Assembly (NCBI GenBank): GCA_028736075.1 | Contig: CP117875.1 | Coordinates: 3,410,001 to 3,474,000, forward strand | Source: Chryseobacterium sp. KACC 21268 | GTDB lineage: Bacteria; Bacteroidota; Bacteroidia; Flavobacteriales; Weeksellaceae | Direction: 5' to 3' | DNA: 64,000 bases | Shown: piece by piece, positions 1-64,000 of the stretch | How positions within the stretch are numbered: the first letter of the stretch is position 1 | How the letters are laid out: the number at the start of each line of letters is the position of its first letter | Program-made: the position numbers and the translations under genes | The notes under the pieces: generated by a model | The model's input: only the letters and a program-made list of their open reading frames with translations | The model's database searches: none | Told to the model about the DNA's origin: nothing

Positions 1-1
1 A

Positions 2-871
2 AACATCCGTGCGTTGGAAGCTGCAACAGGCGTAGAAATCATCGTTGATGATACGCCAGAAGCCATTCTTCTTTCTTGTTTTGATCCGGTGAGAAGAGAG
101 ATTGCAAGATTGTCCCTTCACAGATTGGTGACCGATGGTAGAATTCACCCAGCGAGAATCGAGGAAGTGGTTGAAAAAACAAGAAAGCAAATCGAGGAAG
201 AAATCATTGAAGTGGGTAAAAGAACGATCATTGATCTAGGCATCCACGGTCTTCACCCAGAATTGGTAAAAGTGGTTGGTAGAATGAAGTTCCGTTCTTC
301 CTATGGACAGAATTTACTACAGCACTCCAGAGAAGTTGCCAACATCGCAGCAACGATGGCCGCAGAATTAGGATTAAATGTAAAACTTGCGAAACGTGCA
401 GGTTTACTACACGATATCGGAAAAGTTCCAGAGCAGGAATCAGAATTGCCACACGCACTTCTTGGAATGCAATGGGCTGAGAAATACGGCGAAAATGCAG
501 AAGTGATCAACGCTATTGGTGCTCACCACGACGAGATCGAAATGACTTCTCTCCTATCACCAATCATCCAAGTTGCCGACGCTATCTCCGGTGCAAGACC
601 AGGCGCAAGAAGACAAGTTTTGGAATCTTACATCCAAAGGCTGAAAGATCTGGAAGCGGCTGCGTTAAGTTTCGACGGCGTTTCCAGCGCTTACGCAATC
701 CAAGCGGGAAGAGAACTGAGAGTAATGGTAGAAAGTGGAAAAGTGAACGACGAAAATGCGCACCAACTGTCTTACGACATCTCTGAGAAGATTCAAAACG
801 AATTGACTTACCCAGGACAAGTAAGAGTTACAGTAATTAGAGAAACAAGATCTGTGAATATCGCGAGATAA
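2..871 (+). CDS. rny: Ribonuclease Y, C-terminal part (partial at window start)
   Basis: This is the 3' end of the gene for RNase Y, the membrane-anchored endoribonuclease that initiates mRNA decay. The frame is open from base 2, so the N-terminal membrane anchor and coiled coil lie outside the window. The first visible residues ([20 protein letters not shown]) are the end of the KH RNA-binding domain. The HD phosphohydrolase domain follows, with the conserved LLHDIGK and AHHDEIE motifs that bind the catalytic metal. Residue order and spacing match the family closely, and the gene ends at a strong terminator. Identification is secure; only the start is unknown. Confidence 0.97.
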
Positions 872-890
872 TTTTCAGTTTGATATAAAA

Positions 891-929
891 AATAAAGGCT
901 TCCAGATTTTGGAAGCCTTTATTTTTTTA
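891..929 (+). terminator. Rho-independent terminator of rny
   Basis: An 11-bp perfect stem (AAAGGCTTCCA at 894-904 pairing with 910-920) with a 5-nt loop is followed by a T-rich run. It lies just after the rny stop and separates rny from the convergent ggt gene. Confidence 0.85.
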
Positions 930-987
930 TAGTTTGGATAATTTATCTGAAACGATTAGGAACATTAATTTATACTTTAATAATTTC

Positions 988-2673
988 TTATTCTACTCCA
1001 ACGGAATCATCTCCTCTCCCATCTGCAACTGCGTGGACATTTTGATTATCATCAACAAGAATGATTTCTGTTTTTCCGATTTGCTTAATTTTCTCGAATT
1101 TGTAATTCTTTTTTTCAAGAGCTTTGATCGTAGTTTCCGGGAAGTTATATTCTATTTTTACAACTTCCGGAAGCCATTGGTGATGAAACTTCGGTGTATT
1201 GATTGAGAAATTGGCATTTTGATTAAAATCAATCACACCAACAATTGCCTGAAAAACTGAAGTCGGAATTGTAGTTCCACCGGGAGTGCCTACAACCATT
1301 CTTACTTTTCCATCTTTTAAAACTATTGTTGGCGTCATAGAAGATAGCATTCTTTTTCCGGGCTCAATTTTATTCGCTTCTCCACCCACTGCACCAAACA
1401 TATTTGGAACGCCCGGCTTTATGGAGAAATCGTCCATTTCGTTATTTAAGAAAAATCCTGCACCGGAAACAACTGTTTTGCTTCCGTAATAACCATTAAG
1501 TGTAGTGGTAATGGAAACCGCATTTCCAAACTTATCCAGAATTGAAATATGTGTGGTTTCTGTACTTTCTTTTGGCTGATTGACAATCTTTCCAACATCC
1601 TTACTCGGCGTCGCTAAATCCTGATTATAAGAACTCCAACGTTTTTTGAGATAATCATCAGAAATCAGCATTTGGGTTTTATCTTCTGTAAAATCAGGAT
1701 CACCCATATATTCTGCCCTGTCAGCATAAGCTCTTCTTTCAGCTTCTATCATAATCTGAACTGCCTCTGCAGAATTCTGCTGATATTTGGAAAGATCTTC
1801 ATAAGAAGCCAATTTGAGCATCTGAGCCAGCAAAGTTCCCCCGCTGGACGGCATTGGCATAGAAACAATCTGATTACCTTTATAATCGAACGTCAGTGCT
1901 TTTCTTTCTTTGGTTTTATACGCTTTAAGGTCTTTTGCCTGTATAATTCCGTTTCCAAGTTTCATTTCTGCGAGAATTAATTCTGCAGTTCTTCCTTCGT
2001 AGAATTCTTTTTCTCCAGATTTCTGGATTCTTCTTAAGGTTTCTGCCAGCTCTGGCTGAATCAAAAGATCTCCTGCCTTCCAGCCTTTATCATTAATAAA
2101 AACAATTTTGTTCTTGTTATGTTTCTTAAAATCGGCTTGGTGGCGATTCAAAAGATCAGCTTCCTGCTCAGTAATAGAGAAGCCTTTCTGTGCCAAATCT
2201 ATCGCAGGTTCTATTAGTTTCGAAAAGGGCAGTTTAGCATATTTCAAAGTTTCAAACATTCCCGAGATACTTCCCGGAACGCCGACGGATAATCTTCCGT
2301 ACTGTGACAAATCTGTATTTGCATTTCCCTTTTTGTCCCAATACATATTGAAACTCGCTTTTGAAGGTGCCGTCTCACGATAATCGAAAGCCAACTTTTT
2401 CCCATCAGAAGTCACTGCGACCATAAATCCGCCTCCACCGATATTTCCGGCTTGAGGATAAACGACAGCCAAAGCCAATTGGGTTACTATTGCGGCATCA
2501 AAAGCATTTCCTCCTTCTTTCATAATCTTGGAACCTGCCTCACTGGCCAATGGATGCGCGGATACCACCACTCCTTTGCTCTTAACTTTGACTTCTTTGA
2601 TGAGATTGAAGTCTGTATATTGTGCAGAAACCGTGATGGATAATAGGAAACTTGCGTATAGTATTTTTTTCAT
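988..2673 (-). CDS. ggt: Gamma-glutamyltranspeptidase precursor
   Basis: This exported N-terminal-nucleophile hydrolase cleaves gamma-glutamyl bonds of glutathione and transfers the glutamyl group. At 561 aa it has the family's usual size. It begins with a signal peptide (MKKILYASFLLSITVSAQ). The autocleavage site and nucleophile are visible as TTHIS, with catalytic Thr at about residue 374; the substrate Arg lies in YRETAP (about 99), and the SSMTPT and GTPGG loops of the small subunit follow. The protein is expected to self-process into large and small subunits in the periplasm. It lies 26 nt downstream of the pentapeptide gene on the same strand and may share its transcript. Confidence 0.95.
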   Translation of the reverse strand: MKKILYASFLLSITVSAQYTDFNLIKEVKVKSKGVVVSAHPLASEAGSKIMKEGGNAFDAAIVTQLALAVVYPQAGNIGGGGFMVAVTSDGKKLAFDYRETAPSKASFNMYWDKKGNANTDLSQYGRLSVGVPGSISGMFETLKYAKLPFSKLIEPAIDLAQKGFSITEQEADLLNRHQADFKKHNKNKIVFINDKGWKAGDLLIQPELAETLRRIQKSGEKEFYEGRTAELILAEMKLGNGIIQAKDLKAYKTKERKALTFDYKGNQIVSMPMPSSGGTLLAQMLKLASYEDLSKYQQNSAEAVQIMIEAERRAYADRAEYMGDPDFTEDKTQMLISDDYLKKRWSSYNQDLATPSKDVGKIVNQPKESTETTHISILDKFGNAVSITTTLNGYYGSKTVVSGAGFFLNNEMDDFSIKPGVPNMFGAVGGEANKIEPGKRMLSSMTPTIVLKDGKVRMVVGTPGGTTIPTSVFQAIVGVIDFNQNANFSINTPKFHHQWLPEVVKIEYNFPETTIKALEKKNYKFEKIKQIGKTEIILVDDNQNVHAVADGRGDDSVGVE

Positions 2674-2699
2674 TTTTTTTTAAATTTAATAGGTTTTGA

Positions 2700-3260
2700 C
2701 TATTCGATAATAATCTGTAATCTGTCTAATAGTCCCGCGAGATTATCTTTTGCAAATTTGGTTTTTTTGAGTTGATTTTTAATAGGATCGATGGAATAAT
2801 TGATTGCGTTTTTGAGATTGGCATTGTCCAAGATTGTGCGATCGAAAACTGCGTTTGTCAAATTTGATTGGTCAAAAAATGAATTAGACAAGTTGGCTTC
2901 CGTAAAATCCACTTCTTTTAAAGTGGAATTTTTGAACGTCGTTTTTCGAAGATCCAATTGATAAAAAGAAGAATGATCCAAAATACAATCTTCAAATTTG
3001 AAAGAGATATTGAAGGAATGCGCATCCTCAAAATTAAGTCCGATCATCTTGCAATTCTTGAAAACAACATCCCGAAAAGCTGTCTGATGAATTTTAGCAT
3101 TGCTCATATCACAATCTTTGAAATCGCAATCTGAGAATTTGAAATCGGACATATTCTGACCAGAAAAATTAATATCGACGAAAACACAATTTTCGTAATC
3201 TGCTTTTTCAAGTTCTTTAAAATCGGTTTTTGTAAATTTTTGTTCGGAGAAATAATTCAT
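2700..3260 (-). CDS. Pentapeptide-repeat protein
   Basis: This 186-aa protein is built almost entirely of five-residue repeats with a central Phe/Leu and small or polar flanking residues (for example CDFKDCDMSNAKI, TFKNSTLKEVDFTEANLSNSFF). Such repeats fold into a right-handed quadrilateral beta-helix. It has no signal peptide or membrane segment, so it is probably cytoplasmic. Some family members (Qnr, MfpA) bind DNA gyrase, but nothing here shows that role. Its start codon directly abuts the bestrophin-like gene's stop codon, so the two are probably cotranscribed. The fold is clear and the function unknown. Confidence 0.85.
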   Translation of the reverse strand: MNYFSEQKFTKTDFKELEKADYENCVFVDINFSGQNMSDFKFSDCDFKDCDMSNAKIHQTAFRDVVFKNCKMIGLNFEDAHSFNISFKFEDCILDHSSFYQLDLRKTTFKNSTLKEVDFTEANLSNSFFDQSNLTNAVFDRTILDNANLKNAINYSIDPIKNQLKKTKFAKDNLAGLLDRLQIIIE

Positions 3261-4184
3261 TTAGTCTATAAAATAAGAGTTAGAAACTTCAAGTTTTGGT
3301 TGCGGAATCTGTGCTTGTTCGAAGATAGAAAACTCGATTGTTTTACAAAGCGTGTTGAGTGCGAGATCATTCTCTTCCTCATCAAACGGATCCTGAATTT
3401 CATTAATAACAGCATCCAGCGCGATAAAAGTATAACTGATCAGCAAAACGATAATTGGCATCATCCAACCGACCGCATCCACCAAACCGAATGGCAGCCA
3501 AAAACAATACATATAAACCGTCCTGTGCAGCAAAACATTGTATGCAAAAGGCAAAGGTGTATTTGCAATCCTTTCGCAGCCACCGACAATATTTGAAAGT
3601 TGATTTAATTGATGATCAAGAGAAGTTAAAACAATCGTATCCATATTTTTTTTTCGATTCTGAGTATTGATCCACTCGCCCATTATGTCCAACAAAATAA
3701 TCGGTTTGAATTTTTTATCTTTTACTTTCTCGAAATTTTCATCGGACAATAATTCTTCTAATTTCTTATTTGCATCTTTGTTTCTGAGTTGGTAGTTGAG
3801 CGCCCAGCAAACCGCCGAGATCATTTTGATGAATTCCTGTTTTTTAATTTTTGAATCTGGAGAATAATCATTAATCAAAGTCAAAACCTGACGCGTCAAA
3901 GACCTTGTTTCGATGACCAGCAATCCCCAAAGTTTACGTCCTTCCCAAAATCTATCATAGCTGGCAGAGTTACAAAATCCCATAAAAATCGCTAATGACA
4001 ATCCAAGCAACGTGAAGATCGCTGGATTGAGATGGACTTTGTAATCGTAGATATTCCCTTTGAAATATAGGACAACCAAAGAGAAAATCGTGATGACCAA
4101 TAATTGCGGAATGATCTTGCGAAGAACAGAACCTTTCCAGACGAACAGCATTTTCAACCAATTGGTTCTTTCTCTAATGATCAT
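3261..4184 (-). CDS. Bestrophin-like (UPF0187) membrane channel protein
   Basis: This 307-aa protein belongs to the bacterial bestrophin family of pentameric anion or cation channels. It opens with the family signature: a conserved Arg/Trp-rich N-terminus (RERTNWLKMLFVWKGSV), two closely spaced membrane helices (about residues 23-70), and the motif NSASYDRFWEGRKLWG. Another hydrophobic pair lies near residues 205-250 and the cytoplasmic tail contains the acidic DPFDEEENDL segment, comparable with the bestrophin acidic cluster. It is first in a likely unit with the pentapeptide gene and is transcribed divergently from the glycosyltransferase. Confidence 0.85.
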   Translation of the reverse strand: MIIRERTNWLKMLFVWKGSVLRKIIPQLLVITIFSLVVLYFKGNIYDYKVHLNPAIFTLLGLSLAIFMGFCNSASYDRFWEGRKLWGLLVIETRSLTRQVLTLINDYSPDSKIKKQEFIKMISAVCWALNYQLRNKDANKKLEELLSDENFEKVKDKKFKPIILLDIMGEWINTQNRKKNMDTIVLTSLDHQLNQLSNIVGGCERIANTPLPFAYNVLLHRTVYMYCFWLPFGLVDAVGWMMPIIVLLISYTFIALDAVINEIQDPFDEEENDLALNTLCKTIEFSIFEQAQIPQPKLEVSNSYFID

Positions 4185-4272
4185 GGTAAAATAAATTATA
4201 AAAGTCCTATTTTAGACCTTTCAAAAAAGTATATAAAATTACTGAATAGTTTGATGAAGCCGAAATTCTTAA

Positions 4273-5577
4273 ATGGAAAATTCTAAAAAAGTTTTAATTG
4301 TCACCTATTATTGGCCGCCTGCTGGTGGACCTGGCGTTCAGCGCTGGTTGAAGTTCGCCAAATACCTTCCCGAGTTTGGCTGGGAACCGATTATCTATAC
4401 GCCCGAAAATCCGAGTTATCCTTTGGTAGATGAGACTTTGACCAAAGAAGTTCCGCAAGATCTGAAAATCGTGAAGACCAATATTTGGGAACCTTATCAG
4501 ATCGCGGAGAAATTCAGTAAGAGCAATAAGAAGTTCAAAGGTGGGCAGTTTGATGTTGGGAAGAATCAGTCTTTTGTTTCGAAATTTTCGATTTTTATCC
4601 GGGGAAATTTTTTTATTCCGGATGCGAGGAAATTTTGGGTGAAACCTTCGATTAAATTTTTGAAGCATTACTTGAAGGAACATCATATTGATACGATTGT
4701 CACGACTGGTCCGCCACACAGTTTGCACTTGATCGGACTTGGACTGAAAAAGGAATTGCCAGATCTGAAATGGATTGCTGATTTCCGTGATCCGTGGACA
4801 GAAATTTCTTATTACAAACATTTGAAACTGACTTCAGGTTCTGATAGAAAACACAGACAACTTGAAAAATCGGTTTTTGAAAATGCTGATTTGACGCTGG
4901 CAACGAGTTACACGGACGCAGAGAATTTCAGGAAAAATGGGGCGAATGCATTTTGTATTACTAATGGTTTCGATAAACAAGAAACTATCGAGGGTTCGAA
5001 TCCCTTCCTCTCTGCAAAATTCACATTAAGCTATGTTGGCGTTTTGGAGCAGTTGCGAAATCCGGAGAATCTTTGGAAGGCTTTGATTACGCTTTGTGAA
5101 AAACATCAAGATTTTGCTAAGGATTTTGAATTGAAATTTGTTGGACGAGTGGATGATAAGATCTTGAACGAGATCGAGAATTCTGTTTTGAAAAATAACA
5201 TTCAGAATCTTGGTTATTTGGCGCACGATGAATCGGTGAAGGAAATGGAAAAATCGGATCTTCTTTTGATCACCAATTTCCCTAATGAGAGTTCGAAAGG
5301 CATCATTCCGGGAAAGTTGTTTGAATATCTGGCGACGGGAAAGAAAATCATCTCTTTTGGACCGAAAGATGCTGATGTGGAAACGATTTTGGATAAAACG
5401 AAAGCTGGGAAACATTTTGATTATTCGGAGATTTTGGAGATTGAAACGTTTGTTTTCTCGCTTTATGAGGATTGGAAAAGTGGAAGATCGATTACGAATT
5501 CGGCGAATATTAATGAATTCAGTAGACGTGAATTGACGAAGGAACTTGTGGCTAAGTTGGAGCGTTTGTGGGTTTGA
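4273..5577 (+). CDS. Glycosyltransferase, GT-B (family 4-like)
   Basis: The 434-aa protein has the GT-B architecture of family 4 glycosyltransferases. The N-terminal half begins with VLIVTYYWPPAGGPGVQRW, the Gly-rich acceptor-side loop typical of these enzymes; the C-terminal half has the sugar-nucleotide site region (SYVGVLEQLRNPENLW and the late FEYLATGKKIISFGP segment with its conserved Glu). It probably adds a sugar to a surface polysaccharide or lipid-linked glycan, but donor and acceptor cannot be read from the sequence. No other sugar genes flank it. Its last codons and stop lie inside a 24-bp tandem repeat. Confidence 0.87.
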   Translation: MENSKKVLIVTYYWPPAGGPGVQRWLKFAKYLPEFGWEPIIYTPENPSYPLVDETLTKEVPQDLKIVKTNIWEPYQIAEKFSKSNKKFKGGQFDVGKNQSFVSKFSIFIRGNFFIPDARKFWVKPSIKFLKHYLKEHHIDTIVTTGPPHSLHLIGLGLKKELPDLKWIADFRDPWTEISYYKHLKLTSGSDRKHRQLEKSVFENADLTLATSYTDAENFRKNGANAFCITNGFDKQETIEGSNPFLSAKFTLSYVGVLEQLRNPENLWKALITLCEKHQDFAKDFELKFVGRVDDKILNEIENSVLKNNIQNLGYLAHDESVKEMEKSDLLLITNFPNESSKGIIPGKLFEYLATGKKIISFGPKDADVETILDKTKAGKHFDYSEILEIETFVFSLYEDWKSGRSITNSANINEFSRRELTKELVAKLERLWV

Positions 5578-5625
5578 GGGTTGGAGCGTTTGTGGGTTTG
5601 AGGGTTGGAGCGTTTGAGGGTTTTG
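5557..5625 (+). repeat. 24-bp G/T-rich tandem repeat overlapping a stop codon
   Basis: Two perfect 24-bp units (5557-5580, 5581-5604; each starts TTGGAGCGTTTG) are followed by a shortened third unit (5605-5620). The glycosyltransferase stop at 5575-5577 falls inside unit one. A looser G/T-rich relative occurs at 19025-19080. Confidence 0.85.
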
Positions 5626-5658
5626 GGAAACTTTGTTTTGATGTGAAAGGGTTCTAAT

Positions 5659-5753
5659 GTGCGCAGCGCGTGAGCGATGGTAACGGTTATCCTTTTTGTT
5701 GGCGTGGGGAAAAAGCTGGGCAACAAAAAGATAATAGTGGACAGCGCGGTCCC
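5659..5753 (+). repeat. Intergenic hairpin element, copy A
   Basis: This is one of five related ~90-115 nt elements in the window (others at 11327, 19111, 32511, 55901). It carries the shared parts: a GAT-GGTAACGGTTATCC block, an inner arm CTTTTTGTTG, its partner CAACAAAAAG, and the closing block ATAATAGTGGACAGCG. The plus-strand orientation matches copies C and D. It may be a structured RNA or a REP-like repeat. Confidence 0.65.
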
Positions 5754-5869
5754 AGCATTGGACAAAGCCAGGGAAAGGACACGCCCAAAAAAATATCTGA
5801 ATATTAAATTGTTGGCACAAATTTTTCTTATCACTGGGTAATTAATATTAACAATAAAAAAATTACAAA

Positions 5870-6139
5870 ATGGGAAATAAAACAAATGGCCTATTGGCAT
5901 TGTTAGGAGTAGGAGCTTTGGCTTGGTGGAAATACAAAAAATCTTCTCCGGAGGATCAACAAAAGGTAAAAGACACCATCAACAACGCGAAAGATAATCT
6001 GACAAAATTCGGAAACGATCTGAAAGATAAAGCGACACAAACAGCAGAACAATTGAAAGATAAAGCTAATGATACAGCGGACCAATTCAAAAATAAAGCT
6101 GAAGAAGTGAAGACAGACGTTCAGAACGCTGCACAATAA
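5870..6139 (+). CDS. YtxH-like small envelope-stress protein
   Basis: This 89-aa protein has a short hydrophobic N-terminus (GLLALLGVGALAWW) followed by a highly charged, Lys/Asp/Ala-rich helical region with 11-residue-like repeats (NDLKDKATQTAEQLKDKAND, then ADQFKNKAEEVKTD). That layout is typical of YtxH/apolipoprotein-like proteins often linked to general stress. It could also be compared with LEA-like proteins. It stands alone, between the repeat-bearing gap and a bidirectional terminator. The layout is clear; the cellular role is not known. Confidence 0.75.
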   Translation: MGNKTNGLLALLGVGALAWWKYKKSSPEDQQKVKDTINNAKDNLTKFGNDLKDKATQTAEQLKDKANDTADQFKNKAEEVKTDVQNAAQ

Positions 6140-6142
6140 AAT

Positions 6143-6179
6143 AAAAAAACCGTCTCAGTAAAATGAGACGGTTTTTTTA
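6143..6179. terminator. Bidirectional terminator
   Basis: A 10-bp perfect stem (AACCGTCTCA/TGAGACGGTT) has A-rich and T-rich flanks on both sides, so it can stop both the YtxH-like gene and the convergent EamA gene. Confidence 0.85.
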
Positions 6180-6189
6180 TGTCATTTTT

Positions 6190-7173
6190 TTAGTGGTAAG
6201 CTTTGGCTGGCTCTACTTCATTTTTAGATGGTAGATTCATCAGGACAATGGCGAAAAGTATCAATACGATCCCGAACCATTGGATGAGAATGACTTCTTC
6301 TTTCAATAATACAAAAGCCATCGTGACAGAAACCGGAAGTTCCAAGGACGAGATGATACTTCCCAATCCCAAACCTGCTTTGGGAAATCCGATGTTAAAT
6401 AAAATCGGTGGAATGATGGTTCCGAATAATGCCAAAACAAATCCATAGGTCCAGAAAATGGAATAATCGAATGGGCGAATGTGTTGTGTATTTTCTGTAA
6501 AATTGAGGTAGAACGATCTCAGTCCTTCAAAATGCAAAGGTCCGATCTGGGCGAAGAATAAAAATAACATTACGACAATCAAACCGCCTGTCAGCATCGT
6601 CATACTTTTTCTTAGAACCGGCAAATGCGTTGCAATTGTATTTGAGGTAAACATTGTCATCGTGAAAGATGCCGCGGCCAAAACGCCCCAGAAGATGCCG
6701 TGCCAATCAAGCTCGACCTTCATATTGATCAGGTTGGTTGCCAGAATTGTGCCTGCTAAAACGATGATCACTGCGATGACCTTTCTGGCATTCGGGAATT
6801 TCTTGGCGATAAAACTTTCAACAACCACGCTGAACCAAACGGATTGCATCAACAAAACGATGGCGATGGAAACATTGATGTATTGAACCGCGATGTAATA
6901 GAATAAACTGGTGAATCCCATAGAAGTTCCTGCCAACATCAGCATTCTGATTTCTTTGGAAGTTGGTTTTGAAAGTTGTTTTTTTGAGGTTTTGGTTTGG
7001 ATGAGATTTAGTATCAACAATCCTATAAATCCTAAGACAAACTGCGCTGTCGTGACCTCGGAAGTGGTAAATCCATCTTTGTAGGACATCTTAACAAACG
7101 TTGCCAGCATTCCGTAGATGCTCGCTCCGATGCCGACAAACAGTACGCCTTTTAATATATTTTTTTTCTCCAT
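6190..7173 (-). CDS. EamA-family (DMT) transporter
   Basis: This inner-membrane protein of the drug/metabolite transporter superfamily has ten hydrophobic helices arranged as two EamA repeats (the first starts GVLFVGIGASIYGMLATFVK; the second starts GIFWGVLAAASFTMTMF). Family members export amino acids, nucleotides or other metabolites; the substrate is not evident. I place the start at 7173 (MEKKNILK, 327 aa) because the open frame's 31-residue extension to 7266 is not membrane-like and runs into the next gene's terminator. Confidence 0.85.
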   Translation of the reverse strand: MEKKNILKGVLFVGIGASIYGMLATFVKMSYKDGFTTSEVTTAQFVLGFIGLLILNLIQTKTSKKQLSKPTSKEIRMLMLAGTSMGFTSLFYYIAVQYINVSIAIVLLMQSVWFSVVVESFIAKKFPNARKVIAVIIVLAGTILATNLINMKVELDWHGIFWGVLAAASFTMTMFTSNTIATHLPVLRKSMTMLTGGLIVVMLFLFFAQIGPLHFEGLRSFYLNFTENTQHIRPFDYSIFWTYGFVLALFGTIIPPILFNIGFPKAGLGLGSIISSLELPVSVTMAFVLLKEEVILIQWFGIVLILFAIVLMNLPSKNEVEPAKAYH

Positions 7174-7263
7174 AACTATTTTTGAGCCGGCAAATTTACG
7201 ATTAAAAAAATAGCTAGTCGAGTTTGGTTGAAGATAATTGAGATTGAGGATATAAATCATAAA

Positions 7264-7294
7264 CAAAAAACCGCCTCATCGTAGTGAGACGGTT
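7264..7294 (-). terminator. Terminator of the P-domain T9SS gene
   Basis: On the minus strand the stem AACCGTCTCA/TGAGGCGGTT (one imperfect pair) ends in a run of six T residues, just downstream of the gene at 7321. Confidence 0.75.
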
Positions 7295-7320
7295 GCAATT
7301 CAATTCGGAATTAGGACATT

Positions 7321-8181
7321 CTATTTCTTGATTAATTTAATAGTCATCAGTCTTTCTCCGTTGACAATAGGTGTAAGGATGTACATTCCAGAAGTCCAAC
7401 TTTCTGTTGGGATTTTAAGATCTCCTGAAGAATTTTTAGAAGCATTCTGATTGTAAGAATATACTTTTTTCCCATCCATAGAATAGATATCAAACTTGAC
7501 ATCCTTTGCAGAAGTATTGACTTTCAGATTCAATGTTTCTTTGAATGGATTACCCAAAACAGAAAGTCCTGGCGTACTTACAATTGATGTATTGACTCCT
7601 AAGAAAGTACCGGGATCAAAAACAACCTGCCAGTTATTGAGCGATCCAGTATCACTTGCCACGGAATCAAAAAGCTTGAGTGACCAAGTTCCATTGACTG
7701 CCAAACCAGTAAATAAAGTAGATAAATTAGCCACCGTGTAATCTGCAGGATTTGTGGTAGCACTTACGGATGGCAGATAAGTACCAGCCGGAATATTGTC
7801 TCCAGTCAACAGCCCAACAGTACTGATAGGCGCAGTAGCAGCAGAATTGAATGTCAAAACATTAGCAGATCCAAAGTTGGCACTAGATCCTACACCAGTT
7901 GCAGTTGTGCTTCCTACTCTTTTAATTAGAGCAATTGCTCCAGTTGTTGCTCCACCGGGAACTACCAGACCAACCGTAACATCTCCACTCCAAGTATGAG
8001 TCAGCGCTAATTTGACTGAGACCTTGGAAGGATCAGAAATAGTTTCTACTAAACTAACTGGGATGGAGGAAGTAACTCCTGCGGTACTATTATCAGGAAT
8101 AGCAGTTAATGTGGTATTGCTAAAAGTTTGAGCACCTAACGCTCCAGATAGCAAGATTGCAAAGAATAATTTTTTGTTCAT
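7321..8181 (-). CDS. T9SS-sorted secreted protein with proprotein-convertase P domain
   Basis: The 286-aa product starts at MNKKLFFAILLSGALGAQ, a signal peptide; I use the ATG at 8181 because the extra ten residues upstream would spoil it. The middle (about 25-190) resembles the P domain (LALTHTWSGDVTVGLVVPGG, and later GTWSLKLFDSVASDTGSLNN), usually a beta-sandwich attached to extracellular proteases but here alone. The last ~80 residues are a T9SS type A sorting domain (VLGNPFKETLNL, IYSMDGKKV, and the ending IKLIKK). It should therefore be exported by Sec, moved across the outer membrane by T9SS and attached to the cell surface or released. Confidence 0.85.
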   Translation of the reverse strand: MNKKLFFAILLSGALGAQTFSNTTLTAIPDNSTAGVTSSIPVSLVETISDPSKVSVKLALTHTWSGDVTVGLVVPGGATTGAIALIKRVGSTTATGVGSSANFGSANVLTFNSAATAPISTVGLLTGDNIPAGTYLPSVSATTNPADYTVANLSTLFTGLAVNGTWSLKLFDSVASDTGSLNNWQVVFDPGTFLGVNTSIVSTPGLSVLGNPFKETLNLKVNTSAKDVKFDIYSMDGKKVYSYNQNASKNSSGDLKIPTESWTSGMYILTPIVNGERLMTIKLIKK

Positions 8182-8432
8182 AATTAATGCATTTAAAAAG
8201 TTAACAATCAAATTTATATAACAATTTTAAATAAAATTATACATTTAACCAATATTAACATATAATTAATATTAAAAACAAAATTAAAATATAATATTTT
8301 CAAACAAAAATGATAAAATTTACAAAAATTATAAAATTTAAATAATAAACTTAAATCTATGAAATAATCATATTTATATAATATTTAAATAGATAAATAC
8401 ATAAATTAGATTAATATTTTAAATCAAATAAA
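8182..8432. other. Extremely AT-rich gene-free gap
   Basis: About 250 bases are almost pure A/T with no credible ORF. The gap holds the upstream region of the P-domain T9SS gene. I see no clear TTG/TAnnTTTG promoter pair. Confidence 0.6.
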
Positions 8433-8455
8433 AAAACCGCCTAATTGGCGGTTTT
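8433..8455 (-). terminator. Terminator of T9SS gene at 8458
   Basis: Minus-strand stem AAACCGCC-AATTA-GGCGGTTT followed by T residues lies directly after the stop codon. Confidence 0.8.
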
Positions 8456-8457
8456 GG

Positions 8458-9216
8458 TTATTCTTTTATTAATTTAGTTTGATTTTTACTACCATCATTA
8501 TATTCGATGGTCAAAATATAATTTCCTTTTTTGAGTTCTGACACTTTTATTTCTTTAGAAATGTTGTTGATTATTTTGATCTTTCTCCCGGAGAAGTCAG
8601 ATATAGTAAGTGATTTTACAGAATCCGCACTATCCAGATAAATTACATCTTTGAAAGGATTTGGATAAACTTTAATTTCCTTCTTAGCAACATCAGACAC
8701 TGCTAGAAACGGTGATTGTGTCAATTTGAAATCATCTAAAATAACCCAATAATCTCCTGACATCCATTGTCCTGAAACTCTTAATTTAAAATCAGCTGAA
8801 GCTGGAATTGTATTTTGAGGTAGAGAGACAGTCCAAGTCGCACAAGCAGCCACGGATGCTAATGTAATTGTTTGTAAAGCAACATAAGTCTGGCCACCAT
8901 CAATAGAATATTCTACTTTCAGGTTACCATTTACTGTTCCGTTGTTGTAAACAAAAGTTTTATACTTGAATGAGATATCCAGTTTCCCTCCATTGGATGC
9001 TGTTGAAGAGTAGGTAGTAGATCCGGTAGCACCACCACTCCAGAATCCTCTTGTCAAACCATAAGTTCCGGCACAAACAGCTTCTACTCCACTTCTGTAG
9101 AAAGAAACATTAGTAAAGCCTGGATACGTTGTATTTTCAAAACTTTCGCTCACATTGATTTGAGCCGATGAAAAGATAGAGGTGATCAAACCTACAAAGA
9201 GTAATTTTTTTTTCAT
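8458..9216 (-). CDS. T9SS type A sorting-domain secreted protein
   Basis: The 252-aa protein has a signal peptide (MKKKLLFVGLITSIFSSAQ), a middle region predicted to be beta-rich (LDISFKYKTFVYNNGTVNGN; DYWVILDDFKLTQ) resembling surface 'choice-of-anchor' or carbohydrate-binding sandwiches, and a C-terminal T9SS domain from about residue 177 (VYPNPFKDVIYL, ISDFSGRKI, LKKGNYILTIEY, ending KLIKE). It probably reaches the cell surface through T9SS. No enzymatic motif is visible, so its role is unknown. It has its own terminator and is separate from rpsA, which also ends at a terminator. Confidence 0.85.
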   Translation of the reverse strand: MKKKLLFVGLITSIFSSAQINVSESFENTTYPGFTNVSFYRSGVEAVCAGTYGLTRGFWSGGATGSTTYSSTASNGGKLDISFKYKTFVYNNGTVNGNLKVEYSIDGGQTYVALQTITLASVAACATWTVSLPQNTIPASADFKLRVSGQWMSGDYWVILDDFKLTQSPFLAVSDVAKKEIKVYPNPFKDVIYLDSADSVKSLTISDFSGRKIKIINNISKEIKVSELKKGNYILTIEYNDGSKNQTKLIKE

Positions 9217-9236
9217 TTATTATATATATTAAAATT

Positions 9237-9270
9237 AAAAGCCACCCGAAATAATTTTCGGGTGGCTAAT
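9237..9270 (-). terminator. Terminator of rpsA
   Basis: A 10-bp perfect stem (AGCCACCCGA/TCGGGTGGCT, 9240-9267) is followed by T-rich sequence on the minus strand. Confidence 0.85.
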
Positions 9271-9299
9271 TTATTAAAAAAATTAAGAATTAGGGAATA

Positions 9300-11105
9300 T
9301 TAGTTTCCTTCTTCCATTTTTCTTTTCAATTCTGCCAATACATCGATATCACCAAGCGTTGATTTTTCTTCGTTGTTAGAAGAAGATGATGTGTTGCTGT
9401 TGTTGTTAGATCTGTTAGAGTTATCTCTTACATTCTTTTTCTCTTCGTCTCTGAAGATTCCTGTATGAGAAACCACTACTCTTTTGAATTCTTTGTTGAA
9501 TTCGATCACTTTGAATTGAGCTTCGTCACCTTTTTTGATTTTAGATCCGTCTTCCTTCTCTAATAATCTTGATGGGCAGAACGCTTCAACTTCTACATCT
9601 TCGAACTGGATAGATGCACCTTTGTCGTGTACTTCAGTCGCTTTTCCAGCGTGTACAGTTCCTTCAGCGTATTTAGTTTCGAATTTATCCCAAGGGTTTT
9701 CAGTCAATTGTTTGTGACCTAGAGACAATCTTCTTGCTTGCGTATCAAGTTCTAATACGATAACGTCTAATTTATCTCCAACTGCACAGAACTCAGATGG
9801 GTGTTTGATTTTCTTAGTCCAAGAAAGGTCTGAGATATAGATCAATCCATCAATTCCTTCTTCCAATTCTACAAATACTCCGAAGTTTGTGAAGTTTCTT
9901 ACAGTTCCAACATGTTGAGAACCTACTGGATATTTAGCTTCGATATTTTCCCAAGGATCTTTGTTCAATTGCTTGATACCTAGAGAGATCTTTCTGTCTT
10001 CTCTATCCAAAGTCAATACTTCTGCTTCTACCTCATCACCTACTTTTACGAAATCTCCTGCGCTTCTCAAGTGAGTAGACCAAGACATTTCAGAAACGTG
10101 GATCAATCCTTCTACACCTGGAGCGATCTCTACGAATGCACCATAGTCAGCAAGAACTACAACTTTTCCTTTTACTTTGTCACCAACTTTAAGGTCAGCA
10201 GAAAGAGCATCCCAAGGATGAGCTTCTAATTGCTTCATACCCAATTGGATTCTAGTTTTCTCATCATCAAAATCAAGGATAACAACTTTTACAGTTTGTC
10301 CGTCTTCCAAGATCTCAGATGGGTGGTTCACTCTAGACCAAGAAAGGTCTGTGATGTGGATCAATCCGTCAACACCTCCTAAATCTACGAATACACCGTA
10401 AGAAGTAATATTTTTAACAGTTCCTTCAAGAACCTGTCCTTTTTCTAATTGACCGATGATCTCTCTCTTCTGTCCTTCAAGATCCGCTTCGATAAGCGCT
10501 TTGTGAGATACAACTACGTTTTTGAACTCAGGGTTGATCTTCACAACTTTGAACTCCATAGTTTTACCTACGAACTGATCGTAATCTTTGATCGGTTTCA
10601 CGTCGATCTGAGAACCTGGCAAGAACGCCTCGATTCCGTGAACATCAACGATCATACCTCCTTTAGTTCTAGATTTTACAAAACCGTTTACGATCTCTCC
10701 AGTTTCGTGAAGTTCGTTTACTCTATCCCAAGCTTTAAGCGTTCTAGCTTTTCTGTGAGATAATTGTAATTGTCCTGTTTTGTCCTCTCTTCTGTCAACC
10801 ATTACTTCAACTTCATCGCCTACTTTAAGACCTTGGTTGTAACGGAATTCATTTAGAGAGATCACACCTTCAGATTTGAAGTTGATATCTACGATCGCTT
10901 CTTTATCAGTCAATCTTACAACTTTCCCGATGATCACATCGTTGTCTGCAAGATTGTTAAGAGAACCGTTATAGATTTCTTCCAATTCTTTCTTCTCGCT
11001 TCTGTCTTCTGCGTTAAGACCTGATTCGAAAGAATCCCAATCAAATTGTTCTGGTGTTACGTTTTGGTTCAATAGAACCTCTGCTGAATTTGTCTCTTTT
11101 GACAT
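9300..11105 (-). CDS. rpsA: 30S ribosomal protein S1
   Basis: This 601-aa protein is ribosomal protein S1, which binds mRNA on the 30S subunit and helps start translation. Repeated S1 (OB-fold) domains are obvious from about residue 55, each with the G-x-V-x4-YGxFV pattern (GTVKNITSYGVFVDLGGVDG, GKVVVLADYGAFVEIAPGVE, GTVRNFTNFGVFVELEEGID) followed by GLIHxSxxSW. The C-terminus is a Ser/Asn-rich linker and an acidic tail. S1 is likely important in this organism because its genes lack Shine-Dalgarno sequences. A promoter and a ~115-nt leader lie upstream. Confidence 0.97.
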   Translation of the reverse strand: MSKETNSAEVLLNQNVTPEQFDWDSFESGLNAEDRSEKKELEEIYNGSLNNLADNDVIIGKVVRLTDKEAIVDINFKSEGVISLNEFRYNQGLKVGDEVEVMVDRREDKTGQLQLSHRKARTLKAWDRVNELHETGEIVNGFVKSRTKGGMIVDVHGIEAFLPGSQIDVKPIKDYDQFVGKTMEFKVVKINPEFKNVVVSHKALIEADLEGQKREIIGQLEKGQVLEGTVKNITSYGVFVDLGGVDGLIHITDLSWSRVNHPSEILEDGQTVKVVILDFDDEKTRIQLGMKQLEAHPWDALSADLKVGDKVKGKVVVLADYGAFVEIAPGVEGLIHVSEMSWSTHLRSAGDFVKVGDEVEAEVLTLDREDRKISLGIKQLNKDPWENIEAKYPVGSQHVGTVRNFTNFGVFVELEEGIDGLIYISDLSWTKKIKHPSEFCAVGDKLDVIVLELDTQARRLSLGHKQLTENPWDKFETKYAEGTVHAGKATEVHDKGASIQFEDVEVEAFCPSRLLEKEDGSKIKKGDEAQFKVIEFNKEFKRVVVSHTGIFRDEEKKNVRDNSNRSNNNSNTSSSSNNEEKSTLGDIDVLAELKRKMEEGN

Positions 11106-11228
11106 TTTCTAAAAAAATTTGTATTCCTAATTTACTCAGACTTTGGCTTTGCTGTGAATCCTGAAAAATATGGAAGATGTTAATTGTTAATGTTTTACTT
11201 CGCCGAAAGTGCGTTCACAAAAGTGGTG

Positions 11229-11259
11229 CAAAATTAAGAAAAATATTTGAAACCAACAA
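11229..11259 (-). promoter_or_regulatory. rpsA promoter with long leader
   Basis: On the minus strand TAATTTTG (11236-11229) lies about 20 nt downstream of a TTG (11259-11257), matching the Bacteroidota promoter. Transcription would begin near 11222, giving a leader of about 115 nt, a plausible place for S1 autoregulation as known in enterobacteria. Confidence 0.6.
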
Positions 11260-11326
11260 TATTTCACAAGAAGTTCAATACATCCATAATCATCTGATAA
11301 TCAATTCACAATTATACAAATCATTA

Positions 11327-11412
11327 GGAGCTTAATCCCGCTATCCACTATTACTCCTCGCGCCGACGCTTTCCCAAGGCTTGCTGTGGGGTAACCGTCA
11401 CTATCGGGGCTA
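11327..11412 (-). repeat. Intergenic hairpin element, copy B
   Basis: Read on the minus strand, this starts AGCCCCGATAGTGACGGTTA and ends TAGTGGATAGCGGGATTAAG followed by CTCC. The end blocks match the other four copies, while the inner hairpin is different (CCACAGCAAGCCTTGGG). It fills the divergent gap between rpsA and the helicase. Confidence 0.7.
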
Positions 11413-11477
11413 GGGGTTTGGTATTTTTTATTAATAGACAACACAATTTAGAACTTTCAACCATCTTCCAAATCTCT

Positions 11478-11485
11478 TATCTTTG
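11478..11485 (+). promoter_or_regulatory. -7 box of the helicase gene (possibly leaderless mRNA)
   Basis: TATCTTTG matches TAnnTTTG exactly and ends only four bases before the ATG at 11490. The expected transcription start would fall at or next to the start codon. Confidence 0.6.
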
Positions 11486-11489
11486 CAAA

Positions 11490-12797
11490 ATGGAATTACA
11501 ACCGATTTTTGAAAAACTGCAGATCCAGGATATGAATCAAATGCAGAAATCTACATACACCGCTTCTGAAAACGAAACCGACATTGTACTACTGTCACCA
11601 ACAGGCTCTGGAAAAACTTTGGCATTTTTATTTCCGGTTCTCAGAAATTTAAAATCAGATGTTAAAGGAATTCAGGCTTTGATATTGGTTCCCGCAAGAG
11701 AATTGGCTTTGCAAATTGAGCAGGTTTTCAAATCGATGGGAACGGATTTCAAGGTTTCTATCGCTTATGGTGGTCACGATAAAAAAATCGAGGTCAATAA
11801 TCTGATCCAGGCACCAGCAGTTCTGGTTGGGACGCCAGGAAGGATCGCTTACCATTTGAAGAACGAAAACTTCGATCCGGAAACGATCAAGACTTTGGTT
11901 TTGGACGAGTTCGACAAGGCTTTGGAATTAGGCTTTCAGGAAGATATGGAATACATCATCGGTTCTTTGACAGGTCTTGAGCAAAGGATCCTGACCTCTG
12001 CAACCGTGATGGACAACATCCCGAGATTTGTGGAACTTAACGACGAAAAGAAGATCAACTTCCTCAAAGAAAGCGAGTCAAAACCGAACATCCAACTTCG
12101 CAAAGTGATGACGACTTCCGAAGACAAACTGAACACTTTATTCCAATTAATCTGTAAAATCGGAAACAAAAGAACTTTGATCTTTTGCAATCACCGAGAT
12201 GCAGTCGATAGGATCTCAGAATTATTACGAGAAAAAGGAATCCAGAGAGAAACCTTCCACGGCGGAATGGAACAGGACGAACGTGAGCGCGCTTTGCTGA
12301 AATTCAGAAATGATTCGGCGAGAATATTGATCACAACAGACCTGGCTTCCAGAGGTTTGGATGTTCCAGAAGTGGAATCTATCGTGCATTATCAATTGCC
12401 GCCGAAAGAAGACGCTTTCATCCACAGAAATGGACGTACGGCGAGAATGAATGCCAAAGGTTTTGCTTATTTAATTATGACCGAGGACGAGAATTTTCCC
12501 TTCATCAAAAACAATACGCCGGAAGAAAATGTTTCGGAAAGCAACCGCGTTCCTGAGAGAACACCAAACCAAACGATCTACATCAGTGCCGGAAAAAAAG
12601 ACAAGGTGAACAAAGTGGACATCGTAGGTTACCTCATCAAAAAAGGAGAGCTTGAAAAAGATGACATCGGTCTGATAGAAGTGAAAGACACCACTTCCTA
12701 CGTTGCTGTCAATCGTAAAAAGACGATTGAACTGCTGAAAAAACTAGCCAACGAAAAACTGAAAGGCAAGAAAGTAAAAATAGAGATCGCTTATTGA
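11490..12797 (+). CDS. DEAD/DEAH-box ATP-dependent RNA helicase
   Basis: The 435-aa protein is a superfamily 2 RNA helicase. Visible motifs include Walker A (SPTGSGKT), PARELALQ (Ia), GTPGR (Ib), a DEFD version of the DEAD box (VLDEFDKALELGF), SAT (III), and in the second domain TTDLASRGLDVP and HRNGRTAR (VI). A short C-terminal RNA-binding extension resembles the DbpA/RhlE class tail (VDIVGYLIKKGELEKDDIG, then KKVKIEIAY), suggesting a role in ribosome assembly. DEFD instead of DEAD is unusual but keeps both acidic positions. I choose the start at 11490 because the sequence upstream is promoter and repeat element. Confidence 0.92.
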   Translation: MELQPIFEKLQIQDMNQMQKSTYTASENETDIVLLSPTGSGKTLAFLFPVLRNLKSDVKGIQALILVPARELALQIEQVFKSMGTDFKVSIAYGGHDKKIEVNNLIQAPAVLVGTPGRIAYHLKNENFDPETIKTLVLDEFDKALELGFQEDMEYIIGSLTGLEQRILTSATVMDNIPRFVELNDEKKINFLKESESKPNIQLRKVMTTSEDKLNTLFQLICKIGNKRTLIFCNHRDAVDRISELLREKGIQRETFHGGMEQDERERALLKFRNDSARILITTDLASRGLDVPEVESIVHYQLPPKEDAFIHRNGRTARMNAKGFAYLIMTEDENFPFIKNNTPEENVSESNRVPERTPNQTIYISAGKKDKVNKVDIVGYLIKKGELEKDDIGLIEVKDTTSYVAVNRKKTIELLKKLANEKLKGKKVKIEIAY

Positions 12798-12810
12798 TAA
12801 GCGATCTTTT
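12784..12810. terminator. Bidirectional terminator overlapping helicase stop
   Basis: AGATCGCTTA-TTGA-TAAGCGATCT (10-bp stem) contains the helicase stop codon and is followed by T residues. It sits between convergent genes. Confidence 0.8.
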
Positions 12811-13701
12811 TTATTGAATTCCAGTAACATTCATCGGCAAAACATAAACAGAATTTGAAGCCGTGATAAACAAAGTTGAATGGTCTTTTCCACCAAAAGT
12901 CACATTAGAGGTCCACTCTTCATCAATCGGAATATTGGTTAATTTTTCACCTTTATTATTGAAGATCGTTACACCTTTTCCTGTTAAATAGAGGTTTCCT
13001 TGATTATCGAGCGTCATTCCGTCCGAACCCATTTCGCAGAACAATCTTTTTTCGGAAAGTTTGCCTTTGCCAAGAATGTCGTAAACATAGGTTTTTCCAG
13101 CATCGATATCAGAAACATACAGTTTTTTCAGTTTTTGAGAACCGACGATACCGTTTGGCTGGACAAATGTTTCCAGTTTTGTGATCGTTCCATTTTCATT
13201 TCGGTAATAAAGACTCTTCTCTGGGATCTCTACTTTGAAGTCTTTCCAATAATCCCTTTCGTACAAAGGATCTGTGAAATAGATGCCACCAAATTTGTCG
13301 ATCCAAAGGTCATTGGGACCATTTAGCCTTTTGCCTTCAAAACCTTGTGATAAAACCTGGACCTCCTTATTCTTATTGATCTTCCAGATCTCGCCGTTGT
13401 CATCCGAACAAGTGATCAGGTTATCGTCTTTATCAAAATAAGTTCCGTTGGCTCTGCCTGTTTTGGCAAGAAACATCTCCACGTTGTTGGTTTTCCAGTT
13501 CCAGAAATAGATCTTGTCATTCGGTTGATCGGTGAAAAACACATTTCCCTCTTTGTCAGATGCAGGACCTTCGGTAAAAGTAAATTGACTCGAAAGCAAT
13601 GTCGGTGGCACTGCAAATAATTTCCCACCTGTATTCTGAACTTTACAGCTCACCAAAATCAACAAAAATGCCGCATAACCCAATTTCCAAAAACTTTTCA
13701 T
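12811..13701 (-). CDS. SMP-30/gluconolactonase-like lipoprotein
   Basis: The 296-aa product begins at MKSFWKLGYAAFLLILVSC, a lipoprotein signal with a lipobox Cys, so it should be membrane-anchored on the periplasmic side. The rest is a six-bladed beta-propeller of the SMP-30/gluconolaconase family, with expected metal ligands in FTEGPA (Glu), LNGPNDL (Asn) and SDIDAGKTYVYD (Asp). Family members hydrolyse sugar lactones. The true substrate is not evident. The ten residues upstream of 13701 in the open frame would displace the signal peptide, so I exclude them. Confidence 0.88.
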   Translation of the reverse strand: MKSFWKLGYAAFLLILVSCKVQNTGGKLFAVPPTLLSSQFTFTEGPASDKEGNVFFTDQPNDKIYFWNWKTNNVEMFLAKTGRANGTYFDKDDNLITCSDDNGEIWKINKNKEVQVLSQGFEGKRLNGPNDLWIDKFGGIYFTDPLYERDYWKDFKVEIPEKSLYYRNENGTITKLETFVQPNGIVGSQKLKKLYVSDIDAGKTYVYDILGKGKLSEKRLFCEMGSDGMTLDNQGNLYLTGKGVTIFNNKGEKLTNIPIDEEWTSNVTFGGKDHSTLFITASNSVYVLPMNVTGIQ

Positions 13702-13840
13702 ATGTTGATATTTATTGTTTTTATTTACCATATGCGATCGCTGTATCGTTATCGTCGTTTGTATTTTCTAATAATGGCGATTTCATAATGTAAATTCTAA
13801 AGTTGCAAGTTACAATTTGTGTAAAAGAATTAAAAATAAT

Positions 13841-13848
13841 TATCTTTG
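13841..13848 (+). promoter_or_regulatory. -7 box of MerR-family gene
   Basis: TATCTTTG matches the Bacteroidota -7 consensus, with a TTG at 13817-13819 upstream. Transcription would start near 13855, about 11 nt before the ATG. Confidence 0.6.
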
Positions 13849-13865
13849 AAAACTCGATACAAAGA

Positions 13866-14198
13866 ATGAAACTTAATCTTCCTGACAAACTCTATTATTC
13901 GATTGGCGAAGTCGCAAAAGCTTTCGACGTCAACACTTCACTGATCCGCTATTGGGAACAGGAATTCCCTATCATCAAACCGAAGAAAAACAAAAAGGGA
14001 AACCGCTACTTCACACCTTCCGACATCGAGAATTTGAAGATCATCTACCACCTGGTGAAAGAGAAAGGTTACACTTTGGATGGCGCAAGAGTGGCACTGA
14101 CAACCAACACGAAGATCTCGGAAACCATCACCATCATTGACCGATTGGAATTCATCAAAGCAGAACTTCTGAAGCTTAAAAATTCCCTAAACGACTAG
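13866..14198 (+). CDS. MerR-family transcriptional regulator
   Basis: The 110-aa protein has the MerR winged helix-turn-helix from about residue 10 (YYSIGEVAKAFDVNTSLIRYW), then the wing (KNKKGNRYFTPSDIENL) and a short helical tail with no Cys-rich effector domain. It is therefore a short MerR-like DNA-binding protein whose signal is unknown. The ATG at 13866 is chosen because the longer open frame begins inside the promoter. The helix-hairpin-helix gene starts 69 nt downstream with its own -7-like sequence (TAACTTTG, 14246-14253). Confidence 0.87.
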   Translation: MKLNLPDKLYYSIGEVAKAFDVNTSLIRYWEQEFPIIKPKKNKKGNRYFTPSDIENLKIIYHLVKEKGYTLDGARVALTTNTKISETITIIDRLEFIKAELLKLKNSLND

Positions 14199-14267
14199 TT
14201 TAAAGTTTTTTTTATTCAATTAACAAATATTTGATTCATTTTATTTAACTTTGGTTAAAACACAAAG

Positions 14268-15599
14268 ATGAATCAGAAATTACCTTTCCAGATCCGGAAA
14301 AGGCAGCTTCTCAGCCTTGCTATTTTCGGGATTCTCATTATTTTTTCGCAGTTTGCTTTTTCTATTTATAAAAAGAATCAGCACTACGAAAAACCTCAAA
14401 TTACTTTCATCACCCAAAAAGTTGAAGAAATCATCCTCACTGAATTCAATCCAAATGACCTGGATGAAAATCAGTGGAAGCATCTTGGTTTCAGCGAAAA
14501 GCAAATCAAAACCATTTTGAAATATAAGGAAGTGGTTGGTGGAAATTTCAAATCCAAAGAACAATTCAAAAGATGTTACGCGCTGACTCCAGAGAAATAT
14601 GAACAGCTGAAAAATTACATCTTGCTTCCTGAAACTAACCTTGAAGCTAAAAAAGAAAACTTCAGTTTTAAAACTTTTGAGAAGAAAAAGCTGAATATCA
14701 CAGGGAAATTCAATCCAGATCTATATTTTGAAAAAGACTGGGAAAAACTAGGGTTTTCTGAGAAACAAGCGGCGGCAATCTTGAAATATAAAAATTATCT
14801 CGGCGGCAGTTTTATCAGTAAAGAAAAGCTGAAGGAATGCTTTATGATCAACGATGAACAGTTTGCACAAATGTCACCTTATCTGATTTTGCCAGCAAGA
14901 ACGCCAGAAAATTTGGTGGCAAAGTTTGAGAAAAAGAAAGAGAAAGAAACCTTTAAGATCACGCACCATTTTGACCCAAATGAATTGAATCTTGAGCAAT
15001 GGCAAGCTTTGGGATTTTCTGAGAAACAAGCTGCTTCTATCCTGAATTATAAAAACAAAATTTTGCGCGGAACTTTCAAATCATTAGAAGACATCCAAAA
15101 ATGCTATATGATCTCGCCCGAAAAATTCGAAGAGATGAAGCCTTGGATCAAACTTTCTGTTCCTGACAAAACGACGGAAGAAAAGCCGGTGCTTGCGGAG
15201 AAGACAGATTTTAGTAAAATAAATCTGAATGAGATCACCTTCAAACAATTACGAGAATATGGTTTTACTGAAAAAGATGCTGCAGGCATATTAGCTTTCA
15301 GAAAGAAACTTGGCGGTTTCATCAACAAAAATCAATTGCTGGAAACCTATGAAATCGAAAGAGCTTTGGGCGAGAAACTGATCTATACTGCAAAATTAGA
15401 CAACTCGAACGTCGCAAAATATTCTTTATCAAACGCTCCTGAAGATTGGCTAAAGAAACACCCTTATTTTAAGTTCTCTGCCGATAGGATAATCTATTAT
15501 CGAATCACCAATCCGGAAGACAAAAAGATCTGGAAATTTTTGAAATTAAAACCGGAGTATGAAGAAAAGATGAGACTTTATATTATTAATGATAAATGA
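14268..15599 (+). CDS. Four-repeat helix-hairpin-helix (ComEA-like) protein
   Basis: The 443-aa protein has one N-terminal membrane helix (about residues 14-32) and then four modules of about 55-65 residues, each with a fixed pattern: F(N/D)P at the start, W/Q-x3-GFSEKQA, ILxYK, a GG or G turn, then C-Y/F-M-I. Modules start near residues 55, 145, 240 and 315. These resemble the helix-hairpin-helix DNA-binding modules of ComEA-type proteins. The single anchor suggests a membrane protein with its repeats in the periplasm. A role in DNA uptake is possible by analogy but not shown. Confidence 0.8.
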   Translation: MNQKLPFQIRKRQLLSLAIFGILIIFSQFAFSIYKKNQHYEKPQITFITQKVEEIILTEFNPNDLDENQWKHLGFSEKQIKTILKYKEVVGGNFKSKEQFKRCYALTPEKYEQLKNYILLPETNLEAKKENFSFKTFEKKKLNITGKFNPDLYFEKDWEKLGFSEKQAAAILKYKNYLGGSFISKEKLKECFMINDEQFAQMSPYLILPARTPENLVAKFEKKKEKETFKITHHFDPNELNLEQWQALGFSEKQAASILNYKNKILRGTFKSLEDIQKCYMISPEKFEEMKPWIKLSVPDKTTEEKPVLAEKTDFSKINLNEITFKQLREYGFTEKDAAGILAFRKKLGGFINKNQLLETYEIERALGEKLIYTAKLDNSNVAKYSLSNAPEDWLKKHPYFKFSADRIIYYRITNPEDKKIWKFLKLKPEYEEKMRLYIINDK

Positions 15600-15602
15600 T
15601 GG

Positions 15603-15665
15603 TTGATAGTTGATAGTTGATAGTTGATAGTTGATAGTTGATAGTTGATAGTTGATAGTTGATAG
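15603..15665. repeat. Heptamer tandem repeat (TTGATAG, nine copies)
   Basis: Nine perfect copies of TTGATAG run from 15603 to 15665, immediately after the helix-hairpin-helix stop codon. A 7-bp unit can change copy number by slippage. Confidence 0.95.
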
Positions 15666-15686
15666 TTGAAAATTAATCACAAAAAA

Positions 15687-15758
15687 TCTCGCAGATTTAG
15701 TAAATTCAGCAAATGATTATTTTAAAAAAAAACTGCAAAATCAGCCAAATCTGCGAGA
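15687..15758. repeat. Inverted-repeat element (TCTCGCAGATTT family), copy 1
   Basis: Perfect 12-bp arms TCTCGCAGATTT (15687-15698) and AAATCTGCGAGA (15747-15758) enclose a 48-nt AT-rich interior. A related element lies at 62929-62979. Confidence 0.8.
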
Positions 15759-15785
15759 AATAGATCATTTTCAATTTGATAATTA

Positions 15786-16511
15786 TTAATCAAACGTTTT
15801 GCTGGAATCTTCTAATAATCCGTTCAGTTCGGTCATTTCTTCTGTTGTCAAGTCTCTCCATTTTCCCACTGGCAAATCGAGTTTGATGTTCATAATTCTA
15901 ACTCGTTTCAGTTTCTTAACTTCGTAATCCAAATGTTCACACATTCTTCGGATTTGTCGGTTGAGACCTTGTGTTAGGACGATTCGGAAATTCATCGTAT
16001 CGATTTTTTCTACTTCGCACTTTTTGGTTATGGTGTCCAGAATTGGAACACCATTTCTCATTTTCTCAAGAAATTTTTCGGTGATTGGTTTATTTACCCT
16101 CACGTAATATTCTTTCTCGTGATTATTTCGCGCTCTGAGGATTTTATTGACGATATCGCCGTCGGAAGTCAGAAGAATTAATCCTTCGCTGGGCTTATCT
16201 AATCTTCCTATTGGAAAAATCCGTTTTGGATGGTTGATGTATTCGATGATATTATTCTTTTCACGCTTCGTATCCGTGGTACAAACGATTCCGACTGGTT
16301 TGTTGAAAGCGATATAAACAAAGTCATCATCCTTTGGTTTGCGAATGGTTTTCCCATCTACGAAGATCTCATCATCGTCAGAAACTTTGGTTCCCATCTC
16401 CGGGATTACGCCATTGATTGTGATTCTACCTTCTTCCAGAAGTTTGTCCGCAGCTCTTCTGGAGCAAAAACCTACCTCTGACAAATATTTATTAATTCTT
16501 ATTTTTTCCAA
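15786..16511 (-). CDS. rluF: 23S rRNA pseudouridine synthase, RluF-type
   Basis: This 241-aa protein is a pseudouridine synthase of the RsuA/RluB/RluF group. It has an N-terminal S4 RNA-binding domain (residues 3-50, INKYLSEVGFCSRRAADKLL) and a catalytic domain with GRLDKPSEGL, where Asp105 is the nucleophile. The C-terminal LTQGLNRQIRRMCEHLDY motif is characteristic. Similarity looks closest to RluF, which modifies U2604 of 23S rRNA in E. coli, but the exact target here is inferred. It stands alone between repeat elements and a terminated T9SS gene. Confidence 0.88.
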   Translation of the reverse strand: MEKIRINKYLSEVGFCSRRAADKLLEEGRITINGVIPEMGTKVSDDDEIFVDGKTIRKPKDDDFVYIAFNKPVGIVCTTDTKREKNNIIEYINHPKRIFPIGRLDKPSEGLILLTSDGDIVNKILRARNNHEKEYYVRVNKPITEKFLEKMRNGVPILDTITKKCEVEKIDTMNFRIVLTQGLNRQIRRMCEHLDYEVKKLKRVRIMNIKLDLPVGKWRDLTTEEMTELNGLLEDSSKTFD

Positions 16512-16563
16512 TCTGTTCTAAATCTTTTGCAAAAATATGCTTTATTGAAACTTAATACAACAA

Positions 16564-16592
16564 AAAAGCTCCACTTCGAAAGTGGAGCTTTG
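16564..16592 (-). terminator. Terminator of T9SS gene at 16614
   Basis: AAGCTCCACTT-TCG-AAGTGGAGCTT forms a long perfect hairpin followed by T residues on the minus strand. Confidence 0.85.
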
Positions 16593-16613
16593 AATAATTT
16601 TTAAAAAATCAGA

Positions 16614-17501
16614 TTACTTCTTGATTACTTTTTTCGTGTAAGAAGCGTTTTCTGTTTTTACTTTTACAACGTAGTTTCCTTTGCTTAATTCAGAAACGTT
16701 GATTGATTTCGCCCCGCCATTAGCAGTTTTCACCAATTTACCTGCAGCGTCATAAACTTCTACAGAATTGATTTTTCCAGCTACGTCAAAGTTCACCACG
16801 TCAACAGTTGGGTTTGGATAAACTCGGAAGATATCTTTTTTGGAAACTTCAGAAGTTGCCAAAGTTGCATCAGTTACTTGGATGTTATCAACATAAAAAC
16901 TTGTACCATAATCATCTGTCATTAGATCAACAATTCCATAACCGGTAAGACTAGAATCGATTGCTCCAGTATGTAATAATTCAGAATTTACATAATATTT
17001 AACCTCGTGAATACCAAAATCCAATTCGATTTTTACGTTGTACCAAGTATTTGCACTGAATGATTTAGAAGTTTCAATTAGATCTTCACTTGTAGCATCA
17101 CTTACGGCAACCGCACCAGTATAATCAAAATCCACAGCAGCTACAACATCGTACTCATCTGAATATACAAGAAAGAAATTGTCTGAACCATTCAAAGCTT
17201 CAACATTGATGTCATAAGAAATCACAGCTTTATTATAACTTGGAACCGTGGATTCAATCCCATAGTTAGCCTCAACAGATTCGTCACTAAGAATTTTAAC
17301 AGATCTTACACCATCTGATGCTTTTGCAGTTGAAAGCGAAGTATAACTGATTGGTGCATCACCCCAAGCTGTCCAGGTCAATTGTCCGTCTAATGCTCCT
17401 GCATTATAACCTTCTGAAGTTTCGAAAGAAATTTTTGTTTGAGCATTAGCAGAATAAAAAATTGCAGAAGTAGCAATTAAAGAGAATAGAATTCTTTTCA
17501 T
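16614..17501 (-). CDS. T9SS type A sorting-domain secreted protein
   Basis: The 295-aa protein has a signal peptide (MKRILFSLIATSAIFYSANAQ), a ~190-residue beta-sandwich-like region (VNVEALNG... style strands; NTWYNVKIELDFGIHEVKYY, FYVDNIQVTDA) resembling concanavalin-like lectin domains, and a T9SS C-terminal domain (VYPNPTVDVVNF, VYDAAGKLV, SELSKGNYVVKV, ending KKVIKK). It should be displayed at the cell surface. The minus-strand sequence near 17541-17548 (TAATTTCG, with an upstream TTG about 20 nt away) is a likely promoter. The ligand is unknown. Confidence 0.85.
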   Translation of the reverse strand: MKRILFSLIATSAIFYSANAQTKISFETSEGYNAGALDGQLTWTAWGDAPISYTSLSTAKASDGVRSVKILSDESVEANYGIESTVPSYNKAVISYDINVEALNGSDNFFLVYSDEYDVVAAVDFDYTGAVAVSDATSEDLIETSKSFSANTWYNVKIELDFGIHEVKYYVNSELLHTGAIDSSLTGYGIVDLMTDDYGTSFYVDNIQVTDATLATSEVSKKDIFRVYPNPTVDVVNFDVAGKINSVEVYDAAGKLVKTANGGAKSINVSELSKGNYVVKVKTENASYTKKVIKK

Positions 17502-17714
17502 AAAATTGAAATTTAATTAAACGTTTATTTTAAAAAGGATAGCGAAATTACGTTATAATCTTGAATACCACAAGAAATTACAACAAATACTTTAAATTAA
17601 ACATTTTATGAAATTTAAAGAAAAGTCGATAGAAATAAAATATAACAAGAAGATATTTGCGACTACAGACAAATTGATACAAAAAATATAAAAGTAACTA
17701 TTTATTTTTAGTAA

Positions 17715-18314
17715 TTACAGCCTTTCATCTTGACCATAAATTGTGTAATTCTTATTGCTAAAAATCGTAGCACTCACAGAAATACCAATGAAATAAGCAT
17801 TCGAAACATTAGAATTATAACGATAAATAAATAAGCCACCTTCTTGAATCAATCTCTTTGAGAAAGAATCCTGATAGCCTAATTTCCCTCCAAAGTAATG
17901 GGTATTATTGATGTTGGATTGGTTGAATTGCTTTCCGTATTCAAATTCCAAAATGAACTTGCCTTCATCTTTCCCAAAGATAAATTTTGGTTGGACCGTC
18001 CAATTCAGAAGATGAAGATTGTCTGAAACATAATTATACTTCAGTCCAGTTCCCAAAGCAAAAAATGGTAAAATATGATAACCGCCGACTACGCCAACAC
18101 CGTAAGTAAAGTCATTGGGAAGATAAGATGCAACATATTGTTGATAGTACTGAGAATCTTGATTTTGACCATCTTTTATTGAATTTCCTAAATTATAACC
18201 AACCTGAAAATTTGGACTAATGTAAAAGCCCATCGTCTTACTTTTATGCTTTTCTGATTGTGCTAATACACAACTGGACAAGACAACAGTCAACGCCAAT
18301 AAAGTTCTTTTCAT
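17715..18314 (-). CDS. Putative outer-membrane beta-barrel protein
   Basis: The 199-aa protein has an N-terminal signal (MKRTLLALTVVLSSCVLAQ) and alternating hydrophobic/polar strands rich in Tyr and Gly (MGFYISPNFQVGYNLG, YGVGVVGGYHILPFFALGTG, FYFGGKLGYQ-like segments), as in small porin-family barrels. Cys15 lies within the signal sequence; a lipobox reading (SSC) is possible, but an AQ cleavage site fits better. It starts 11 nt after truB and is probably cotranscribed with it. The function is not recognised. Confidence 0.65.
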   Translation of the reverse strand: MKRTLLALTVVLSSCVLAQSEKHKSKTMGFYISPNFQVGYNLGNSIKDGQNQDSQYYQQYVASYLPNDFTYGVGVVGGYHILPFFALGTGLKYNYVSDNLHLLNWTVQPKFIFGKDEGKFILEFEYGKQFNQSNINNTHYFGGKLGYQDSFSKRLIQEGGLFIYRYNSNVSNAYFIGISVSATIFSNKNYTIYGQDERL

Positions 18315-18325
18315 TTAGCTTCTTA

Positions 18326-19024
18326 TTATTCTGAGATTTGCAAATCATCATTGATAAAATCAGAGCTTGCATCTTCTACAGAATAGTCTCCGATCTTTGT
18401 TCGTCTTAGTTGCGTCAAATATGCGCCAACGCCAAGCTCCTGACCAATGTCGTGCGCCAAACTACGGATGTACGTTCCCTTGCTGCAGCCAACCGTGAAA
18501 GAGACAAAAGGCAAATTGATCTCTATATCATTAAGATAATGGATCGTGGTCTTTCTGGATTTCATCTCGACTTCTGTTCCTGCTCTTGCCAGGTCATAGG
18601 CACGTTTTCCATCAATTTTTAGTGCTGAAAAAACGGGTGGTTTCTGGTCGATCTCGCCAATCAACTTGGCTAACGTTTCGTGAATATGCTCCTCAGTAAT
18701 TTGAGAATAATCGGTTTGAAGAATCTCTGGCTTTTCGGTGTCGTAAGATTCGGTTTGGACGCCAATTTTTATTTCTGCCCAATATTCTTTTGGCGCATCT
18801 TGGATCTCGGGAATTTTCTTTGTGAACTTACCCGTGCAAACGATCAGTAATCCTGTTGCTCGTGGATCCAAAGTTCCGGCGTGTCCAATTTTGAATTTCT
18901 TCGGTAACTCTTTGAATTTTCTTTTCAGTTTATACTTTAACTTGTTGACCGCTTGAAATGACGTCCAATCCAAAGGTTTGTCCAATAGAAATATGTGTCC
19001 GGATTGTAGGTCTTCTGCTGTCAT
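18326..19024 (-). CDS. truB: tRNA pseudouridine(55) synthase
   Basis: The 232-aa enzyme makes pseudouridine 55 in the T-loop of tRNAs. The catalytic motif HAGTLDPRATGLL is present, with Asp53 as nucleophile, along with the N-terminal LLDKPLDWTSF motif and the GTYIRSLAHDIG motif near the C-terminus. The length is that of the short Bacteroidota type, without an extended PUA domain. It is part of the ftsX-DUF3098-uppP-truB neighbourhood often seen in this phylum, but here a repeat element separates it from uppP. Confidence 0.95.
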   Translation of the reverse strand: MTAEDLQSGHIFLLDKPLDWTSFQAVNKLKYKLKRKFKELPKKFKIGHAGTLDPRATGLLIVCTGKFTKKIPEIQDAPKEYWAEIKIGVQTESYDTEKPEILQTDYSQITEEHIHETLAKLIGEIDQKPPVFSALKIDGKRAYDLARAGTEVEMKSRKTTIHYLNDIEINLPFVSFTVGCSKGTYIRSLAHDIGQELGVGAYLTQLRRTKIGDYSVEDASSDFINDDLQISE

Positions 19025-19085
19025 TTGAGTTGGAGGTTTTTTGAGTTGGAGGGTTGGTGATTTGAGAGTTTGAGAGTTTTGAAAA
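19025..19085. repeat. G/T-rich low-complexity repeat
   Basis: Short imperfect units of the TTTGAG/TTGGAGG type fill the sequence upstream of truB. They resemble the tandem repeat at 5557-5625. Confidence 0.5.
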
Positions 19086-19110
19086 AATTTCTTTTAACAA
19101 GTAATCTAAT

Positions 19111-19225
19111 GCAGCCCGGCTTGAGTGGAAATCCTTTTTGTGGCTGGAAAAGCGAAGGTAAAAAAGATTGACTTCGTCGAACCACTTCGTTAGGTTTGGA
19201 ACGGAAGAAGGAAATAGCTGCCCAA
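19111..19225 (+). repeat. Intergenic hairpin element, copy C
   Basis: The element starts GCAGCCCGGCTTGAGTGGAA, continues ATCCTTTTTGTGGC and ends GAAATAGCTGCCC. The ends GCAGC and GCTGC are complementary. The central half has diverged or been replaced compared with other copies. Confidence 0.7.
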
Positions 19226-19231
19226 ATTATT

Positions 19232-20050
19232 TTATTTAAACCAATAAAAATAAACCAACAATGCTATTCCAACCACAATCCTGTACCAACCCCAAGGTTT
19301 GAAACCGTATTTATTCAATAGACTTATGAAAGATTTGATCGCGATCCAAGCCACTACAAATGCTACAATGTTTCCAACAATGAAAATCGTAATGTGGTCT
19401 TGAGATTCCAGAATCATCTCATAACCTTTTTGTGGATGAAGCGTTTCTTTACCCCAAGTTTTAACGAAAACAGAATAAAGCGTCACCGCCAGCATCGTAG
19501 GAACTGCCAGGAAAAATGAGAACTCAGCCGCAGCTTTTCTGGACAGGCCTTGTGCCATTCCACCAATGATGGAAGCTGCACTCCTACTCGTCCCAGGCAT
19601 CATAGCCAAGCATTGCCAAAAACCGATGGTCACTGCTTTTTTGATGGTAATCTCTTTCTCGTCGTGGATGACAGGATTCTTGAACCAGCTGTCCGCAAAC
19701 AACAAGACGACACCTCCCAAAACCAAAACCGACGAAATGGCAATTTGATTTCCTAAAACGGATTCTATCACGTCATCCAGGAAAAAACCGATGATCAAAG
19801 CCGGCATCACTGCAAACGCCAATTTGTAATAGAATTGAAGATTACTGAAATCAAAGAACTTTTTTCCGTACGCTACAACCACAGAAAGTATCGCCCCAAA
19901 TTGAATTGACACTTGAAACATCTTGAGAAATTCGGTTTCCTCCAGACCCATCAGACTGGCGGCGAAACCCATATGAGCGGTTGAAGAGATTGGCAAATAT
20001 TCGGTTAGACCTTCGATGATCGCAATGATGATCGCTTTGATTAAATCCAT
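19232..20050 (-). CDS. uppP: Undecaprenyl-diphosphatase (bacitracin resistance protein family)
   Basis: This 272-aa integral membrane enzyme dephosphorylates undecaprenyl diphosphate so that the lipid carrier for peptidoglycan and other glycans can be recycled. Signature residues are E13-GLT-E17 followed by YLPISSTAH, and the second motif PGTSRSAASI near residue 150. Eight or so hydrophobic helices are visible. It has its own upstream region after the DUF3098 terminator. This is the BacA/UppP family rather than the PAP2 family. Confidence 0.96.
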   Translation of the reverse strand: MDLIKAIIIAIIEGLTEYLPISSTAHMGFAASLMGLEETEFLKMFQVSIQFGAILSVVVAYGKKFFDFSNLQFYYKLAFAVMPALIIGFFLDDVIESVLGNQIAISSVLVLGGVVLLFADSWFKNPVIHDEKEITIKKAVTIGFWQCLAMMPGTSRSAASIIGGMAQGLSRKAAAEFSFFLAVPTMLAVTLYSVFVKTWGKETLHPQKGYEMILESQDHITIFIVGNIVAFVVAWIAIKSFISLLNKYGFKPWGWYRIVVGIALLVYFYWFK

Positions 20051-20065
20051 TGTTAACTTAGTTTT

Positions 20066-20108
20066 ATTAAAAAAAACTTTGTCTCAGTTCATAACCAAGA
20101 CAAAGTTT
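20066..20108 (-). terminator. Terminator of the ftsX-DUF3098 unit
   Basis: AAACTTTGTCT and AGACAAAGTTT form an 11-bp perfect stem with a long T run on the minus strand. It separates the two-gene unit from uppP. Confidence 0.8.
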
Positions 20109-20130
20109 GTAATTGTATTTTGTTTAAATT

Positions 20131-20436
20131 CTAATCTTTGTTTCTTTTCAATATTGCAAAAATCTGGATCACAAATCCTGCAATGACGAAGAGTGGAGCT
20201 ATTCTGATCCTTCTGAAAGAGAAGATATCTTCGTTCCAATAATTAGGGTCATACTTCCCATCTGGTGTTGTGTTCGCGTCTGCTCCCATCATGAAGACAA
20301 ATCCCAGCACAATCATTCCTAAACCGATCAACATCAATTTGAAATTTTTGCTCCCGAAGTAAAATGCTTTTTTCCCCACAGTTTCAGTGGCTTTACCGTA
20401 ATGATCTGCAGAATATTTGTTTGTTTTTTTAGCCAT
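20131..20436 (-). CDS. DUF3098 family membrane protein
   Basis: This 101-aa protein has two membrane helices (about residues 32-50, LMLIGLGMIVLGFVFMMG, and 77-95, APLFVIAGFVIQIFAIL) joined by a ~25-residue polar loop (DANTTPDGKYDPNYWNEDIF). That layout and its place directly behind ftsX match the Bacteroidota DUF3098 family. Its function is unknown; the gene order suggests a link to cell division or envelope growth. It starts three bases after the ftsX stop. Confidence 0.85.
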   Translation of the reverse strand: MAKKTNKYSADHYGKATETVGKKAFYFGSKNFKLMLIGLGMIVLGFVFMMGADANTTPDGKYDPNYWNEDIFSFRRIRIAPLFVIAGFVIQIFAILKRNKD

Positions 20437-20439
20437 TTT

Positions 20440-21342
20440 TTAAGAATAATAAAGGTCATCCACATTGCTTCTAAGGAATCTCCAGGTTGCAAAGATAGTA
20501 CTTGCAACGGTAATGAAAACACCTACTAACAAAATGATGATTACAAGTAAAACATATTGGTTTGTATCCTGCACGAAAGGTGTTCCAATTTGACTTGTAA
20601 AATAGTACCAAAGTCCGCCCAACGCCAATAGTCCAATGAAAGAACCAATCAATCCAAGAATTAAAGCTTCTCTGATGAAAGGCATTAGAATGAATCGCCT
20701 TTTCGCGCCAACCAATTGCATCGTTTTGATAATGAATCTTTTAGAAAATATCTTCAGTCTAATTGAATTATTAATCAAGACAATTGCAACAATCAAGAAT
20801 AAAATTGAAAAAGCTAAAATCCACGTCAAAATCCTGTTTAGATTGTTATAAACATCTATGGTCAACTGATTATCATTAGCGACATCTTTAATACCTTGGA
20901 TGGCTTTTAACTGCGTCACAACGCCGTCTATTTTTGCTGGATCTACAAATTCGGGCTTCAAAGTTACCTCTACAGAGGCTGGGAAAATATCCTCTTCAAA
21001 AAGTGCATCAGCATCGATTCCCAACTGTTTCTTTGCCAGTACAGTCGCCTGTTGTTTTGAGATATATCTAGCCTGTTTTACGTAGTTCTGCTCTTTGATC
21101 TTGGCAAAAGTTTCCTCCTGGAATTTCAAAGTTTTTGCCGAGTCACGCGGGTCGAGATACTCGTCGAAGTAAGCTTCCACAACCAATTGCTCCTTGATAT
21201 AATCTGAATATTTCTGAGCATTGATCAATATTAATCCAAATAATCCTACAAGGAATAAAACCAGTGAAATACTGATGACCACAGTAATATTACTGGATCT
21301 GAGTCTGCTTTTATTAAAATCGTCAACTGTCTTTGGCATCAA
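20440..21342 (-). CDS. ftsX: Cell-division permease-like protein FtsX
   Basis: FtsX is the membrane partner of the ATPase FtsE and transmits signals to peptidoglycan hydrolases at the division site. The 300-aa protein has the expected arrangement: one helix near residues 20-42, a periplasmic domain (about 43-165), and three more helices (170-195, 225-245, 268-288) in a C-terminal FtsX permease domain (RLKIFSKRFIIKTMQLVGAKR is the typical cytoplasmic loop). FtsE is not in the window. The gene leads a unit with DUF3098. Confidence 0.92.
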   Translation of the reverse strand: MMPKTVDDFNKSRLRSSNITVVISISLVLFLVGLFGLILINAQKYSDYIKEQLVVEAYFDEYLDPRDSAKTLKFQEETFAKIKEQNYVKQARYISKQQATVLAKKQLGIDADALFEEDIFPASVEVTLKPEFVDPAKIDGVVTQLKAIQGIKDVANDNQLTIDVYNNLNRILTWILAFSILFLIVAIVLINNSIRLKIFSKRFIIKTMQLVGAKRRFILMPFIREALILGLIGSFIGLLALGGLWYYFTSQIGTPFVQDTNQYVLLVIIILLVGVFITVASTIFATWRFLRSNVDDLYYS

Positions 21343-21499
21343 TAAAATTTTTGCTAAAATAGAAATTTTCGTTTAATAAGCTGCCTTACTCTCTGTTAAT
21401 AAAATCATAAAAGCCGGAGAAAATCTTTATTTCGACGAACATTTACAATTATTTAAAATCGGCATTTTAATTGTTTAAGCAAATCACCAAATCTAAATC

Positions 21500-22549
21500 A
21501 TGAAATTAACACGACAGGTTTCTGGAAAGAATTTTTCTTATTTTAATAATAATGAGAAACTTAAAGATAAAGAAAAAATAAACTATATCAATTCACTGGT
21601 CATTCCGCCTGCTTGGACAGATGTGGAGATTACGACTAATAAAAGCGCGAAAATCCTAGCTGTTGGCCGAGATCAAAAAGGCAGAAAACAGTATATCTAC
21701 AATCCAAAATTCCGAGCAAAAAAGGATGCTGACAAATTCGACAGAATCTTACATTTTGCAGAAAATCTGGAACATATGAGACGCGTAACGGGACAACATC
21801 TGAGAAAGAAAAAAATAACTCGTGAAAAAGTATTGGCAGCAATGGTAAGACTTCTAGACTCAGCTTATTTTCGTCCGGGGAGTCCCAAATATACGCAGGA
21901 AAACCAAAGTTATGGATTGACGACCATTCGCAAAAAACACCTGATGATTGATGGCGACGAAATGATATTTTCTTACAAAGGAAAATCGGGAAAATTTCAA
22001 GAAAAGCACATTATCGATTCGAAATTGACAAAAGTAATCTCTGAAATCGAAGAATTGCCTGGCTATAGACTTTTTAAATATTATGACAAAGATAATAACC
22101 TCATCACGGTTGAAAGTCAGGATCTGAATGACTACATCCGAGAAATAATGGGCGCCGAGTTTTCAGCGAAAGATTTCCGAACCTGGGCAGGAACAATGAT
22201 TGCAGCAGGAATACTGGATGAGCTGGGAATCTGCGAAGAAAAACAGCAAAAAGAACTCAAAAAAAGAATCAGAAACGCGATTGTAGGTGTATCGGAAAAA
22301 TTGGGAAATACGCCTTCTGTAGCACGGGATTCTTACATCGATCCAAGAATTTTTGAGCATTACAAAAATGGACATACGGTTCATTATTTTCAGAAAGAAA
22401 TTAAGAAATTGCTGAGGAAAAACGAAAATCTGTCGGAAACCGAGGTGGGCGTTTTATATATGTTAAAATCAAAACTGAAGCCTACCAAAACGGCACCTAA
22501 GAAAGACTCAAAAACTTCAAATAAACGGAAGAGCAGGATTTCAGCTTAA
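21500..22549 (+). CDS. DNA topoisomerase IB
   Basis: The 349-aa protein is a bacterial type IB topoisomerase, related to the poxvirus enzyme, which relaxes supercoils through a 3'-phosphotyrosyl intermediate. An N-terminal domain (about 1-85, VIPPAWTDVEITT) precedes the catalytic domain with Arg144 (TTIRKKHL), the Lys of YKGKSGK, Arg227 (KDFRTW) and the nucleophile Tyr279 in ARDSYIDP. The tail is Lys-rich. Its last nine bases overlap the 3' end of the convergent nnr gene. Accessory in many bacteria but common in this group. Confidence 0.95.
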   Translation: MKLTRQVSGKNFSYFNNNEKLKDKEKINYINSLVIPPAWTDVEITTNKSAKILAVGRDQKGRKQYIYNPKFRAKKDADKFDRILHFAENLEHMRRVTGQHLRKKKITREKVLAAMVRLLDSAYFRPGSPKYTQENQSYGLTTIRKKHLMIDGDEMIFSYKGKSGKFQEKHIIDSKLTKVISEIEELPGYRLFKYYDKDNNLITVESQDLNDYIREIMGAEFSAKDFRTWAGTMIAAGILDELGICEEKQQKELKKRIRNAIVGVSEKLGNTPSVARDSYIDPRIFEHYKNGHTVHYFQKEIKKLLRKNENLSETEVGVLYMLKSKLKPTKTAPKKDSKTSNKRKSRISA

Positions 22550-24028
22550 TAAAGATTTGAATACTTCGCCTATTTTACTGATCAAATCGGTTGGTAACAT
22601 CGATTCTTTTGAGAATTCTTGCGCGGCAAAATCGCCTGCTTTTCCGTGAAGCCAAACGCCGAAAATGCAGGCTTTTTTGATATCATATTTTTGAGAAATT
22701 AATGAAGTTAAGATTCCAGTCAAGACATCGCCACTTCCGCCCTTTGCCATCCCTGAGTTCCCTGTGATGTTGTAGAAAACTTCTTTACCGGGTGTTACAA
22801 CTGCGGTATGATGATCTTTCAAAATAATGAATATCTGTAATTCTTCCGCTTTCTTCCTAGCTAATTCTAAACGTTCAAAAGAATTTTCCGTCTTGCCAAA
22901 CAGCCTTTCAAATTCCAACGGATGTGGCGTGATAACGGAATTTTTTGGAATCAAATTAATTTTATCTTTTTCAGCAAGAATATTCAACGCATCGGCATCC
23001 AAAATCATTGGCTGATTGCAAATCTGTATAAAATCGAGCAATGCTTTGGCAGTTTCCTTTTCTTTTCCCAAGCCTGGTCCGATTCCATAAACAGCCTTAT
23101 CTAGAACTTCGATTTTCGTAATATATTTTTCTCCAGAGTCCATAAACATTGCTTCTGGCGCTCGTGATTGCAGAATCAAATTTCCGCAAGCTGGTGCAAT
23201 AGTGAAGGTCAGACCACTTCCTGTTTTTAATGCTGACAAAGTTGACATCAAAACAGCACCAATTTTACCATAACTTCCACCAACAAGAATGCTTTTCCCA
23301 AATGTTCCCTTGTGACTGAAATCATCCCGGCGTTTGTAAATTTCTTTGATTAAATGATCATCTACCGCGAAATAATTGGTTTCTGTTTTCTCAATAAAAT
23401 CCTGATCCAAATCAATATCCAAAACAGTGATCATTCCACAAAATTTTCCTGTTTCTGAATGCAGAAAACTTCTTTTGTAAAACTGGAAAGTCAAGGTATG
23501 ATCCGCTTTGATGACCGTAGAATTTTCATCAACAATTTTATCTGAAAATAAACCAGAAGGAATATCGATGGCTATTTTCGGCACATTCATTTGGTTTAAT
23601 TTGTCAACCATATTTCTGATTTCATCAGACAATTCCCTGTTCAATCCATAACCGAAGATCGCATCGATAATAACTGTTTTATCATTTTTAATAATTGAAA
23701 AATCAGAAAAATCTTTGATATCAATTCCACTGATTTGTTTTAGCTTTTTGAGGTTAATGTTAGCATCTTCTGAGAATTTTATCTTTTTGTTAATAAAAAC
23801 TTCTACATCAAAACCCTTTTCATAAAGCATCCTAGCAATAGCAAATCCGTCTCCTCCATTGTTCCCGTTGCCACAGAAAATCAAAAATTTACCAATTCTT
23901 CTAAAATTAAGATCAATCCACTGCACGCAAGTTCTTGCAGCCTTTTCCATTAGATTAATGGAAGAAATCCCTTTACTAACGGTTGCAGCATCACAGGCTT
24001 TGATTTGATCAGAAGTAAGAATTTTCAT
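22541..24028 (-). CDS. nnr: Bifunctional NAD(P)H-hydrate epimerase/dehydratase
   Basis: This two-domain enzyme repairs hydrated NADH and NADPH. The N-terminal epimerase domain (about 1-215) has FCGNGNNGGDGFAIAR and the DAIFGYGL motif; the C-terminal ADP-dependent dehydratase domain has VGGSYGKIGA, GIGPGLG, ITPHPLEFERLFG and the NSGMAKGGSGDVLTG nucleotide-binding motif. The length is usual for the fusion. I start at MKILTSDQ (24028) rather than the four-residue longer ATG, since this is the family's normal beginning. It overlaps topoisomerase IB tail-to-tail by nine bases. Confidence 0.95.
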   Translation of the reverse strand: MKILTSDQIKACDAATVSKGISSINLMEKAARTCVQWIDLNFRRIGKFLIFCGNGNNGGDGFAIARMLYEKGFDVEVFINKKIKFSEDANINLKKLKQISGIDIKDFSDFSIIKNDKTVIIDAIFGYGLNRELSDEIRNMVDKLNQMNVPKIAIDIPSGLFSDKIVDENSTVIKADHTLTFQFYKRSFLHSETGKFCGMITVLDIDLDQDFIEKTETNYFAVDDHLIKEIYKRRDDFSHKGTFGKSILVGGSYGKIGAVLMSTLSALKTGSGLTFTIAPACGNLILQSRAPEAMFMDSGEKYITKIEVLDKAVYGIGPGLGKEKETAKALLDFIQICNQPMILDADALNILAEKDKINLIPKNSVITPHPLEFERLFGKTENSFERLELARKKAEELQIFIILKDHHTAVVTPGKEVFYNITGNSGMAKGGSGDVLTGILTSLISQKYDIKKACIFGVWLHGKAGDFAAQEFSKESMLPTDLISKIGEVFKSLLS

Positions 24029-24123
24029 AATGCAAGACATCTTTATATTAGACCGAAATCAAATTTAATCATTAATATTCTTTTATGAATAGTGAAAAAT
24101 AAATCTATTTAAATAAAAAATTA

Positions 24124-24131
24124 TATTTTTG
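24124..24131 (+). promoter_or_regulatory. -7 box of mscL
   Basis: TATTTTTG matches TAnnTTTG; expected transcription start near 24138 and the ATG at 24164. Confidence 0.5.
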
Positions 24132-24163
24132 TTTTTGTAACTAACTATTAAAAAAATACAACT

Positions 24164-24538
24164 ATGGGATTTGTAAAAGAATTTAAAGAATTTGCATTCA
24201 AAGGTAATGTGGTAGACTTAGCAGTCGGTGTAATAATTGGTGGCGCTTTCGGAGCGATTGTGAAATCATTGGTGGACGACGTGATTACGCCATTATTATT
24301 AACGCCTGCATTGAAAGCTGCGGGAGCTGAAAATATTAAAGAATTGGCTTGGAATGGCGTAACCTATGGAAACTTCCTTTCCTCCGTGATTAGTTTCTTA
24401 GTGATTGCTTTTGTTTTGTTCTGGCTTATCAAAGTTGCGAACAGAGTGAATAAAAAGCCAGAAGCTGCACCAGCAGGACCATCTTCTACAGATGTTCTAT
24501 TGGCTGAGATCCGTGACGAACTGAAGAAAAGACCTTAA
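24164..24538 (+). CDS. mscL: Large-conductance mechanosensitive channel
   Basis: MscL opens under membrane tension during osmotic downshock. The 124-aa subunit begins with FVKEFKEFAFKGNVVDLAVGVIIGGAFG, the amphipathic N-helix and first membrane helix with the Gly-rich gate. The second helix is at about 68-92 (NFLSSVISFLVIAFVLFWLIK), and the cytoplasmic C-helix ends in STDVLLAEIRDELKKR. Length is typical. It has a promoter box upstream and a terminator shared with the convergent GLPGLI genes. Confidence 0.97.
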   Translation: MGFVKEFKEFAFKGNVVDLAVGVIIGGAFGAIVKSLVDDVITPLLLTPALKAAGAENIKELAWNGVTYGNFLSSVISFLVIAFVLFWLIKVANRVNKKPEAAPAGPSSTDVLLAEIRDELKKRP

Positions 24539-24556
24539 ATATTTCTATATAAATGT

Positions 24557-24587
24557 AAAACGCCACTTTCCAGTGGCGTTTTTTTAT
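24557..24587. terminator. Bidirectional terminator
   Basis: AAACGCCACT-TTCC-AGTGGCGTTT forms a strong stem with a T run, between mscL and the convergent GLPGLI gene. Confidence 0.85.
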
Positions 24588-25432
24588 TTCAGTAAATCGA
24601 GTTCCAAAACATTATTATTCTTTTTCATTTGCTCTAGTTCCTGTTTTTCTTGTGATTTTATCAATTCGGGACCACTCATTTTATTTCCTGCTTCGTCCGT
24701 CATGTAGAGTTCCCCTTCGCTGACTTTTCTTCTGAAATTTGCAGTTGGATCCTTTCTGTAATTTTTATAGATGGTTTGATACTTTTTGTAGTCAATTGGA
24801 ATTGGCTTTTCCCATTCGAATGCAAAAATATTTCTTTCAAGAATATTATTTTTAATACCTTTCAATTCAAACTTGTAGTAGCCTGACTTGTCTTCTAATT
24901 TCACAATAAGTCCCGGCAAACCATGGAATTTATAAGGTCCGTCTTGAACAGGAATATCTGCCGAAAACCAAGCAATCCAATGTCTGCCTGCAAAATCTGT
25001 TTCTGCTTTCTGAACAGACCAATTTCCGATACTTTTTTTATCAGGAAGAATTTTCCAATTCATTTTCACCTGTTGACTTGCATTATAAAGCGTCATATCC
25101 AATGAAACGACATGATTAATTTTGAAATCCGGATAAGATTTTAAAATTTTATGAGTCACAACACCTTCTTTGCCAGACATTGGAAAAGGCTCGTCGCTAT
25201 GTGTTGCCATATTTTTGCTAAAATGCGCATTCATCAAAGAGTCATTTTGAAAGACATATTCGCTGTAATATTTGGAGCCTTTTTTATCAACATCCAAAAC
25301 CATTAATTCTGATTTTTTTGTCTCCACATCTGTAGAATCTGTTTGAAAATGATAATCATAGTAAAATCTTTGGTTCTGAGAAAAACTCAAAATAGAAAGA
25401 AAAAGAAAAGCTGACAGGAAAAGTTGATTCAT
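24584..25432 (-). CDS. GLPGLI family protein (second of a tandem pair)
   Basis: The 282-aa secreted protein has a signal peptide (MNQLFLSAFLFLSILSFSQ) and the family hallmark GLPGLIVKLED in YKFHGLPGLI, preceded by AGRHWIAWFSADIPVQDGPY. This Bacteroidota family has no established biochemical function. It is a paralogue of the gene 28 nt upstream (25461), sharing the same order of motifs, so the pair arose by tandem duplication. The pair follows the M56/BlaI genes on the same strand but behind a terminator. Confidence 0.9.
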   Translation of the reverse strand: MNQLFLSAFLFLSILSFSQNQRFYYDYHFQTDSTDVETKKSELMVLDVDKKGSKYYSEYVFQNDSLMNAHFSKNMATHSDEPFPMSGKEGVVTHKILKSYPDFKINHVVSLDMTLYNASQQVKMNWKILPDKKSIGNWSVQKAETDFAGRHWIAWFSADIPVQDGPYKFHGLPGLIVKLEDKSGYYKFELKGIKNNILERNIFAFEWEKPIPIDYKKYQTIYKNYRKDPTANFRRKVSEGELYMTDEAGNKMSGPELIKSQEKQELEQMKKNNNVLELDLLK

Positions 25433-25460
25433 AGTTTAGTTTTTAGTTTTTTGATTCAGC

Positions 25461-26297
25461 TCATTTTGTGATATCCAGCTCTATCCTATTATTATCTTTT
25501 TTAATCTGTGCTTTCAAACGCTCTTCCTGTTCCTTTGCAAACCTAGCACTATTCCCATCTTTACCATTCATTATGATATTTGCACCACCCATCTGGATTT
25601 GCTTGATGCCTTTGGTAGGATCATTCTCATATTCTTTTAGGACTTTTTGAAACTGCTTAGAATTAATAGCAACTTCCTTAGCCTCAAAAACATTGATATC
25701 CAAATCACTTGTGATGGTTCTGATGCCTTTCAGCTCCATTATATGAGAACCGGTTTTGTCTTCAATCTTAACAATTAATCCCGGCAAACCTTGGAACTTA
25801 TAAGGCCCATCCTGAATTGGAATTTCTGTGGAAAACCAAGCAGTCCAATGTCTGCCAGCAAAATCTGCTTCTGCTTTTTGTGCGTTCCATTCGCCTATTT
25901 TTGCTTTTTCTGATGAGATCTTCCACTTGATTTTTCTATCTTCTGAAACCTTATACGCATCCATAGAAAGTCTTCTGTGAATATAAGTTTTGTAGTCAGG
26001 ATATGTTTTAGTCACGGAGTATCTCACCACAGGTCTTTTCATAGGCGGTGTGATATTGATAGAACCTGTCGCCTTCAGCTGGCGTTCCAGATCTGCTTTC
26101 ATAATAGAATCGGAGTTAAAGACCGTGTAGCTATAGTACTTGGATCCATCTTTTGACGTATCCAGATACATCATTTCGGTTTTGACATCAGAAACATCGG
26201 TGGAGTCTGGAATCAGTTTGTATTCGTAGATAAAACGTTTGTTTTGAGCGAACGTCAAAGTTCCTAAAAGAACAAAAAGTAAAAGTAGTTTTTTCAT
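25461..26297 (-). CDS. GLPGLI family protein (first of a tandem pair)
   Basis: The 278-aa product has a signal peptide (MKKLLLLFVLLGTLTFAQ) and the GLPGLIVKIEDKTGS motif after AGRHWTAWFSTEIPIQDGPY. Residues before the motif (SSEKAKIGEWNAQKAEADF) match its neighbour. In flavobacteria GLPGLI genes are often near M56/BlaI or TonB systems, as here, but the function is unknown. Its ATG lies only about 15 nt after the terminator hairpin of the M56 gene, so expression may depend on read-through. Confidence 0.9.
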   Translation of the reverse strand: MKKLLLLFVLLGTLTFAQNKRFIYEYKLIPDSTDVSDVKTEMMYLDTSKDGSKYYSYTVFNSDSIMKADLERQLKATGSINITPPMKRPVVRYSVTKTYPDYKTYIHRRLSMDAYKVSEDRKIKWKISSEKAKIGEWNAQKAEADFAGRHWTAWFSTEIPIQDGPYKFQGLPGLIVKIEDKTGSHIMELKGIRTITSDLDINVFEAKEVAINSKQFQKVLKEYENDPTKGIKQIQMGGANIIMNGKDGNSARFAKEQEERLKAQIKKDNNRIELDITK

Positions 26298-26308
26298 ATT
26301 TTGAGATT

Positions 26309-26330
26309 AAAAAAGCCGGCGAACCGGCTG
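26309..26330 (-). terminator. Terminator/attenuator between M56 and GLPGLI genes
   Basis: On the minus strand AGCCGG-TTCG-CCGGCT plus six T residues forms a GC-rich hairpin with a stable TTCG tetraloop. It ends about 12 nt before the next ATG, leaving no space for a usual promoter. Confidence 0.75.
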
Positions 26331-26350
26331 TAGTGTTATGGATTTTCGTG

Positions 26351-28435
26351 TTATTTTGTAGTGACTTCTATTGTTGAAGTCCCATTAGGATTCGTTTTGA
26401 AAATTTGCATTTTGGAAATATCAGTGGGATTTAAAGATTCTAACGCTTTATAATCCACTTTTTTTCCATTGACATAAACCTCGGCCGTTTTTGAATTAAT
26501 TGGTAATGTTTGATTAGCTCTGACAATTTGTTGTGGCGGAGTTATGTAAAGCATATTTTTGTTAGTGGTCAAAAGCTTCAGTTGATCAGGTCTTGAATTG
26601 AAGGTCACCGAATAAGGATTGTTTTTACGCGCTTCTTTGTTAAGCTCTTGTTGCTTTTTCTGAAGTTTTTTCTGCTCTTCCAACAATTCGTTTTGCTTCT
26701 TTTGCAACTCTTTTCTTTTTTTCTCCAGCTTTTTCAATTCTTTAGGGGACAAATTTGACTTAGCAGAATCTAAAGCACCGTCTGACCAACTAAAATTAAA
26801 GCTTTCAGAAAGACCGTCAACTTTTGGAAAAATATAATCGTCTTTGAAATACCTTACAGTCCCATCCGAAAACGCATACTTTCCAAACTGATCTGTGATC
26901 ATCTTTTGAAACTCTGCTTCATTGTAGACCTTTCCAATATCAGCCGCAGCTATTTTAGCTAATTTCTCAGCATCAGCAATTCTTTTTTTGAACTCTGGAG
27001 AATTGTAATACGCTTCTGTTTCTCTTGCTTTCTTTTCTACATCGGCGATTCTTTTCTTGAATTCCGGAGAATTGTAATATGCTTCTGTTTCTTTAGCCTT
27101 TTTCTCTACATCGGCAATTTTTTTCTTGAATTTCGGAGAATTGTAATAGGCTTCCGTTTCTTTTGCCTTCTTCTCTACATCGGCGATTTTTTTCTTAAAC
27201 TCCGGTGAATCATACATTTTTGCGACCGCTTCCGCATTGTCCGCCAATCCTTTGATATTGTTTTTGTAATTGTCAGAGCTTACAATATTTTCCATTTGAC
27301 TGGCAAGCGTTTCCATATCTTGCTCCAAAGCTTTGTATTGAGATGTCTCCTCTTTCTTAGCTTTTTTAAGTGCAGATAATTCTTTGCCTTTGTCATCCAT
27401 TTTTTTACTGATCGCTGACATCTTCAAATGGTCTTCCTGCAATGCATCGGAATAGACGCGAGTTTGTCTCTGATGATCCGTCGACAAACTATCTAGCTCG
27501 GAAGTTTTAGGTTTGATCGTGTCATTTTTAAGTTCGTTTACTGCTATTTCTATAGCTTTGTTCGTTTCCGTGATCTCTTTATTTTTCGCATTTACCATAT
27601 AGGCAAATACCATAAAGAAAAGGATTGGTAGCGCAAAAAGTTTGCGTGCGTAGCTGTACTTGGTTTGGTTTTTTGTAAGCATTTTAAGTCTTTTTTTGAG
27701 GTTAGATGATAAAAAAGGACTCGTGACAGGAAGTACCGACCCAGAGAAATGACTCTCCAAAAGCATCTGCGCAAATGCTCTCGTGTCGGATTTTTTCACT
27801 GCCTTGTTGTCCGCCAAGTATTCGTGAATAAGATTGATTTCTTTGTTGATAAAATAAAACACAGGATTGAACCAAAATACGGATTTTACAATCTGCATCA
27901 AGAGTTTGTCCCAACTGTGTTTTTGTTGGATATGGACCATCTCGTGCTTCAAGATCTGCTGTCCTACAGGCGAGTCCAGTTGGATGGATTGTTTCCAGAA
28001 CAGATTTCGGAAGAATGAAAATGGTGCGTTGTTTAAGTTAGTCTGATAAAATTTGATACCTTCTATCGTCTCGTTCGGAAACTTATTTTTGATAGATTGG
28101 ATCTTTGTAATTCCTAATACTAATATAACTAAAAGAATGATTGAAACCACTCCAATAATTGCATAAAGAATTTGATAAATAGTGAGATCATTGGTTGAGT
28201 TTTGTAGTTGATTTTGATTGAGTTGACTTAGCAACAAGTAAAAATTCTGATTGGTCTCGATGGTGAAGTACGAAACCTTTATCAATGGTAATACCAAGCT
28301 GATAATAACCGTCAGTAAAAGATAAAAACGATTGTAATGGTGAAATGTTTTATCCTTTAAGAATAACAAATAGTAAGCAAACATCACCCCTGAACACAGG
28401 ATCATCTTGCCCAAATAAAACATAAAAGCTTCCAT
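26351..28435 (-). CDS. M56 (BlaR1/MecR1-like) membrane metallopeptidase with repeat region
   Basis: This 694-aa sensor-protease is expected to be in the inner membrane and to cleave or inactivate its BlaI partner. Helices lie near residues 5-25, 37-55, 87-110 and about 270-290. The zinc site is H164-E-M-V-H168 with a downstream HEYLADNKAV Glu. After the membrane part comes a long helical region holding four near-perfect 24-residue repeats (AKETEAYYNSPEFKKRIADV type) and a Lys/Glu coiled coil, then a C-terminal ~45 residues (VYVNGKKVDYKALESLNPTD) like a TonB-plug segment. The start overlaps the BlaI stop (TAATG), indicating translational coupling. The ligand sensed is unknown. Confidence 0.88.
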   Translation of the reverse strand: MEAFMFYLGKMILCSGVMFAYYLLFLKDKTFHHYNRFYLLLTVIISLVLPLIKVSYFTIETNQNFYLLLSQLNQNQLQNSTNDLTIYQILYAIIGVVSIILLVILVLGITKIQSIKNKFPNETIEGIKFYQTNLNNAPFSFFRNLFWKQSIQLDSPVGQQILKHEMVHIQQKHSWDKLLMQIVKSVFWFNPVFYFINKEINLIHEYLADNKAVKKSDTRAFAQMLLESHFSGSVLPVTSPFLSSNLKKRLKMLTKNQTKYSYARKLFALPILFFMVFAYMVNAKNKEITETNKAIEIAVNELKNDTIKPKTSELDSLSTDHQRQTRVYSDALQEDHLKMSAISKKMDDKGKELSALKKAKKEETSQYKALEQDMETLASQMENIVSSDNYKNNIKGLADNAEAVAKMYDSPEFKKKIADVEKKAKETEAYYNSPKFKKKIADVEKKAKETEAYYNSPEFKKRIADVEKKARETEAYYNSPEFKKRIADAEKLAKIAAADIGKVYNEAEFQKMITDQFGKYAFSDGTVRYFKDDYIFPKVDGLSESFNFSWSDGALDSAKSNLSPKELKKLEKKRKELQKKQNELLEEQKKLQKKQQELNKEARKNNPYSVTFNSRPDQLKLLTTNKNMLYITPPQQIVRANQTLPINSKTAEVYVNGKKVDYKALESLNPTDISKMQIFKTNPNGTSTIEVTTK
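26950..27225 (-). repeat. 72-bp coding tandem repeats in the M56 gene
   Basis: About four units of 72 bp (24 codons, in frame) encode repeats starting YNSPEFKK-RIADVEKKA. Copies differ by scattered silent and conservative changes. Confidence 0.85.
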
Positions 28436-28794
28436 TAGTCCTTATTTTTAAGTTCATCCAACAAAAGTTCCAGATCTTCTACACTGATTTCATTTTTTTC
28501 TACCAAAAACGAAACAGCATTGGTGTAAGAACCTTCGAAATAGTTTTTTACCAGACTTTTGATCGATCTTCCGCTGTAGTTCTCTTTACTAATGAGTGGA
28601 AAATATTCGTGTTGTCTACCAAAGGTCTTATGACTTACAAAGCCTTTCTCCATCAGGATCTTAAGGATTGTAGAAATGGTGTTGGTGTGCGGTTTTGGCT
28701 CGGGAAACAATTCTAAAACGTCTTTCAAGAATCCTTTCTCTATTTGCCAAAGATATTGCATCACCTGCTCTTCTGCTTTGGTTAACTTATTCAT
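28435..28794 (-). CDS. BlaI/MecI/CopY-family repressor
   Basis: The 119-aa winged-helix repressor partners the M56 protease. It starts at MNKLTKAEEQVMQYLW (28794), the normal start of the family, so I ignore seven upstream codons. The helix-turn-helix covers about 10-70 (NTISTILKILMEKGFVSHKTFGRQHEYFPL); the C-terminal half is the dimerisation part, ending in acidic SVEDLELLLDELKNKD. It heads an operon with the M56 gene. Promoter and a candidate operator lie just upstream, so autorepression is likely. Confidence 0.92.
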   Translation of the reverse strand: MNKLTKAEEQVMQYLWQIEKGFLKDVLELFPEPKPHTNTISTILKILMEKGFVSHKTFGRQHEYFPLISKENYSGRSIKSLVKNYFEGSYTNAVSFLVEKNEISVEDLELLLDELKNKD

Positions 28795-28825
28795 AATCTT
28801 TACTTTTAAAAACAATCAATCTTAT

Positions 28826-28876
28826 ATCACTAAAAAATTAGTAATACAAATGTAGGATTAATTTTCACTCGTACAA
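28826..28876 (-). promoter_or_regulatory. blaI-type promoter and candidate operator
   Basis: On the minus strand TTG (28876-28874), a 19-nt spacer and TACATTTG (28854-28847) form a full Bacteroidota promoter. The -7 box is part of TACATTTGTA, a TACA-TGTA dyad as in BlaI operators. A second dyad, ATTACTAA-TTTT-TTAGTGAT (28845-28826, one mismatch), covers the expected start site. Confidence 0.6.
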
Positions 28877-28964
28877 CTATTTTTATAGTTAAAAGAAGTT
28901 AAAAACCATAACGAATTGATAATCAGCACATAAATAATTATTAAACTAAATATTGATTTTAGTC

Positions 28965-28994
28965 TTGTCTTGTAATGAAAAAGATGTATCTTTG
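28965..28994 (+). promoter_or_regulatory. Promoter of initiator tRNA copy 1
   Basis: TTG (28965-28967), 19 nt, then TATCTTTG (28987-28994). The mature tRNA starts only 4 nt after the box, so there is almost no 5' leader. Confidence 0.75.
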
Positions 28995-28997
28995 CAC

Positions 28998-29073
<76 letters not shown>

Positions 29074-29078
29074 AATCA

Positions 29079-29108
29079 AGAGAATCACAGTGTGGTTCTC
29101 TTTTTTTT
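29079..29108 (+). terminator. Terminator of initiator tRNA copy 1
   Basis: AGAGAATCAC-AGT-GTGGTTCTCT stem (one G-T pair) followed by eight T residues. Confidence 0.85.
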
Positions 29109-29234
29109 ATTTTATTTTGTTGACAAATTCGTTTACCTTTTGTCGTTTTTGGTAGACGAAATTTATTTTTCTGCAAAATTTGTCTCATTATTTTTCTATT
29201 CATTTTCATCAAAAAAATAAAATTACCAATTCCC

Positions 29235-29264
29235 TTGCCTCGTAATGAAAAAGCTGTATCTTTG
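29235..29264 (+). promoter_or_regulatory. Promoter of initiator tRNA copy 2
   Basis: TTG (29235-29237), 19 nt, TATCTTTG (29257-29264). The spacer shares TAATGAAAAAG with the first copy, so the promoter was duplicated with the tRNA. Confidence 0.75.
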
Positions 29265-29267
29265 CAC

Positions 29268-29343
<76 letters not shown>

Positions 29344-29348
29344 ACTTA

Positions 29349-29378
29349 AGAGAATCAATTTTTTGATTCTCTTTTTTT
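29349..29378 (+). terminator. Terminator of initiator tRNA copy 2
   Basis: AGAGAATCAA and TTGATTCTCT form a 10-bp perfect stem followed by T residues. Confidence 0.85.
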
Positions 29379-29390
29379 ATTTAAAATTCG

Positions 29391-29398
29391 TAAATTTG
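29391..29398 (+). promoter_or_regulatory. -7 box of the YciO/Sua5 gene
   Basis: TAAATTTG lies three bases before the chosen ATG at 29402, so transcription would begin at about the start codon (leaderless mRNA). Confidence 0.5.
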
Positions 29399-29401
29399 AT
29401 T

Positions 29402-30013
29402 ATGGCTAAAATCCTAAAAATATATCCGGAAAACCCACAGGAAAACCTTATCAACGAAGCGGTTAAGGTTTTGCAGAACGGTGGCGTTATCATCTACCCT
29501 TCCGATACGATCTACACAATCGGTTGTGATATTTACAATCACAAAGCGATGGAAAGGCTTGCCCAGATCAAAGGAATCAAACTGGATAAGCACAAGTTCT
29601 CTATCATTTGTAATGACCTAAGCCATCTTTCCGAATTTACAAAGCCGATAGAAACCGCAACTTTCAGATTTCTGAAAGCGCATTTGCCTGGGCCTTTCAC
29701 TTTCATTTTGGAAGCCAATAGAAATTTACCGACATCTTACAAAGGTCATAAAACCGTAGGAATTCGGGTTCCTGATCATATTGTTCCGCAAATGATTGTA
29801 GAAAAATTGGGTCATCCGATTGTTTCAACGACCATTCACGCTGATGATGAGATTTTGGAATATTCTACAGATCCGGAATTGATCGCCGAGAAATATGAAA
29901 AGTTGGTTGACCTCGTTATCGATTCTGGTTATGGTGACAACACCGCCTCCACAATCGTTGATTTGACTTCTGGCGAACCGGAAATCCTTAGACAAGGGAA
30001 AGGGATATTATAA
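29402..30013 (+). CDS. YciO/Sua5/YrdC-family protein (L-threonylcarbamoyladenylate synthase-like)
   Basis: The 203-aa protein has the Sua5/YrdC fold that binds double-stranded RNA and, in TsaC, makes threonylcarbamoyl-AMP for the t6A37 tRNA modification. Visible motifs are GGVIIYPSDTIYTIGCD, LPGPFTFIL, VGIRVPDH, HPIVSTTIHAD and the ending STIVDLTSGEPEILRQGKG. Its length without a Sua5 domain and the KxR-like active site fit the YciO/TsaC branch. YciO and TsaC differ in activity, so the assignment to t6A synthesis is tentative. The start at MAKILKIYP fits the family. Confidence 0.87.
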   Translation: MAKILKIYPENPQENLINEAVKVLQNGGVIIYPSDTIYTIGCDIYNHKAMERLAQIKGIKLDKHKFSIICNDLSHLSEFTKPIETATFRFLKAHLPGPFTFILEANRNLPTSYKGHKTVGIRVPDHIVPQMIVEKLGHPIVSTTIHADDEILEYSTDPELIAEKYEKLVDLVIDSGYGDNTASTIVDLTSGEPEILRQGKGIL

Positions 30014-30014
30014 A

Positions 30015-30041
30015 AGTCTTCGAGAGCCTCAGACTGACAAC
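30015..30041. repeat. GTCTTCGAG...ACTGACA repeat, intergenic copy
   Basis: AGTCTTCGAGAGCCTCAGAC plus TGACAA lies just after the YciO-like stop codon. Three related copies are found inside prmC (31388, 31429, 31726). The sequence from here to 30131 also contains TTCGAGATTCAAAG, another motif shared with the prmC insertion. Confidence 0.75.
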
Positions 30042-30131
30042 TTTGGAAAAGGCATTCTCTAATTCCAAGTTCGAGATTCAAAGTTTTGAGTGAAGGCTTT
30101 GAACATTAAATCATAAACTTTAAACTACTTA

Positions 30132-30893
30132 ATGAAATTCGTTACTTCTCCAGCAAAATTGATGAACATCGAAAATTCGACGGAATTTTTGAAATCTACA
30201 ACTCCGAAATTCATCAAGGATTCTGAATTTATCCAATCCCATTTGAAAGAGAAATCACCAAAATATCTTTCTGAATTGATGGAAATCTCTACCAAATTAG
30301 CTGATGAAAATTGGGAACGCAATCAGAAATGGAGCGCAAAACCTACGGCAAAAAATTCATCGCCGGCAATGTTTGCTTTCACAGGCGAAGTTTACCGAGG
30401 TTTGGATGCCAAAACTTTAGGCAAAGAAGCGGTAGAATATCTTCAGAAAAATTACAGGATCTTGTCTGGGCTTTATGGATTGTTGAAGCCGTCCGACAAA
30501 GTGATGTTGTACCGATTGGAAATGGGACGACCATTTAAATTTGATTCTTATAAAAACATCTACGAATTCTGGACTGAGAAAGTGACGGAACAACTGAATT
30601 CTGAACTAAAAAAAGGAGAATTGCTCATCAATCTCGCGAGTACAGAATATTTCAAAGTCATCGACAAAAAAGCGTTGAAGGCGAAAGTCATCGATTTTGA
30701 ATTCAAGCAAATACAGCCAGACGGAAAATTGAAAACCATTGTGGTCTACACGAAACACGCTCGTGGATTGGTTTTGCGTTTCTGCGCAGAAAAACAAGTC
30801 AAAACTTTGGATGAAATTAAAGCTTTCAATTACGAGAATTATTTGTTTGATGAAAAATTGTCGACCGAAACCAATTTGGTTTTTACGAGATAG
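30132..30893 (+). CDS. yaaA: Peroxide-stress protein YaaA
   Basis: The 253-aa protein belongs to the YaaA (DUF328/UPF0246) family, which in E. coli lowers intracellular free iron under hydrogen-peroxide stress and binds DNA. Characteristic segments include SPAKLMN at the start, PAMFAFTGEVYRGLDA, LSGLYGLLKPSDKVMLYRLE and the C-terminal KHARGLVLRFCAE. Length is as in E. coli. No OxyR site can be identified by eye. A terminator follows at 30932. Confidence 0.93.
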   Translation: MKFVTSPAKLMNIENSTEFLKSTTPKFIKDSEFIQSHLKEKSPKYLSELMEISTKLADENWERNQKWSAKPTAKNSSPAMFAFTGEVYRGLDAKTLGKEAVEYLQKNYRILSGLYGLLKPSDKVMLYRLEMGRPFKFDSYKNIYEFWTEKVTEQLNSELKKGELLINLASTEYFKVIDKKALKAKVIDFEFKQIQPDGKLKTIVVYTKHARGLVLRFCAEKQVKTLDEIKAFNYENYLFDEKLSTETNLVFTR

Positions 30894-30931
30894 AATTTTT
30901 CATCAAAAGATTATAAATCGCATATCAAATT

Positions 30932-30963
30932 AAAAGTCGCAAGTTATTTTGCGACTTTTTCGT
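30932..30963 (+). terminator. Terminator of yaaA
   Basis: AAAGTCGCA and TGCGACTTT form a stem followed by T residues. Confidence 0.8.
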
Positions 30964-31007
30964 TTTGTCAATCAATTAATTTTTGCGACTTTGCGACAAA
31001 TTCCATT

Positions 31008-32063
31008 ATGAAGCTTTCCGAAATCAAGATCCAATTTCAAGCAGAACTTTCTGAACTCTATTCCAAATCTGAGATTGAGGAATTGTTCTCGATTTTCTGT
31101 GAACACTATTTGGATTTGAATAAGATTGAATTGCGATATAGTTTGGAAAACAAATTATCAGAAAGCGATTCCAAAAAATTTTCTGGAGTTATTTGTGAAT
31201 TAAAAACTGGAAAACCATTTCAACAGATCCTTGGTGAAACGGAATTCTATGGAATGAAATTCTTTGTGAATGAACACGTTCTAATTCCAAGACCGGAAAC
31301 GGAGGAACTTTTGGAGTTGGCTATAAAAAAGATTCAAGATTCGAAATTCGAGATTCGAGATTCGAGATTTGAGATTCAAGGATTAAAAGTCTTCGAGTCC
31401 GCTCAGACTGACAATGTACAACTAGACAGGCTTCGAGAGCCTCAACCTGACAAAGTGGAATCAGAGCTAATTTTTAAGTCTCAAAGTGATAACAGTCACG
31501 ACAACAATAGCACAAACTCTAAAACACTCCACCGCTCCAAAACTGCAATAAAAATTCTCGACATCGGAACGGGAAGCGGAATTATTCCGATTGTTTTGAA
31601 GAAGTATTTTCCGGAAGCGGAAGTTTCAGCGATCGATATTTCGAATGATGCTTTGGAAGTGGCGAAAAGAAACGCGGAATTTCACAGGACAAAAATTAAT
31701 TTCATCCATCAAGATTATTTGAATAAAGTCTTTGAGTCCGCTGAGACTGACAGCGAGATCTATGATGTGATCATCAGCAATCCGCCATATATTGGCATTG
31801 AGGAAAATCCTGAAATCGAGAATTCTGTGAAAGGTTTTGAGCCAAATTTGGCGCTCTTCTCTCCTACTTCGGACGCTTTGATCTTCTACAAGAAAATTGC
31901 GAAAGATTGCAAAAAGCATTTGGCTGAAAATGGACTTTTGTTTTTGGAGATCAATCAGAAATTGGGGAAGGAAACTTTGGAATTGTATCAACAAGGTTTT
32001 TCCGAAGTTGAGCTTTTGAGAGATATTTCGGGGAATGATAGGATAATCTTTGGGAGAAAATAA
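31008..32063 (+). CDS. prmC: Release-factor N5-glutamine methyltransferase with an internal insertion
   Basis: PrmC (HemK) methylates the GGQ glutamine of release factors RF1/RF2. The N-terminal helical domain (about 1-100, ending VLIPRPETEELLELA) and the SAM-binding domain (DIGTGSGIIPI at about 185, NPPYIG at 258-263) are both intact. The protein is 351 aa, while E. coli PrmC is 277. The excess is a low-complexity stretch of about 70 residues (110-180) between the two domains, encoded by repeat sequences (see 31335-31547), and a short repeat-like VFESAETDSE at 241-250. The frame is open throughout, so the protein is probably functional with a longer linker. Confidence 0.93.
   Translation: MKLSEIKIQFQAELSELYSKSEIEELFSIFCEHYLDLNKIELRYSLENKLSESDSKKFSGVICELKTGKPFQQILGETEFYGMKFFVNEHVLIPRPETEELLELAIKKIQDSKFEIRDSRFEIQGLKVFESAQTDNVQLDRLREPQPDKVESELIFKSQSDNSHDNNSTNSKTLHRSKTAIKILDIGTGSGIIPIVLKKYFPEAEVSAIDISNDALEVAKRNAEFHRTKINFIHQDYLNKVFESAETDSEIYDVIISNPPYIGIEENPEIENSVKGFEPNLALFSPTSDALIFYKKIAKDCKKHLAENGLLFLEINQKLGKETLELYQQGFSEVELLRDISGNDRIIFGRK
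31335..31547 (+). repeat. Repeat-derived in-frame insertion within prmC
   Basis: The segment begins with short ATTCGAG/ATTTGAG units, then holds AGTCTTCGAGTCCGCTCAGA (31388 on) and CTTCGAGAGCCTCAACCTGA (31431 on), both kin of the intergenic repeat at 30015. A further copy, AGTCTTTGAGTCCGCTGAGA, is at 31726-31753. Confidence 0.8.
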
Positions 32064-32077
32064 TTAGTATTAATCTT

Positions 32078-32440
32078 ATGAGGCATTATCTCTTTATAGC
32101 CTTCGTATTAATATCTTGCAATAAAAAAGATACTATTGGCAATCTGGAATTCAAGTCTTGCAATGTTAGTTATCCCATTTATGCAAATGAAGAAAAATTT
32201 CTTTATGAAGGACATTCGGTTTCGAATGAATGGGAATTGGAGTCTGCAACATACGAATTAGCACTTTGTCTTTGTGAAGAATATCTAAAAAAACCTGATG
32301 CAGAAATCAAAGATAAAATACTGGAGATATATCACGCAGAAATGAAATATTATCAAATTGGATATCCTAAAAATTTAGATTTTGATCTGATCCTAAAAAA
32401 CAGGAAAGAAATCTTTGACCCAACGATTTTGGTCGATTAA
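32078..32440 (+). CDS. Small predicted lipoprotein of unknown function
   Basis: The 120-aa protein starts with a short hydrophobic segment and a lipobox-like Cys (MRHYLFIAFVLISC), so it is likely a lipoprotein. The remainder is soluble and mixed alpha/beta with Cys pairs (ALCLCEEYLKK). I recognise no family. It starts 15 nt after prmC on the same strand and may be cotranscribed. Its AT-rich composition resembles the hypothetical genes at 45.9-47.9 kb. Confidence 0.65.
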   Translation: MRHYLFIAFVLISCNKKDTIGNLEFKSCNVSYPIYANEEKFLYEGHSVSNEWELESATYELALCLCEEYLKKPDAEIKDKILEIYHAEMKYYQIGYPKNLDFDLILKNRKEIFDPTILVD

Positions 32441-32510
32441 TAGACATCAAATTTTTCAATCAGTTTAAAAAGGATTTTTTTTAAATTGTGGAAAGAATGA
32501 CTAAACCTCA

Positions 32511-32628
32511 ACATAGCCCCGATGGGAACGGCATCCTTTTTTGTGATTGCGGTGTAGAAAGTTCTATTGAAGTCTTACTTTGGTTCGCAATCACAAAAAA
32601 GATATAGTGGACAGCGGGTTGGAATGTT
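32511..32628 (+). repeat. Intergenic hairpin element, copy D
   Basis: This is the best-preserved copy. It starts ATAGCCCCGATGGGAACGGC, and its inner arms (32536-32551 and 32586-32601) are a perfect 16-bp inverted repeat, CTTTTTTGTGATTGCG. It then has ATATAGTGGACAGCGGGTTG. It sits between the convergent lipoprotein and rhomboid genes. Confidence 0.8.
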
Positions 32629-32663
32629 GAAACAAAAGTCCAATGTAGTTGCTCCTCGTTTTT

Positions 32664-33320
32664 CTATCCTATTCTCTTTTTGATGAAAATCTCATAAGCC
32701 AAATAAATCAAAGGAACAGACATAATCCCAATGTACAATGCATTTTGAACGGCAAGTTGGGGGAAAACAATCACCGCGTACACCAATCCGAAAAACGCAC
32801 CACCAAGGTGAGCTGCGTGACCAATGTTGTCATTTGCTCTTGGATTGAGCATCATATAGACGGAATACACGAAATACAGGGTCCCGAAAATATATCCATC
32901 AATTCGGAAAGGGAGAAATATGATGCCTAATGGAATAAACGGCTCGACAGCCATCACGGCAAATATGAGCCCGGATACGCCTCCACTTGCACCTATTGCG
33001 GAATAAAACGGGACATTTTTGTAAACGTAGAGACAAAACAGATTTCCTAATAATATAGAGCCAATGTACATTCCCAAAAATCCTAGAACGCCAAATACTT
33101 CTATGATAAGCGGTCCGAACGCGTACAGGACGTACATATTCAAAAACAAATGCAAAAAATCTGCGTGCAAAAATCCTGCTGACAATAGTCTGAAGTATTC
33201 CTTCCTTCTCTTGATACTATCAACTTCGAATTTGTACTTGTGAAACAATTCGGGTTTTTGGAATCCAATGTAGCTTGTGATACAAGTGATTACGATTATG
33301 ATGAGTAAAACGCTATTCAT
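32664..33320 (-). CDS. Rhomboid-family intramembrane serine protease
   Basis: The 218-aa protein has about six membrane helices and the rhomboid active site: HLFLN (57-61) in the second helix region, the nucleophile Ser112 in GASGGVSGL, and His171 in HAAHLGGAFFG. It should cleave membrane proteins within the bilayer. Substrates are unknown. It lies behind the topoisomerase IV subunit A gene on the other side of a gap with its own start. Confidence 0.9.
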   Translation of the reverse strand: MNSVLLIIIVITCITSYIGFQKPELFHKYKFEVDSIKRRKEYFRLLSAGFLHADFLHLFLNMYVLYAFGPLIIEVFGVLGFLGMYIGSILLGNLFCLYVYKNVPFYSAIGASGGVSGLIFAVMAVEPFIPLGIIFLPFRIDGYIFGTLYFVYSVYMMLNPRANDNIGHAAHLGGAFFGLVYAVIVFPQLAVQNALYIGIMSVPLIYLAYEIFIKKRIG

Positions 33321-33359
33321 TATTTTTTATTTATTTGTAGGCTCTATTGCCGTTTAAAA

Positions 33360-35939
33360 TTATTCAGTGATATCTTCGTCGAAAAGACTTCCGATGGTTC
33401 CGCCGTCGTCGTCCAGATCTTCATCTGATATTTCTTCTACCTCCGGTTCTTCTTCTATGATTTCGGGTGGTTCTGGAATGGTGATGTTGATATTTTTAAC
33501 TTTATCTCTAGTTAATTGATTTCCAATTGCTTTGATTCCTTTCACCGTAATAAACTCGTCTAAATCTACTGTTTCTGGATCTTTTTGTTTGTCTTTGATT
33601 TTTGGATAGACCAATTCTGCAATGGCACCAATTTCTGTCGTCACAAATTCCAAGAAGGATTTCGGGTTTTCGTTGCTGAAGAACGATTGAACATTTGGTG
33701 TAGCTTCCAGTAGGAAACGTTTTACGAAATATTTGTCCTTCTCGCCATCGAAATAAATACAGGTGATTGGCTGTTCTGGTTTCCATTTTTCGAGGATCAG
33801 ATATTCGTCATCGAAACGGTTCATCAAGTCGAATGAAACTAATTTTGCTTCGCCTTGGGAATTGATGGTCAAAATTCTGTCGTCGCCTTTGAAATTTCCG
33901 AGTAAAGTTCCTCGTCCATCAGCATTGAGACGTCTTACGGAATCATCGAACCAAATTTTTCTTGGTGCTAATGTGGAAACGCCTTCTTCTTTCAAATCGA
34001 CTTTTTTGACTGCATATTTTGTCACCAGATTTCCTTTGGAATCTCTTCCTTTGATGGCAATTTCTGAGAAATCAATATCAATTTTGTTTTTTCTGACTCT
34101 GGCATTTGGTTTCAATAGTACAGAAACGACTTCCGCTTCACCGTTTGGATTAGCAGAAAAATAGAGCATTTCTGAACCTTTTTTGTCAGACGCCAATTTG
34201 TAATCTGTGTTTCTGGTAACGCCAGTCACCGAGAAACGTTTCATATAATAAGGACCTTCGCGACCTTCACGATAGATGGAATTGTAAACCGTGCGCTTGT
34301 CGTTCTTTTTCCAAACAGCAACGTGGACGATATTTTTTCCGATGAAGGTTTTGCCTTCTACTTTTACGACCTTCATTGTTCCGTCTTTTTGGAAGGTGAT
34401 GATATCGTCTATATCAGAACAGTCGAACAGGAATTCGTCTTTTTTGAGTGAAGTTCCGATGAAACCTTCTTCGCGATTGACGTAGAATTTTTCGTTTGCA
34501 ACTGCTACTTTACTTGCATCGATCGTATCGAAAATCCTCAGTTCGGTTTTTCTTTCTTTTCCTTTTCCGTATTTCTTTTGGATATTGGTGTAATAATCGA
34601 TTGCATACACGATTAAGTTCTCCAAATGGTGCTTGACCTGCTCAATTTTTCCTTCTAATGCTAGAATATTTTCTTTAAATTTATCCAGGTCGAAACGTGA
34701 AATTCGCTTGATTCGGATTTCCGTCAATCTTAGAATATCTTCCTCTGTAACGGCTCTCAGCAAATGTTTGGTGTGCGGTTTCAAACCTTCATCGATTGTC
34801 GAGATCACATCTTCCCAAGATTTTACTTCCTCGATGTCGTGGTAAATTCTGTTCTCGATGAAGATTCTTTCCAATGAAGAAAAATGCCAGTTTTCCTGCA
34901 ACTCGTGAAGCTCGATTTCCAATTCCCTTTTCAATAGGGAAACCGTGTGGTCTGTGTTGTGCTTCAGAATATCCGAAACTGCGAGGAACATTGGTTTGTC
35001 GCCAACAATTACGCAGGCATTTGGCGAAATCGGAACTTCGCAATCTGTGAATGCGTAAAGTGCGTCAATCGTTTTGTCAGGCGAAACATCGGGATGAAGA
35101 TGGATATTGATCTCCACCAAATCGGACGTGTTGTCCTCAATTTTTTTGATTTTGATTTTCCCACGTTCATTAGCCTTAATGATACTGTCAATCAAATCGC
35201 CAGTGTTTTTGGAGAAAGGCAATTCTGTGATGGTAAGTGTGTGCTTGTCTTTTTGGGTGATTCTGGCTCTGGCTCGGATTTTTCCGCCACGTTTTCCGTC
35301 GTTGTAATTGGTAACATCCAACATTCCTTCCGTCAAGAAATCTGGAAACAATTCGAACTTTTTGCCTTTAAGATACAGAATGGAAGCTGTGATCAACTCA
35401 TTGAAATTATGAGGCATGATCTTCGTGGAAAGTCCAACGCCAATTCCTTCGACTCCTTGTGCTAGCAACAATGGAAATTTTACTGGAAGGTCGATCGGCT
35501 CGTTGTTTCTGCCATCATAAGATTTGGTCCAATGCGTGGTTTTTGGGTTGAAGACAACATCTAGCGCAAAAGGCGTCAATCTTGCCTCAATATATCTTGC
35601 CGCTGCCGCAGAATCTCCTGTATAAATATTTCCCCAGTTTCCCTGAGTGTCAATCAATAATTCCTTCTGCCCCAATTGCACCATTGCATCTGTGATAGAC
35701 GCATCGCCGTGTGGATGGTACTTCATCGTGTTTCCAACGACATTTGCCACTTTGTTGTAACGGCCATCTTCCAACTCACGCATCGAGTGCATAATCCTAC
35801 GCTGAACCGGCTTGAATCCATCAAAAATAGAAGGAATCGCACGATCCAAAATAACGTAGGACGCATAATCCAGAAACCAATCTTTATACAGCCCTGAAAC
35901 TTTTTTCAGGCTTTCCTCGTGATGTGTACTTTCTTCCAT
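33360..35939 (-). CDS. parC: DNA topoisomerase IV subunit A
   Basis: ParC is the DNA-breaking subunit of the type IIA topoisomerase that unlinks chromosomes. The 859-aa protein has the winged-helix active site with Tyr116 in AAAARYIEAR, the HPHGDASI quinolone-pocket loop at 76-82, the coiled-coil tower, and a C-terminal beta-pinwheel-type region with acidic tail (EEEPEVEEISDEDLDDDGG). At the position of GyrA Ser83 this protein has Ala80, with Asp84 at the GyrA Asp87 site. It is third in the unit parE-unknown-parC, with its start overlapping the stop of the unknown gene (TAATG). Confidence 0.95.
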   Translation of the reverse strand: MEESTHHEESLKKVSGLYKDWFLDYASYVILDRAIPSIFDGFKPVQRRIMHSMRELEDGRYNKVANVVGNTMKYHPHGDASITDAMVQLGQKELLIDTQGNWGNIYTGDSAAAARYIEARLTPFALDVVFNPKTTHWTKSYDGRNNEPIDLPVKFPLLLAQGVEGIGVGLSTKIMPHNFNELITASILYLKGKKFELFPDFLTEGMLDVTNYNDGKRGGKIRARARITQKDKHTLTITELPFSKNTGDLIDSIIKANERGKIKIKKIEDNTSDLVEINIHLHPDVSPDKTIDALYAFTDCEVPISPNACVIVGDKPMFLAVSDILKHNTDHTVSLLKRELEIELHELQENWHFSSLERIFIENRIYHDIEEVKSWEDVISTIDEGLKPHTKHLLRAVTEEDILRLTEIRIKRISRFDLDKFKENILALEGKIEQVKHHLENLIVYAIDYYTNIQKKYGKGKERKTELRIFDTIDASKVAVANEKFYVNREEGFIGTSLKKDEFLFDCSDIDDIITFQKDGTMKVVKVEGKTFIGKNIVHVAVWKKNDKRTVYNSIYREGREGPYYMKRFSVTGVTRNTDYKLASDKKGSEMLYFSANPNGEAEVVSVLLKPNARVRKNKIDIDFSEIAIKGRDSKGNLVTKYAVKKVDLKEEGVSTLAPRKIWFDDSVRRLNADGRGTLLGNFKGDDRILTINSQGEAKLVSFDLMNRFDDEYLILEKWKPEQPITCIYFDGEKDKYFVKRFLLEATPNVQSFFSNENPKSFLEFVTTEIGAIAELVYPKIKDKQKDPETVDLDEFITVKGIKAIGNQLTRDKVKNINITIPEPPEIIEEEPEVEEISDEDLDDDGGTIGSLFDEDITE

Positions 35940-36439
35940 TAATCTGTTGCTGTATTATCTTGGTCTTCGTTTTCCTTATTTAACTTCATTACTTTACTTA
36001 AAGAAAATTTGAGGTCTTTTATTTGTTTTTTGCTTAGAAAAGAAATATCATATTTCAAAATGAGAACATGACTTTTTTTGCTGGAAATATAGATATATAA
36101 CTTTTTAAAAACCAAAGCATTAACCACACTAAACTTGATCAATTTATACTTCGGAAACTCATCCTTCGCATTCTTCTTCGCAAAAATATAAAGGATATGG
36201 TTGTTCCTGAAATTTAGTGCTTCCCCATCACTATCATATTCGAAAATTGGTCTTCCCAGCCAGTACAGGAAAACGAAAAGTAAAGTTGGAACCAACAGTA
36301 GAACCCAGGCTTTCTTTCCAAAAATATCAAACTTGTTGATTTCTAGCACAAATGCAATAATGCCTAATATAAATATGATCCCAGCAAGCGAGTATATAAA
36401 ACTGTAAACTGGTGTTTTATTCCTATTACTCAGTCGCAT
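35939..36439 (-). CDS. Membrane protein of unknown function within the topoisomerase IV operon
   Basis: The 166-aa protein has two membrane helices (about residues 13-33 and 43-63, FIYSLAGIIFILGIIAFVL and VLLLVPTLLFVFLYW) and a cytoplasmic domain that looks like a bacterial PH-type domain (FEYDSDGEALNFRNNHILY, KKSHVLILKYD). No function is recognised. Its start follows the parE stop by one base and its stop overlaps the parC start (TAATG), so it is translated with both subunits. Confidence 0.75.
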   Translation of the reverse strand: MRLSNRNKTPVYSFIYSLAGIIFILGIIAFVLEINKFDIFGKKAWVLLLVPTLLFVFLYWLGRPIFEYDSDGEALNFRNNHILYIFAKKNAKDEFPKYKLIKFSVVNALVFKKLYIYISSKKSHVLILKYDISFLSKKQIKDLKFSLSKVMKLNKENEDQDNTATD

Positions 36440-36440
36440 A

Positions 36441-38318
36441 CTAAACTGTTTCTAAATTTTCTTTTTTGTCAATATCTCCTTCTTCTACCACCAAATTATC
36501 CAAAATAAAAAGTTGTCTATCTGGCGTGTTTTTGCCCATATAAAACTCCAGAATCTGTGCGATGGTTTGATCTTTTCCCAAAACCACCGGCTCCAATCTG
36601 ATATCTTTTCCAATGAAATGCTTGAACTCATCTGGCGAAATCTCCCCAAGTCCTTTGAATCGGGTGATTTCTGGATTTTTCCCTAATTCATTTAATGCTT
36701 TCAAACGTTCTGCATCGGAATAGCAATATCTTGTTTCTTTCTTATTTCTTACCCTGAATAAAGGCGTTTGTAAAATATAGAGATGTCCATTTTTAATCAA
36801 ATCCGGGAAGAATTGCAGGAAAAATGTGATCATCAATAATCTGATGTGCATCCCATCCACATCGGCATCTGTAGCAATGATGACGTGATTGTATCTCAAA
36901 TCCTCCAAGCTTTCTTCAATGTTGAGCGCGGCTTGCAAAAGATTGAATTCCTCATTCTCGTAAACGACTTTTTTCGTCAACCCGTAACAGTTCAAAGGTT
37001 TTCCTTTCAATGAGAAGACAGCCTGTGTTTCCACATCTCTGGACTTTGTGATAGAGCCGGAAGCCGAATCTCCCTCGGTAATGAAAATCATTGTTTCAGA
37101 TTTCCGTGTTGCTTTTTGATCGTTATAATGATGGCGGCAATCTCTCAGTTTTTTGTTGTGAAGAGAAACCTTTTTAGCTCTCTCTCTTGCTAATTTCTGA
37201 ATTCCGGAAAGTTCTTTTCTTTCTCTCTCCGAGATCATAATTTTTCTCAGAATTGCTTCCGCCGTTTCGGGATTTCTGTGAAGATAATTGTCCAGTTTGT
37301 TTTTAAGCGAATCTATGATGAAGGTTCGAACCGTCATTCCGCCGGGTTCGATCTCATTTGAACCTAATTTTGTTTTGGTTTGAGATTCGAAAACAGGTTC
37401 GATAACTTTTATAGAAACTGCTGCAATGATTGACTTTCGAATATCTGCCGCTTCAAAACTTTTATTATAAAATTCACGAATAGTCTTTACAAAGGCTTCA
37501 CGAAATGCATTGAGGTGTGTTCCACCTTGCGTCGTATTTTGTCCATTAACGAAAGAAAAATAAGTCTCAGTTTGAGATTTGTCGGAATGCGTAATTGCAA
37601 CTTCGATGTCTTCTTCCTTCAAGTGGATGATCGGATAAAGAATCTCGCTTTCCAACTCCTCTTCCAAAAGATCTTTCAATCCATTTTCGGAATAGAATTT
37701 TTCACCATTGAAGAGAATCGTCAAACCAGGATTCAGATAAGCGTAATTACGAAGCATTCTTTCAACGTATTCTTTGCGGAATTTGAAATTGATGAAAATT
37801 TCCTCATCTGGAACGAAGCTAATCTCGGTTCCATTTCTGTCGGATGAATCGGCTTCGGGATAATCGATCTTGATAATACCTTTAGAGAATTCCGCCATTT
37901 TCACGCGGTTTTCCCTTACAGATTTCACGCGGAAAAATCCTGACAATGCATTCACCGCTTTCGTACCAACACCATTCAGACCAACTGATTTCTTAAAAGC
38001 TTTGCTGTCATATTTTCCACCGGTATTCATTTTGGATACGGCGTCCACCACTTTCCCCAAAGGAATTCCACGACCATAATCGCGAATGGTAACCTTGCCT
38101 TCATCCACTTTGATCTCGATGCGTTTTCCGGCTTTCATCACGAACTCATCGATGGAGTTGTCTATGATCTCTTTGAGGAGAATGTAGATCCCGTCGTCCG
38201 CAGAAGAACCGTCACCCAGTTTTCCAATGTACATCCCAGGACGTAGCCTGATATGCTCTTGCCAATCGAGGGTTCTGATATTATCTTCGGAATAGTTTAC
38301 AGGATTGATTTCGCTCAT
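36441..38318 (-). CDS. parE: DNA topoisomerase IV subunit B
   Basis: ParE is the ATPase subunit of topoisomerase IV. The 625-aa protein has a GHKL ATPase domain ([18 protein letters not shown] with the catalytic Glu-Asn region, [10 protein letters not shown], and [14 protein letters not shown]), a transducer domain, and a Toprim domain (EGDSASGS and [11 protein letters not shown]) with metal-binding residues. A likely promoter lies at 38375-38368 on the minus strand (TAAATTTG). The gene leads a three-gene unit. Confidence 0.96.
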
Positions 38319-38441
38319 ATATTTTGATTTCTAAAAACGTTGAAACCGTAAAAGAATCGGTAACTCACAAATTTAACGAAATGAAATTTAATTTGAAAGT
38401 TTTGAGAAATTAATTTTAATAGGCATCTGATTTTTTTCAAC

Positions 38442-38470
38442 AAAAAAGCCAGACGATGATCTGACTTTCA
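38442..38470 (-). terminator. Terminator of T9SS gene at 38496
   Basis: AAGTCAGA-TCATCG-TCTGGCTT (one G-T pair) followed by six T residues on the minus strand. Confidence 0.7.
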
Positions 38471-38495
38471 TTTTTCATTAATAAAATTTTTGAAA

Positions 38496-39293
38496 TTACT
38501 TCTTAATTACTTTCTTTGAAATAATTTCCGAACCAGAATGAACATTAAGAATATATTGACCTGCAGGCAATCTTCTAATATCCGCTTCAGTGGATTGAGT
38601 TTCCAAAACCATTTTACCGGAAACATCATACAACCTGATTTTCTGAATATTATCTACACCTTTTATTTTAATAAAATCAGAACTTGGATTTGGATAAACC
38701 TGAAGATTAGATTTGTCAAAATCTGAAACCGCCAACGTTTCTGTTTCCAAAACCTGAATGTTATCGATGATCAAAACCAAAAGATCAGTACAGTCATAAT
38801 GCCTGAAAACCACTTGAACATCTTGACCTGCAAACTCGGAAATATCTACAGTCACGTGCTTGGCCTCGTCCATATATCCTGCATCCAAAGTCTCTTCAAA
38901 AACTGCAGTTTCTGTTCCTGTAAAAGTAGAATTGGCTGGAATCACATAAACAGCGTAATGCTCTTGAAAAACAGCATCATCAAAAGCACCAACATCAAAT
39001 TTCAAATTTAATTTTTTTCCAGAATTGTTAGGCAAAGTAATGACTGGACTTGTCAAAGTATTATCCGGCGTGAAAGCTTCAAAATACCAAGACCAAGAAG
39101 TTGCATAATATCCCGTGAAAGCATCGACGGAACTATTATCAAACTCCCATTTTTGACTATCGCCATCGCGATCTGTATTGATCCAGGAATTTCTTCCCAT
39201 CTCCGTTTCAAAATCTTCACTGAAAATAACTGTTTGCGCTGATGTAGTTAAACTCGCCATTAATAAAGAAGAAAGTAGTAATTTTTTAAGCAT
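38496..39293 (-). CDS. T9SS-sorted protein with choice-of-anchor J-like domain
   Basis: The 265-aa protein has a signal peptide (MLKKLLLSSLLMASLTTSAQ), a domain resembling the choice-of-anchor J/MAM-like jelly roll (FSEDFETEMGRNSWINTDRD; TSPVITLPNNSGKKLNLKFD; FRHYDCTDLLVLIIDNIQV) and a T9SS type A C-terminus (VYPNPSSDFIKI, LYDVSGKMV, RLPAGQYILNV, ending KKVIKK). It is expected at the cell surface as an adhesin or binding protein. Ligand unknown. It is monocistronic. Confidence 0.87.
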   Translation of the reverse strand: MLKKLLLSSLLMASLTTSAQTVIFSEDFETEMGRNSWINTDRDGDSQKWEFDNSSVDAFTGYYATSWSWYFEAFTPDNTLTSPVITLPNNSGKKLNLKFDVGAFDDAVFQEHYAVYVIPANSTFTGTETAVFEETLDAGYMDEAKHVTVDISEFAGQDVQVVFRHYDCTDLLVLIIDNIQVLETETLAVSDFDKSNLQVYPNPSSDFIKIKGVDNIQKIRLYDVSGKMVLETQSTEADIRRLPAGQYILNVHSGSEIISKKVIKK

Positions 39294-39325
39294 AATCTTT
39301 TATTTTAAATTTTTCTAAAATTAAA

Positions 39326-39354
39326 CAAAAAACGCTTCCATTACTGAAAGCGTC
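39326..39354 (-). terminator. Terminator of ychF-side (upstream of T9SS gene)
   Basis: On the minus strand ACGCTTTC-AGTAAT-GGAAGCGT is followed by six T residues, about 25 nt after the ychF stop. Confidence 0.7.
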
Positions 39355-39379
39355 CTTATATTATTTTGAAATGTCTTTA

Positions 39380-40471
39380 TTAAACATTAAATCTGAAATG
39401 CATAATATCACCGTCCTGAACAACGTATTCTTTACCTTCAACCGATAATTTTCCAGCTTCTTTCACTTTAGCTTCGGAACCGTAATTCATATAATCGTTG
39501 TACTTGATCACTTCTGCGCGGATAAATCCTTTTTCGAAATCTGTGTGAATTACACCAGCTGCTTGAGGCGCCGTCCAACCCTGACCAATTGTCCAAGCTC
39601 TAACTTCTTTGACACCAGCTGTGAAATAAGTCTGCAATTTCAAAAGATCGTAAGCTTTTCTGATCAATCTGTTCACGCCCGGCTCTTCCAAGCCAAGTTC
39701 TTCCAAAAACATTTGTCTCTCTTCAAAAGTCTCCAATTCATTGATGTCAGCTTCGATTTGCGCTGCCAAAACAACAACTTCTGAGTTTTCGGATGCGGCC
39801 ATCGCTTCGATTTTTGCAATCCATTCGTTTCCGTTTTTGATGGAATTTTCGTCCACGTTACAAACGTACAAAACAGGTTTTTTGGTCAGCAACTGCACAT
39901 CTTCGATCACTGTTTTTGTGAAGTCATCGAAAGGAAATTCTCTCGCATTTTTCCCATCTTCCACAAATTTTTGAAGATTTAGCAAAGTCTCATAAGTCAA
40001 GACATCTTCTTTTTTTCCTGATTTGATGAACTTCTTGGCTTTGTCAACAGCTTTTCCAAGTGTTTCCAAATCTTTCAGCTGAAGTTCGATATCAATAATT
40101 TCTTTATCTCTGATTGGATCTACAGAACCTTCCACGTGGATGATGTTTCCGTTGTCAAAACATCTTAGAACGTGAATAATTGCTTCACACTCGCGGATAT
40201 TCGCCAAAAATTGATTACCCAATCCTTCGCCTTTGCTCGCACCTTTCACCAATCCAGCAATGTCCACAATTTCTACAACCGCAGGCAACACGCGCTCTGG
40301 ATTTACGATTTTCTCCAGCTCAAAAAGTCTGGTGTCTGGAACGGAAACAGTTCCAAGATTCGGTTCTATGGTACAGAACGGATAGTTTGCAGATTGTGCT
40401 TTTGCGTTGCTAAGACAATTAAAAAGGGTTGATTTTCCTACATTCGGAAGACCTACGATTCCACATTTCAT
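39380..40471 (-). CDS. ychF: Ribosome-binding ATPase YchF
   Basis: YchF (Ola1 family) is a P-loop protein of the Obg group that hydrolyses ATP and binds ribosomes; it responds to oxidative stress. The 363-aa protein has G1 GLPNVGKST, the ANYPFCTIEPN switch region, DIAGLVKGASKGEGLGNQFL (G3), and a C-terminal TGS domain (LQTYFTAGVKEVRAWTI, ending DGDIMHFRFNV). The G4 element is NVDE, not NKxD, as expected for an ATP-binding member. Upstream is a perfect hairpin at 40491-40532. Confidence 0.96.
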   Translation of the reverse strand: MKCGIVGLPNVGKSTLFNCLSNAKAQSANYPFCTIEPNLGTVSVPDTRLFELEKIVNPERVLPAVVEIVDIAGLVKGASKGEGLGNQFLANIRECEAIIHVLRCFDNGNIIHVEGSVDPIRDKEIIDIELQLKDLETLGKAVDKAKKFIKSGKKEDVLTYETLLNLQKFVEDGKNAREFPFDDFTKTVIEDVQLLTKKPVLYVCNVDENSIKNGNEWIAKIEAMAASENSEVVVLAAQIEADINELETFEERQMFLEELGLEEPGVNRLIRKAYDLLKLQTYFTAGVKEVRAWTIGQGWTAPQAAGVIHTDFEKGFIRAEVIKYNDYMNYGSEAKVKEAGKLSVEGKEYVVQDGDIMHFRFNV

Positions 40472-40490
40472 AATTCTTTGTTTATGGTTT

Positions 40491-40532
40491 AATGTTCAAG
40501 GTTTAAACTTTGAATTTTAAACCTTGAACATT
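40491..40532. repeat. Perfect 17-bp inverted repeat upstream of ychF
   Basis: AATGTTCAAGGTTTAAA (40491-40507) and TTTAAACCTTGAACATT (40516-40532) pair completely across an 8-nt loop. A related string (TGAACATTAAA) occurs at 30100-30110. Confidence 0.85.
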
Positions 40533-40618
40533 GAATTTTAAGTTTGCAAATATACTGATTTTTGCGTTTGAATTTTCTACTTTTACAATCTTAATTAAGA
40601 TCAGGAAACGAATCCAAA

Positions 40619-40915
40619 ATGGCCAGAAAAAAACGCGAATATCAATCTTCAGAACTTGTGAATTCCTTTGCGAGAATCTATGGTTTTGAGGATAAATTGA
40701 AAGCTTTTGAGATCAAGGATTTTCTGGAGGATTATCTTTCTAATGATCTTTATGCCGAAATCGTGAGCGTGAATCTAAAAGAACAAATCTTGATCATCAG
40801 AATAAAATCGCCGCTTTTGAAGAACGATTTCCGATTGAGAAAAACTTTTTTCCTTAAAAAATTCCGGGAGGTCTTGAAAGATGAAAATTTGATTAATGAT
40901 CTCCTGATCCTGTAG
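40619..40915 (+). CDS. Small DUF721/DciA-like protein
   Basis: This 98-aa protein is basic at its start (MARKKREYQSSELVNSFARIYGF) and ends in a pattern seen in short Bacteroidota DUF721 proteins (IVSVNLKEQILIIRIKSPLLKNDF, LRKTFFLKKFREVL). DUF721 proteins are related to the DciA helicase loader, but membership here is a judgement from pattern and size. Its last 23 bases overlap the 3' end of the convergent Gcr-like gene. Confidence 0.6.
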   Translation: MARKKREYQSSELVNSFARIYGFEDKLKAFEIKDFLEDYLSNDLYAEIVSVNLKEQILIIRIKSPLLKNDFRLRKTFFLKKFREVLKDENLINDLLIL

Positions 40916-42920
40916 TAATTTCGTCTATCATTCGCTTGCTTCCCGCATCAAGCCTTGACTTTAATGGAAAGAAAAAACGGAATGGATTTCTTATAAAATA
41001 TCTGAAAATTTCGCTGAAAATTTCTCGTGCCTCCTTCATCTCTACTTTTCTGGAACGGAATGCCAATAACATCGACAGTCCAAAACTAACAGCAAAATTG
41101 AAGAATCCGATGACAAAAACAGTAATGAACGAAATCCAAAAAGCGTAGGACGAGATCACAAAATCTTTTCCATAAAGCCCTAAAGCAAAGTTACCAGCAG
41201 CGAACGTAATGTGACGGATATCGAGATCTAATCCTAAGAAAAGGCCAATCGGCGCAGTTGCCCCAAGAAATACCCCGAACCAGAAATTGGAAACAATTCC
41301 CGCCCAATTTTTAGAATAGTACATTGATAATCTTTTTGCGATGCTTTGACCGAAAAAATAATTTATGAATGGATTTTTTGCGATCCTTTTAGGAATCTGG
41401 AAAAACACAGCATTATTACTAATATTTCCGGAAATAACGCCTGAAATAAAAAGAAAAACACCGGCAATACAAGCGTGCAAAATAGCTTTGGACTGAAACG
41501 GATCCAAATCGTAAAGCAATTTATTAGACTTATCAAAAGCAAAATTTTGTTTGAAAAGAATTTCCAGTCCATAGATGATGATCAATGACACCGGAAACGA
41601 AAGCAAAACATTCCCCACAAATGCAATAAACTGAGACCTGAACAGCTGAGAAACAACGTGCGCAAACTCTATGTAGGTGTTTCTGCTATTTCCGTCGGAT
41701 AGTACTTTTGCCATTGTCGCAGCTGTCATTGCGGGCTGCTTGGTGGCCAACGTAAAATTCATCAGGTAAATCATCACAAAACCCATTGCATAATTCATTG
41801 AAAACAAAAATGCATGCGCAAAATCACTGGCTGGAATGTAACTGTAAAGCATTTTCAGAACACAAAGTGCTCCAACGATAACACCACCGCCAGACGCTTT
41901 CCAAAACATCTTCATATAAGCTTTGAGCGTGGAAGTGATGTAATGTGTTCCTGTCTCCGCAGTATGATTGGTAATCAGGTGCGACATCAGTCTTGTGCTG
42001 TCAGACACGAGATCGCGGAGATTATTCTTGTGAGATTTATACTGTAAAATATTAAAAAACAACTGCTTTGAATTGATCAAATAATCACGGTCGTCATCGA
42101 TCACAAACAATTTTATAATGTCAGACATCCTGTTCAGCTGTTGTCTGATCTTCAGTAACGACTGATTGGTCTTGCTGGAAATTCCGTACTTGGAGGAATT
42201 TTTGAATGCGATGTTCACGAACTCCAAGCACTGTTCCATATAGATCTTGGTCTGTTTGTAAACCTCATCTGTTGAAGTGAATTTGAAATCCGGATTTTGA
42301 TTGAAGTCAGCATTGATGATGTCCAGTTCATTTTGTAAGGCCAAAAAAGGATTGTCAAAATTACGGTACTCTGGCGCCATCTTCACCACATCTACGTCCA
42401 GTGCATTTCCGATAACGCGCCAGGCCAAGATATTGAGAGAAAATAAAAGTTCTTTTTTAACGTGTGGATTGCTGATAAATTTATCAATCTTCAACAATTG
42501 AAAAAGTTCATCCAACTTATCTTCCGGCGAATTTTGGAAAAACTGAAGATCTTTCTTCGGCGTTACCAAAACATTGTCCACCAAGTACCAAATAGTGTTT
42601 TCGTTTTCAATTGGCGGTAAGACTTTATTGAGAATTCTTTTTTTAAACTCAGGGTAGAAAGCATTTTCTGATAAGATATCAGCTTCCGTCAGTGATAAAT
42701 TGAATGGCTTATCCTGAAAAATATTATGAATGTAAAAAGTAAGATTATCCTTTATCGTAACATTATCTTTGAGATACGCTGTAAAAACGCCTAGCTCTTC
42801 CCGCTTGAGGCTTGTGATAATTTCGGATAAAGGCTGTAAAGACAAAGTCTCATTTCTCTCGCTGAAATAATTCTTTAAAATAGTACTGAAACTGTCTTTT
42901 CTAATTAATCTAATTGGCAT
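40893..42920 (-). CDS. Gcr-type 'site-specific recombinase' family membrane protein
   Basis: The 675-aa protein resembles the family annotated as site-specific recombinase (SpecificRecomb, gonococcal Gcr type). A soluble N-terminal half (about 1-330), containing the LMSHLITNHTAETGTHY signature, precedes a C-terminal half with six or more membrane helices (GGGVIVGALCVLKMLY, FSMNYAMGFVMIYLMNF with ATKQPAMTAATMA, and others). No tyrosine- or serine-recombinase motif is visible, so the family name is probably misleading; it looks like a membrane protein. Its true function is not known. Confidence 0.75.
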   Translation of the reverse strand: MPIRLIRKDSFSTILKNYFSERNETLSLQPLSEIITSLKREELGVFTAYLKDNVTIKDNLTFYIHNIFQDKPFNLSLTEADILSENAFYPEFKKRILNKVLPPIENENTIWYLVDNVLVTPKKDLQFFQNSPEDKLDELFQLLKIDKFISNPHVKKELLFSLNILAWRVIGNALDVDVVKMAPEYRNFDNPFLALQNELDIINADFNQNPDFKFTSTDEVYKQTKIYMEQCLEFVNIAFKNSSKYGISSKTNQSLLKIRQQLNRMSDIIKLFVIDDDRDYLINSKQLFFNILQYKSHKNNLRDLVSDSTRLMSHLITNHTAETGTHYITSTLKAYMKMFWKASGGGVIVGALCVLKMLYSYIPASDFAHAFLFSMNYAMGFVMIYLMNFTLATKQPAMTAATMAKVLSDGNSRNTYIEFAHVVSQLFRSQFIAFVGNVLLSFPVSLIIIYGLEILFKQNFAFDKSNKLLYDLDPFQSKAILHACIAGVFLFISGVISGNISNNAVFFQIPKRIAKNPFINYFFGQSIAKRLSMYYSKNWAGIVSNFWFGVFLGATAPIGLFLGLDLDIRHITFAAGNFALGLYGKDFVISSYAFWISFITVFVIGFFNFAVSFGLSMLLAFRSRKVEMKEAREIFSEIFRYFIRNPFRFFFPLKSRLDAGSKRMIDEITTGSGDH

Positions 42921-42936
42921 CTTAGCACAAAAGTAA

Positions 42937-43584
42937 TCATTTCAGAACAATGTTATTCATCTGTCTCATGATCCAGTTGTGTTTTTTGCTGAGATAAGCA
43001 CTTGGATTTTTAGGATCGTACTTCTTAGGATTCGGCAACACGGCAGCAATCCAGGCCGCCTCACTTTTTGTGAGATCTTTCGCAGGTTTGTTGTAATAAT
43101 ATTGAGCCGCCGCTTCTATCCCAAAAACGCCCTGACCCATTTCGATCACATTTAGGTATCTTTCCAAGATGATGTCTTTCCCCCAAATTTTTTCAATAAT
43201 AAAGGTATAGATCGCTTCCAGACCTTTTCTAAGCCAGCTTCTCCCCTGCCAAAGAAAAACATTTTTGGCTGTCTGCTGGGAAACCGTACTGCCACCTCTT
43301 ACGACTTTTCCTTTTTTATCGTTCTTTTTCATTGCTTTTTCGATGGCTTTGTAATCAAAACCATTATGATTGAAAAACGCTTGATCTTCCGAAGCTAAAA
43401 CTGCTTTTTTAATATTACTCCCCATATCATCAGAGGAAATGTAATCACGGTGCAATTTCCCATACTTGAAGACACTTCCCAACTGCGTCCAAGTAATAGG
43501 TGGATTGAAAAAGATTCCGAAAATAACAAAGAGAATATTAACTATAATGACAATAAAAATCAGTCTTTTGATAAACTTCCACAT
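42937..43584 (-). CDS. mtgA: Monofunctional peptidoglycan glycosyltransferase
   Basis: MtgA polymerises glycan strands from lipid II in the periplasm. The 215-aa protein has one N-terminal membrane helix (about 6-26) and the GT51 domain with motifs SEDQAFFNHNGFD (catalytic Glu66), GGSTVSQQTAKNVFL, WGKDIILERYLNVIEMG and GIEAAAQYYYNKPAKDL. There is no transpeptidase domain. It is 16 nt from the Gcr-like gene and probably cotranscribed. Confidence 0.95.
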   Translation of the reverse strand: MWKFIKRLIFIVIIVNILFVIFGIFFNPPITWTQLGSVFKYGKLHRDYISSDDMGSNIKKAVLASEDQAFFNHNGFDYKAIEKAMKKNDKKGKVVRGGSTVSQQTAKNVFLWQGRSWLRKGLEAIYTFIIEKIWGKDIILERYLNVIEMGQGVFGIEAAAQYYYNKPAKDLTKSEAAWIAAVLPNPKKYDPKNPSAYLSKKHNWIMRQMNNIVLK

Positions 43585-43681
43585 ACTGCAACAAATTTTC
43601 AGCGAAAATAAAACAAAAAAATATTTTTTATAGCAAAATTGACCTTTAAGAATTTGTGAAATATTAGATAATAAGAAATGA

Positions 43682-43870
43682 TCAGAAAGCCGATCCTAAT
43701 ATATCGCAAAGAAGTAATGTAATGATTACAATGAGCAACAGAACAAAATCATCGAAACTAAATTCGTTGGACTCCACAATTACTCTCTGTCTCTGGTTTT
43801 GTCTATGCCTCTTTTCGAATTCCTGTCTTTTTTCAGAATTTAATTTATCAGCATATTTACTATCATCCAT
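43682..43870 (-). CDS. Small tail-anchored-type hypothetical protein
   Basis: The 62-aa protein has a charged N-terminal half (KLNSEKRQEFEKRHRQNQRQR) and one C-terminal membrane helix (FVLLLIVIITLLLCDIL). I recognise no family. Base use is like that of neighbouring genes and it lies in an otherwise empty gap, which supports a real gene, but there is no independent evidence. Confidence 0.5.
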   Translation of the reverse strand: MDDSKYADKLNSEKRQEFEKRHRQNQRQRVIVESNEFSFDDFVLLLIVIITLLLCDILGSAF

Positions 43871-44123
43871 CGCCTAATTAGAAGTAATTTATTATAATCT
43901 TTAATCGTTTTTTTTCGAGGATGCAAATATTAAATAAAAATATTAATAATGAAATACATTTTGATAAAATACACTAAAAATTAACAAATAACTACAGATA
44001 GCTACTAACAATTAAATTAAAATTACAAAATAATTAATACAAAACTAAAAGGTAATATATTATAGTAGAATAAATTTGAAGTATCGCTTACAAGAAAAAC
44101 GACTAAGACCAATAAAATTTTAT

Positions 44124-44156
44124 GTGACCTCGACAGGATTCAAACCTGCAACCTTT
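44124..44156 (-). pseudogene. 3' tRNA fragment (T-arm plus acceptor strand)
   Basis: On the minus strand GGTTGCAGGTTTGAATCCTG continues TCGAGGTCA. This has a complete T-arm (GCAGG-TTTGAAT-CCTGT) and a 3' acceptor strand, but no anticodon or 5' half. It lies just after the tRNA cluster's last terminator. Confidence 0.6.
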
Positions 44157-44163
44157 TAAAAAC

Positions 44164-44196
44164 AAAAAACCTCACAATAAAAATTGTGAGGTTTTT
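44164..44196 (-). terminator. Terminator of the second tRNA Pro-Arg pair
   Basis: AAAAACCTCACAAT and ATTGTGAGGTTTTT form a 14-bp perfect stem with T residues on the minus strand. Confidence 0.85.
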
Positions 44197-44197
44197 G

Positions 44198-44271
44198 TGA
44201 GCGCGTCAGGATTCGAACCTGAGACCGTCTGCTTAGAAGGCAGATGCTCTATCCAGCTGAGCTACGCACCC
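44198..44271 (-). tRNA. tRNA-Arg(TCT), copy 2
   Basis: A 74-nt cloverleaf with acceptor GGGTGCG/CGCGCTC and anticodon loop CTTCTAA (anticodon TCT, reads AGA). CCA is not encoded. It appears identical to the copy at 44468. Confidence 0.93.
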
Positions 44272-44304
44272 ATTTGTGATTTTTTCGAAAATCACTAAAA
44301 ATTG

Positions 44305-44379
44305 TCGGGGCGGCAGGATTCGAACCTGCGACCTCCTGGTCCCAAACCAGGCGCGATGACCGGACTACGCTACGCCCCG
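44305..44379 (-). tRNA. tRNA-Pro(TGG), copy 2
   Basis: A 75-nt cloverleaf with acceptor CGGGGCG/CGCCCCG and anticodon loop TTTGGGA (anticodon TGG, reads CCA). CCA is not encoded. It appears identical to the copy at 44574. Confidence 0.93.
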
Positions 44380-44433
44380 AAAATTAAAAATATTTAATAT
44401 CATCTAGCGAAATAAATATCTAGCTTTGCGATA

Positions 44434-44466
44434 TAAAAAAAAGAGACCAAGAATGATCTCTCTTTT
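44434..44466 (-). terminator. Terminator of the Ser-Pro-Arg tRNA unit
   Basis: AGAGATCA-TTC-TTGGTCTCT followed by eight T residues on the minus strand. The next Pro-Arg pair begins 55 nt later without an obvious consensus promoter. Confidence 0.7.
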
Positions 44467-44467
44467 G

Positions 44468-44541
44468 TGAGCGCGTCAGGATTCGAACCTGAGACCGTCT
44501 GCTTAGAAGGCAGATGCTCTATCCAGCTGAGCTACGCACCC
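44468..44541 (-). tRNA. tRNA-Arg(TCT), copy 1
   Basis: Sequence matches the copy at 44198. A hairpin spacer (GTAATTTT/AAAATTAC) separates it from tRNA-Pro. Confidence 0.93.
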
Positions 44542-44573
44542 ATTTGTAATTTTTTCGAAAATTACTAAAAATG

Positions 44574-44648
44574 TCGGGGCGGCAGGATTCGAACCTGCGA
44601 CCTCCTGGTCCCAAACCAGGCGCGATGACCGGACTACGCTACGCCCCG
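44574..44648 (-). tRNA. tRNA-Pro(TGG), copy 1
   Basis: Sequence matches the copy at 44305, with anticodon TGG. It follows tRNA-Ser by 21 nt on the same strand and is probably in the same transcript. Confidence 0.93.
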
Positions 44649-44669
44649 ATAAGTCATCTTTTTTAGCTG

Positions 44670-44756
44670 CGGAGAGTAAGGGATTCGAACCCTTGGAACC
44701 GTTTCCAGTTCGCTTGTTTAGCAAACAAGTCCTTTCGGCCTCTCAGGCAACTCTCC
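44670..44756 (-). tRNA. tRNA-Ser(GCT)
   Basis: An 87-nt class II tRNA with a long variable arm, acceptor GGAGAGT/ACTCTCC and anticodon loop TTGCTAA (anticodon GCT, reads AGC/AGT). It is the first tRNA of the cluster. Confidence 0.94.
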
Positions 44757-44797
44757 TTGCAGTTTCAGTGATATATTCTATCCCGTTATTGCGAGTG

Positions 44798-44828
44798 CAA
44801 ATATAGAAGACTTTTGCGTAACTACCAA
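44798..44828 (-). promoter_or_regulatory. Promoter of the tRNA cluster
   Basis: On the minus strand TTG (44828-44826), about 20 nt, and TATATTTG (44805-44798), upstream of tRNA-Ser. Confidence 0.65.
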
Positions 44829-44890
44829 AAAATTTTATTTATTTTTTTTCTTATTTTTGACTCATTAAATATAACCAAAAACAGACACGA

Positions 44891-45898
44891 ATGCGTAATT
44901 CATTATATCTCATAACATTAGGATCATTAATCATTTCCTGCGGATCCCAACAAAAAACTGTAAAAAGTAAAACTCCTGTAAAATCTACCACGCCAGTTGC
45001 AGTTGTTTCTATAAAAAAACCAGAAATCAAACAGGACGAAGGCGACTATTACAAAGTCAATATTGCGGATATAACGAAAAATGACAACACGATAAGTTAT
45101 GGTTCTATAGTAAGCGCCAATCCGGCAGGATATAAAGTGACCAAAACATATTTTCCTTCTGTCGGGCAGAATTTCCGCCAACGTTATGTGATTTTACATT
45201 ATACAGTATTAAATGATGAAAAATCAATCTCAACTCTTACACAACAGGCGGTAAGCGCTCATTACCTTGTGAATACATTGCCAGATAAAGAAATCTATCA
45301 ATTGGTGGACGAAAATAAGCGCTCTTACCACGCTGGAATTAGTTTTTGGAGAAAGGACCAACAATTAAATGACACTTCCATAGGAATCGAGATCGTGAAT
45401 ATGGGTTACACCGTAGATTCGACAGGTCTGAGAGTTTTCACGCCGTATCCAGAGGAGCAAATCAAGAAAGTAGCCGCTTTGGTGAAGGACCTTATCGTTA
45501 GATACAACATTCAACCAACCAATGTTCTCGCCCATTCCGACATTGCGCCAACCAGAAAACAAGACCCAGGTCCACTTTTCCCTTGGAAGAGACTTTACGA
45601 CGAGTATCAAATCGGGATGTGGTACGACGAAACTGCGAAACAGACTTTCCTCAATCAAATCCTAACGACGAACGAAATCACATTACAATACAATAATCCT
45701 GAATTTGTTTCCAGAGTTCAGCAACAGCTGGCTCAGTTTGGTTACGCATTGAGTGTGAATGGCGTTTGGGACAAAGCTACTAAGCAAACCATTGAGGCTT
45801 TCCAATTTCATTTCCGACCGATGAATTACAGTGGTATTATGGATGCGGAGACGTTGGCGATTTTGCAGGCTTTGATTCAGAAGTATCCGCAGAAGTAA
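44891..45898 (+). CDS. N-acetylmuramoyl-L-alanine amidase lipoprotein
   Basis: The 335-aa protein is an Amidase_2 (AmpD-like) enzyme that cuts the MurNAc-L-alanine bond of peptidoglycan. A lipoprotein signal (MRNSLYLITLGSLIISC) anchors it. Zinc ligands are His103 (ILHYTV), His215 (LAHSDIAPTRK) and Asp225 (KQDPGPLF), with the Glu of GIGIEIVNMG-like segment nearby. A C-terminal peptidoglycan-binding domain (about 265-335, QQQLAQFGYALSVNGVWDKA, then TKQTIEAFQFHF) follows. It probably serves in cell-wall recycling or remodelling from the outer or inner membrane. Confidence 0.93.
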   Translation: MRNSLYLITLGSLIISCGSQQKTVKSKTPVKSTTPVAVVSIKKPEIKQDEGDYYKVNIADITKNDNTISYGSIVSANPAGYKVTKTYFPSVGQNFRQRYVILHYTVLNDEKSISTLTQQAVSAHYLVNTLPDKEIYQLVDENKRSYHAGISFWRKDQQLNDTSIGIEIVNMGYTVDSTGLRVFTPYPEEQIKKVAALVKDLIVRYNIQPTNVLAHSDIAPTRKQDPGPLFPWKRLYDEYQIGMWYDETAKQTFLNQILTTNEITLQYNNPEFVSRVQQQLAQFGYALSVNGVWDKATKQTIEAFQFHFRPMNYSGIMDAETLAILQALIQKYPQK

Positions 45899-45909
45899 TT
45901 AGATAGTTT

Positions 45910-46575
45910 ATGCAAATTACAAGTCGTAAGTTAAACAGTAATGAAAATGATAAACTGTCATTAAGCATTAAGGAGTTAGAAAAAGCCAATGATTTGAAAA
46001 TAAATTGGCTTGTGATTTTTTCGTTATTGATATCAACTTGCTTATTTGCTATTCATATCTATTATTATGACAAGTCTAATTGGTCATTACTTTCAAAATT
46101 CTTGGTCTGTCTTTGTCCAATCATAATGTGGATTTACATTGAAAACAGAGTCAAAATAAAAAAACAAAGCAATAGAGATTTAAACAAAATGCAAGAGTTC
46201 AAATCTAAGAACTCAATTGATATTATTGAAATCAATACTAGTCGAATTGTTGAGTTTCTGGAAAATGATGATGAAAGTATTCTTTATTTGATTGAAAATA
46301 TAAATGGAGAATCAATTTATATTTGGGATGAGCAATATTTTATTTCTGAAAACAATCCTTTTCCTTGTGATAAATTTGAGATTTATCTCGACGATATTTT
46401 TATAAAGTTGATCGGAGAAAAAGTATTTTGCAAAGGCGAGAGAATTGAATCAATAGAAATTTCCGGCGAAGATAAATGGAAATATTTCCAGAAAGGATTT
46501 CCTCAAGATTTAGAAATTGAAAAGAGAAATCTAAACGAGGTTATTGGTGAAATTGAAAAATTTAAGGAGAATTGA
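45910..46575 (+). CDS. Hypothetical two-helix membrane protein
   Basis: The 221-aa protein has two adjacent membrane helices (about residues 33-52 and 61-79, WLVIFSLLISTCLFAIHIYY, LVCLCPIIMWIYI) and a C-terminal cytoplasmic domain (WDEQYFISENNPFPCDKFEI). I do not recognise the family. It starts 11 nt after the amidase on the same strand but is markedly more AT-rich, as are the next two genes. The translation looks real, but its function is not known. Confidence 0.7.
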   Translation: MQITSRKLNSNENDKLSLSIKELEKANDLKINWLVIFSLLISTCLFAIHIYYYDKSNWSLLSKFLVCLCPIIMWIYIENRVKIKKQSNRDLNKMQEFKSKNSIDIIEINTSRIVEFLENDDESILYLIENINGESIYIWDEQYFISENNPFPCDKFEIYLDDIFIKLIGEKVFCKGERIESIEISGEDKWKYFQKGFPQDLEIEKRNLNEVIGEIEKFKEN

Positions 46576-46617
46576 ATATTTCACGATTCCAATTAAAAAA
46601 AAATTCGCAGAAGTGAG

Positions 46618-47163
46618 ATGAAAACTATTTTAAAAACTGAAAGATTAAGTTTAAGACCGATTTCTGAAAACGACATTGAAAATATATTTGAACTACAATC
46701 TTTAGAGCAAACTTCCAAATTCAATACTTCGAAATCCCCGAGTGACATTAATGAAACCAAAATCAATGTTGAAAAATGGATTGCGGAAAATAATAAAGAA
46801 AATATCAAGCATTTTACATTTGCCGTCGAATTGATTGATGATGAAAAATTCATCGGATTAATTGGATTGCGTCTGGGAAAAGAGCATTACAAGAATGCAG
46901 AAGTTTGGTTTCAATTTGATTACAGATTTTGGAACAAAGGTTACGCGACGGAAAGCTTAAGAAAAATGATTGACTTTGGCTTCGAAACCTTGAAGTTGCA
47001 CAGAATTGAAGCCGGTTGTGCAGTTGATAATATTGGTTCTTTCAGCGTTTTAGAAAAAGTGGGGATGTTGAGAGAAGCGCATACGAGACAATTGTTACCT
47101 TTAAAATCTGGTTGGTCAGATAATTATGGATATGCGATTTTATCAACTGATGAGAGGAAATAA
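46618..47163 (+). CDS. GNAT-family N-acetyltransferase (RimJ/RimL type)
   Basis: The 181-aa protein begins ILKTERLSLRPISENDIENI and contains the acetyl-CoA-binding region (QFDYRFWNKGYATESLRKMI) and a LEKVGMLREA C-terminus, which are typical of the RimJ/RimL branch of GNAT enzymes. They acetylate the N-terminus of proteins or small amines. The substrate here is not known. It is the middle of three AT-rich genes between the amidase and prmA. Confidence 0.9.
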   Translation: MKTILKTERLSLRPISENDIENIFELQSLEQTSKFNTSKSPSDINETKINVEKWIAENNKENIKHFTFAVELIDDEKFIGLIGLRLGKEHYKNAEVWFQFDYRFWNKGYATESLRKMIDFGFETLKLHRIEAGCAVDNIGSFSVLEKVGMLREAHTRQLLPLKSGWSDNYGYAILSTDERK

Positions 47164-47193
47164 ATACTGTGAAATTTAAAAACTAATAACAAA

Positions 47194-47859
47194 ATGAATT
47201 TTCTGAAAAAATTATTTACCTCACAAAAAGAACTGAATTTAGAATTTTATCAATGCGAAAATGGATTACATAAGCTAGGAGGGAAATTCCCATCTAACTT
47301 TATAATTCCAAAAAATGATTTCCTAAGTGGGTTTCAATATGTAGGTTTTATAAATAAAGGCGATAATTATTTTGATTGGATTCCTTTCGACATTCATCTT
47401 ATTTGTCCTATTTATTTGGATATAGAAAATGTATTTTTAGATTATTCAAATCCTTTTGCTCCGATAATTATTGAGCCTAAAAACACAAGCGAAATAACTT
47501 CGGCTTTTGATGACTTAGAAAAAAATTCTATAGTTGAATTTCAAGAAACAAAACTCTCAATTCGAGAATTCGAAGGAATTACAGATGATAATGAATTTGA
47601 TATATTAGGGGTTGCTGGAAAAGCAAATTTCTTACAACACGAAGACATTCCTATTTGTCCTAAAAGTGGAAAGAAAATGAGATTCCTATGTCAATTTTTA
47701 ACTTTTAATAATATTGCAACCGAATTCACAAATGTAGAATGTGAGGATAAATATATGCAAGAATATTTTGAACATATGAATTTCTGGTGCGATGGAAGTC
47801 TATATGTTTTTATTGAACCAGAAAGCAAAACTTTATGTTATTACATTCAAAATACTTAA
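47194..47859 (+). CDS. Hypothetical protein, YwqG/DUF1963-like C-terminus
   Basis: The 221-aa protein has no signal peptide or membrane helix. Its C-terminal third (DIPICPKSGKKMRFLCQFLT; then FWCDGSLYVFIEPESKTLCY) is reminiscent of YwqG/DUF1963 proteins, where a Cys-Pro-x-Cys-like knuckle precedes a G-L-Y-V-F strand; only one Cys of that motif is kept (CPKSGK). Such proteins occur in polymorphic-toxin immunity neighbourhoods, but no toxin is seen here. Family membership is a weak guess. It ends at a bidirectional terminator. Confidence 0.55.
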   Translation: MNFLKKLFTSQKELNLEFYQCENGLHKLGGKFPSNFIIPKNDFLSGFQYVGFINKGDNYFDWIPFDIHLICPIYLDIENVFLDYSNPFAPIIIEPKNTSEITSAFDDLEKNSIVEFQETKLSIREFEGITDDNEFDILGVAGKANFLQHEDIPICPKSGKKMRFLCQFLTFNNIATEFTNVECEDKYMQEYFEHMNFWCDGSLYVFIEPESKTLCYYIQNT

Positions 47860-47862
47860 AAA

Positions 47863-47899
47863 TAAAAAGCCTCAGAAATTAAATCCTGAGGCTTTGTTT
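47863..47899. terminator. Bidirectional terminator
   Basis: AAGCCTCAG and CTGAGGCTT form a stem with A-rich and T-rich flanks, between the convergent gene at 47194 and prmA. Confidence 0.85.
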
Positions 47900-48727
47900 T
47901 TATTTACTCAACAACAAAGAAACCCACTCTTCTCTCTGGATTTTCTTTTCAAGCTTCAGGTTTTGCTCTTTGCAAACTTCCAGAATATCGTCCACATCGA
48001 AGAAGCAAAGTCCTGACAACAGCAGTTTCCCGCCGTCTTCCAAAACGGAAACGTAAGTCGGAATGTCAGAAATCAAAATATTTCTGTTGATGTTTGCCAA
48101 GATGATTTCGAATTTTTCTTTCCCAAGATTGTCGGCTGTTCCTAGTTCGATGTCCAATTCTACGTTATTACGTACTGCATTTTCTTTGGAATTTTCCACA
48201 GACCATTCATCGATGTCGATGGCAACGGTTCTGCCCGCTCCTTTTTGTTTTGCGAAAATGGCCAACACCGAGGTTCCGCAACCCATATCAAGCACTTTTT
48301 TGTCCGCCAAATCCATATCCAACATTTGCTGAATCATCAGATGCGTCGTAGGATGATGCCCGGTTCCGAAAGACATTTTCGGCTGAATCACAATCTCGTG
48401 CATATTCGGGTCCGAGTCGTGGAATTCTGCGCGAATAAGGACTTTATCTTCTACATTGATAGGTGAGAAATTCTTTTCCCACTCCTCGTTCCAATTGATG
48501 TTCGGCATTTCTTCGTAGGTGTAAGAAATCTCGACCTCATCATTTTGAAGGAGATAGATATTTTTTAATTCTTCTTCTTTGAAAAGGTCTTTTTGGATAT
48601 AACCAAGGATGCCGTCATATTCTTCTGTGAAGCTGTCAAAACCGATTTCTATCAGTTCTGCCATCAATATTTCGTTCCAAGGTTGGAGAGGTTTTATTTT
48701 AAAATTGAATTCCAGGTAAACTGCCAT
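47900..48727 (-). CDS. prmA: Ribosomal protein L11 methyltransferase
   Basis: PrmA trimethylates ribosomal protein L11. The 275-aa protein has an N-terminal domain (about 1-110) and a Rossmann methyltransferase domain with PKMSFGTGHHPTTHLM, VLDMGCGTSVLAIFA (SAM site) and LANINRNIL (NPPY-like loop, here ANIN). It is the usual length. It stands alone with a repeat element upstream. Confidence 0.95.
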   Translation of the reverse strand: MAVYLEFNFKIKPLQPWNEILMAELIEIGFDSFTEEYDGILGYIQKDLFKEEELKNIYLLQNDEVEISYTYEEMPNINWNEEWEKNFSPINVEDKVLIRAEFHDSDPNMHEIVIQPKMSFGTGHHPTTHLMIQQMLDMDLADKKVLDMGCGTSVLAIFAKQKGAGRTVAIDIDEWSVENSKENAVRNNVELDIELGTADNLGKEKFEIILANINRNILISDIPTYVSVLEDGGKLLLSGLCFFDVDDILEVCKEQNLKLEKKIQREEWVSLLLSK

Positions 48728-48751
48728 TGTTTAATTTTTTGCAAATTTAGG

Positions 48752-48856
48752 TTAAAACCACAAAGTCACGAAGTTTTTCACAAAGAACACAAAGAATTTT
48801 TACGTTTAGAAAACTTGTGAACCTTGTGCAGAACCTTTGTGCCTTTGTGGTTAAAA
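48752..48856. repeat. ACCACAAAG inverted-repeat element, copy 1
   Basis: TTAAAACCACAAAG (48752-48765) and CTTTGTGGTTAA (48843-48854) bound an AT-rich interior with internal CACAAAG/CTTTGTG repeats. A second copy is at 57083-57216. It fills the gap between prmA and the TonB receptor. Confidence 0.75.
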
Positions 48857-48857
48857 A

Positions 48858-50657
48858 TTAATTCATCTTAATTTGATACGTAAATCCGACGTGAAACCAC
48901 CTTCCAGGCATTGGAACCAGATTGCTTTCCACATATTTTGTATCCGTCAGGTTGTTGATTAAGACATAAAAATTAAGGTCTTTGTATCGGAAATTGATTT
49001 GCTCATCCATGATATTATAACTTCCAAGATTCACACGTTCTGAGTATTTATAAATCAATTGATTGCTGAAATACTTCAAGAATTTCACATCCACTTGCGC
49101 CACAAACTGATGTCTCAAATTCTGCAAAGCGTATCGGGAAAGTTCCTCATTTTTATATTGATTATCAAGATACGTGTAGCCTAATCGATAATTAAGGAAT
49201 GAAAATAATTGATGTTTGAACTCCGTTTCGAAACCTTTGAGGTGGATTTCTCCAACATTTTCCGCTTTCCACGGACTTTCCGGCGTTTCTTTCAGCCAAT
49301 CGATGCCATTGTTTGTATTTCGGATAAAACCGCTGACTTTCGCCAATATTTTTTCATTCTGGAATCGATAGCCTAATTCTGATGAAATGGCAGACTCAGG
49401 AACCAAGTTTGGATTTCCAATTTCCGCCGGACTTACATAGTACAAATCGGTGAAAGTCGGAATCCTAAAACCTTTGGAAACTGCACCGAAAACTTTATGA
49501 TTGGGATTGAAAATAAAACCAACATCCATTCCGGGATAGAAGAAATTCTGCCCCGAATAATTCGCCCAACTCGCGCCAGGATTGACTTCCAATTTCTGAT
49601 TAAAGAATTTGAACTGATGGTCAAAAAACACCTGCGTCACATCCCGTTCTCTGTCGCCCAAATTACTACTTGCAAGAAATTCTTTTCTGTAATCCACGCC
49701 AATTCCCGTGGTTCCAAGTGATGATTCATAGGTTGCATTTACCGTTCCGCCGACATTATTTCCAATGTGCATATTTCTGTAATACGATGGATTTTGACGG
49801 ATAAAAAGATACATATCCTGTCCTCTTCGCCAATAAACACTGGAGTTAATCGACAGTTTATCAAACCTTTGCTCATACTGCAAACTCACCACAGAAGCCT
49901 GCGTCTCCTCATATTGATTGATGGCGGTTGGCGATGCGTAAAATCCATTCGCCCCAAATTTCTTCTCAGAAAAACCAGCCTGCAAGCTCAGACTTCCATC
50001 GTTTAGTTTTAATTTATTTTGATAAAAAAAGTTTCGGATTTGATAATCGGTATTGAATCGATAACCGTCCGAAGCGCCATTGCTAATGGTAAAAAGATTC
50101 GTGAATTTCTCAGAACCAAATGTCGCAGACGCCGACAAATCATAAGTTTTGAAATCACCTCCTTGCGCTTTTATCGTCACTTGTTCTTCGGAAGATGATT
50201 TGGTGACGATGTTAATGACACCCGCGTAGACATTCTGTCCATAGAGTTTTGCCGAAGAACCTTTCATTATTTCAATCCTTTCCACCGCCGAAATATCAAA
50301 CGGAAGATTGAATGTATTATGACCAGTCTGCGAATCATTCATTCTAATGCCATTCACCAAAATCAAAACCTGCTCAAACGAACTTCCACGAATCGTAATA
50401 TCGCTCTGAACACCATTCGAACCTCGCCTTTTGATATCCAAGCCCGAGTGGAATTGTAATAATTCATCAATGCTGGTTGCAGGACTGTTTTGGATTTGTT
50501 GCTTGGTGATGACCGTCACATTTTCATTTACATCGTTATAAGGAATCGATAGAAACCGGCCCTGCAAATTCACCTCATCGATTTCGTTTTCTTTGTTCTG
50601 CGCAAATCCATTGATTGACAAAACGACAACCGACAAAGCCACAATTATTCTCTTCAT
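48858..50657 (-). CDS. TonB-dependent outer-membrane receptor
   Basis: The 599-aa protein is a compact receptor for TonB-driven uptake. Signal peptide (MKRIIVALSVVVLSINGFAQ), plug domain from about 30 to 150 (VNENVTVITKQQIQNSPATS, RRGSNGVQSDITIRGSSFEQ, GSSAKLYGQNVYAGVINIVT) and a ~22-strand barrel ending in Phe-rich FHVGFTYQI. It is shorter than the SusC type and lacks a CarboxypepD-like N-domain, fitting siderophore, cobalamin or metal receptors; the ligand cannot be read from the sequence. It is divergent from uvrA. Confidence 0.9.
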   Translation of the reverse strand: MKRIIVALSVVVLSINGFAQNKENEIDEVNLQGRFLSIPYNDVNENVTVITKQQIQNSPATSIDELLQFHSGLDIKRRGSNGVQSDITIRGSSFEQVLILVNGIRMNDSQTGHNTFNLPFDISAVERIEIMKGSSAKLYGQNVYAGVINIVTKSSSEEQVTIKAQGGDFKTYDLSASATFGSEKFTNLFTISNGASDGYRFNTDYQIRNFFYQNKLKLNDGSLSLQAGFSEKKFGANGFYASPTAINQYEETQASVVSLQYEQRFDKLSINSSVYWRRGQDMYLFIRQNPSYYRNMHIGNNVGGTVNATYESSLGTTGIGVDYRKEFLASSNLGDRERDVTQVFFDHQFKFFNQKLEVNPGASWANYSGQNFFYPGMDVGFIFNPNHKVFGAVSKGFRIPTFTDLYYVSPAEIGNPNLVPESAISSELGYRFQNEKILAKVSGFIRNTNNGIDWLKETPESPWKAENVGEIHLKGFETEFKHQLFSFLNYRLGYTYLDNQYKNEELSRYALQNLRHQFVAQVDVKFLKYFSNQLIYKYSERVNLGSYNIMDEQINFRYKDLNFYVLINNLTDTKYVESNLVPMPGRWFHVGFTYQIKMN

Positions 50658-50783
50658 AGTTTATTTCCTTTCAGATAATCGGGCGCAAATATAGAGATTA
50701 GCCTGAGTTAAGTCGCTAAATTCATTAAGAAAATCTTAATAGTTTAAATCCAAAATCATATTCCAATTCGATATAATTTTCCG

Positions 50784-50791
50784 TAATTTTG
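50784..50791 (+). promoter_or_regulatory. -7 box of uvrA
   Basis: TAATTTTG matches TAnnTTTG; the ATG at 50809 is 18 nt further on. Confidence 0.5.
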
Positions 50792-50808
50792 TGGGTCTCA
50801 TTTTTACT

Positions 50809-53595
50809 ATGGCTACAACAACCGACATCGATATCAAGAAATTTCTTTTCGTTAAAAACGCACACCTTAACAACTTGAAAAACATAGACGTTCTCATCCC
50901 GAAGAACAAACTGATTGTGATTACGGGCGTCTCGGGAAGTGGAAAATCCTCACTGGCTTTCGACACCATTTATGCCGAAGGACAAAGGCGTTATGTAGAA
51001 AGTTTGAGTTCCTACGCGCGTCAGTTTTTGGGGAAATTAGAAAAACCAAAAATCGATGATATCAAAGGTTTGGCGCCATCCATTGCGATTCAGCAAAAGG
51101 TGATTTCGTCCAATCCGCGTTCTACAGTTGGAACTTCTACTGAGATTTACGATTATATGAAATTGTTCTTTGCGCGCGTTGGCCGAACCTATTCTCCGAT
51201 TTCCGGCGAAGAAGTGAAGAAAGACAGCGTGACGGACGTCATTGATTTTATTAAAAATTCGAAGAAAGATTCGACGTTTTTGCTTTTGGCGCCTTTGGCA
51301 TTTGATGCAGAGAATTTTGCCGAGCAACTTAAAACCTTGAAAGTTTCCGGATTTACAAGATTGGAAGTCAATGGAAATGTGGCTGGGATTGAGGATTTGG
51401 AAAGTTTCGGATTTGTGCCTGAGAAAGATATGACGATTAATCTGGTCATCGACAGATTCAGTTACGAGGAGGATGAGAGTTTCCTTCAGAGATTGGCAGA
51501 TTCTATCCAAATGGCTTTTTATGAAGGTCACGGCTATTGCTCTTTGAAAAATACAGACACCGAAAAACTACGAGATTTCTCGAATAAATTTGAATTGGAC
51601 GGCATTGTTTTCAATGAGCCAACCGTTCATTATTTCAGTTTTAATAATCCTTACGGCGCTTGCCCGACTTGCGAAGGTTACGGAAAAGTGATTGGCATTG
51701 ATGAAGATTTGGTAATTCCGAATAAAAACCTGTCGCTTCACGAAGATGCAGTCGCCTCTTGGCGTGGAGAAAGTATGAGCGAATGGAAAAAGGATTTCAT
51801 TAAAAAGAACAAAGATTTCCCTATTCATAAGCCTTACCACCAATTGACCAAAGAACAGAAACAGTTACTTTGGAGAGGTGACAAAACGAAAACCTTCCCG
51901 AGCATTGATAATTTCTTCAAAATGCTGGAAGAAAATCTTTATAAAATCCAGTACCGCGTGATGCTTTCCCGCTACCGTGGTAAAACGCTCTGCCCGACTT
52001 GCGAAGGATTAAGATTGAGAGAAGAAACGAGCTGGGTGAAAATCGATGGACACAATATTCAGTCGTTCATCGAATTGCCTTTGGATGAATTTCTTCCATT
52101 AATAAAATCTTTAAAACTCAACGAGCACGACAGAGAAATCGCCAAACGACTGACCTATGAAATCGAAACCCGATTGGAGTTTTTGACGAAAGTTGGTCTC
52201 GGCTATTTAACTTTAAACAGAACTTCGAACACACTTTCCGGTGGAGAAAGTCAGAGAATCAACTTGGCAACCAGTTTGGGAAGTTCTTTGGTTGGTTCGA
52301 TTTATATTTTGGATGAGCCAAGTATTGGTCTGCATTCCCGAGATACTGAAAATCTGATTGGCGTTTTGAAGCAACTTCGAGACCTCGGAAACACCGTAAT
52401 CGTTGTAGAACACGATGAAGACGTGATGAAATCTGCGGACCATATTATCGATATTGGTCCGGAAGCTGGTTATCTCGGCGGTGATTTGGTTTTTAACGGA
52501 AGTTATGACGAAATGATGAAATCCGATACGCTGACCGCAAAATATCTGAGTGGCGAAATGGAAATCGAAGTGCCTAAAAAACGTAGAAAAACCAAAGAAT
52601 TTATCGCCATAAAAGGTGCGCGTCAAAACAATTTGAAGAACATCGACGTGAATGTTCCATTGGAATGTTTGACCGTTATCACAGGTGTTTCCGGAAGTGG
52701 AAAATCGACTTTGATGAAAGAAGTGATGACGAATGCGATTCAAATCCAGCTCGGAATGGGTGGAAAAAAAGCGGATTATGACTCTGTGGAATTTCCTTCA
52801 AAACTGATTCAAAATATCGAATTGATTGACCAAAATCCAATTGGAAAATCGTCCCGTTCCAATCCAGTCACTTACCTGAAAGCTTACGACGACATCCGTG
52901 ACCTTTTCGCAAAACAAAAATCGGCGAAAGTTCAAGGTTTGAAACCAAAACATTTCTCCTTCAATGTGGACGGCGGACGTTGCGACGAGTGTAAAGGTGA
53001 CGGCGTTATCACAGTCTCAATGCAGTTTATGGCCGACATCGAGTTGGAATGTGAACATTGCCACGGCACACGTTTCAAGAAAGAAATCCTTGAAATCAAA
53101 TACGACGAGAAAAATATCTCGGACATTCTTCATATGACGGTTGACGAGGCTTTGGAATTTTTCTCAGAAAACCACGAAGAAAAAATTGCGACCAAGATAA
53201 AACCTTTGCAGGACGTTGGTTTGGGCTATCTTCAACTCGGACAATCCTCTTCTACCCTTTCCGGCGGTGAAGCACAGAGAGTGAAATTGGCATCGTTCCT
53301 CGTAAAAGGCGTGACAACCGAGAAAACACTATTCGTCTTCGATGAACCTTCGACAGGATTGCATTTCCACGACATCAAAAAATTATTGAAATCGCTTCAG
53401 GCCTTGATAGAACTCGGACATTCGGTTGTCGTGATTGAGCATCAGCCAGATATTATGAAAACGGCAGATTACATTATCGACATTGGTCCAAATGCTGGAA
53501 AATATGGTGGCGAAGTTGTTTTTGCCGGAACGCCCGAGGATTTGGTGAAGGTGAAGGAATCGGCTACGGCAAAGTATGTTGCGGAGAAATTGTAA
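50809..53595 (+). CDS. uvrA: Excinuclease ABC subunit A
   Basis: UvrA recognises DNA damage in nucleotide excision repair. The 928-aa protein has two ABC ATPase halves: Walker A GVSGSGKSS (40-48) and ABC signature LSGGESQRI in the first, GVSGSGKST and LSGGEAQRV in the second. The C-terminal zinc finger is intact (CDECKGDG and CEHCHGTRF). In the first zinc module only CPTC (285-288) and CPTCEG (about 395) are seen; the upstream pair (ACPICGY in E. coli) is replaced by ELDG (262-265). I start at MATTTDID (50809) because the six codons upstream overlap the promoter. Confidence 0.94.
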   Translation: MATTTDIDIKKFLFVKNAHLNNLKNIDVLIPKNKLIVITGVSGSGKSSLAFDTIYAEGQRRYVESLSSYARQFLGKLEKPKIDDIKGLAPSIAIQQKVISSNPRSTVGTSTEIYDYMKLFFARVGRTYSPISGEEVKKDSVTDVIDFIKNSKKDSTFLLLAPLAFDAENFAEQLKTLKVSGFTRLEVNGNVAGIEDLESFGFVPEKDMTINLVIDRFSYEEDESFLQRLADSIQMAFYEGHGYCSLKNTDTEKLRDFSNKFELDGIVFNEPTVHYFSFNNPYGACPTCEGYGKVIGIDEDLVIPNKNLSLHEDAVASWRGESMSEWKKDFIKKNKDFPIHKPYHQLTKEQKQLLWRGDKTKTFPSIDNFFKMLEENLYKIQYRVMLSRYRGKTLCPTCEGLRLREETSWVKIDGHNIQSFIELPLDEFLPLIKSLKLNEHDREIAKRLTYEIETRLEFLTKVGLGYLTLNRTSNTLSGGESQRINLATSLGSSLVGSIYILDEPSIGLHSRDTENLIGVLKQLRDLGNTVIVVEHDEDVMKSADHIIDIGPEAGYLGGDLVFNGSYDEMMKSDTLTAKYLSGEMEIEVPKKRRKTKEFIAIKGARQNNLKNIDVNVPLECLTVITGVSGSGKSTLMKEVMTNAIQIQLGMGGKKADYDSVEFPSKLIQNIELIDQNPIGKSSRSNPVTYLKAYDDIRDLFAKQKSAKVQGLKPKHFSFNVDGGRCDECKGDGVITVSMQFMADIELECEHCHGTRFKKEILEIKYDEKNISDILHMTVDEALEFFSENHEEKIATKIKPLQDVGLGYLQLGQSSSTLSGGEAQRVKLASFLVKGVTTEKTLFVFDEPSTGLHFHDIKKLLKSLQALIELGHSVVVIEHQPDIMKTADYIIDIGPNAGKYGGEVVFAGTPEDLVKVKESATAKYVAEKL

Positions 53596-53629
53596 TTTTA
53601 ATTATTAGAACTAATAACCAATTTGAACT

Positions 53630-54604
53630 ATGACAATTAAAGAAGCAATATTAAAAAGTCTGGAAGACTTAAAAGTTCCAGTTAACAACAATGAAGTTCT
53701 TAATCACATTACCAGCAAAACTTACTATCAATTTTTAAAAGGCAAAACACCTGGAGCAACCATTTCTGCTCAACTTGGAGAATTTATAAGAAATGGAGAT
53801 TCTAGAGTTAAAAGAATAAAAAAGACTAACGGTTCATATAATTACTATTTAACAAAAAATGAACAACAAATTGGCATCGAAATTTTAAATGACGAAAATG
53901 AAGTTGATATTTCAAATATAATTGAACCAAAAATAGTAAAAGCAAAAGTTTATGAAGAAAGAGATTTGCATAAGCTTTTGAGTAGCTATCTTAAAAATAC
54001 TGAAACTTTCTCAAAAACAATTTTCCACGAACAATCTAACGGAAAAGATAGTAATCAGATTTGGACTCATCCAGATATGGTTGGAATCAAGTTTTTAAAT
54101 TTACAAACCAAAGTCAGTCAGAATTTTCTAAAGTCAATCAATCGTGTTGATACTTTTAAATTGAGTTCTTATGAATTAAAAAGAGAAATCAACAGCGACA
54201 GCGAACTTAAAAAAGCTTATTTCCAAGCAGTTTCCAATTCAAGTTGGGCAAACTATGGTTTTTTAGTCGCTTTTGAATTTAGTGATAGTTTGTATGAGGA
54301 AATGGCAAGACTAAATCAATCTTTCGGAATTGGAATTATTGAACTAAATGCCAATCCTTATCAAAGTAAGATTCTCTTTCCAGCTGTTTTTCGTGATTTA
54401 GATTTTAAGACAATTGATAAACTTTGTAAAATCAATAAAGAATTTGAAAACTTCATCGAGCAAACAGAGAAACTCTTAACTGCCAGCGAAAAATACATAT
54501 CTGGAGCAGAAAAAGAACTGAATGAATTTTCCGATAAATACTTTTCTAATGATTCTGAGATTGAAAAATATTGCAAAGACAAAAACATTCCTTTTGAAAA
54601 ATAA
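53630..54604 (+). CDS. HARE-HTH protein with PD-(D/E)xK nuclease-like domain (HrgA/COG2958-like)
   Basis: The 324-aa protein has an N-terminal HARE-HTH-type winged helix (about 1-75, TIKEAILKSLEDLKVPVNNN, then GATISAQLGEFI) and a C-terminal domain whose order of residues fits a restriction-endonuclease fold: Glu110 in the first helix (EERDLHKLLSSYL), Asp149 (WTHPDMVGIK), and Glu182-x-Lys184 (SYELKRE). It resembles HrgA-like (COG2958) proteins linked to restriction systems. Activity is inferred, not shown. It starts 34 nt after uvrA, and a tiny gene begins one base after its stop. Confidence 0.72.
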   Translation: MTIKEAILKSLEDLKVPVNNNEVLNHITSKTYYQFLKGKTPGATISAQLGEFIRNGDSRVKRIKKTNGSYNYYLTKNEQQIGIEILNDENEVDISNIIEPKIVKAKVYEERDLHKLLSSYLKNTETFSKTIFHEQSNGKDSNQIWTHPDMVGIKFLNLQTKVSQNFLKSINRVDTFKLSSYELKREINSDSELKKAYFQAVSNSSWANYGFLVAFEFSDSLYEEMARLNQSFGIGIIELNANPYQSKILFPAVFRDLDFKTIDKLCKINKEFENFIEQTEKLLTASEKYISGAEKELNEFSDKYFSNDSEIEKYCKDKNIPFEK

Positions 54605-54605
54605 T

Positions 54606-54803
54606 ATGTTCTCAAAAATGGAGAATCTAAAACCAATAAAAACCGAACAAGATTACAATCAGGCTTTGGAAAGGCTGGAAGATATTTTCGATGCAAAACC
54701 AAATACAAAAGATGGCGATGAATTGGAAGCACTTGCAAATTTGATTGAAGAGTACGAAAACGAGAAATTTCCGATTGAGACTCAAAATCAAACAAAAAGA
54801 TAG
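54606..54803 (+). CDS. Small HigA-like acidic protein without a helix-turn-helix
   Basis: The 65-aa protein resembles the N-terminal segment of HigA/COG5499 antitoxin regulators (KPIKTEQDYNQALERLEDIF, then GDELEALANLIEEYENEKFP) but stops at FPIETQNQTKR, where HigA proteins continue into their DNA-binding helix-turn-helix. It is strongly acidic. I take the ATG at 54606, one base after the upstream stop; 54618 is an alternative. It may be a stand-alone partner or a truncated antitoxin. No RelE/HigB toxin gene is nearby. Confidence 0.6.
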   Translation: MFSKMENLKPIKTEQDYNQALERLEDIFDAKPNTKDGDELEALANLIEEYENEKFPIETQNQTKR

Positions 54804-54805
54804 AC

Positions 54806-54829
54806 TTATCCACAAAAAAATGTGGATAA
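54806..54829. promoter_or_regulatory. Inverted pair of perfect DnaA-box sequences
   Basis: TTATCCACA (54806-54814) and TGTGGATAA (54821-54829) are both exact matches to the E. coli DnaA-box consensus, in inverted order around six A residues. They form a 9-bp perfect hairpin with no T run, so a plain terminator is less likely. No dnaA gene or box cluster is near. Confidence 0.5.
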
Positions 54830-54885
54830 CTACGAAACTTTAACATTTAGTTTACATTTTGTATTGTTTTTCTTTCTAAATTTAC

Positions 54886-54994
54886 ATCAATAAGATTAAG
54901 GAAATCGTTATGAAAACTTATCTATTTTCAATCAGAAGCACTCAAATTTATTGATATAAAAATCAAAGGATAGCACCGTCGGCTATCCTTTTTT
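54886..54994 (+). ncRNA. Candidate small transcript or leader-type mini-gene
   Basis: A -7-like TAAATTTA (54884-54891) is followed by a possible 14-codon reading frame (54910-54954, MKTYLFSIRSTQIY) and a terminator GGATAGC-ACCGTC-GGCTATCC type hairpin with six T residues ending at about 54994. Whether it makes an RNA or peptide is not shown. Confidence 0.35.
54966..54994 (+). terminator. Terminator in the 54.8-55.1 kb gap
   Basis: AAGGATAGC and GCTATCCTT form a 9-bp perfect stem (loop ACCGTCG) followed by T residues. Confidence 0.75.
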
Positions 54995-55034
54995 GTTGTT
55001 GTTTAACTAAAAAAATGAGATGTCTTTATCTATT

Positions 55035-55063
55035 GAGCCGGCTCCTAAAGAGTCGGTTCTTTT
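55035..55063 (+). terminator. Second hairpin in the 54.8-55.1 kb gap
   Basis: GAGCCGGCTC and GAGTCGGTTC pair with two G-T pairs around CTAAA, followed by TTTT. It may be a second terminator for the same strand. Confidence 0.55.
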
Positions 55064-55075
55064 GTGCCATCAACT

Positions 55076-55106
55076 AAAAAAGACTGTCTCTTTCGAAACA
55101 GTCTTC
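55076..55106 (-). terminator. Terminator of the YceI gene
   Basis: Minus-strand AAGACTGT-TTCGAAAGAG-ACAGTCTT is followed by T residues. Confidence 0.75.
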
Positions 55107-55128
55107 TCCTTTTCACTTTTAAAATCTA

Positions 55129-55797
55129 TTATTTAGCAGCATTTACGTTGATGCCAATTTCGATGTCTTTGCTAATCATCCATTCTGCTGGGTCGGTTTC
55201 GTCTGTCCCGAATTTGATTCCCCAATCTGTTCTGTTCACCGTAAATTTAGCTTCAACAGCCGCTTTACCCTCAGTCACAGTAACTTTTGCAGGGAAAGAA
55301 ACGTTCAACGTTTTTCCTAGCAAAGTCAGATTTCCGCTCACAGTTTTGTTAGAACCTGCTACAGCATCTTTTGGAAGTTCTCCCGCCAGGTCCGCTACAG
55401 AAGTGATTTTGAAATCAGCAGTTGGATTTTTGGTTACGTTGAAGAAATCTTCATTTTTCAAGTGCGCTTCCAGGTCAGCCGGCTTTTTGTCCGCTTCAGT
55501 TACAGATGCTGGGTCTACTTTTAAAGTCGTCATATCGATTACGAAATCTCCGGAAGTCACAGCATTGTCAGCAACCGTTATTTCGCCAGATTTCAAGTTC
55601 AAAGTTCCCCATCTTGGTGCGAAACCACCTTTGTGGAAAGCTTTCCAGTTCACGTTGGACGTCGCCAAATCTACTTTGTAAGCATCTCCGGTTTTCGCTG
55701 CAACTTCTTGCGCATCTTTCACAGTTTCTTTTTTGTCATTACAAGCAGTGAACAATAATGCAGCTCCTGCAAATGCCAATACGGTTAATTTTTTCAT
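55129..55797 (-). CDS. YceI-family lipoprotein
   Basis: The 222-aa protein has a lipoprotein signal (MKKLTVLAFAGAALLFTAC, with the lipobox TAC) and a YceI lipocalin-like domain (VDLATSNVNWKAFHKGGFAP, FKITSVADLAGEL, VNRTDWGIKFGTDETDPAEW). YceI proteins bind isoprenoid-like lipids in a beta-barrel pocket; the physiological ligand is not known. A likely -7 box (TATTTTTG, 55839-55832 on the minus strand) lies upstream. It is common in flavobacteria. Confidence 0.92.
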   Translation of the reverse strand: MKKLTVLAFAGAALLFTACNDKKETVKDAQEVAAKTGDAYKVDLATSNVNWKAFHKGGFAPRWGTLNLKSGEITVADNAVTSGDFVIDMTTLKVDPASVTEADKKPADLEAHLKNEDFFNVTKNPTADFKITSVADLAGELPKDAVAGSNKTVSGNLTLLGKTLNVSFPAKVTVTEGKAAVEAKFTVNRTDWGIKFGTDETDPAEWMISKDIEIGINVNAAK

Positions 55798-55900
55798 AGA
55801 AAATTATTTTGATTAAACTTTTTTAGTGCAGCAAAAATAAGACCTTAAACAAAGAATAGACGTTGATGTACATCAAGAAAGGTATGACTTATAATTATTT

Positions 55901-55994
55901 GGGCAGCTTTATCCACCTTCCACTCCCGCTATTTTTTGCCCTCGCCAGATTGCAGCCGCAAAAAAAATGAGCTCCGTTCAAGTCGGGCTGCGAA
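55901..55994 (-). repeat. Intergenic hairpin element, copy E
   Basis: Read on the minus strand this starts GCAGCCCGACTTGAACGGAG, has the inner arm TTTTTTTTGCGGC and partner GGGCAAAAAATAGCGGG, and ends AAAGCTGCCC. The ends match copy C. Confidence 0.75.
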
Positions 55995-56196
55995 AGATTC
56001 CACGTTTTAAAGCAACTAAAATTTTAACACAATTTAAAAACATTAATAAAAAATGGAATCAAAATCATAAATAACTGATTATCAAATAATATTTATTTTT
56101 AAAATCAGTCAAAACGGAGGAAATTCGGCATCGGATTTGATTCTAAAACTTAACTTAATTAACATTTTTTAACAACTTTAAATTCCATTATTTACA
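55995..56196. other. AT-rich gap upstream of the deacetylase
   Basis: I see no gene, tRNA or strong hairpin in this 200-base stretch. It should hold the promoter of the gene at 56197, but no exact TAnnTTTG box with spacing was found. Confidence 0.4.
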
Positions 56197-57078
56197 ATGA
56201 AAAAAACTTTTGCGGAAAAATCAAATCTGTTGGTTTTTCTTGGGACTGCTGCCTTAATCTCTACAGCAGTATTTTTTTTGAAATCCTGTAACAAAAAATC
56301 AGAAAAAGAACAGGCACAAATTTCAAAAGACATCAATTCAGAAGAAATCGTTCCCAACTCAGCAAAAGTTATCTCCGCAAAACCCGACGTTCCCGACCAC
56401 CCGAACAAGCGTTATATTTACCTAACCTTCGACGATGGCCCAAACAGAGGAACCAGCAACCTCTTGAAAATCACCGAGAAATATCAAATCCCCATCACAG
56501 CTTTTGTGGTTGGAAAACACGCGTACGACAGCAAAACCCAATCAAAAGAATTGAAGGAACTGGAGAACAACAAACTCGTCGAGATTGCGAATCACAGCTA
56601 CACGCACGCCTTGAACCGATATTCTGACTTCTACAAAAATCCAGAGAATGTGATTCACGATTTTGACAAAGCAAGAGACAGCCTGAAATTCAAAAATAAA
56701 TACGCAAGAACGCCCGGACGAAACATCTGGAGAACAGCGAACATCAATAATACCGATATCAAAACTTCAAAATTGGCAGCAGACGAATTGCAACAAGCCG
56801 GCTATGTTTTGGTAGGTTGGGATTTGGAATGGAAACCAACGAACGCGATGAAACTGAAAGGCACTCATAAGGAAATGACAAAACGTGTGGACAGCATCTT
56901 CTTCAACGACTTGGAAAAGACTTCCCGACATTTGGTCTTCCTAACGCACGACCAATATCTTCAGGACGACGATTCGGTTCGGGAACTGGATTTGTTCATT
57001 TCGGATTTGCAGAACAGCAACCGTTTTGAGTTCCGGAAAATCTCGGAATATCCTAATATTAATGATATCTTGAAGTAA
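56197..57078 (+). CDS. Polysaccharide deacetylase (NodB family)
   Basis: The 293-aa enzyme probably removes N- or O-acetyl groups from a surface or wall polysaccharide. A hydrophobic N-terminus ends in FLKSCNKK, a lipobox-like Cys at 31, so it may be a lipoprotein. The NodB domain has YLTFDDGPN (Asp79, Asp80) and NHSYTH (His133, His137) metal-binding motifs, then LVGWDLEWKP and FLTHDQ. It is a stand-alone gene followed by a repeat element. Confidence 0.9.
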   Translation: MKKTFAEKSNLLVFLGTAALISTAVFFLKSCNKKSEKEQAQISKDINSEEIVPNSAKVISAKPDVPDHPNKRYIYLTFDDGPNRGTSNLLKITEKYQIPITAFVVGKHAYDSKTQSKELKELENNKLVEIANHSYTHALNRYSDFYKNPENVIHDFDKARDSLKFKNKYARTPGRNIWRTANINNTDIKTSKLAADELQQAGYVLVGWDLEWKPTNAMKLKGTHKEMTKRVDSIFFNDLEKTSRHLVFLTHDQYLQDDDSVRELDLFISDLQNSNRFEFRKISEYPNINDILK

Positions 57079-57082
57079 ATTT

Positions 57083-57216
57083 TTAAACCACAAAGACACA
57101 AAGGTCTTCGCAAGTTTCACAATTTTTATTCTTTATGTTTTAAATTGGTTTTATCATATTTCTATGACAAAAAAACGTTGTGTGCTTCGTGAAAAAACTT
57201 TGTGTCTTTGTGGTTA
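57083..57216. repeat. ACCACAAAG inverted-repeat element, copy 2
   Basis: AACCACAAAGACACAAAG (57086-57103) and CTTTGTGTCTTTGTGGTT (57198-57215) are 18-bp perfect arms around a ~95-nt AT-rich interior. It lies in the convergent gap between the deacetylase and the TIGR02757 gene. Confidence 0.85.
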
Positions 57217-57220
57217 ATAC

Positions 57221-57991
57221 TTATTCAAACTCTTTAGAAACGCCCAATCCAAACAAAGCAAAATCGTAAATAGCAGGGTCAGCAGAATTATATTTTCTTA
57301 GAATCAAATCCAATTCTTCCACAGCTTTCCAATCGTTTTGTTTTCTGGTTAAAATTCCTAATTTTCTGGAAATATTTGCGGTGTGAACATCCAAAGGAAC
57401 AGATAGAAACCTTGGTTCAATGTTTTCCCAAATGCCAAAATCAACGCCTTTCTTATCTTTCCGAACCATCCACCGCAGAAACATAATCAATCTTTTGGAA
57501 GCCGAATTTTTGTAAGGCGAACTCACGTGTTTCTGTCCACGGTGTTGTTCTGAAACGAATTGATTCCGGAATCGTTCAATTGAATGATAGAAATTGGTTT
57601 CATCTTCGTTGATGAGAAACGCGTCTTCGAGACTTTCAAACTGAGAATAAATCCGGCGGAAATTTCTTAGAAAAAAAATAAAATCTTCGTGATTGAAAGT
57701 TCTGTGAATCGCTTTCTGTGGAATCTTATCCAAATCACTTTCTGTGAAATTCATTACAAAATCGTAGGGCGAATTTCCCATCAATTCCATCATCTTATTC
57801 GCGTCATTGATAATTGATTTTCGATTTCCCCAAGCGATACTTGCGGACAGAAAACCTGCAATCTCGATATCTTGCTTCAAAGAAAAACGATGCGGAATCT
57901 GGATTGGGTCATCATTTATAAAGTCCGGTGAATTGTAGAGTTCTGCTTTTTCATTGAGCAAATCGAAGATATCTTTTTCTTTTAAATTCAT
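57221..57991 (-). CDS. TIGR02757 (DUF2400) family protein
   Basis: The 256-aa protein matches the flavobacterial TIGR02757 pattern: PIQIPHRFSLKQDIEIAGFL near residue 28, ASIAWGNRKSI, MFLRWMVRKDKKGVDFGIW and FLSVPLDVHTANISRKLGIL. The last segments recall helix-hairpin-helix DNA glycosylases (D and K positions), but no catalytic proof is visible; the function is not known. I place the start at MNLKEKDIF (57991); four more codons are possible. An inverted repeat lies just upstream. Confidence 0.8.
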   Translation of the reverse strand: MNLKEKDIFDLLNEKAELYNSPDFINDDPIQIPHRFSLKQDIEIAGFLSASIAWGNRKSIINDANKMMELMGNSPYDFVMNFTESDLDKIPQKAIHRTFNHEDFIFFLRNFRRIYSQFESLEDAFLINEDETNFYHSIERFRNQFVSEQHRGQKHVSSPYKNSASKRLIMFLRWMVRKDKKGVDFGIWENIEPRFLSVPLDVHTANISRKLGILTRKQNDWKAVEELDLILRKYNSADPAIYDFALFGLGVSKEFE

Positions 57992-58018
57992 AATCAGTTG
58001 CAAATTTCTGCAAAAAAA

Positions 58019-58073
58019 TTGTCATTCTGCAAGAATCTCTACAAAGGCTGTTTAGATTACTACAGAATGACAA
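58019..58073. repeat. TGTCATTCTG inverted repeat
   Basis: TTGTCATTCTG (58019-58029) and CAGAATGACAA (58063-58073) are 11-bp perfect arms around a 33-nt interior (AAGAATCTCT...). It lies between the TIGR02757 gene and pafA and probably belongs to a dispersed repeat family. Confidence 0.7.
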
Positions 58074-58146
58074 TATTGGGTTTTTATATTTTATTTAAAA
58101 ATTAAAGTTGTAAACTAAAATCTAAATTCTAATCTCTAACTCTATT

Positions 58147-59793
58147 TTATCTTCCAATCACTTCAGTAATAGGATTTCCGATGTTTCCACTTGGAAATTC
58201 GATGTGAAGTAATGCGGAAACGGTTGGTGCAATATCGGTCATATTATAATCCTTGTTGCTTTCGCCGTGCTTGATTCCCCAACCCATAAAAATCAGTGGA
58301 ATGTGAGAATCGTAGGAATTCCAAACGCTGTGCGTGGTTCCTTTTTTAGCGTAGTTTGGTAACATTCCGTCGTGCGAAACGATTTGGATATCGCCACTTC
58401 TTTGCCAGTTGTAACCATTGATAGCTCTGGTCTTTATCGGCTCTGGAATCGCAGATGAACCGATTTTCTTCAAATCAACAGCGTACAAAACTCTCGGGTC
58501 TTTGTTCAGACTGTTGATGATGGTGGTTTTGATATCGTCTTCGTCCAGTTTTTTTTCTCTAATTAAACTTTGATTTAAATAGATTTGATAATTATCAATT
58601 CCCAAAATCACTTTAGAGTTGGCATATTTCTTTTCTAATTCTGCACCTAGATTTTTTTCCATTCCGTCGTCATAGAAACCGCCGAGGATTTTGTTGGCTC
58701 TCAGGAAACCTTCTGCATTGGCGCCGCCGTGGTCAGCAGATAGGAAAACCAGATAATTGTCCTTCCCTACTTTCTCATCCAACATTTTGAAAAACGCTGC
58801 CAAATCCTTATCCAATCTGATATAAGTATCTTCCACCTCGATGGAATTTGGTCCATAAGAATGTCCAACGTAATCCGTTGAAGCTAGGTTAATGGCAAGA
58901 AAATCCGTCTCGTTTCCTTTTCCTAAAGTATAATTATCCAAAGCCGCCTCAGCAAACTTCAGAGTCAGAGTATTTCCGAAAGGTGTGGTTCTGATGACAC
59001 CTTTCTTTGTCGCGTAATCCGTCAATAGATTTTTGTACGGAAAAACCGGGTCTTTCGCTGTTCCGACCGGATATTCCCATTCTACATTATCGGCTGTACT
59101 TTCTGTATATTCCGCAATTGGCAAAGCTGTTTCCCAACCGTTCGCCAATAGTTTTTCAGGAACTTTTTGACCATTAAAATCTGTTACCCATTTTGGCAAT
59201 TCATTCATATAATAAGAACTCGTGATGAAGTTCCCTGAGGAATCATCAAACCAAAAAGCGCCCGTAGGATTGTGACCAGCTGGCAAAATAGAAGCTCTGT
59301 CCTTCAGAGAAACACCGACTACTTTTGATTTGAAATTGCTAGCGATTCTCAACTGGTCTGTAACCGTTGTGGACCAAAGATTTTTTGGAGAATGACTTCC
59401 AATTTTTTTGCTGTCCGACCCAACTGGATTCACGCTGTCATCTGCGGTACAATAGACATTTTTTCCGGTTTCTTTATCTGTCCAATCATTTCCTGCAATC
59501 CCGTGAATCGATGGAACTGAACCTGTATAAATTGAAGTATGACCAATAGCCGTAACCGTCGGGATGTACGGGATATGAACATTATTAAGAGAATAGCCTT
59601 CGCCCAAAAGTCTCTGAAATCCGCCTTTCCCGAATTTCTTTTCGAAACGGTAAAGATAATCCCAACGCATCTGGTCAACGACCAATCCTACCACTAGTTT
59701 TGGTCTTTCTCCTGAATTTAATTTTGTTTTCTGAGCATTTACATTTCCGAATGTAGCCACCGCCAACACGAAAATCTGAATTTTTCTGAACAT
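58147..59793 (-). CDS. pafA: PafA-type alkaline phosphatase
   Basis: The 548-aa periplasmic phosphatase matches PafA, first studied in Elizabethkingia meningoseptica, which releases phosphate from many monoesters independently of phosphate starvation. After the signal peptide (MFRKIQIFVLAVATFGNVNA) the conserved VVDQMRWDYLYR motif holds metal ligands. By alignment with PafA (Thr79, Asn100, Lys162, Arg164) the equivalents here are Thr81, Asn102, Lys164 and Arg166 (VSLKDRAS), all present. The numbering shift of two suggests near full-length homology. Confidence 0.93.
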   Translation of the reverse strand: MFRKIQIFVLAVATFGNVNAQKTKLNSGERPKLVVGLVVDQMRWDYLYRFEKKFGKGGFQRLLGEGYSLNNVHIPYIPTVTAIGHTSIYTGSVPSIHGIAGNDWTDKETGKNVYCTADDSVNPVGSDSKKIGSHSPKNLWSTTVTDQLRIASNFKSKVVGVSLKDRASILPAGHNPTGAFWFDDSSGNFITSSYYMNELPKWVTDFNGQKVPEKLLANGWETALPIAEYTESTADNVEWEYPVGTAKDPVFPYKNLLTDYATKKGVIRTTPFGNTLTLKFAEAALDNYTLGKGNETDFLAINLASTDYVGHSYGPNSIEVEDTYIRLDKDLAAFFKMLDEKVGKDNYLVFLSADHGGANAEGFLRANKILGGFYDDGMEKNLGAELEKKYANSKVILGIDNYQIYLNQSLIREKKLDEDDIKTTIINSLNKDPRVLYAVDLKKIGSSAIPEPIKTRAINGYNWQRSGDIQIVSHDGMLPNYAKKGTTHSVWNSYDSHIPLIFMGWGIKHGESNKDYNMTDIAPTVSALLHIEFPSGNIGNPITEVIGR

Positions 59794-59993
59794 TTAATTT
59801 TACTTTTTATTGAGCCCAAATTTACGGCTTTCAAAAGTTTTGGGATGTGAAATTTTATTAAAGTTTCGTGATGTTGCGAAAATTAAACGCAAAGCGCGCA
59901 AAGATTTTTTTGAACTTATTGAAAATATTTTTAAGGTTCGCAAATACATAAACTTATCAAAGATTGACAATTTTCTGCTTCATATTACTAAAA
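59794..59993. other. Gene-free gap upstream of pafA
   Basis: This gap contains AACGCAAAGCGCGCAAAGAT near 59885, a string typical of dispersed repeat remnants, but its inverted partner is not clear. No credible ORF or RNA was found. Confidence 0.4.
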
Positions 59994-60022
59994 TAAAAAA
60001 GAACGAGCAATTGCCCGTTCTC
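59994..60022 (-). terminator. Terminator of the outer-membrane receptor gene
   Basis: Minus-strand AGAACGGGC-AAT-TGCTCGTTCT (with a G-T pair) is followed by T residues. Between it and the stop codon (60023-60087) lies an AGC/TTTGC-rich repeat-like stretch. Confidence 0.65.
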
Positions 60023-60087
60023 ATTAATCATAAATATTTTAAAAGCTAAAAGCCAAAAGCCACTTGTCAAAAGCTATCTGCTATTTG

Positions 60088-62226
60088 CTATTTGCTTCCG
60101 CCAGAGTTTTTCTCAACATCCGTTTTGGTGTTTTCTTTTACTTTTTGGTTTCCGAATCGTTTGACGAATGTCAGAGAGAAGCCGTACCAATCCCATTTGT
60201 TGCGGTTTTGGAATGTTCCGATTTGGCTGTAAGTCGTCATATCCATCGATGGTCTTTTGAAGATATTCATCAACTGCAAACTGGTTTCAATTTGCGAGAC
60301 TGGGAAAATCTTGGTGACAGAAATATTGTGGAAAAAGTTGTATTGATTGGCAACAGAGTTTCCGTTATTTTGATTATCAACACTCATCCAAGCACTGATG
60401 TTGATATTTTTATTAAACAAATTGGTGTACGACAAATTGGTAGAACCTGAGAAATAATTGATGTAATTGCTTTCCGGGCTCAATCTGTTTCTGCTGTTGA
60501 AATCGCTGTTGTCAATGTAATACCAGCCAATTCCGAAGTTTACGTTCAACTTGTTTTTGAAAAGATTCTGATTGGTGTTTGCAAAAACGTAAAGCTTCTC
60601 CACTTTTCCTTTGAAGTTGTCCGGAAAACTGATTGTTCTGCCGTCTTCCTCCAAATAATTAGTCCAATAATCCTGGTCTGTGAACATATATCTCGCGGAG
60701 ATGAAATATTTCTTATGAATCCCAAACTTCAAAGCAATCCTGTCGCTTGGATTGGGTAAAAGTTCGGTGTTTCCACGGTAATAAAACCCATTGTTTGAAG
60801 GCATTTCGAACGTGTTGAACTCCGAATACCAAGGGCGCCAGAGATTTCGATTGTACGTCAAACTCAAATCATAATTTGGTGAGAATGCATATTTTATCAA
60901 GAGATTTGGCAAGAAAGTTCCGTAAGAATCAGTTCTCGCATCTACGCCATTTTGACGGATTTTATATTTGATATATTCGTAGCGAAGTCCGATTCTCGTT
61001 TCCAATTTTTCGAAAAAAGTCTGGCTGTAATTGGCATACAGCGAGTTGATGTTTTCCGTGTATTTGAAAATATTGCTGTCAGCCTCCAAACCATTATCAA
61101 AAAAATAACGATAGTTGTTCGGAATCACATTGTTGTTGAAATTCGCTTTTCCGCCGACTTCAAAACTTCCGCCTTTGCCGATTGGCATTGTGTAATCCAC
61201 CTTGGCGAAGTAATTTCGGTTTTGAGAATAATTGTCGATAAATCTCTGCTCGGTGAGAGAATTGCTTTCATCAAATCTATCAAAATTGGTCGTCCCTTTT
61301 TCAGAATCGTAGTTGGTTCCAATGTTGATATCCAAAATCCGGTTTTTCTCTTTGTCATAATATTTATAGAACAAATTGGTTCCCAACGTATTATTGATTG
61401 TGGCCGAATTTAGATTTTGAACAAATCCATTCTGAAAAACGTCGCCCAGATAATTGTTGACTGTAGAATTGGTCGTAGCACCGCGGTCGCCACGGAAATA
61501 TTCCAAGACGAGACCGACGTTATTTTTGTCATTCAACTCAAATTCCGACGTGGAGGAAAACGAGGGACTTTTTCCCGTGTAAGCACTTTCCGCATCAATC
61601 AGTTGCAAAGAATTGTCCTTGTAATAAGTATTTCGGCTGGAGTTTGAGTTGATAAAAACGTTGTCGCTGTAACTTCCTGTGAAGGTCTGCGTGAAGTATT
61701 TTTTATGATAATTAAGGTTCAAACTTCCGTATTGGTTGTTCTTTGTATTCTGAGTATTTGTTAGGGAAATACTACCTTTCAAGCCTTCGTCATCACGCTT
61801 TTTCAAGACGATGTTGATGACGGAACCAGTAGCCTCATAACGCGAAGACGGACTTGTGATGACCTCGATTTTCATCAAGTTGTCAGCAGGAATAGTTTTA
61901 AGATATTCCTTAAGTTCTTTGCCCGTGAAAACCGATTTTCTGTCATTAATGTAAACCGTCACCGATTCGCCTTCTGCTTTTACATTATCATTGTTATCGA
62001 TGCTTACCAAAGGCGTCATTCTCACGATGTCCCAAGTCGTATTTCCCGCAAGAATAGAGCTGTTTGCGACGTTGAAAACCGTTCTGTCTGCTTTGTTTTC
62101 GACGGTTGGTTTTCTGGCGACCAAAGTCACGGCTTCTATTTCTTTGGATTTGATGGTATCACTTGTCGTTTGCGCGAAAGATAATGCTCCAGCAAACAAT
62201 CCCACAGAGGATAAGAGTAATTTCAT
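60088..62226 (-). CDS. TonB-dependent-receptor-like outer-membrane beta-barrel protein
   Basis: The 712-aa protein has a signal peptide (MKLLLSSVGLFAGALSFAQ), a TonB plug-like region (about 30-145, EAVTLVARKPTVENKADRTV, VEVITSPSSRYEATGSVINIV-like) and a long barrel of the 'outer membrane beta-barrel protein' (OMP_b-brl_3) type, ending in WYGFSLTFVKRF. The N-terminal carboxypeptidase-regulatory domain of SusC types is missing. The substrate is not clear; this family is often present in many paralogues in Bacteroidota. Confidence 0.87.
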   Translation of the reverse strand: MKLLLSSVGLFAGALSFAQTTSDTIKSKEIEAVTLVARKPTVENKADRTVFNVANSSILAGNTTWDIVRMTPLVSIDNNDNVKAEGESVTVYINDRKSVFTGKELKEYLKTIPADNLMKIEVITSPSSRYEATGSVINIVLKKRDDEGLKGSISLTNTQNTKNNQYGSLNLNYHKKYFTQTFTGSYSDNVFINSNSSRNTYYKDNSLQLIDAESAYTGKSPSFSSTSEFELNDKNNVGLVLEYFRGDRGATTNSTVNNYLGDVFQNGFVQNLNSATINNTLGTNLFYKYYDKEKNRILDINIGTNYDSEKGTTNFDRFDESNSLTEQRFIDNYSQNRNYFAKVDYTMPIGKGGSFEVGGKANFNNNVIPNNYRYFFDNGLEADSNIFKYTENINSLYANYSQTFFEKLETRIGLRYEYIKYKIRQNGVDARTDSYGTFLPNLLIKYAFSPNYDLSLTYNRNLWRPWYSEFNTFEMPSNNGFYYRGNTELLPNPSDRIALKFGIHKKYFISARYMFTDQDYWTNYLEEDGRTISFPDNFKGKVEKLYVFANTNQNLFKNKLNVNFGIGWYYIDNSDFNSRNRLSPESNYINYFSGSTNLSYTNLFNKNINISAWMSVDNQNNGNSVANQYNFFHNISVTKIFPVSQIETSLQLMNIFKRPSMDMTTYSQIGTFQNRNKWDWYGFSLTFVKRFGNQKVKENTKTDVEKNSGGSK

Positions 62227-62290
62227 TTCATAGTTTTCTTATTAGACAACTATCGGAGCTTAATTGTTACATTGGAAACTGAAATCTTTT

Positions 62291-62318
62291 TTGATAGTCT
62301 TAATTTTATTTAAATTTG
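62291..62318 (+). promoter_or_regulatory. Promoter of the YdeI-like gene
   Basis: TTG (62291-62293), 17 nt, TAAATTTG (62311-62318); the ATG is at 62336. Confidence 0.5.
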
Positions 62319-62335
62319 GGAAAACATAAAATCAA

Positions 62336-62911
62336 ATGAGTGAAAAAGTTGACAAGCACATCCAAGAAGCCAAACAATGGAAAGACGAGATGAATACTTT
62401 GAGAACCATCATCTTAGACTGCCAGTTGGAGGAAGATTTCAAATGGGGAAAACCTTGTTACGCGTCCAATGGGAAAAATATTGTTCTGATTCAAGGTTTC
62501 AAAGAATATTTTGCGCTTTTATTTTTCAAAGGTGGCATAATGAAAGATTCGCATCAACTCCTTGTAAAAATGGGAGAAAATACGCAAGCCGGAAGACAAA
62601 TGCGTTTTGAAAATGTTCAGGATATTTTAAGTAAAAAGGACATCATCAAAGATTATATTTTCGAAGCCCTAAAAATTGAAGAACGTGGAGAAAAAGTAGA
62701 AATAAAAAAGGAAGCAACAGCAATTCCAGTAGAATTTCAAATGAAACTAGATGAAAATCCAACATTGAAATCAGCTTTCGAAGCTTTGACAGCTGGAAGA
62801 CAACGCGCTTATCTCATTCATTTTTCAGCACCGAAACAATCCAAAACCAGAGACTCCAGAATTGAAAAATATATCCCAAATATTCTTGATGGAAAAGGGA
62901 TGAATGATTAA
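62336..62911 (+). CDS. YdeI/OmdA-family protein (DUF1801 domain)
   Basis: The 191-aa protein has a DUF1801-like N-terminal half (WKDEMNTLRTIILDCQLEED, FKWGKPCYASNGKNIVLIQG, YFALLFFKGG) and the YdeI C-terminal half (LDENPTLKSAFEALTAGRQR, AYLIHFSAPKQSKTRDSRIE, KYIPNILDGKG), also known as the OmdA group. Family members are linked with antimicrobial-peptide or stress resistance, but the biochemical role is not known. A promoter lies upstream and a repeat element downstream. Confidence 0.9.
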   Translation: MSEKVDKHIQEAKQWKDEMNTLRTIILDCQLEEDFKWGKPCYASNGKNIVLIQGFKEYFALLFFKGGIMKDSHQLLVKMGENTQAGRQMRFENVQDILSKKDIIKDYIFEALKIEERGEKVEIKKEATAIPVEFQMKLDENPTLKSAFEALTAGRQRAYLIHFSAPKQSKTRDSRIEKYIPNILDGKGMND

Positions 62912-62928
62912 TTTAAAATAAAAAAATG

Positions 62929-62979
62929 CTCGTAGATTTTGGCAAATTCTTAAAACTAAGGATTTGCTAAATCTACGAG
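62929..62979. repeat. Inverted-repeat element (TCTCGCAGATTT family), copy 2
   Basis: CTCGTAGATTT (62929-62939) and AAATCTACGAG (62969-62979) are 11-bp perfect arms; inner GCAAAT/ATTTGC pairs also exist. Compared with the element at 15687 the arm has G-C replaced by T-A at both matching positions. Confidence 0.75.
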
Positions 62980-63010
62980 ATAAATATTTTGTTAAAAACA
63001 ACTAATCGAT

Positions 63011-63574
63011 ATGAAAAACAAACCTCGGCTTTCCTTAGAACAACAATCAGAATTAATAAAGATTCTGAAAACCCGTTTCGAAAAAAATATGACGCGCCAC
63101 GAGAATATCAACTGGGAAAACGTTCAGAAAAAACTGGAATCAAATCCTGAAAGACTCTGGTCACTCAGTGAAATGGAAAGAACCGAAGGCGAACCAGATG
63201 TTGTTGGTTATGATAAAAAAACAGACGAATATCTCTTTTTCGATTGTTCCGCAGAAAGTCCAAAGGGCAGACGAAGCCTTTGCTACGACCGAAAAGCTTT
63301 AGATTCCAGAAAGGAAAACAAACCGGCAAATAGCGCCATAGATTTGGCCAATGAAATCGGAATCGAGATTTTGGACGAAGCACAATATCGCCATTTGCAA
63401 TCTTTAGGAAACTTTGATTTGAAAACGTCGAGCTGGATAAAAACGCCGGAAGACATTAGGAAATTAGGTGGCGCAGTTTTCTGTGATAAGCGTTACAACA
63501 TGGTTTTCCTTTATCACAACGGTGCGGAATCTTATTATTCGGCGAGAGGTCTTCGTGGTTTTTTGAAAGTTTGA
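63011..63574 (+). CDS. DUF4256 domain-containing protein
   Basis: The 187-aa protein matches DUF4256: N-terminal LSLEQQSELIKILKTRFEKN, GGEPDVVGYD-type segment (EGEPDVVGYDKKTDEYLFFD), CSAESPKGRRSLCYDRKALD and the C-terminal FLYHNGAESYYSARGLRGFL. The family is cytosolic and of unknown function; it is widespread in Bacteroidota and Firmicutes. It is probably monocistronic and followed by the TPR gene after 16 nt. Confidence 0.9.
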   Translation: MKNKPRLSLEQQSELIKILKTRFEKNMTRHENINWENVQKKLESNPERLWSLSEMERTEGEPDVVGYDKKTDEYLFFDCSAESPKGRRSLCYDRKALDSRKENKPANSAIDLANEIGIEILDEAQYRHLQSLGNFDLKTSSWIKTPEDIRKLGGAVFCDKRYNMVFLYHNGAESYYSARGLRGFLKV

Positions 63575-63590
63575 ATTAATAATTAAAATT

Positions 63591-64000
63591 ATGAAGACAA
63601 AAAATTATTTCGTACTACTTATTTTTCTATCAATAAATATTTATGCTCAAAATAAAGCATTTAAATGTGAAAAAGTTTATGATGCAGTGAAGTTAATTGA
63701 TGAACAGAAATATAATGAAGCAATAAAAATTCTTGAAGAATGCGAAAAAGTTGACCCTGCGGACTACACTTATCCGTATGAAATAGCATTAGCAAAATCA
63801 TATAGCAAAGATTATGATGGAGCAATAAAAAAATTGATTGAGATAAAAAACTATAAAGAAATTAAAGACAATTATTATCAACTATTGGGAAACAATTACG
63901 ATTACAAAGGTGATTCTGCAATGGCAATTAAAACCTATGATGAAGGTCTTAAAAAATTTCCTAAATCTGGAAGGCTATATTTGGAAAAAGGAGTAATGTA
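63591..64000 (+). CDS. TPR-repeat secreted protein (cut by window end)
   Basis: The open frame starts ATGAAGACAAAAAATTATTT (63591) and runs to the last base without a stop, giving at least 136 residues. It begins with a signal peptide (MKTKNYFVLLIFLSINIYAQ) and then tetratricopeptide-like helices (DEQKYNEAIKILEECEKVDP; SYSKDYDGAIKKLIEIKN; YKGDSAMAIKTYDEGLKKFP). It is probably a periplasmic scaffold protein. The end and any C-terminal domain lie outside the window. Confidence 0.8.
   Translation, partial: MKTKNYFVLLIFLSINIYAQNKAFKCEKVYDAVKLIDEQKYNEAIKILEECEKVDPADYTYPYEIALAKSYSKDYDGAIKKLIEIKNYKEIKDNYYQLLGNNYDYKGDSAMAIKTYDEGLKKFPKSGRLYLEKGVM

Follow-up and report, generated by a model that had tools for sequence, protein, structure and literature searches.

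REP-like palindromes in frame within PrmC and other proteins of Chryseobacterium sp. KACC 21268 and its relatives

The prmC gene of Chryseobacterium sp. KACC 21268 encodes segments that resemble a dispersed palindromic repeat, and the question raised by this locus is whether they are inserted copies of the repeat or part of the ancestral protein. The window analyzed here is a stretch of 64,000 nucleotides (contig CP117875.1, positions 3,410,001 to 3,474,000) of a 4.07 Mb single-contig genome (G000), and window coordinates are given on its forward (+) strand. The prmC reading frame (31008–32063) is open and encodes the peptide chain release factor N(5)-glutamine methyltransferase of 351 aa. Its identity was supported by TIGR03534 (231.3 bits against a cut-off of 199.1), by PrmC_N and MTS in Pfam, and by Foldseek, in which the best PDB fold match was 2b3t_A, E. 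coli PrmC with RF1.

An earlier note on this DNA had reported two repeat copies in the PrmC linker, one before the NPPY motif and one in intergenic DNA, and all four were located. A model of the repeat was built by aligning 30 copies from G000 and using the 20 distinct ones, four of them from the window. The linker copy at 31388–31413 has the GAGTCCGCTC core, encodes KVFESAQTD and is the top model match genome-wide (E = 9.8e-9); the copy at 31428–31452, with the GAGAGCCTC core, encodes RLREPQPD (E = 3.6e-5) and is of a related subtype that differs from it in sequence. The copy at 31727–31752 lies in the methyltransferase domain, before NPPY, and encodes KVFESAETD (E = 1.7e-6). All three are also among the source sequences of the model. 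The intergenic copy (30015–30039, E = 6.3e-7) starts 2 nt after the stop codon of a Sua5/YciO/YrdC-domain ORF (29363–30013). A 20-mer with up to 3 mismatches gave two matches in the window and none in 100 dinucleotide shuffles, and the three Rfam matches on 29500–32500 were all under their gathering scores. The linker is also encoded in part by a heptamer array (AGATTCG × 6.9, 31330–31377, Tandem Repeats Finder), which is absent from the linkers of most congeners, and by a low-complexity remainder (31453–31543) without a match to the model. Apart from these features, a 149-nt direct repeat (28964–29112 and 29234–29382, 90% identical, 270 nt apart) lies upstream of the Sua5-domain ORF.

The element is an imperfect palindrome of 24–26 bp in all 82 copies of the genome, and consists of a three-base arm, a CTTCGA...CTCAG core, the complementary arm and GACA; on the opposite strand, an unpaired TGTC tag precedes the hairpin. 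The GACA end is present in 72 of the 82 copies. The stem comprises 5 bp, a 2-nt bulge and 2 bp, which makes 7 bp in total or 8 in the GAG..CTC types, and the loop is 3, 4 or 6 nt depending on type. The first stem pair is A-T or G-T in 18 of the 20 aligned copies, and the second is G-C or C-G in 15. The arms covary (AGT/ACT, ACA/TGT, AGG/CCT and ATC/GAT), and they are fully Watson-Crick in 32/82 copies and match at two or more positions in 73/82, two out-of-register copies being left unassessed. The flanks past the arm are often A-rich, as judged by eye and uncounted. Stem covariation among the 20 distinct copies was 0.260, compared with a shuffled mean of 0.093 (sd 0.021; 0 of 500 shuffles as high) and at most 0.047 for slid controls, a score that is favored by the structure having been taken from the same copies. 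The number of double-change pairs in the stem was two, which 375 of the 500 shuffles matched, and the single-strand DNA folding energy of five copies was no better than that of shuffles (z −1.65 to +0.61). The case for a structured element rests on covariation and genome-wide repetition rather than on folding energy. With its covarying stem, unpaired TGTC tag and many copies, the element is REP-like.

With the threshold set to E ≤ 0.05, the model finds 82 copies in the genome; relaxing it to E ≤ 5 gives 97. Copies often lie close together: 21 neighbors within 150 nt were observed, against 0.31 expected under random placement, and these comprise 11 inverted pairs with the tags facing each other, none inverted the other way, and 10 in the same direction. 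The element is not confined to this genome. Twenty-three congeneric genomes, its own included, hold at least 17 to 151 copies each, with up to 150 candidates scored per genome; we infer that they belong to Epilithonimonas from the names of the nearest proteins, some of which are labelled Chryseobacterium. In a sample of 80 genomes of the family, six of them of this genus, the element was present in 41, spanning 21 of 33 genera. The exact 26-mer occurs, among the matches listed, in records titled Chryseobacterium, Pedobacter, Draconibacterium, Ignavibacteriota and Cloacimonadota, and the occurrence of the same palindromes in different phyla may suggest transfer or strong constraint. CP053447.1 (L309, Ignavibacteriota) has four exact 26-bp copies in 8 kb. 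Of the 86 copies in 80 of at least 120 stretches with the exact 26-mer, six fall within ORFs of at least 150 aa; two of these ORFs are prmC, and the remaining four look doubtful.

Comparison of PrmC among relatives showed that both sites are empty in some congeners, which bears out the in-frame insertion that the earlier note had proposed. Of the 23 genomes, 10 lack an insert before NPPY and 13 have one. The distance between the motifs of this loop is 177 nt in nine empty alleles; in the filled ones it is 195 nt (11 alleles) or 192 nt (two alleles), and the loop of G006 was called empty by reading rather than from the motif distance. The segment is absent in all seven aligned loci of other genera of the family. 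Relative to the empty alleles, the net gain is 18 nt for an element of 26 nt, so that about 8 target bases are gone; the junction is our own parse, and no two alleles are otherwise identical. The linker is short (60–63 nt) in 9/23 congeners and longer in 14/23, and in the best 120 of 7794 PrmC homologues (E ≤ 1e-30), 118 of them measurable, it has 20–21 residues in 45 and 27–102 in 73. It is therefore not shared among close or distant homologues, and E. coli PrmC aligns without the linker excess and without the segment before NPPY. The earlier note had also ascribed about 70 extra linker residues to the dispersed repeat. The linker here is 249 nt against 63 nt, or 62 residues over the empty state; the two REPs do contribute, but their 51 nt account for only about 17 of the 62, while the remainder is divided between the AGATTCG array and other low-complexity DNA.

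REP-derived sequence was recognized in PrmC of 18/23 congeners by eye and of 14/23 by the model (E ≤ 0.0023). The long linkers of homologues hold peptides of both REP subtypes, apparent other hairpins (VILNEVKRNEES, CHPELAEG) and tandem repeats. Inverted hairpin pairs also occur in the PrmC linker of two genomes from other genera (G025 and G033). The model E values of these hairpins are 4e-8 and 1.5e-6 in G025 and just 0.1 and 0.64 in G033, where the pair was recognized by eye; the genome-wide matches number 93 and 39, respectively.

We predicted the structure of PrmC by AlphaFold2 (45 sequences, mean pLDDT 77). Most of both domains was obtained with high confidence, and residues 116–177, which include the linker remainder, had pLDDT below 50. 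The second insert lies in a loop (residues 241–251, block mean pLDDT 61) with a short helix on one side and, on the other, the strand that runs into NPPY. In this predicted model, the two prmC sites are thus shown to be a very-low-confidence linker and a loop; since residues 262–283 are also below 50, regions outside the inserts share the low confidence.

The earlier note had suggested looking for the repeat in other ORFs, and it is present in eight genes of the genome, prmC included. Eleven of the 82 copies lie in frame in these genes and 71 lie outside them: prmC has three, rsmE two, and thrC, murB, mvaD, an M3 peptidase, an FkbM-type methyltransferase and an anti-sigma-like ORF one each, the last having been judged by eye. 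This count excludes ORFs of 92–95 aa, the N-terminal positions 3838521 and 1978777, and a 229-aa ORF at 1971370. A decarboxylase-like ORF (L050) matches the core but has neither arms nor tag, and this match was rejected as chance.

Alleles were compared for prmC, thrC, rsmE, murB and mvaD. These five genes are shown to have both empty and filled alleles among the congeners, with the filled ones in frame. For thrC, 22 genomes were compared (G018 was unmatched): nine are empty (51 nt), eight carry a CTTCGACAAGCTCAG-like subtype (63 nt) and four a CTTCGACTCCGCTCAG-like type (75 or 84 nt), and in G009 (L172) a REP is nested in another REP, in frame, giving 87 nt. Apparent premature stops in thrC of G002 and G014 turned out to be the gene's own end, 1–2 residues before that of the query. 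For rsmE, 10 of 22 genomes are empty (66 nt) and 12 are longer (81 to 150 nt), 10 of the latter with REPs; G011 and G018 owe their long loop to other extra sequence. A REP is nested in an outer REP, with the coding frame kept, in rsmE of G005 (L183), G006 (L187) and G022, and probably also in that of G000 and G003. murB is empty in 20/22 genomes and filled in G000 and G015 (39 vs 45 residues), and mvaD carries a REP in 6/22. In place of some five residues in the solved chain 5l43, the M3 peptidase has about 31, and G104, of another genus, has an M3 peptidase of the same kind with a REP in the same loop. A partial ClpB of G033 and MnmE of G094 each hold a REP, and across the 41 loci of the family sample the element lies in an ORF of at least 150 aa in four. 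Besides REPs, tandem repeats of the (AGATTCG)n, CTCAAACT and CAACCATCAACC types also enter the PrmC, RsmE and MvaD loops of congeners, as if these coding loops evolved like intergenic DNA.

The history of the sites was followed on a tree of 2841 nt (947 codons) from three genes minus their inserts, in which 9 of 20 inner branches are weak and one gene is missing in each of G001, G006 and G018. The minimum number of state changes, given without a shuffled control, was 7 for the prmC loop, 6 for thrC and 7 for rsmE. The third-base identity of the insert before NPPY was 0.79, against 0.67 in the flanks, and 13 of 242 flank blocks were as high; the comparison used 10 of the 13 carriers, omitting G002 and G014 as shortened and G011 as degenerate. 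Since this synonymous divergence is ordinary, the prmC loop insert looks old and appears to evolve as protein. Homogenization by gene conversion had been considered for this insert, as the exact repeat is kept in several species, and was set aside because the synonymous comparison does not distinguish the insert from its flanks.

The explanation that we favor, with a probability of roughly 0.85, is that a small REP-like palindrome, dispersed in the family, occasionally lands in genes, where it is tolerated neutrally in flexible loops, and that the PrmC segments are copies of it. Most insertions that disrupted the reading frame or the protein fold would be lost, leaving the survivors in flexible loops; PrmC would keep its function, and the insert would then drift as ordinary protein. 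Because the length of the element, 25 or 26 bp, is not divisible by three, in-frame survivors need other bases to be gained or lost. The net gains of the simplest filled alleles are 12, 15, 18 and 24 nt, which means that some target bases are gone, and the longer alleles (thrC +33 and +36, several of rsmE) contain further sequence. An ancestral linker and loop with a chance resemblance to the repeat is extremely improbable: although the segment before NPPY is common to 13 congeners and evolves like ordinary protein, the site is empty in the other ten and in all seven loci of other genera, E. coli PrmC has neither segment, and the repeat also occurs in intergenic DNA and in seven other genes of the genome. 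That the inserts were selected for, either as a functional linker or as an mRNA or DNA hairpin acting in regulation or gyrase binding, seems quite unlikely to us. The same loops are filled across many species, the prmC loop insert looks old, and such roles exist for REPs outside genes, according to the accessible part of Di Nocera et al. 2013 (PMC3733652). However, nine of the 23 congeners do without the linker excess, PrmC of 5/23 has no REP-derived sequence by eye, linkers vary freely in the 73 homologues with 27 to 102 residues, and the insert regions have low predicted confidence. A further possibility, compatible with neutral insertion, is that the filled and empty scatter is mainly due to interspecies recombination of gene segments with few original insertions. 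In thrC, G000, G002 and G014 have extra residues around the REP in common, and the sequence of G003, the sister of G000, matches other empty alleles; murB is filled only in G000 and G015, which are far apart on the tree. Against this, different subtypes and nested copies at one spot in thrC and rsmE need several insertions despite transfer. Some of the scatter may be gene exchange rather than fresh insertion, and that exchange explains most of it is a serious proposal to which we give slightly less than even odds.

No dedicated transposase was seen for the element; candidate mobilizers would be a trans-acting Y1 transposase or hairpin-driven copying while DNA is replicated or repaired. Movement as a non-autonomous REP by a Y1 transposase of the IS200/IS605 or RAYT type is consistent with the REP anatomy, the inverted paired copies and a PF01797 match in 21 of the 23 congeneric genomes. 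On the other hand, the two genomes without such a match, G005 and G016, have 94 and 60 copies; the model matches at 3 of 30 Y1 loci (of 56 matches; 98 kb), where about two are expected from the copy density of G000; and inspection of the prmC loop by eye revealed no conspicuous target duplication. Mobility of the IS200/IS605 type goes with an orientation bias relative to replication. The element has 40 copies in one orientation and 42 in the other, on a replichore estimate (96 stretches) that explains about 6% of the skew variance. The accessible text of PMC3733652 likewise describes CGTC-tagged REPs as without association to transposase genes, and we regard Y1-driven movement as doubtful, albeit worth keeping in view. 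The sole PF01797 match of G000 (a 153-aa ORF, L035:1396-1857, − strand; G000:C1:2580582-2580926) is flanked by a different hairpin, ACAGGTCGCTCCTACGGAGCTGGT, as judged by eye, which looks like the Y1 gene's own REP family. In murB, the empty allele of G017 has GAAGTGTTCAAT at the junction and the filled alleles have the same at the element's end; this one gene may hint at microhomology at the insertion junction. We tentatively raise one extension of the insertion reading, which we consider a minority possibility: certain loops of housekeeping proteins may be lasting landing pads, in which later REPs enter the hairpin loop of a resident one by a transposase-free, hairpin-driven process and so produce nested inserts of several families. 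This idea predicts the nested copies of thrC and rsmE, the PrmC-linker hairpins in three genera, and the M3-peptidase loop filled in two genera.

The element has part of the features of published CGTC/TGTC-tagged REPs and lacks others. As described in the accessible part of Di Nocera et al. (PMC3733652), the latter are palindromes of 20–40 bp that carry an unpaired tag at one end, for which TGTC is among the variants given, and an unpaired 3-bp tail, mostly CCA. The end tag (here TGTC), inverted dimers, intragenic copies and the lack of a linked transposase gene are common to both, and Bacteroidetes is among the phyla given there. In contrast, the published stem is 8–9 bp with a loop of 4–5, compared with 5+2 or 5+3 bp and a 2-nt bulge here; complementary A-T occupies its first and second positions, whereas the second position varies here; and head-to-head dimers predominate there with same-direction pairs negligible, whereas 10 of our 21 are in the same direction. 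The intragenic cases named in that portion of the text are from Proteobacteria, Rickettsia included, and from O. terrae (Verrucomicrobia), with none from Bacteroidetes. It also describes two Xanthomonas species in which REPs occupy roughly the same position in recB, and site re-use as such therefore has precedent. REP/REPIN systems with RAYT resemble the element in having a tag plus hairpin and inverted pairs; however, the tag of RAYT-associated REPs is GTAG rather than TGTC, and no RAYT-type gene is linked to the element here.

The earlier note had likened the insertions to the palindromic elements (RPEs) of Rickettsia. The resemblance holds as an analogy, since RPEs are also palindromes found in frame within conserved proteins, but not in size: RPEs are 105–146 bp in the accessible part of a review (PMC2229807), against 24–26 bp here, and the two were set apart by description, not by sequence. 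By this comparison, the element is probably not a Rickettsia RPE, though RPE-like in behavior, and closer to the CGTC-tagged REPs, with which the short RPE-4 and RPE-6 are equated in the text available from PMC3733652. The same portion of the review describes a guanylate kinase that carries an RPE and yet is translated and active, although its affinity for the substrate is changed. Intragenic REPs and RPEs are thus a known kind of event. Our literature search, mostly of non-subscription sources, found no account of repeat insertion in PrmC and no intragenic REPs reported for Chryseobacterium or Epilithonimonas; as far as these searches reached, the host group, the variant structure, the re-use of a loop by different subtypes and the nesting are new.

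These results add a genus of Bacteroidota to the hosts in which palindromic repeats invade proteins, a phenomenon known best from Rickettsia; the invaded enzymes serve translation, the cell wall, and isoprenoid and amino-acid synthesis. For annotation, peptides such as VFDSAQTD and LREPQPD are repeat-derived rather than conserved motifs. The empty, filled, subtype-swapped and nested alleles in 23 congeners provide a series for studying movement without an evident transposase, and the same series bears on how new protein segments arise from non-coding DNA.
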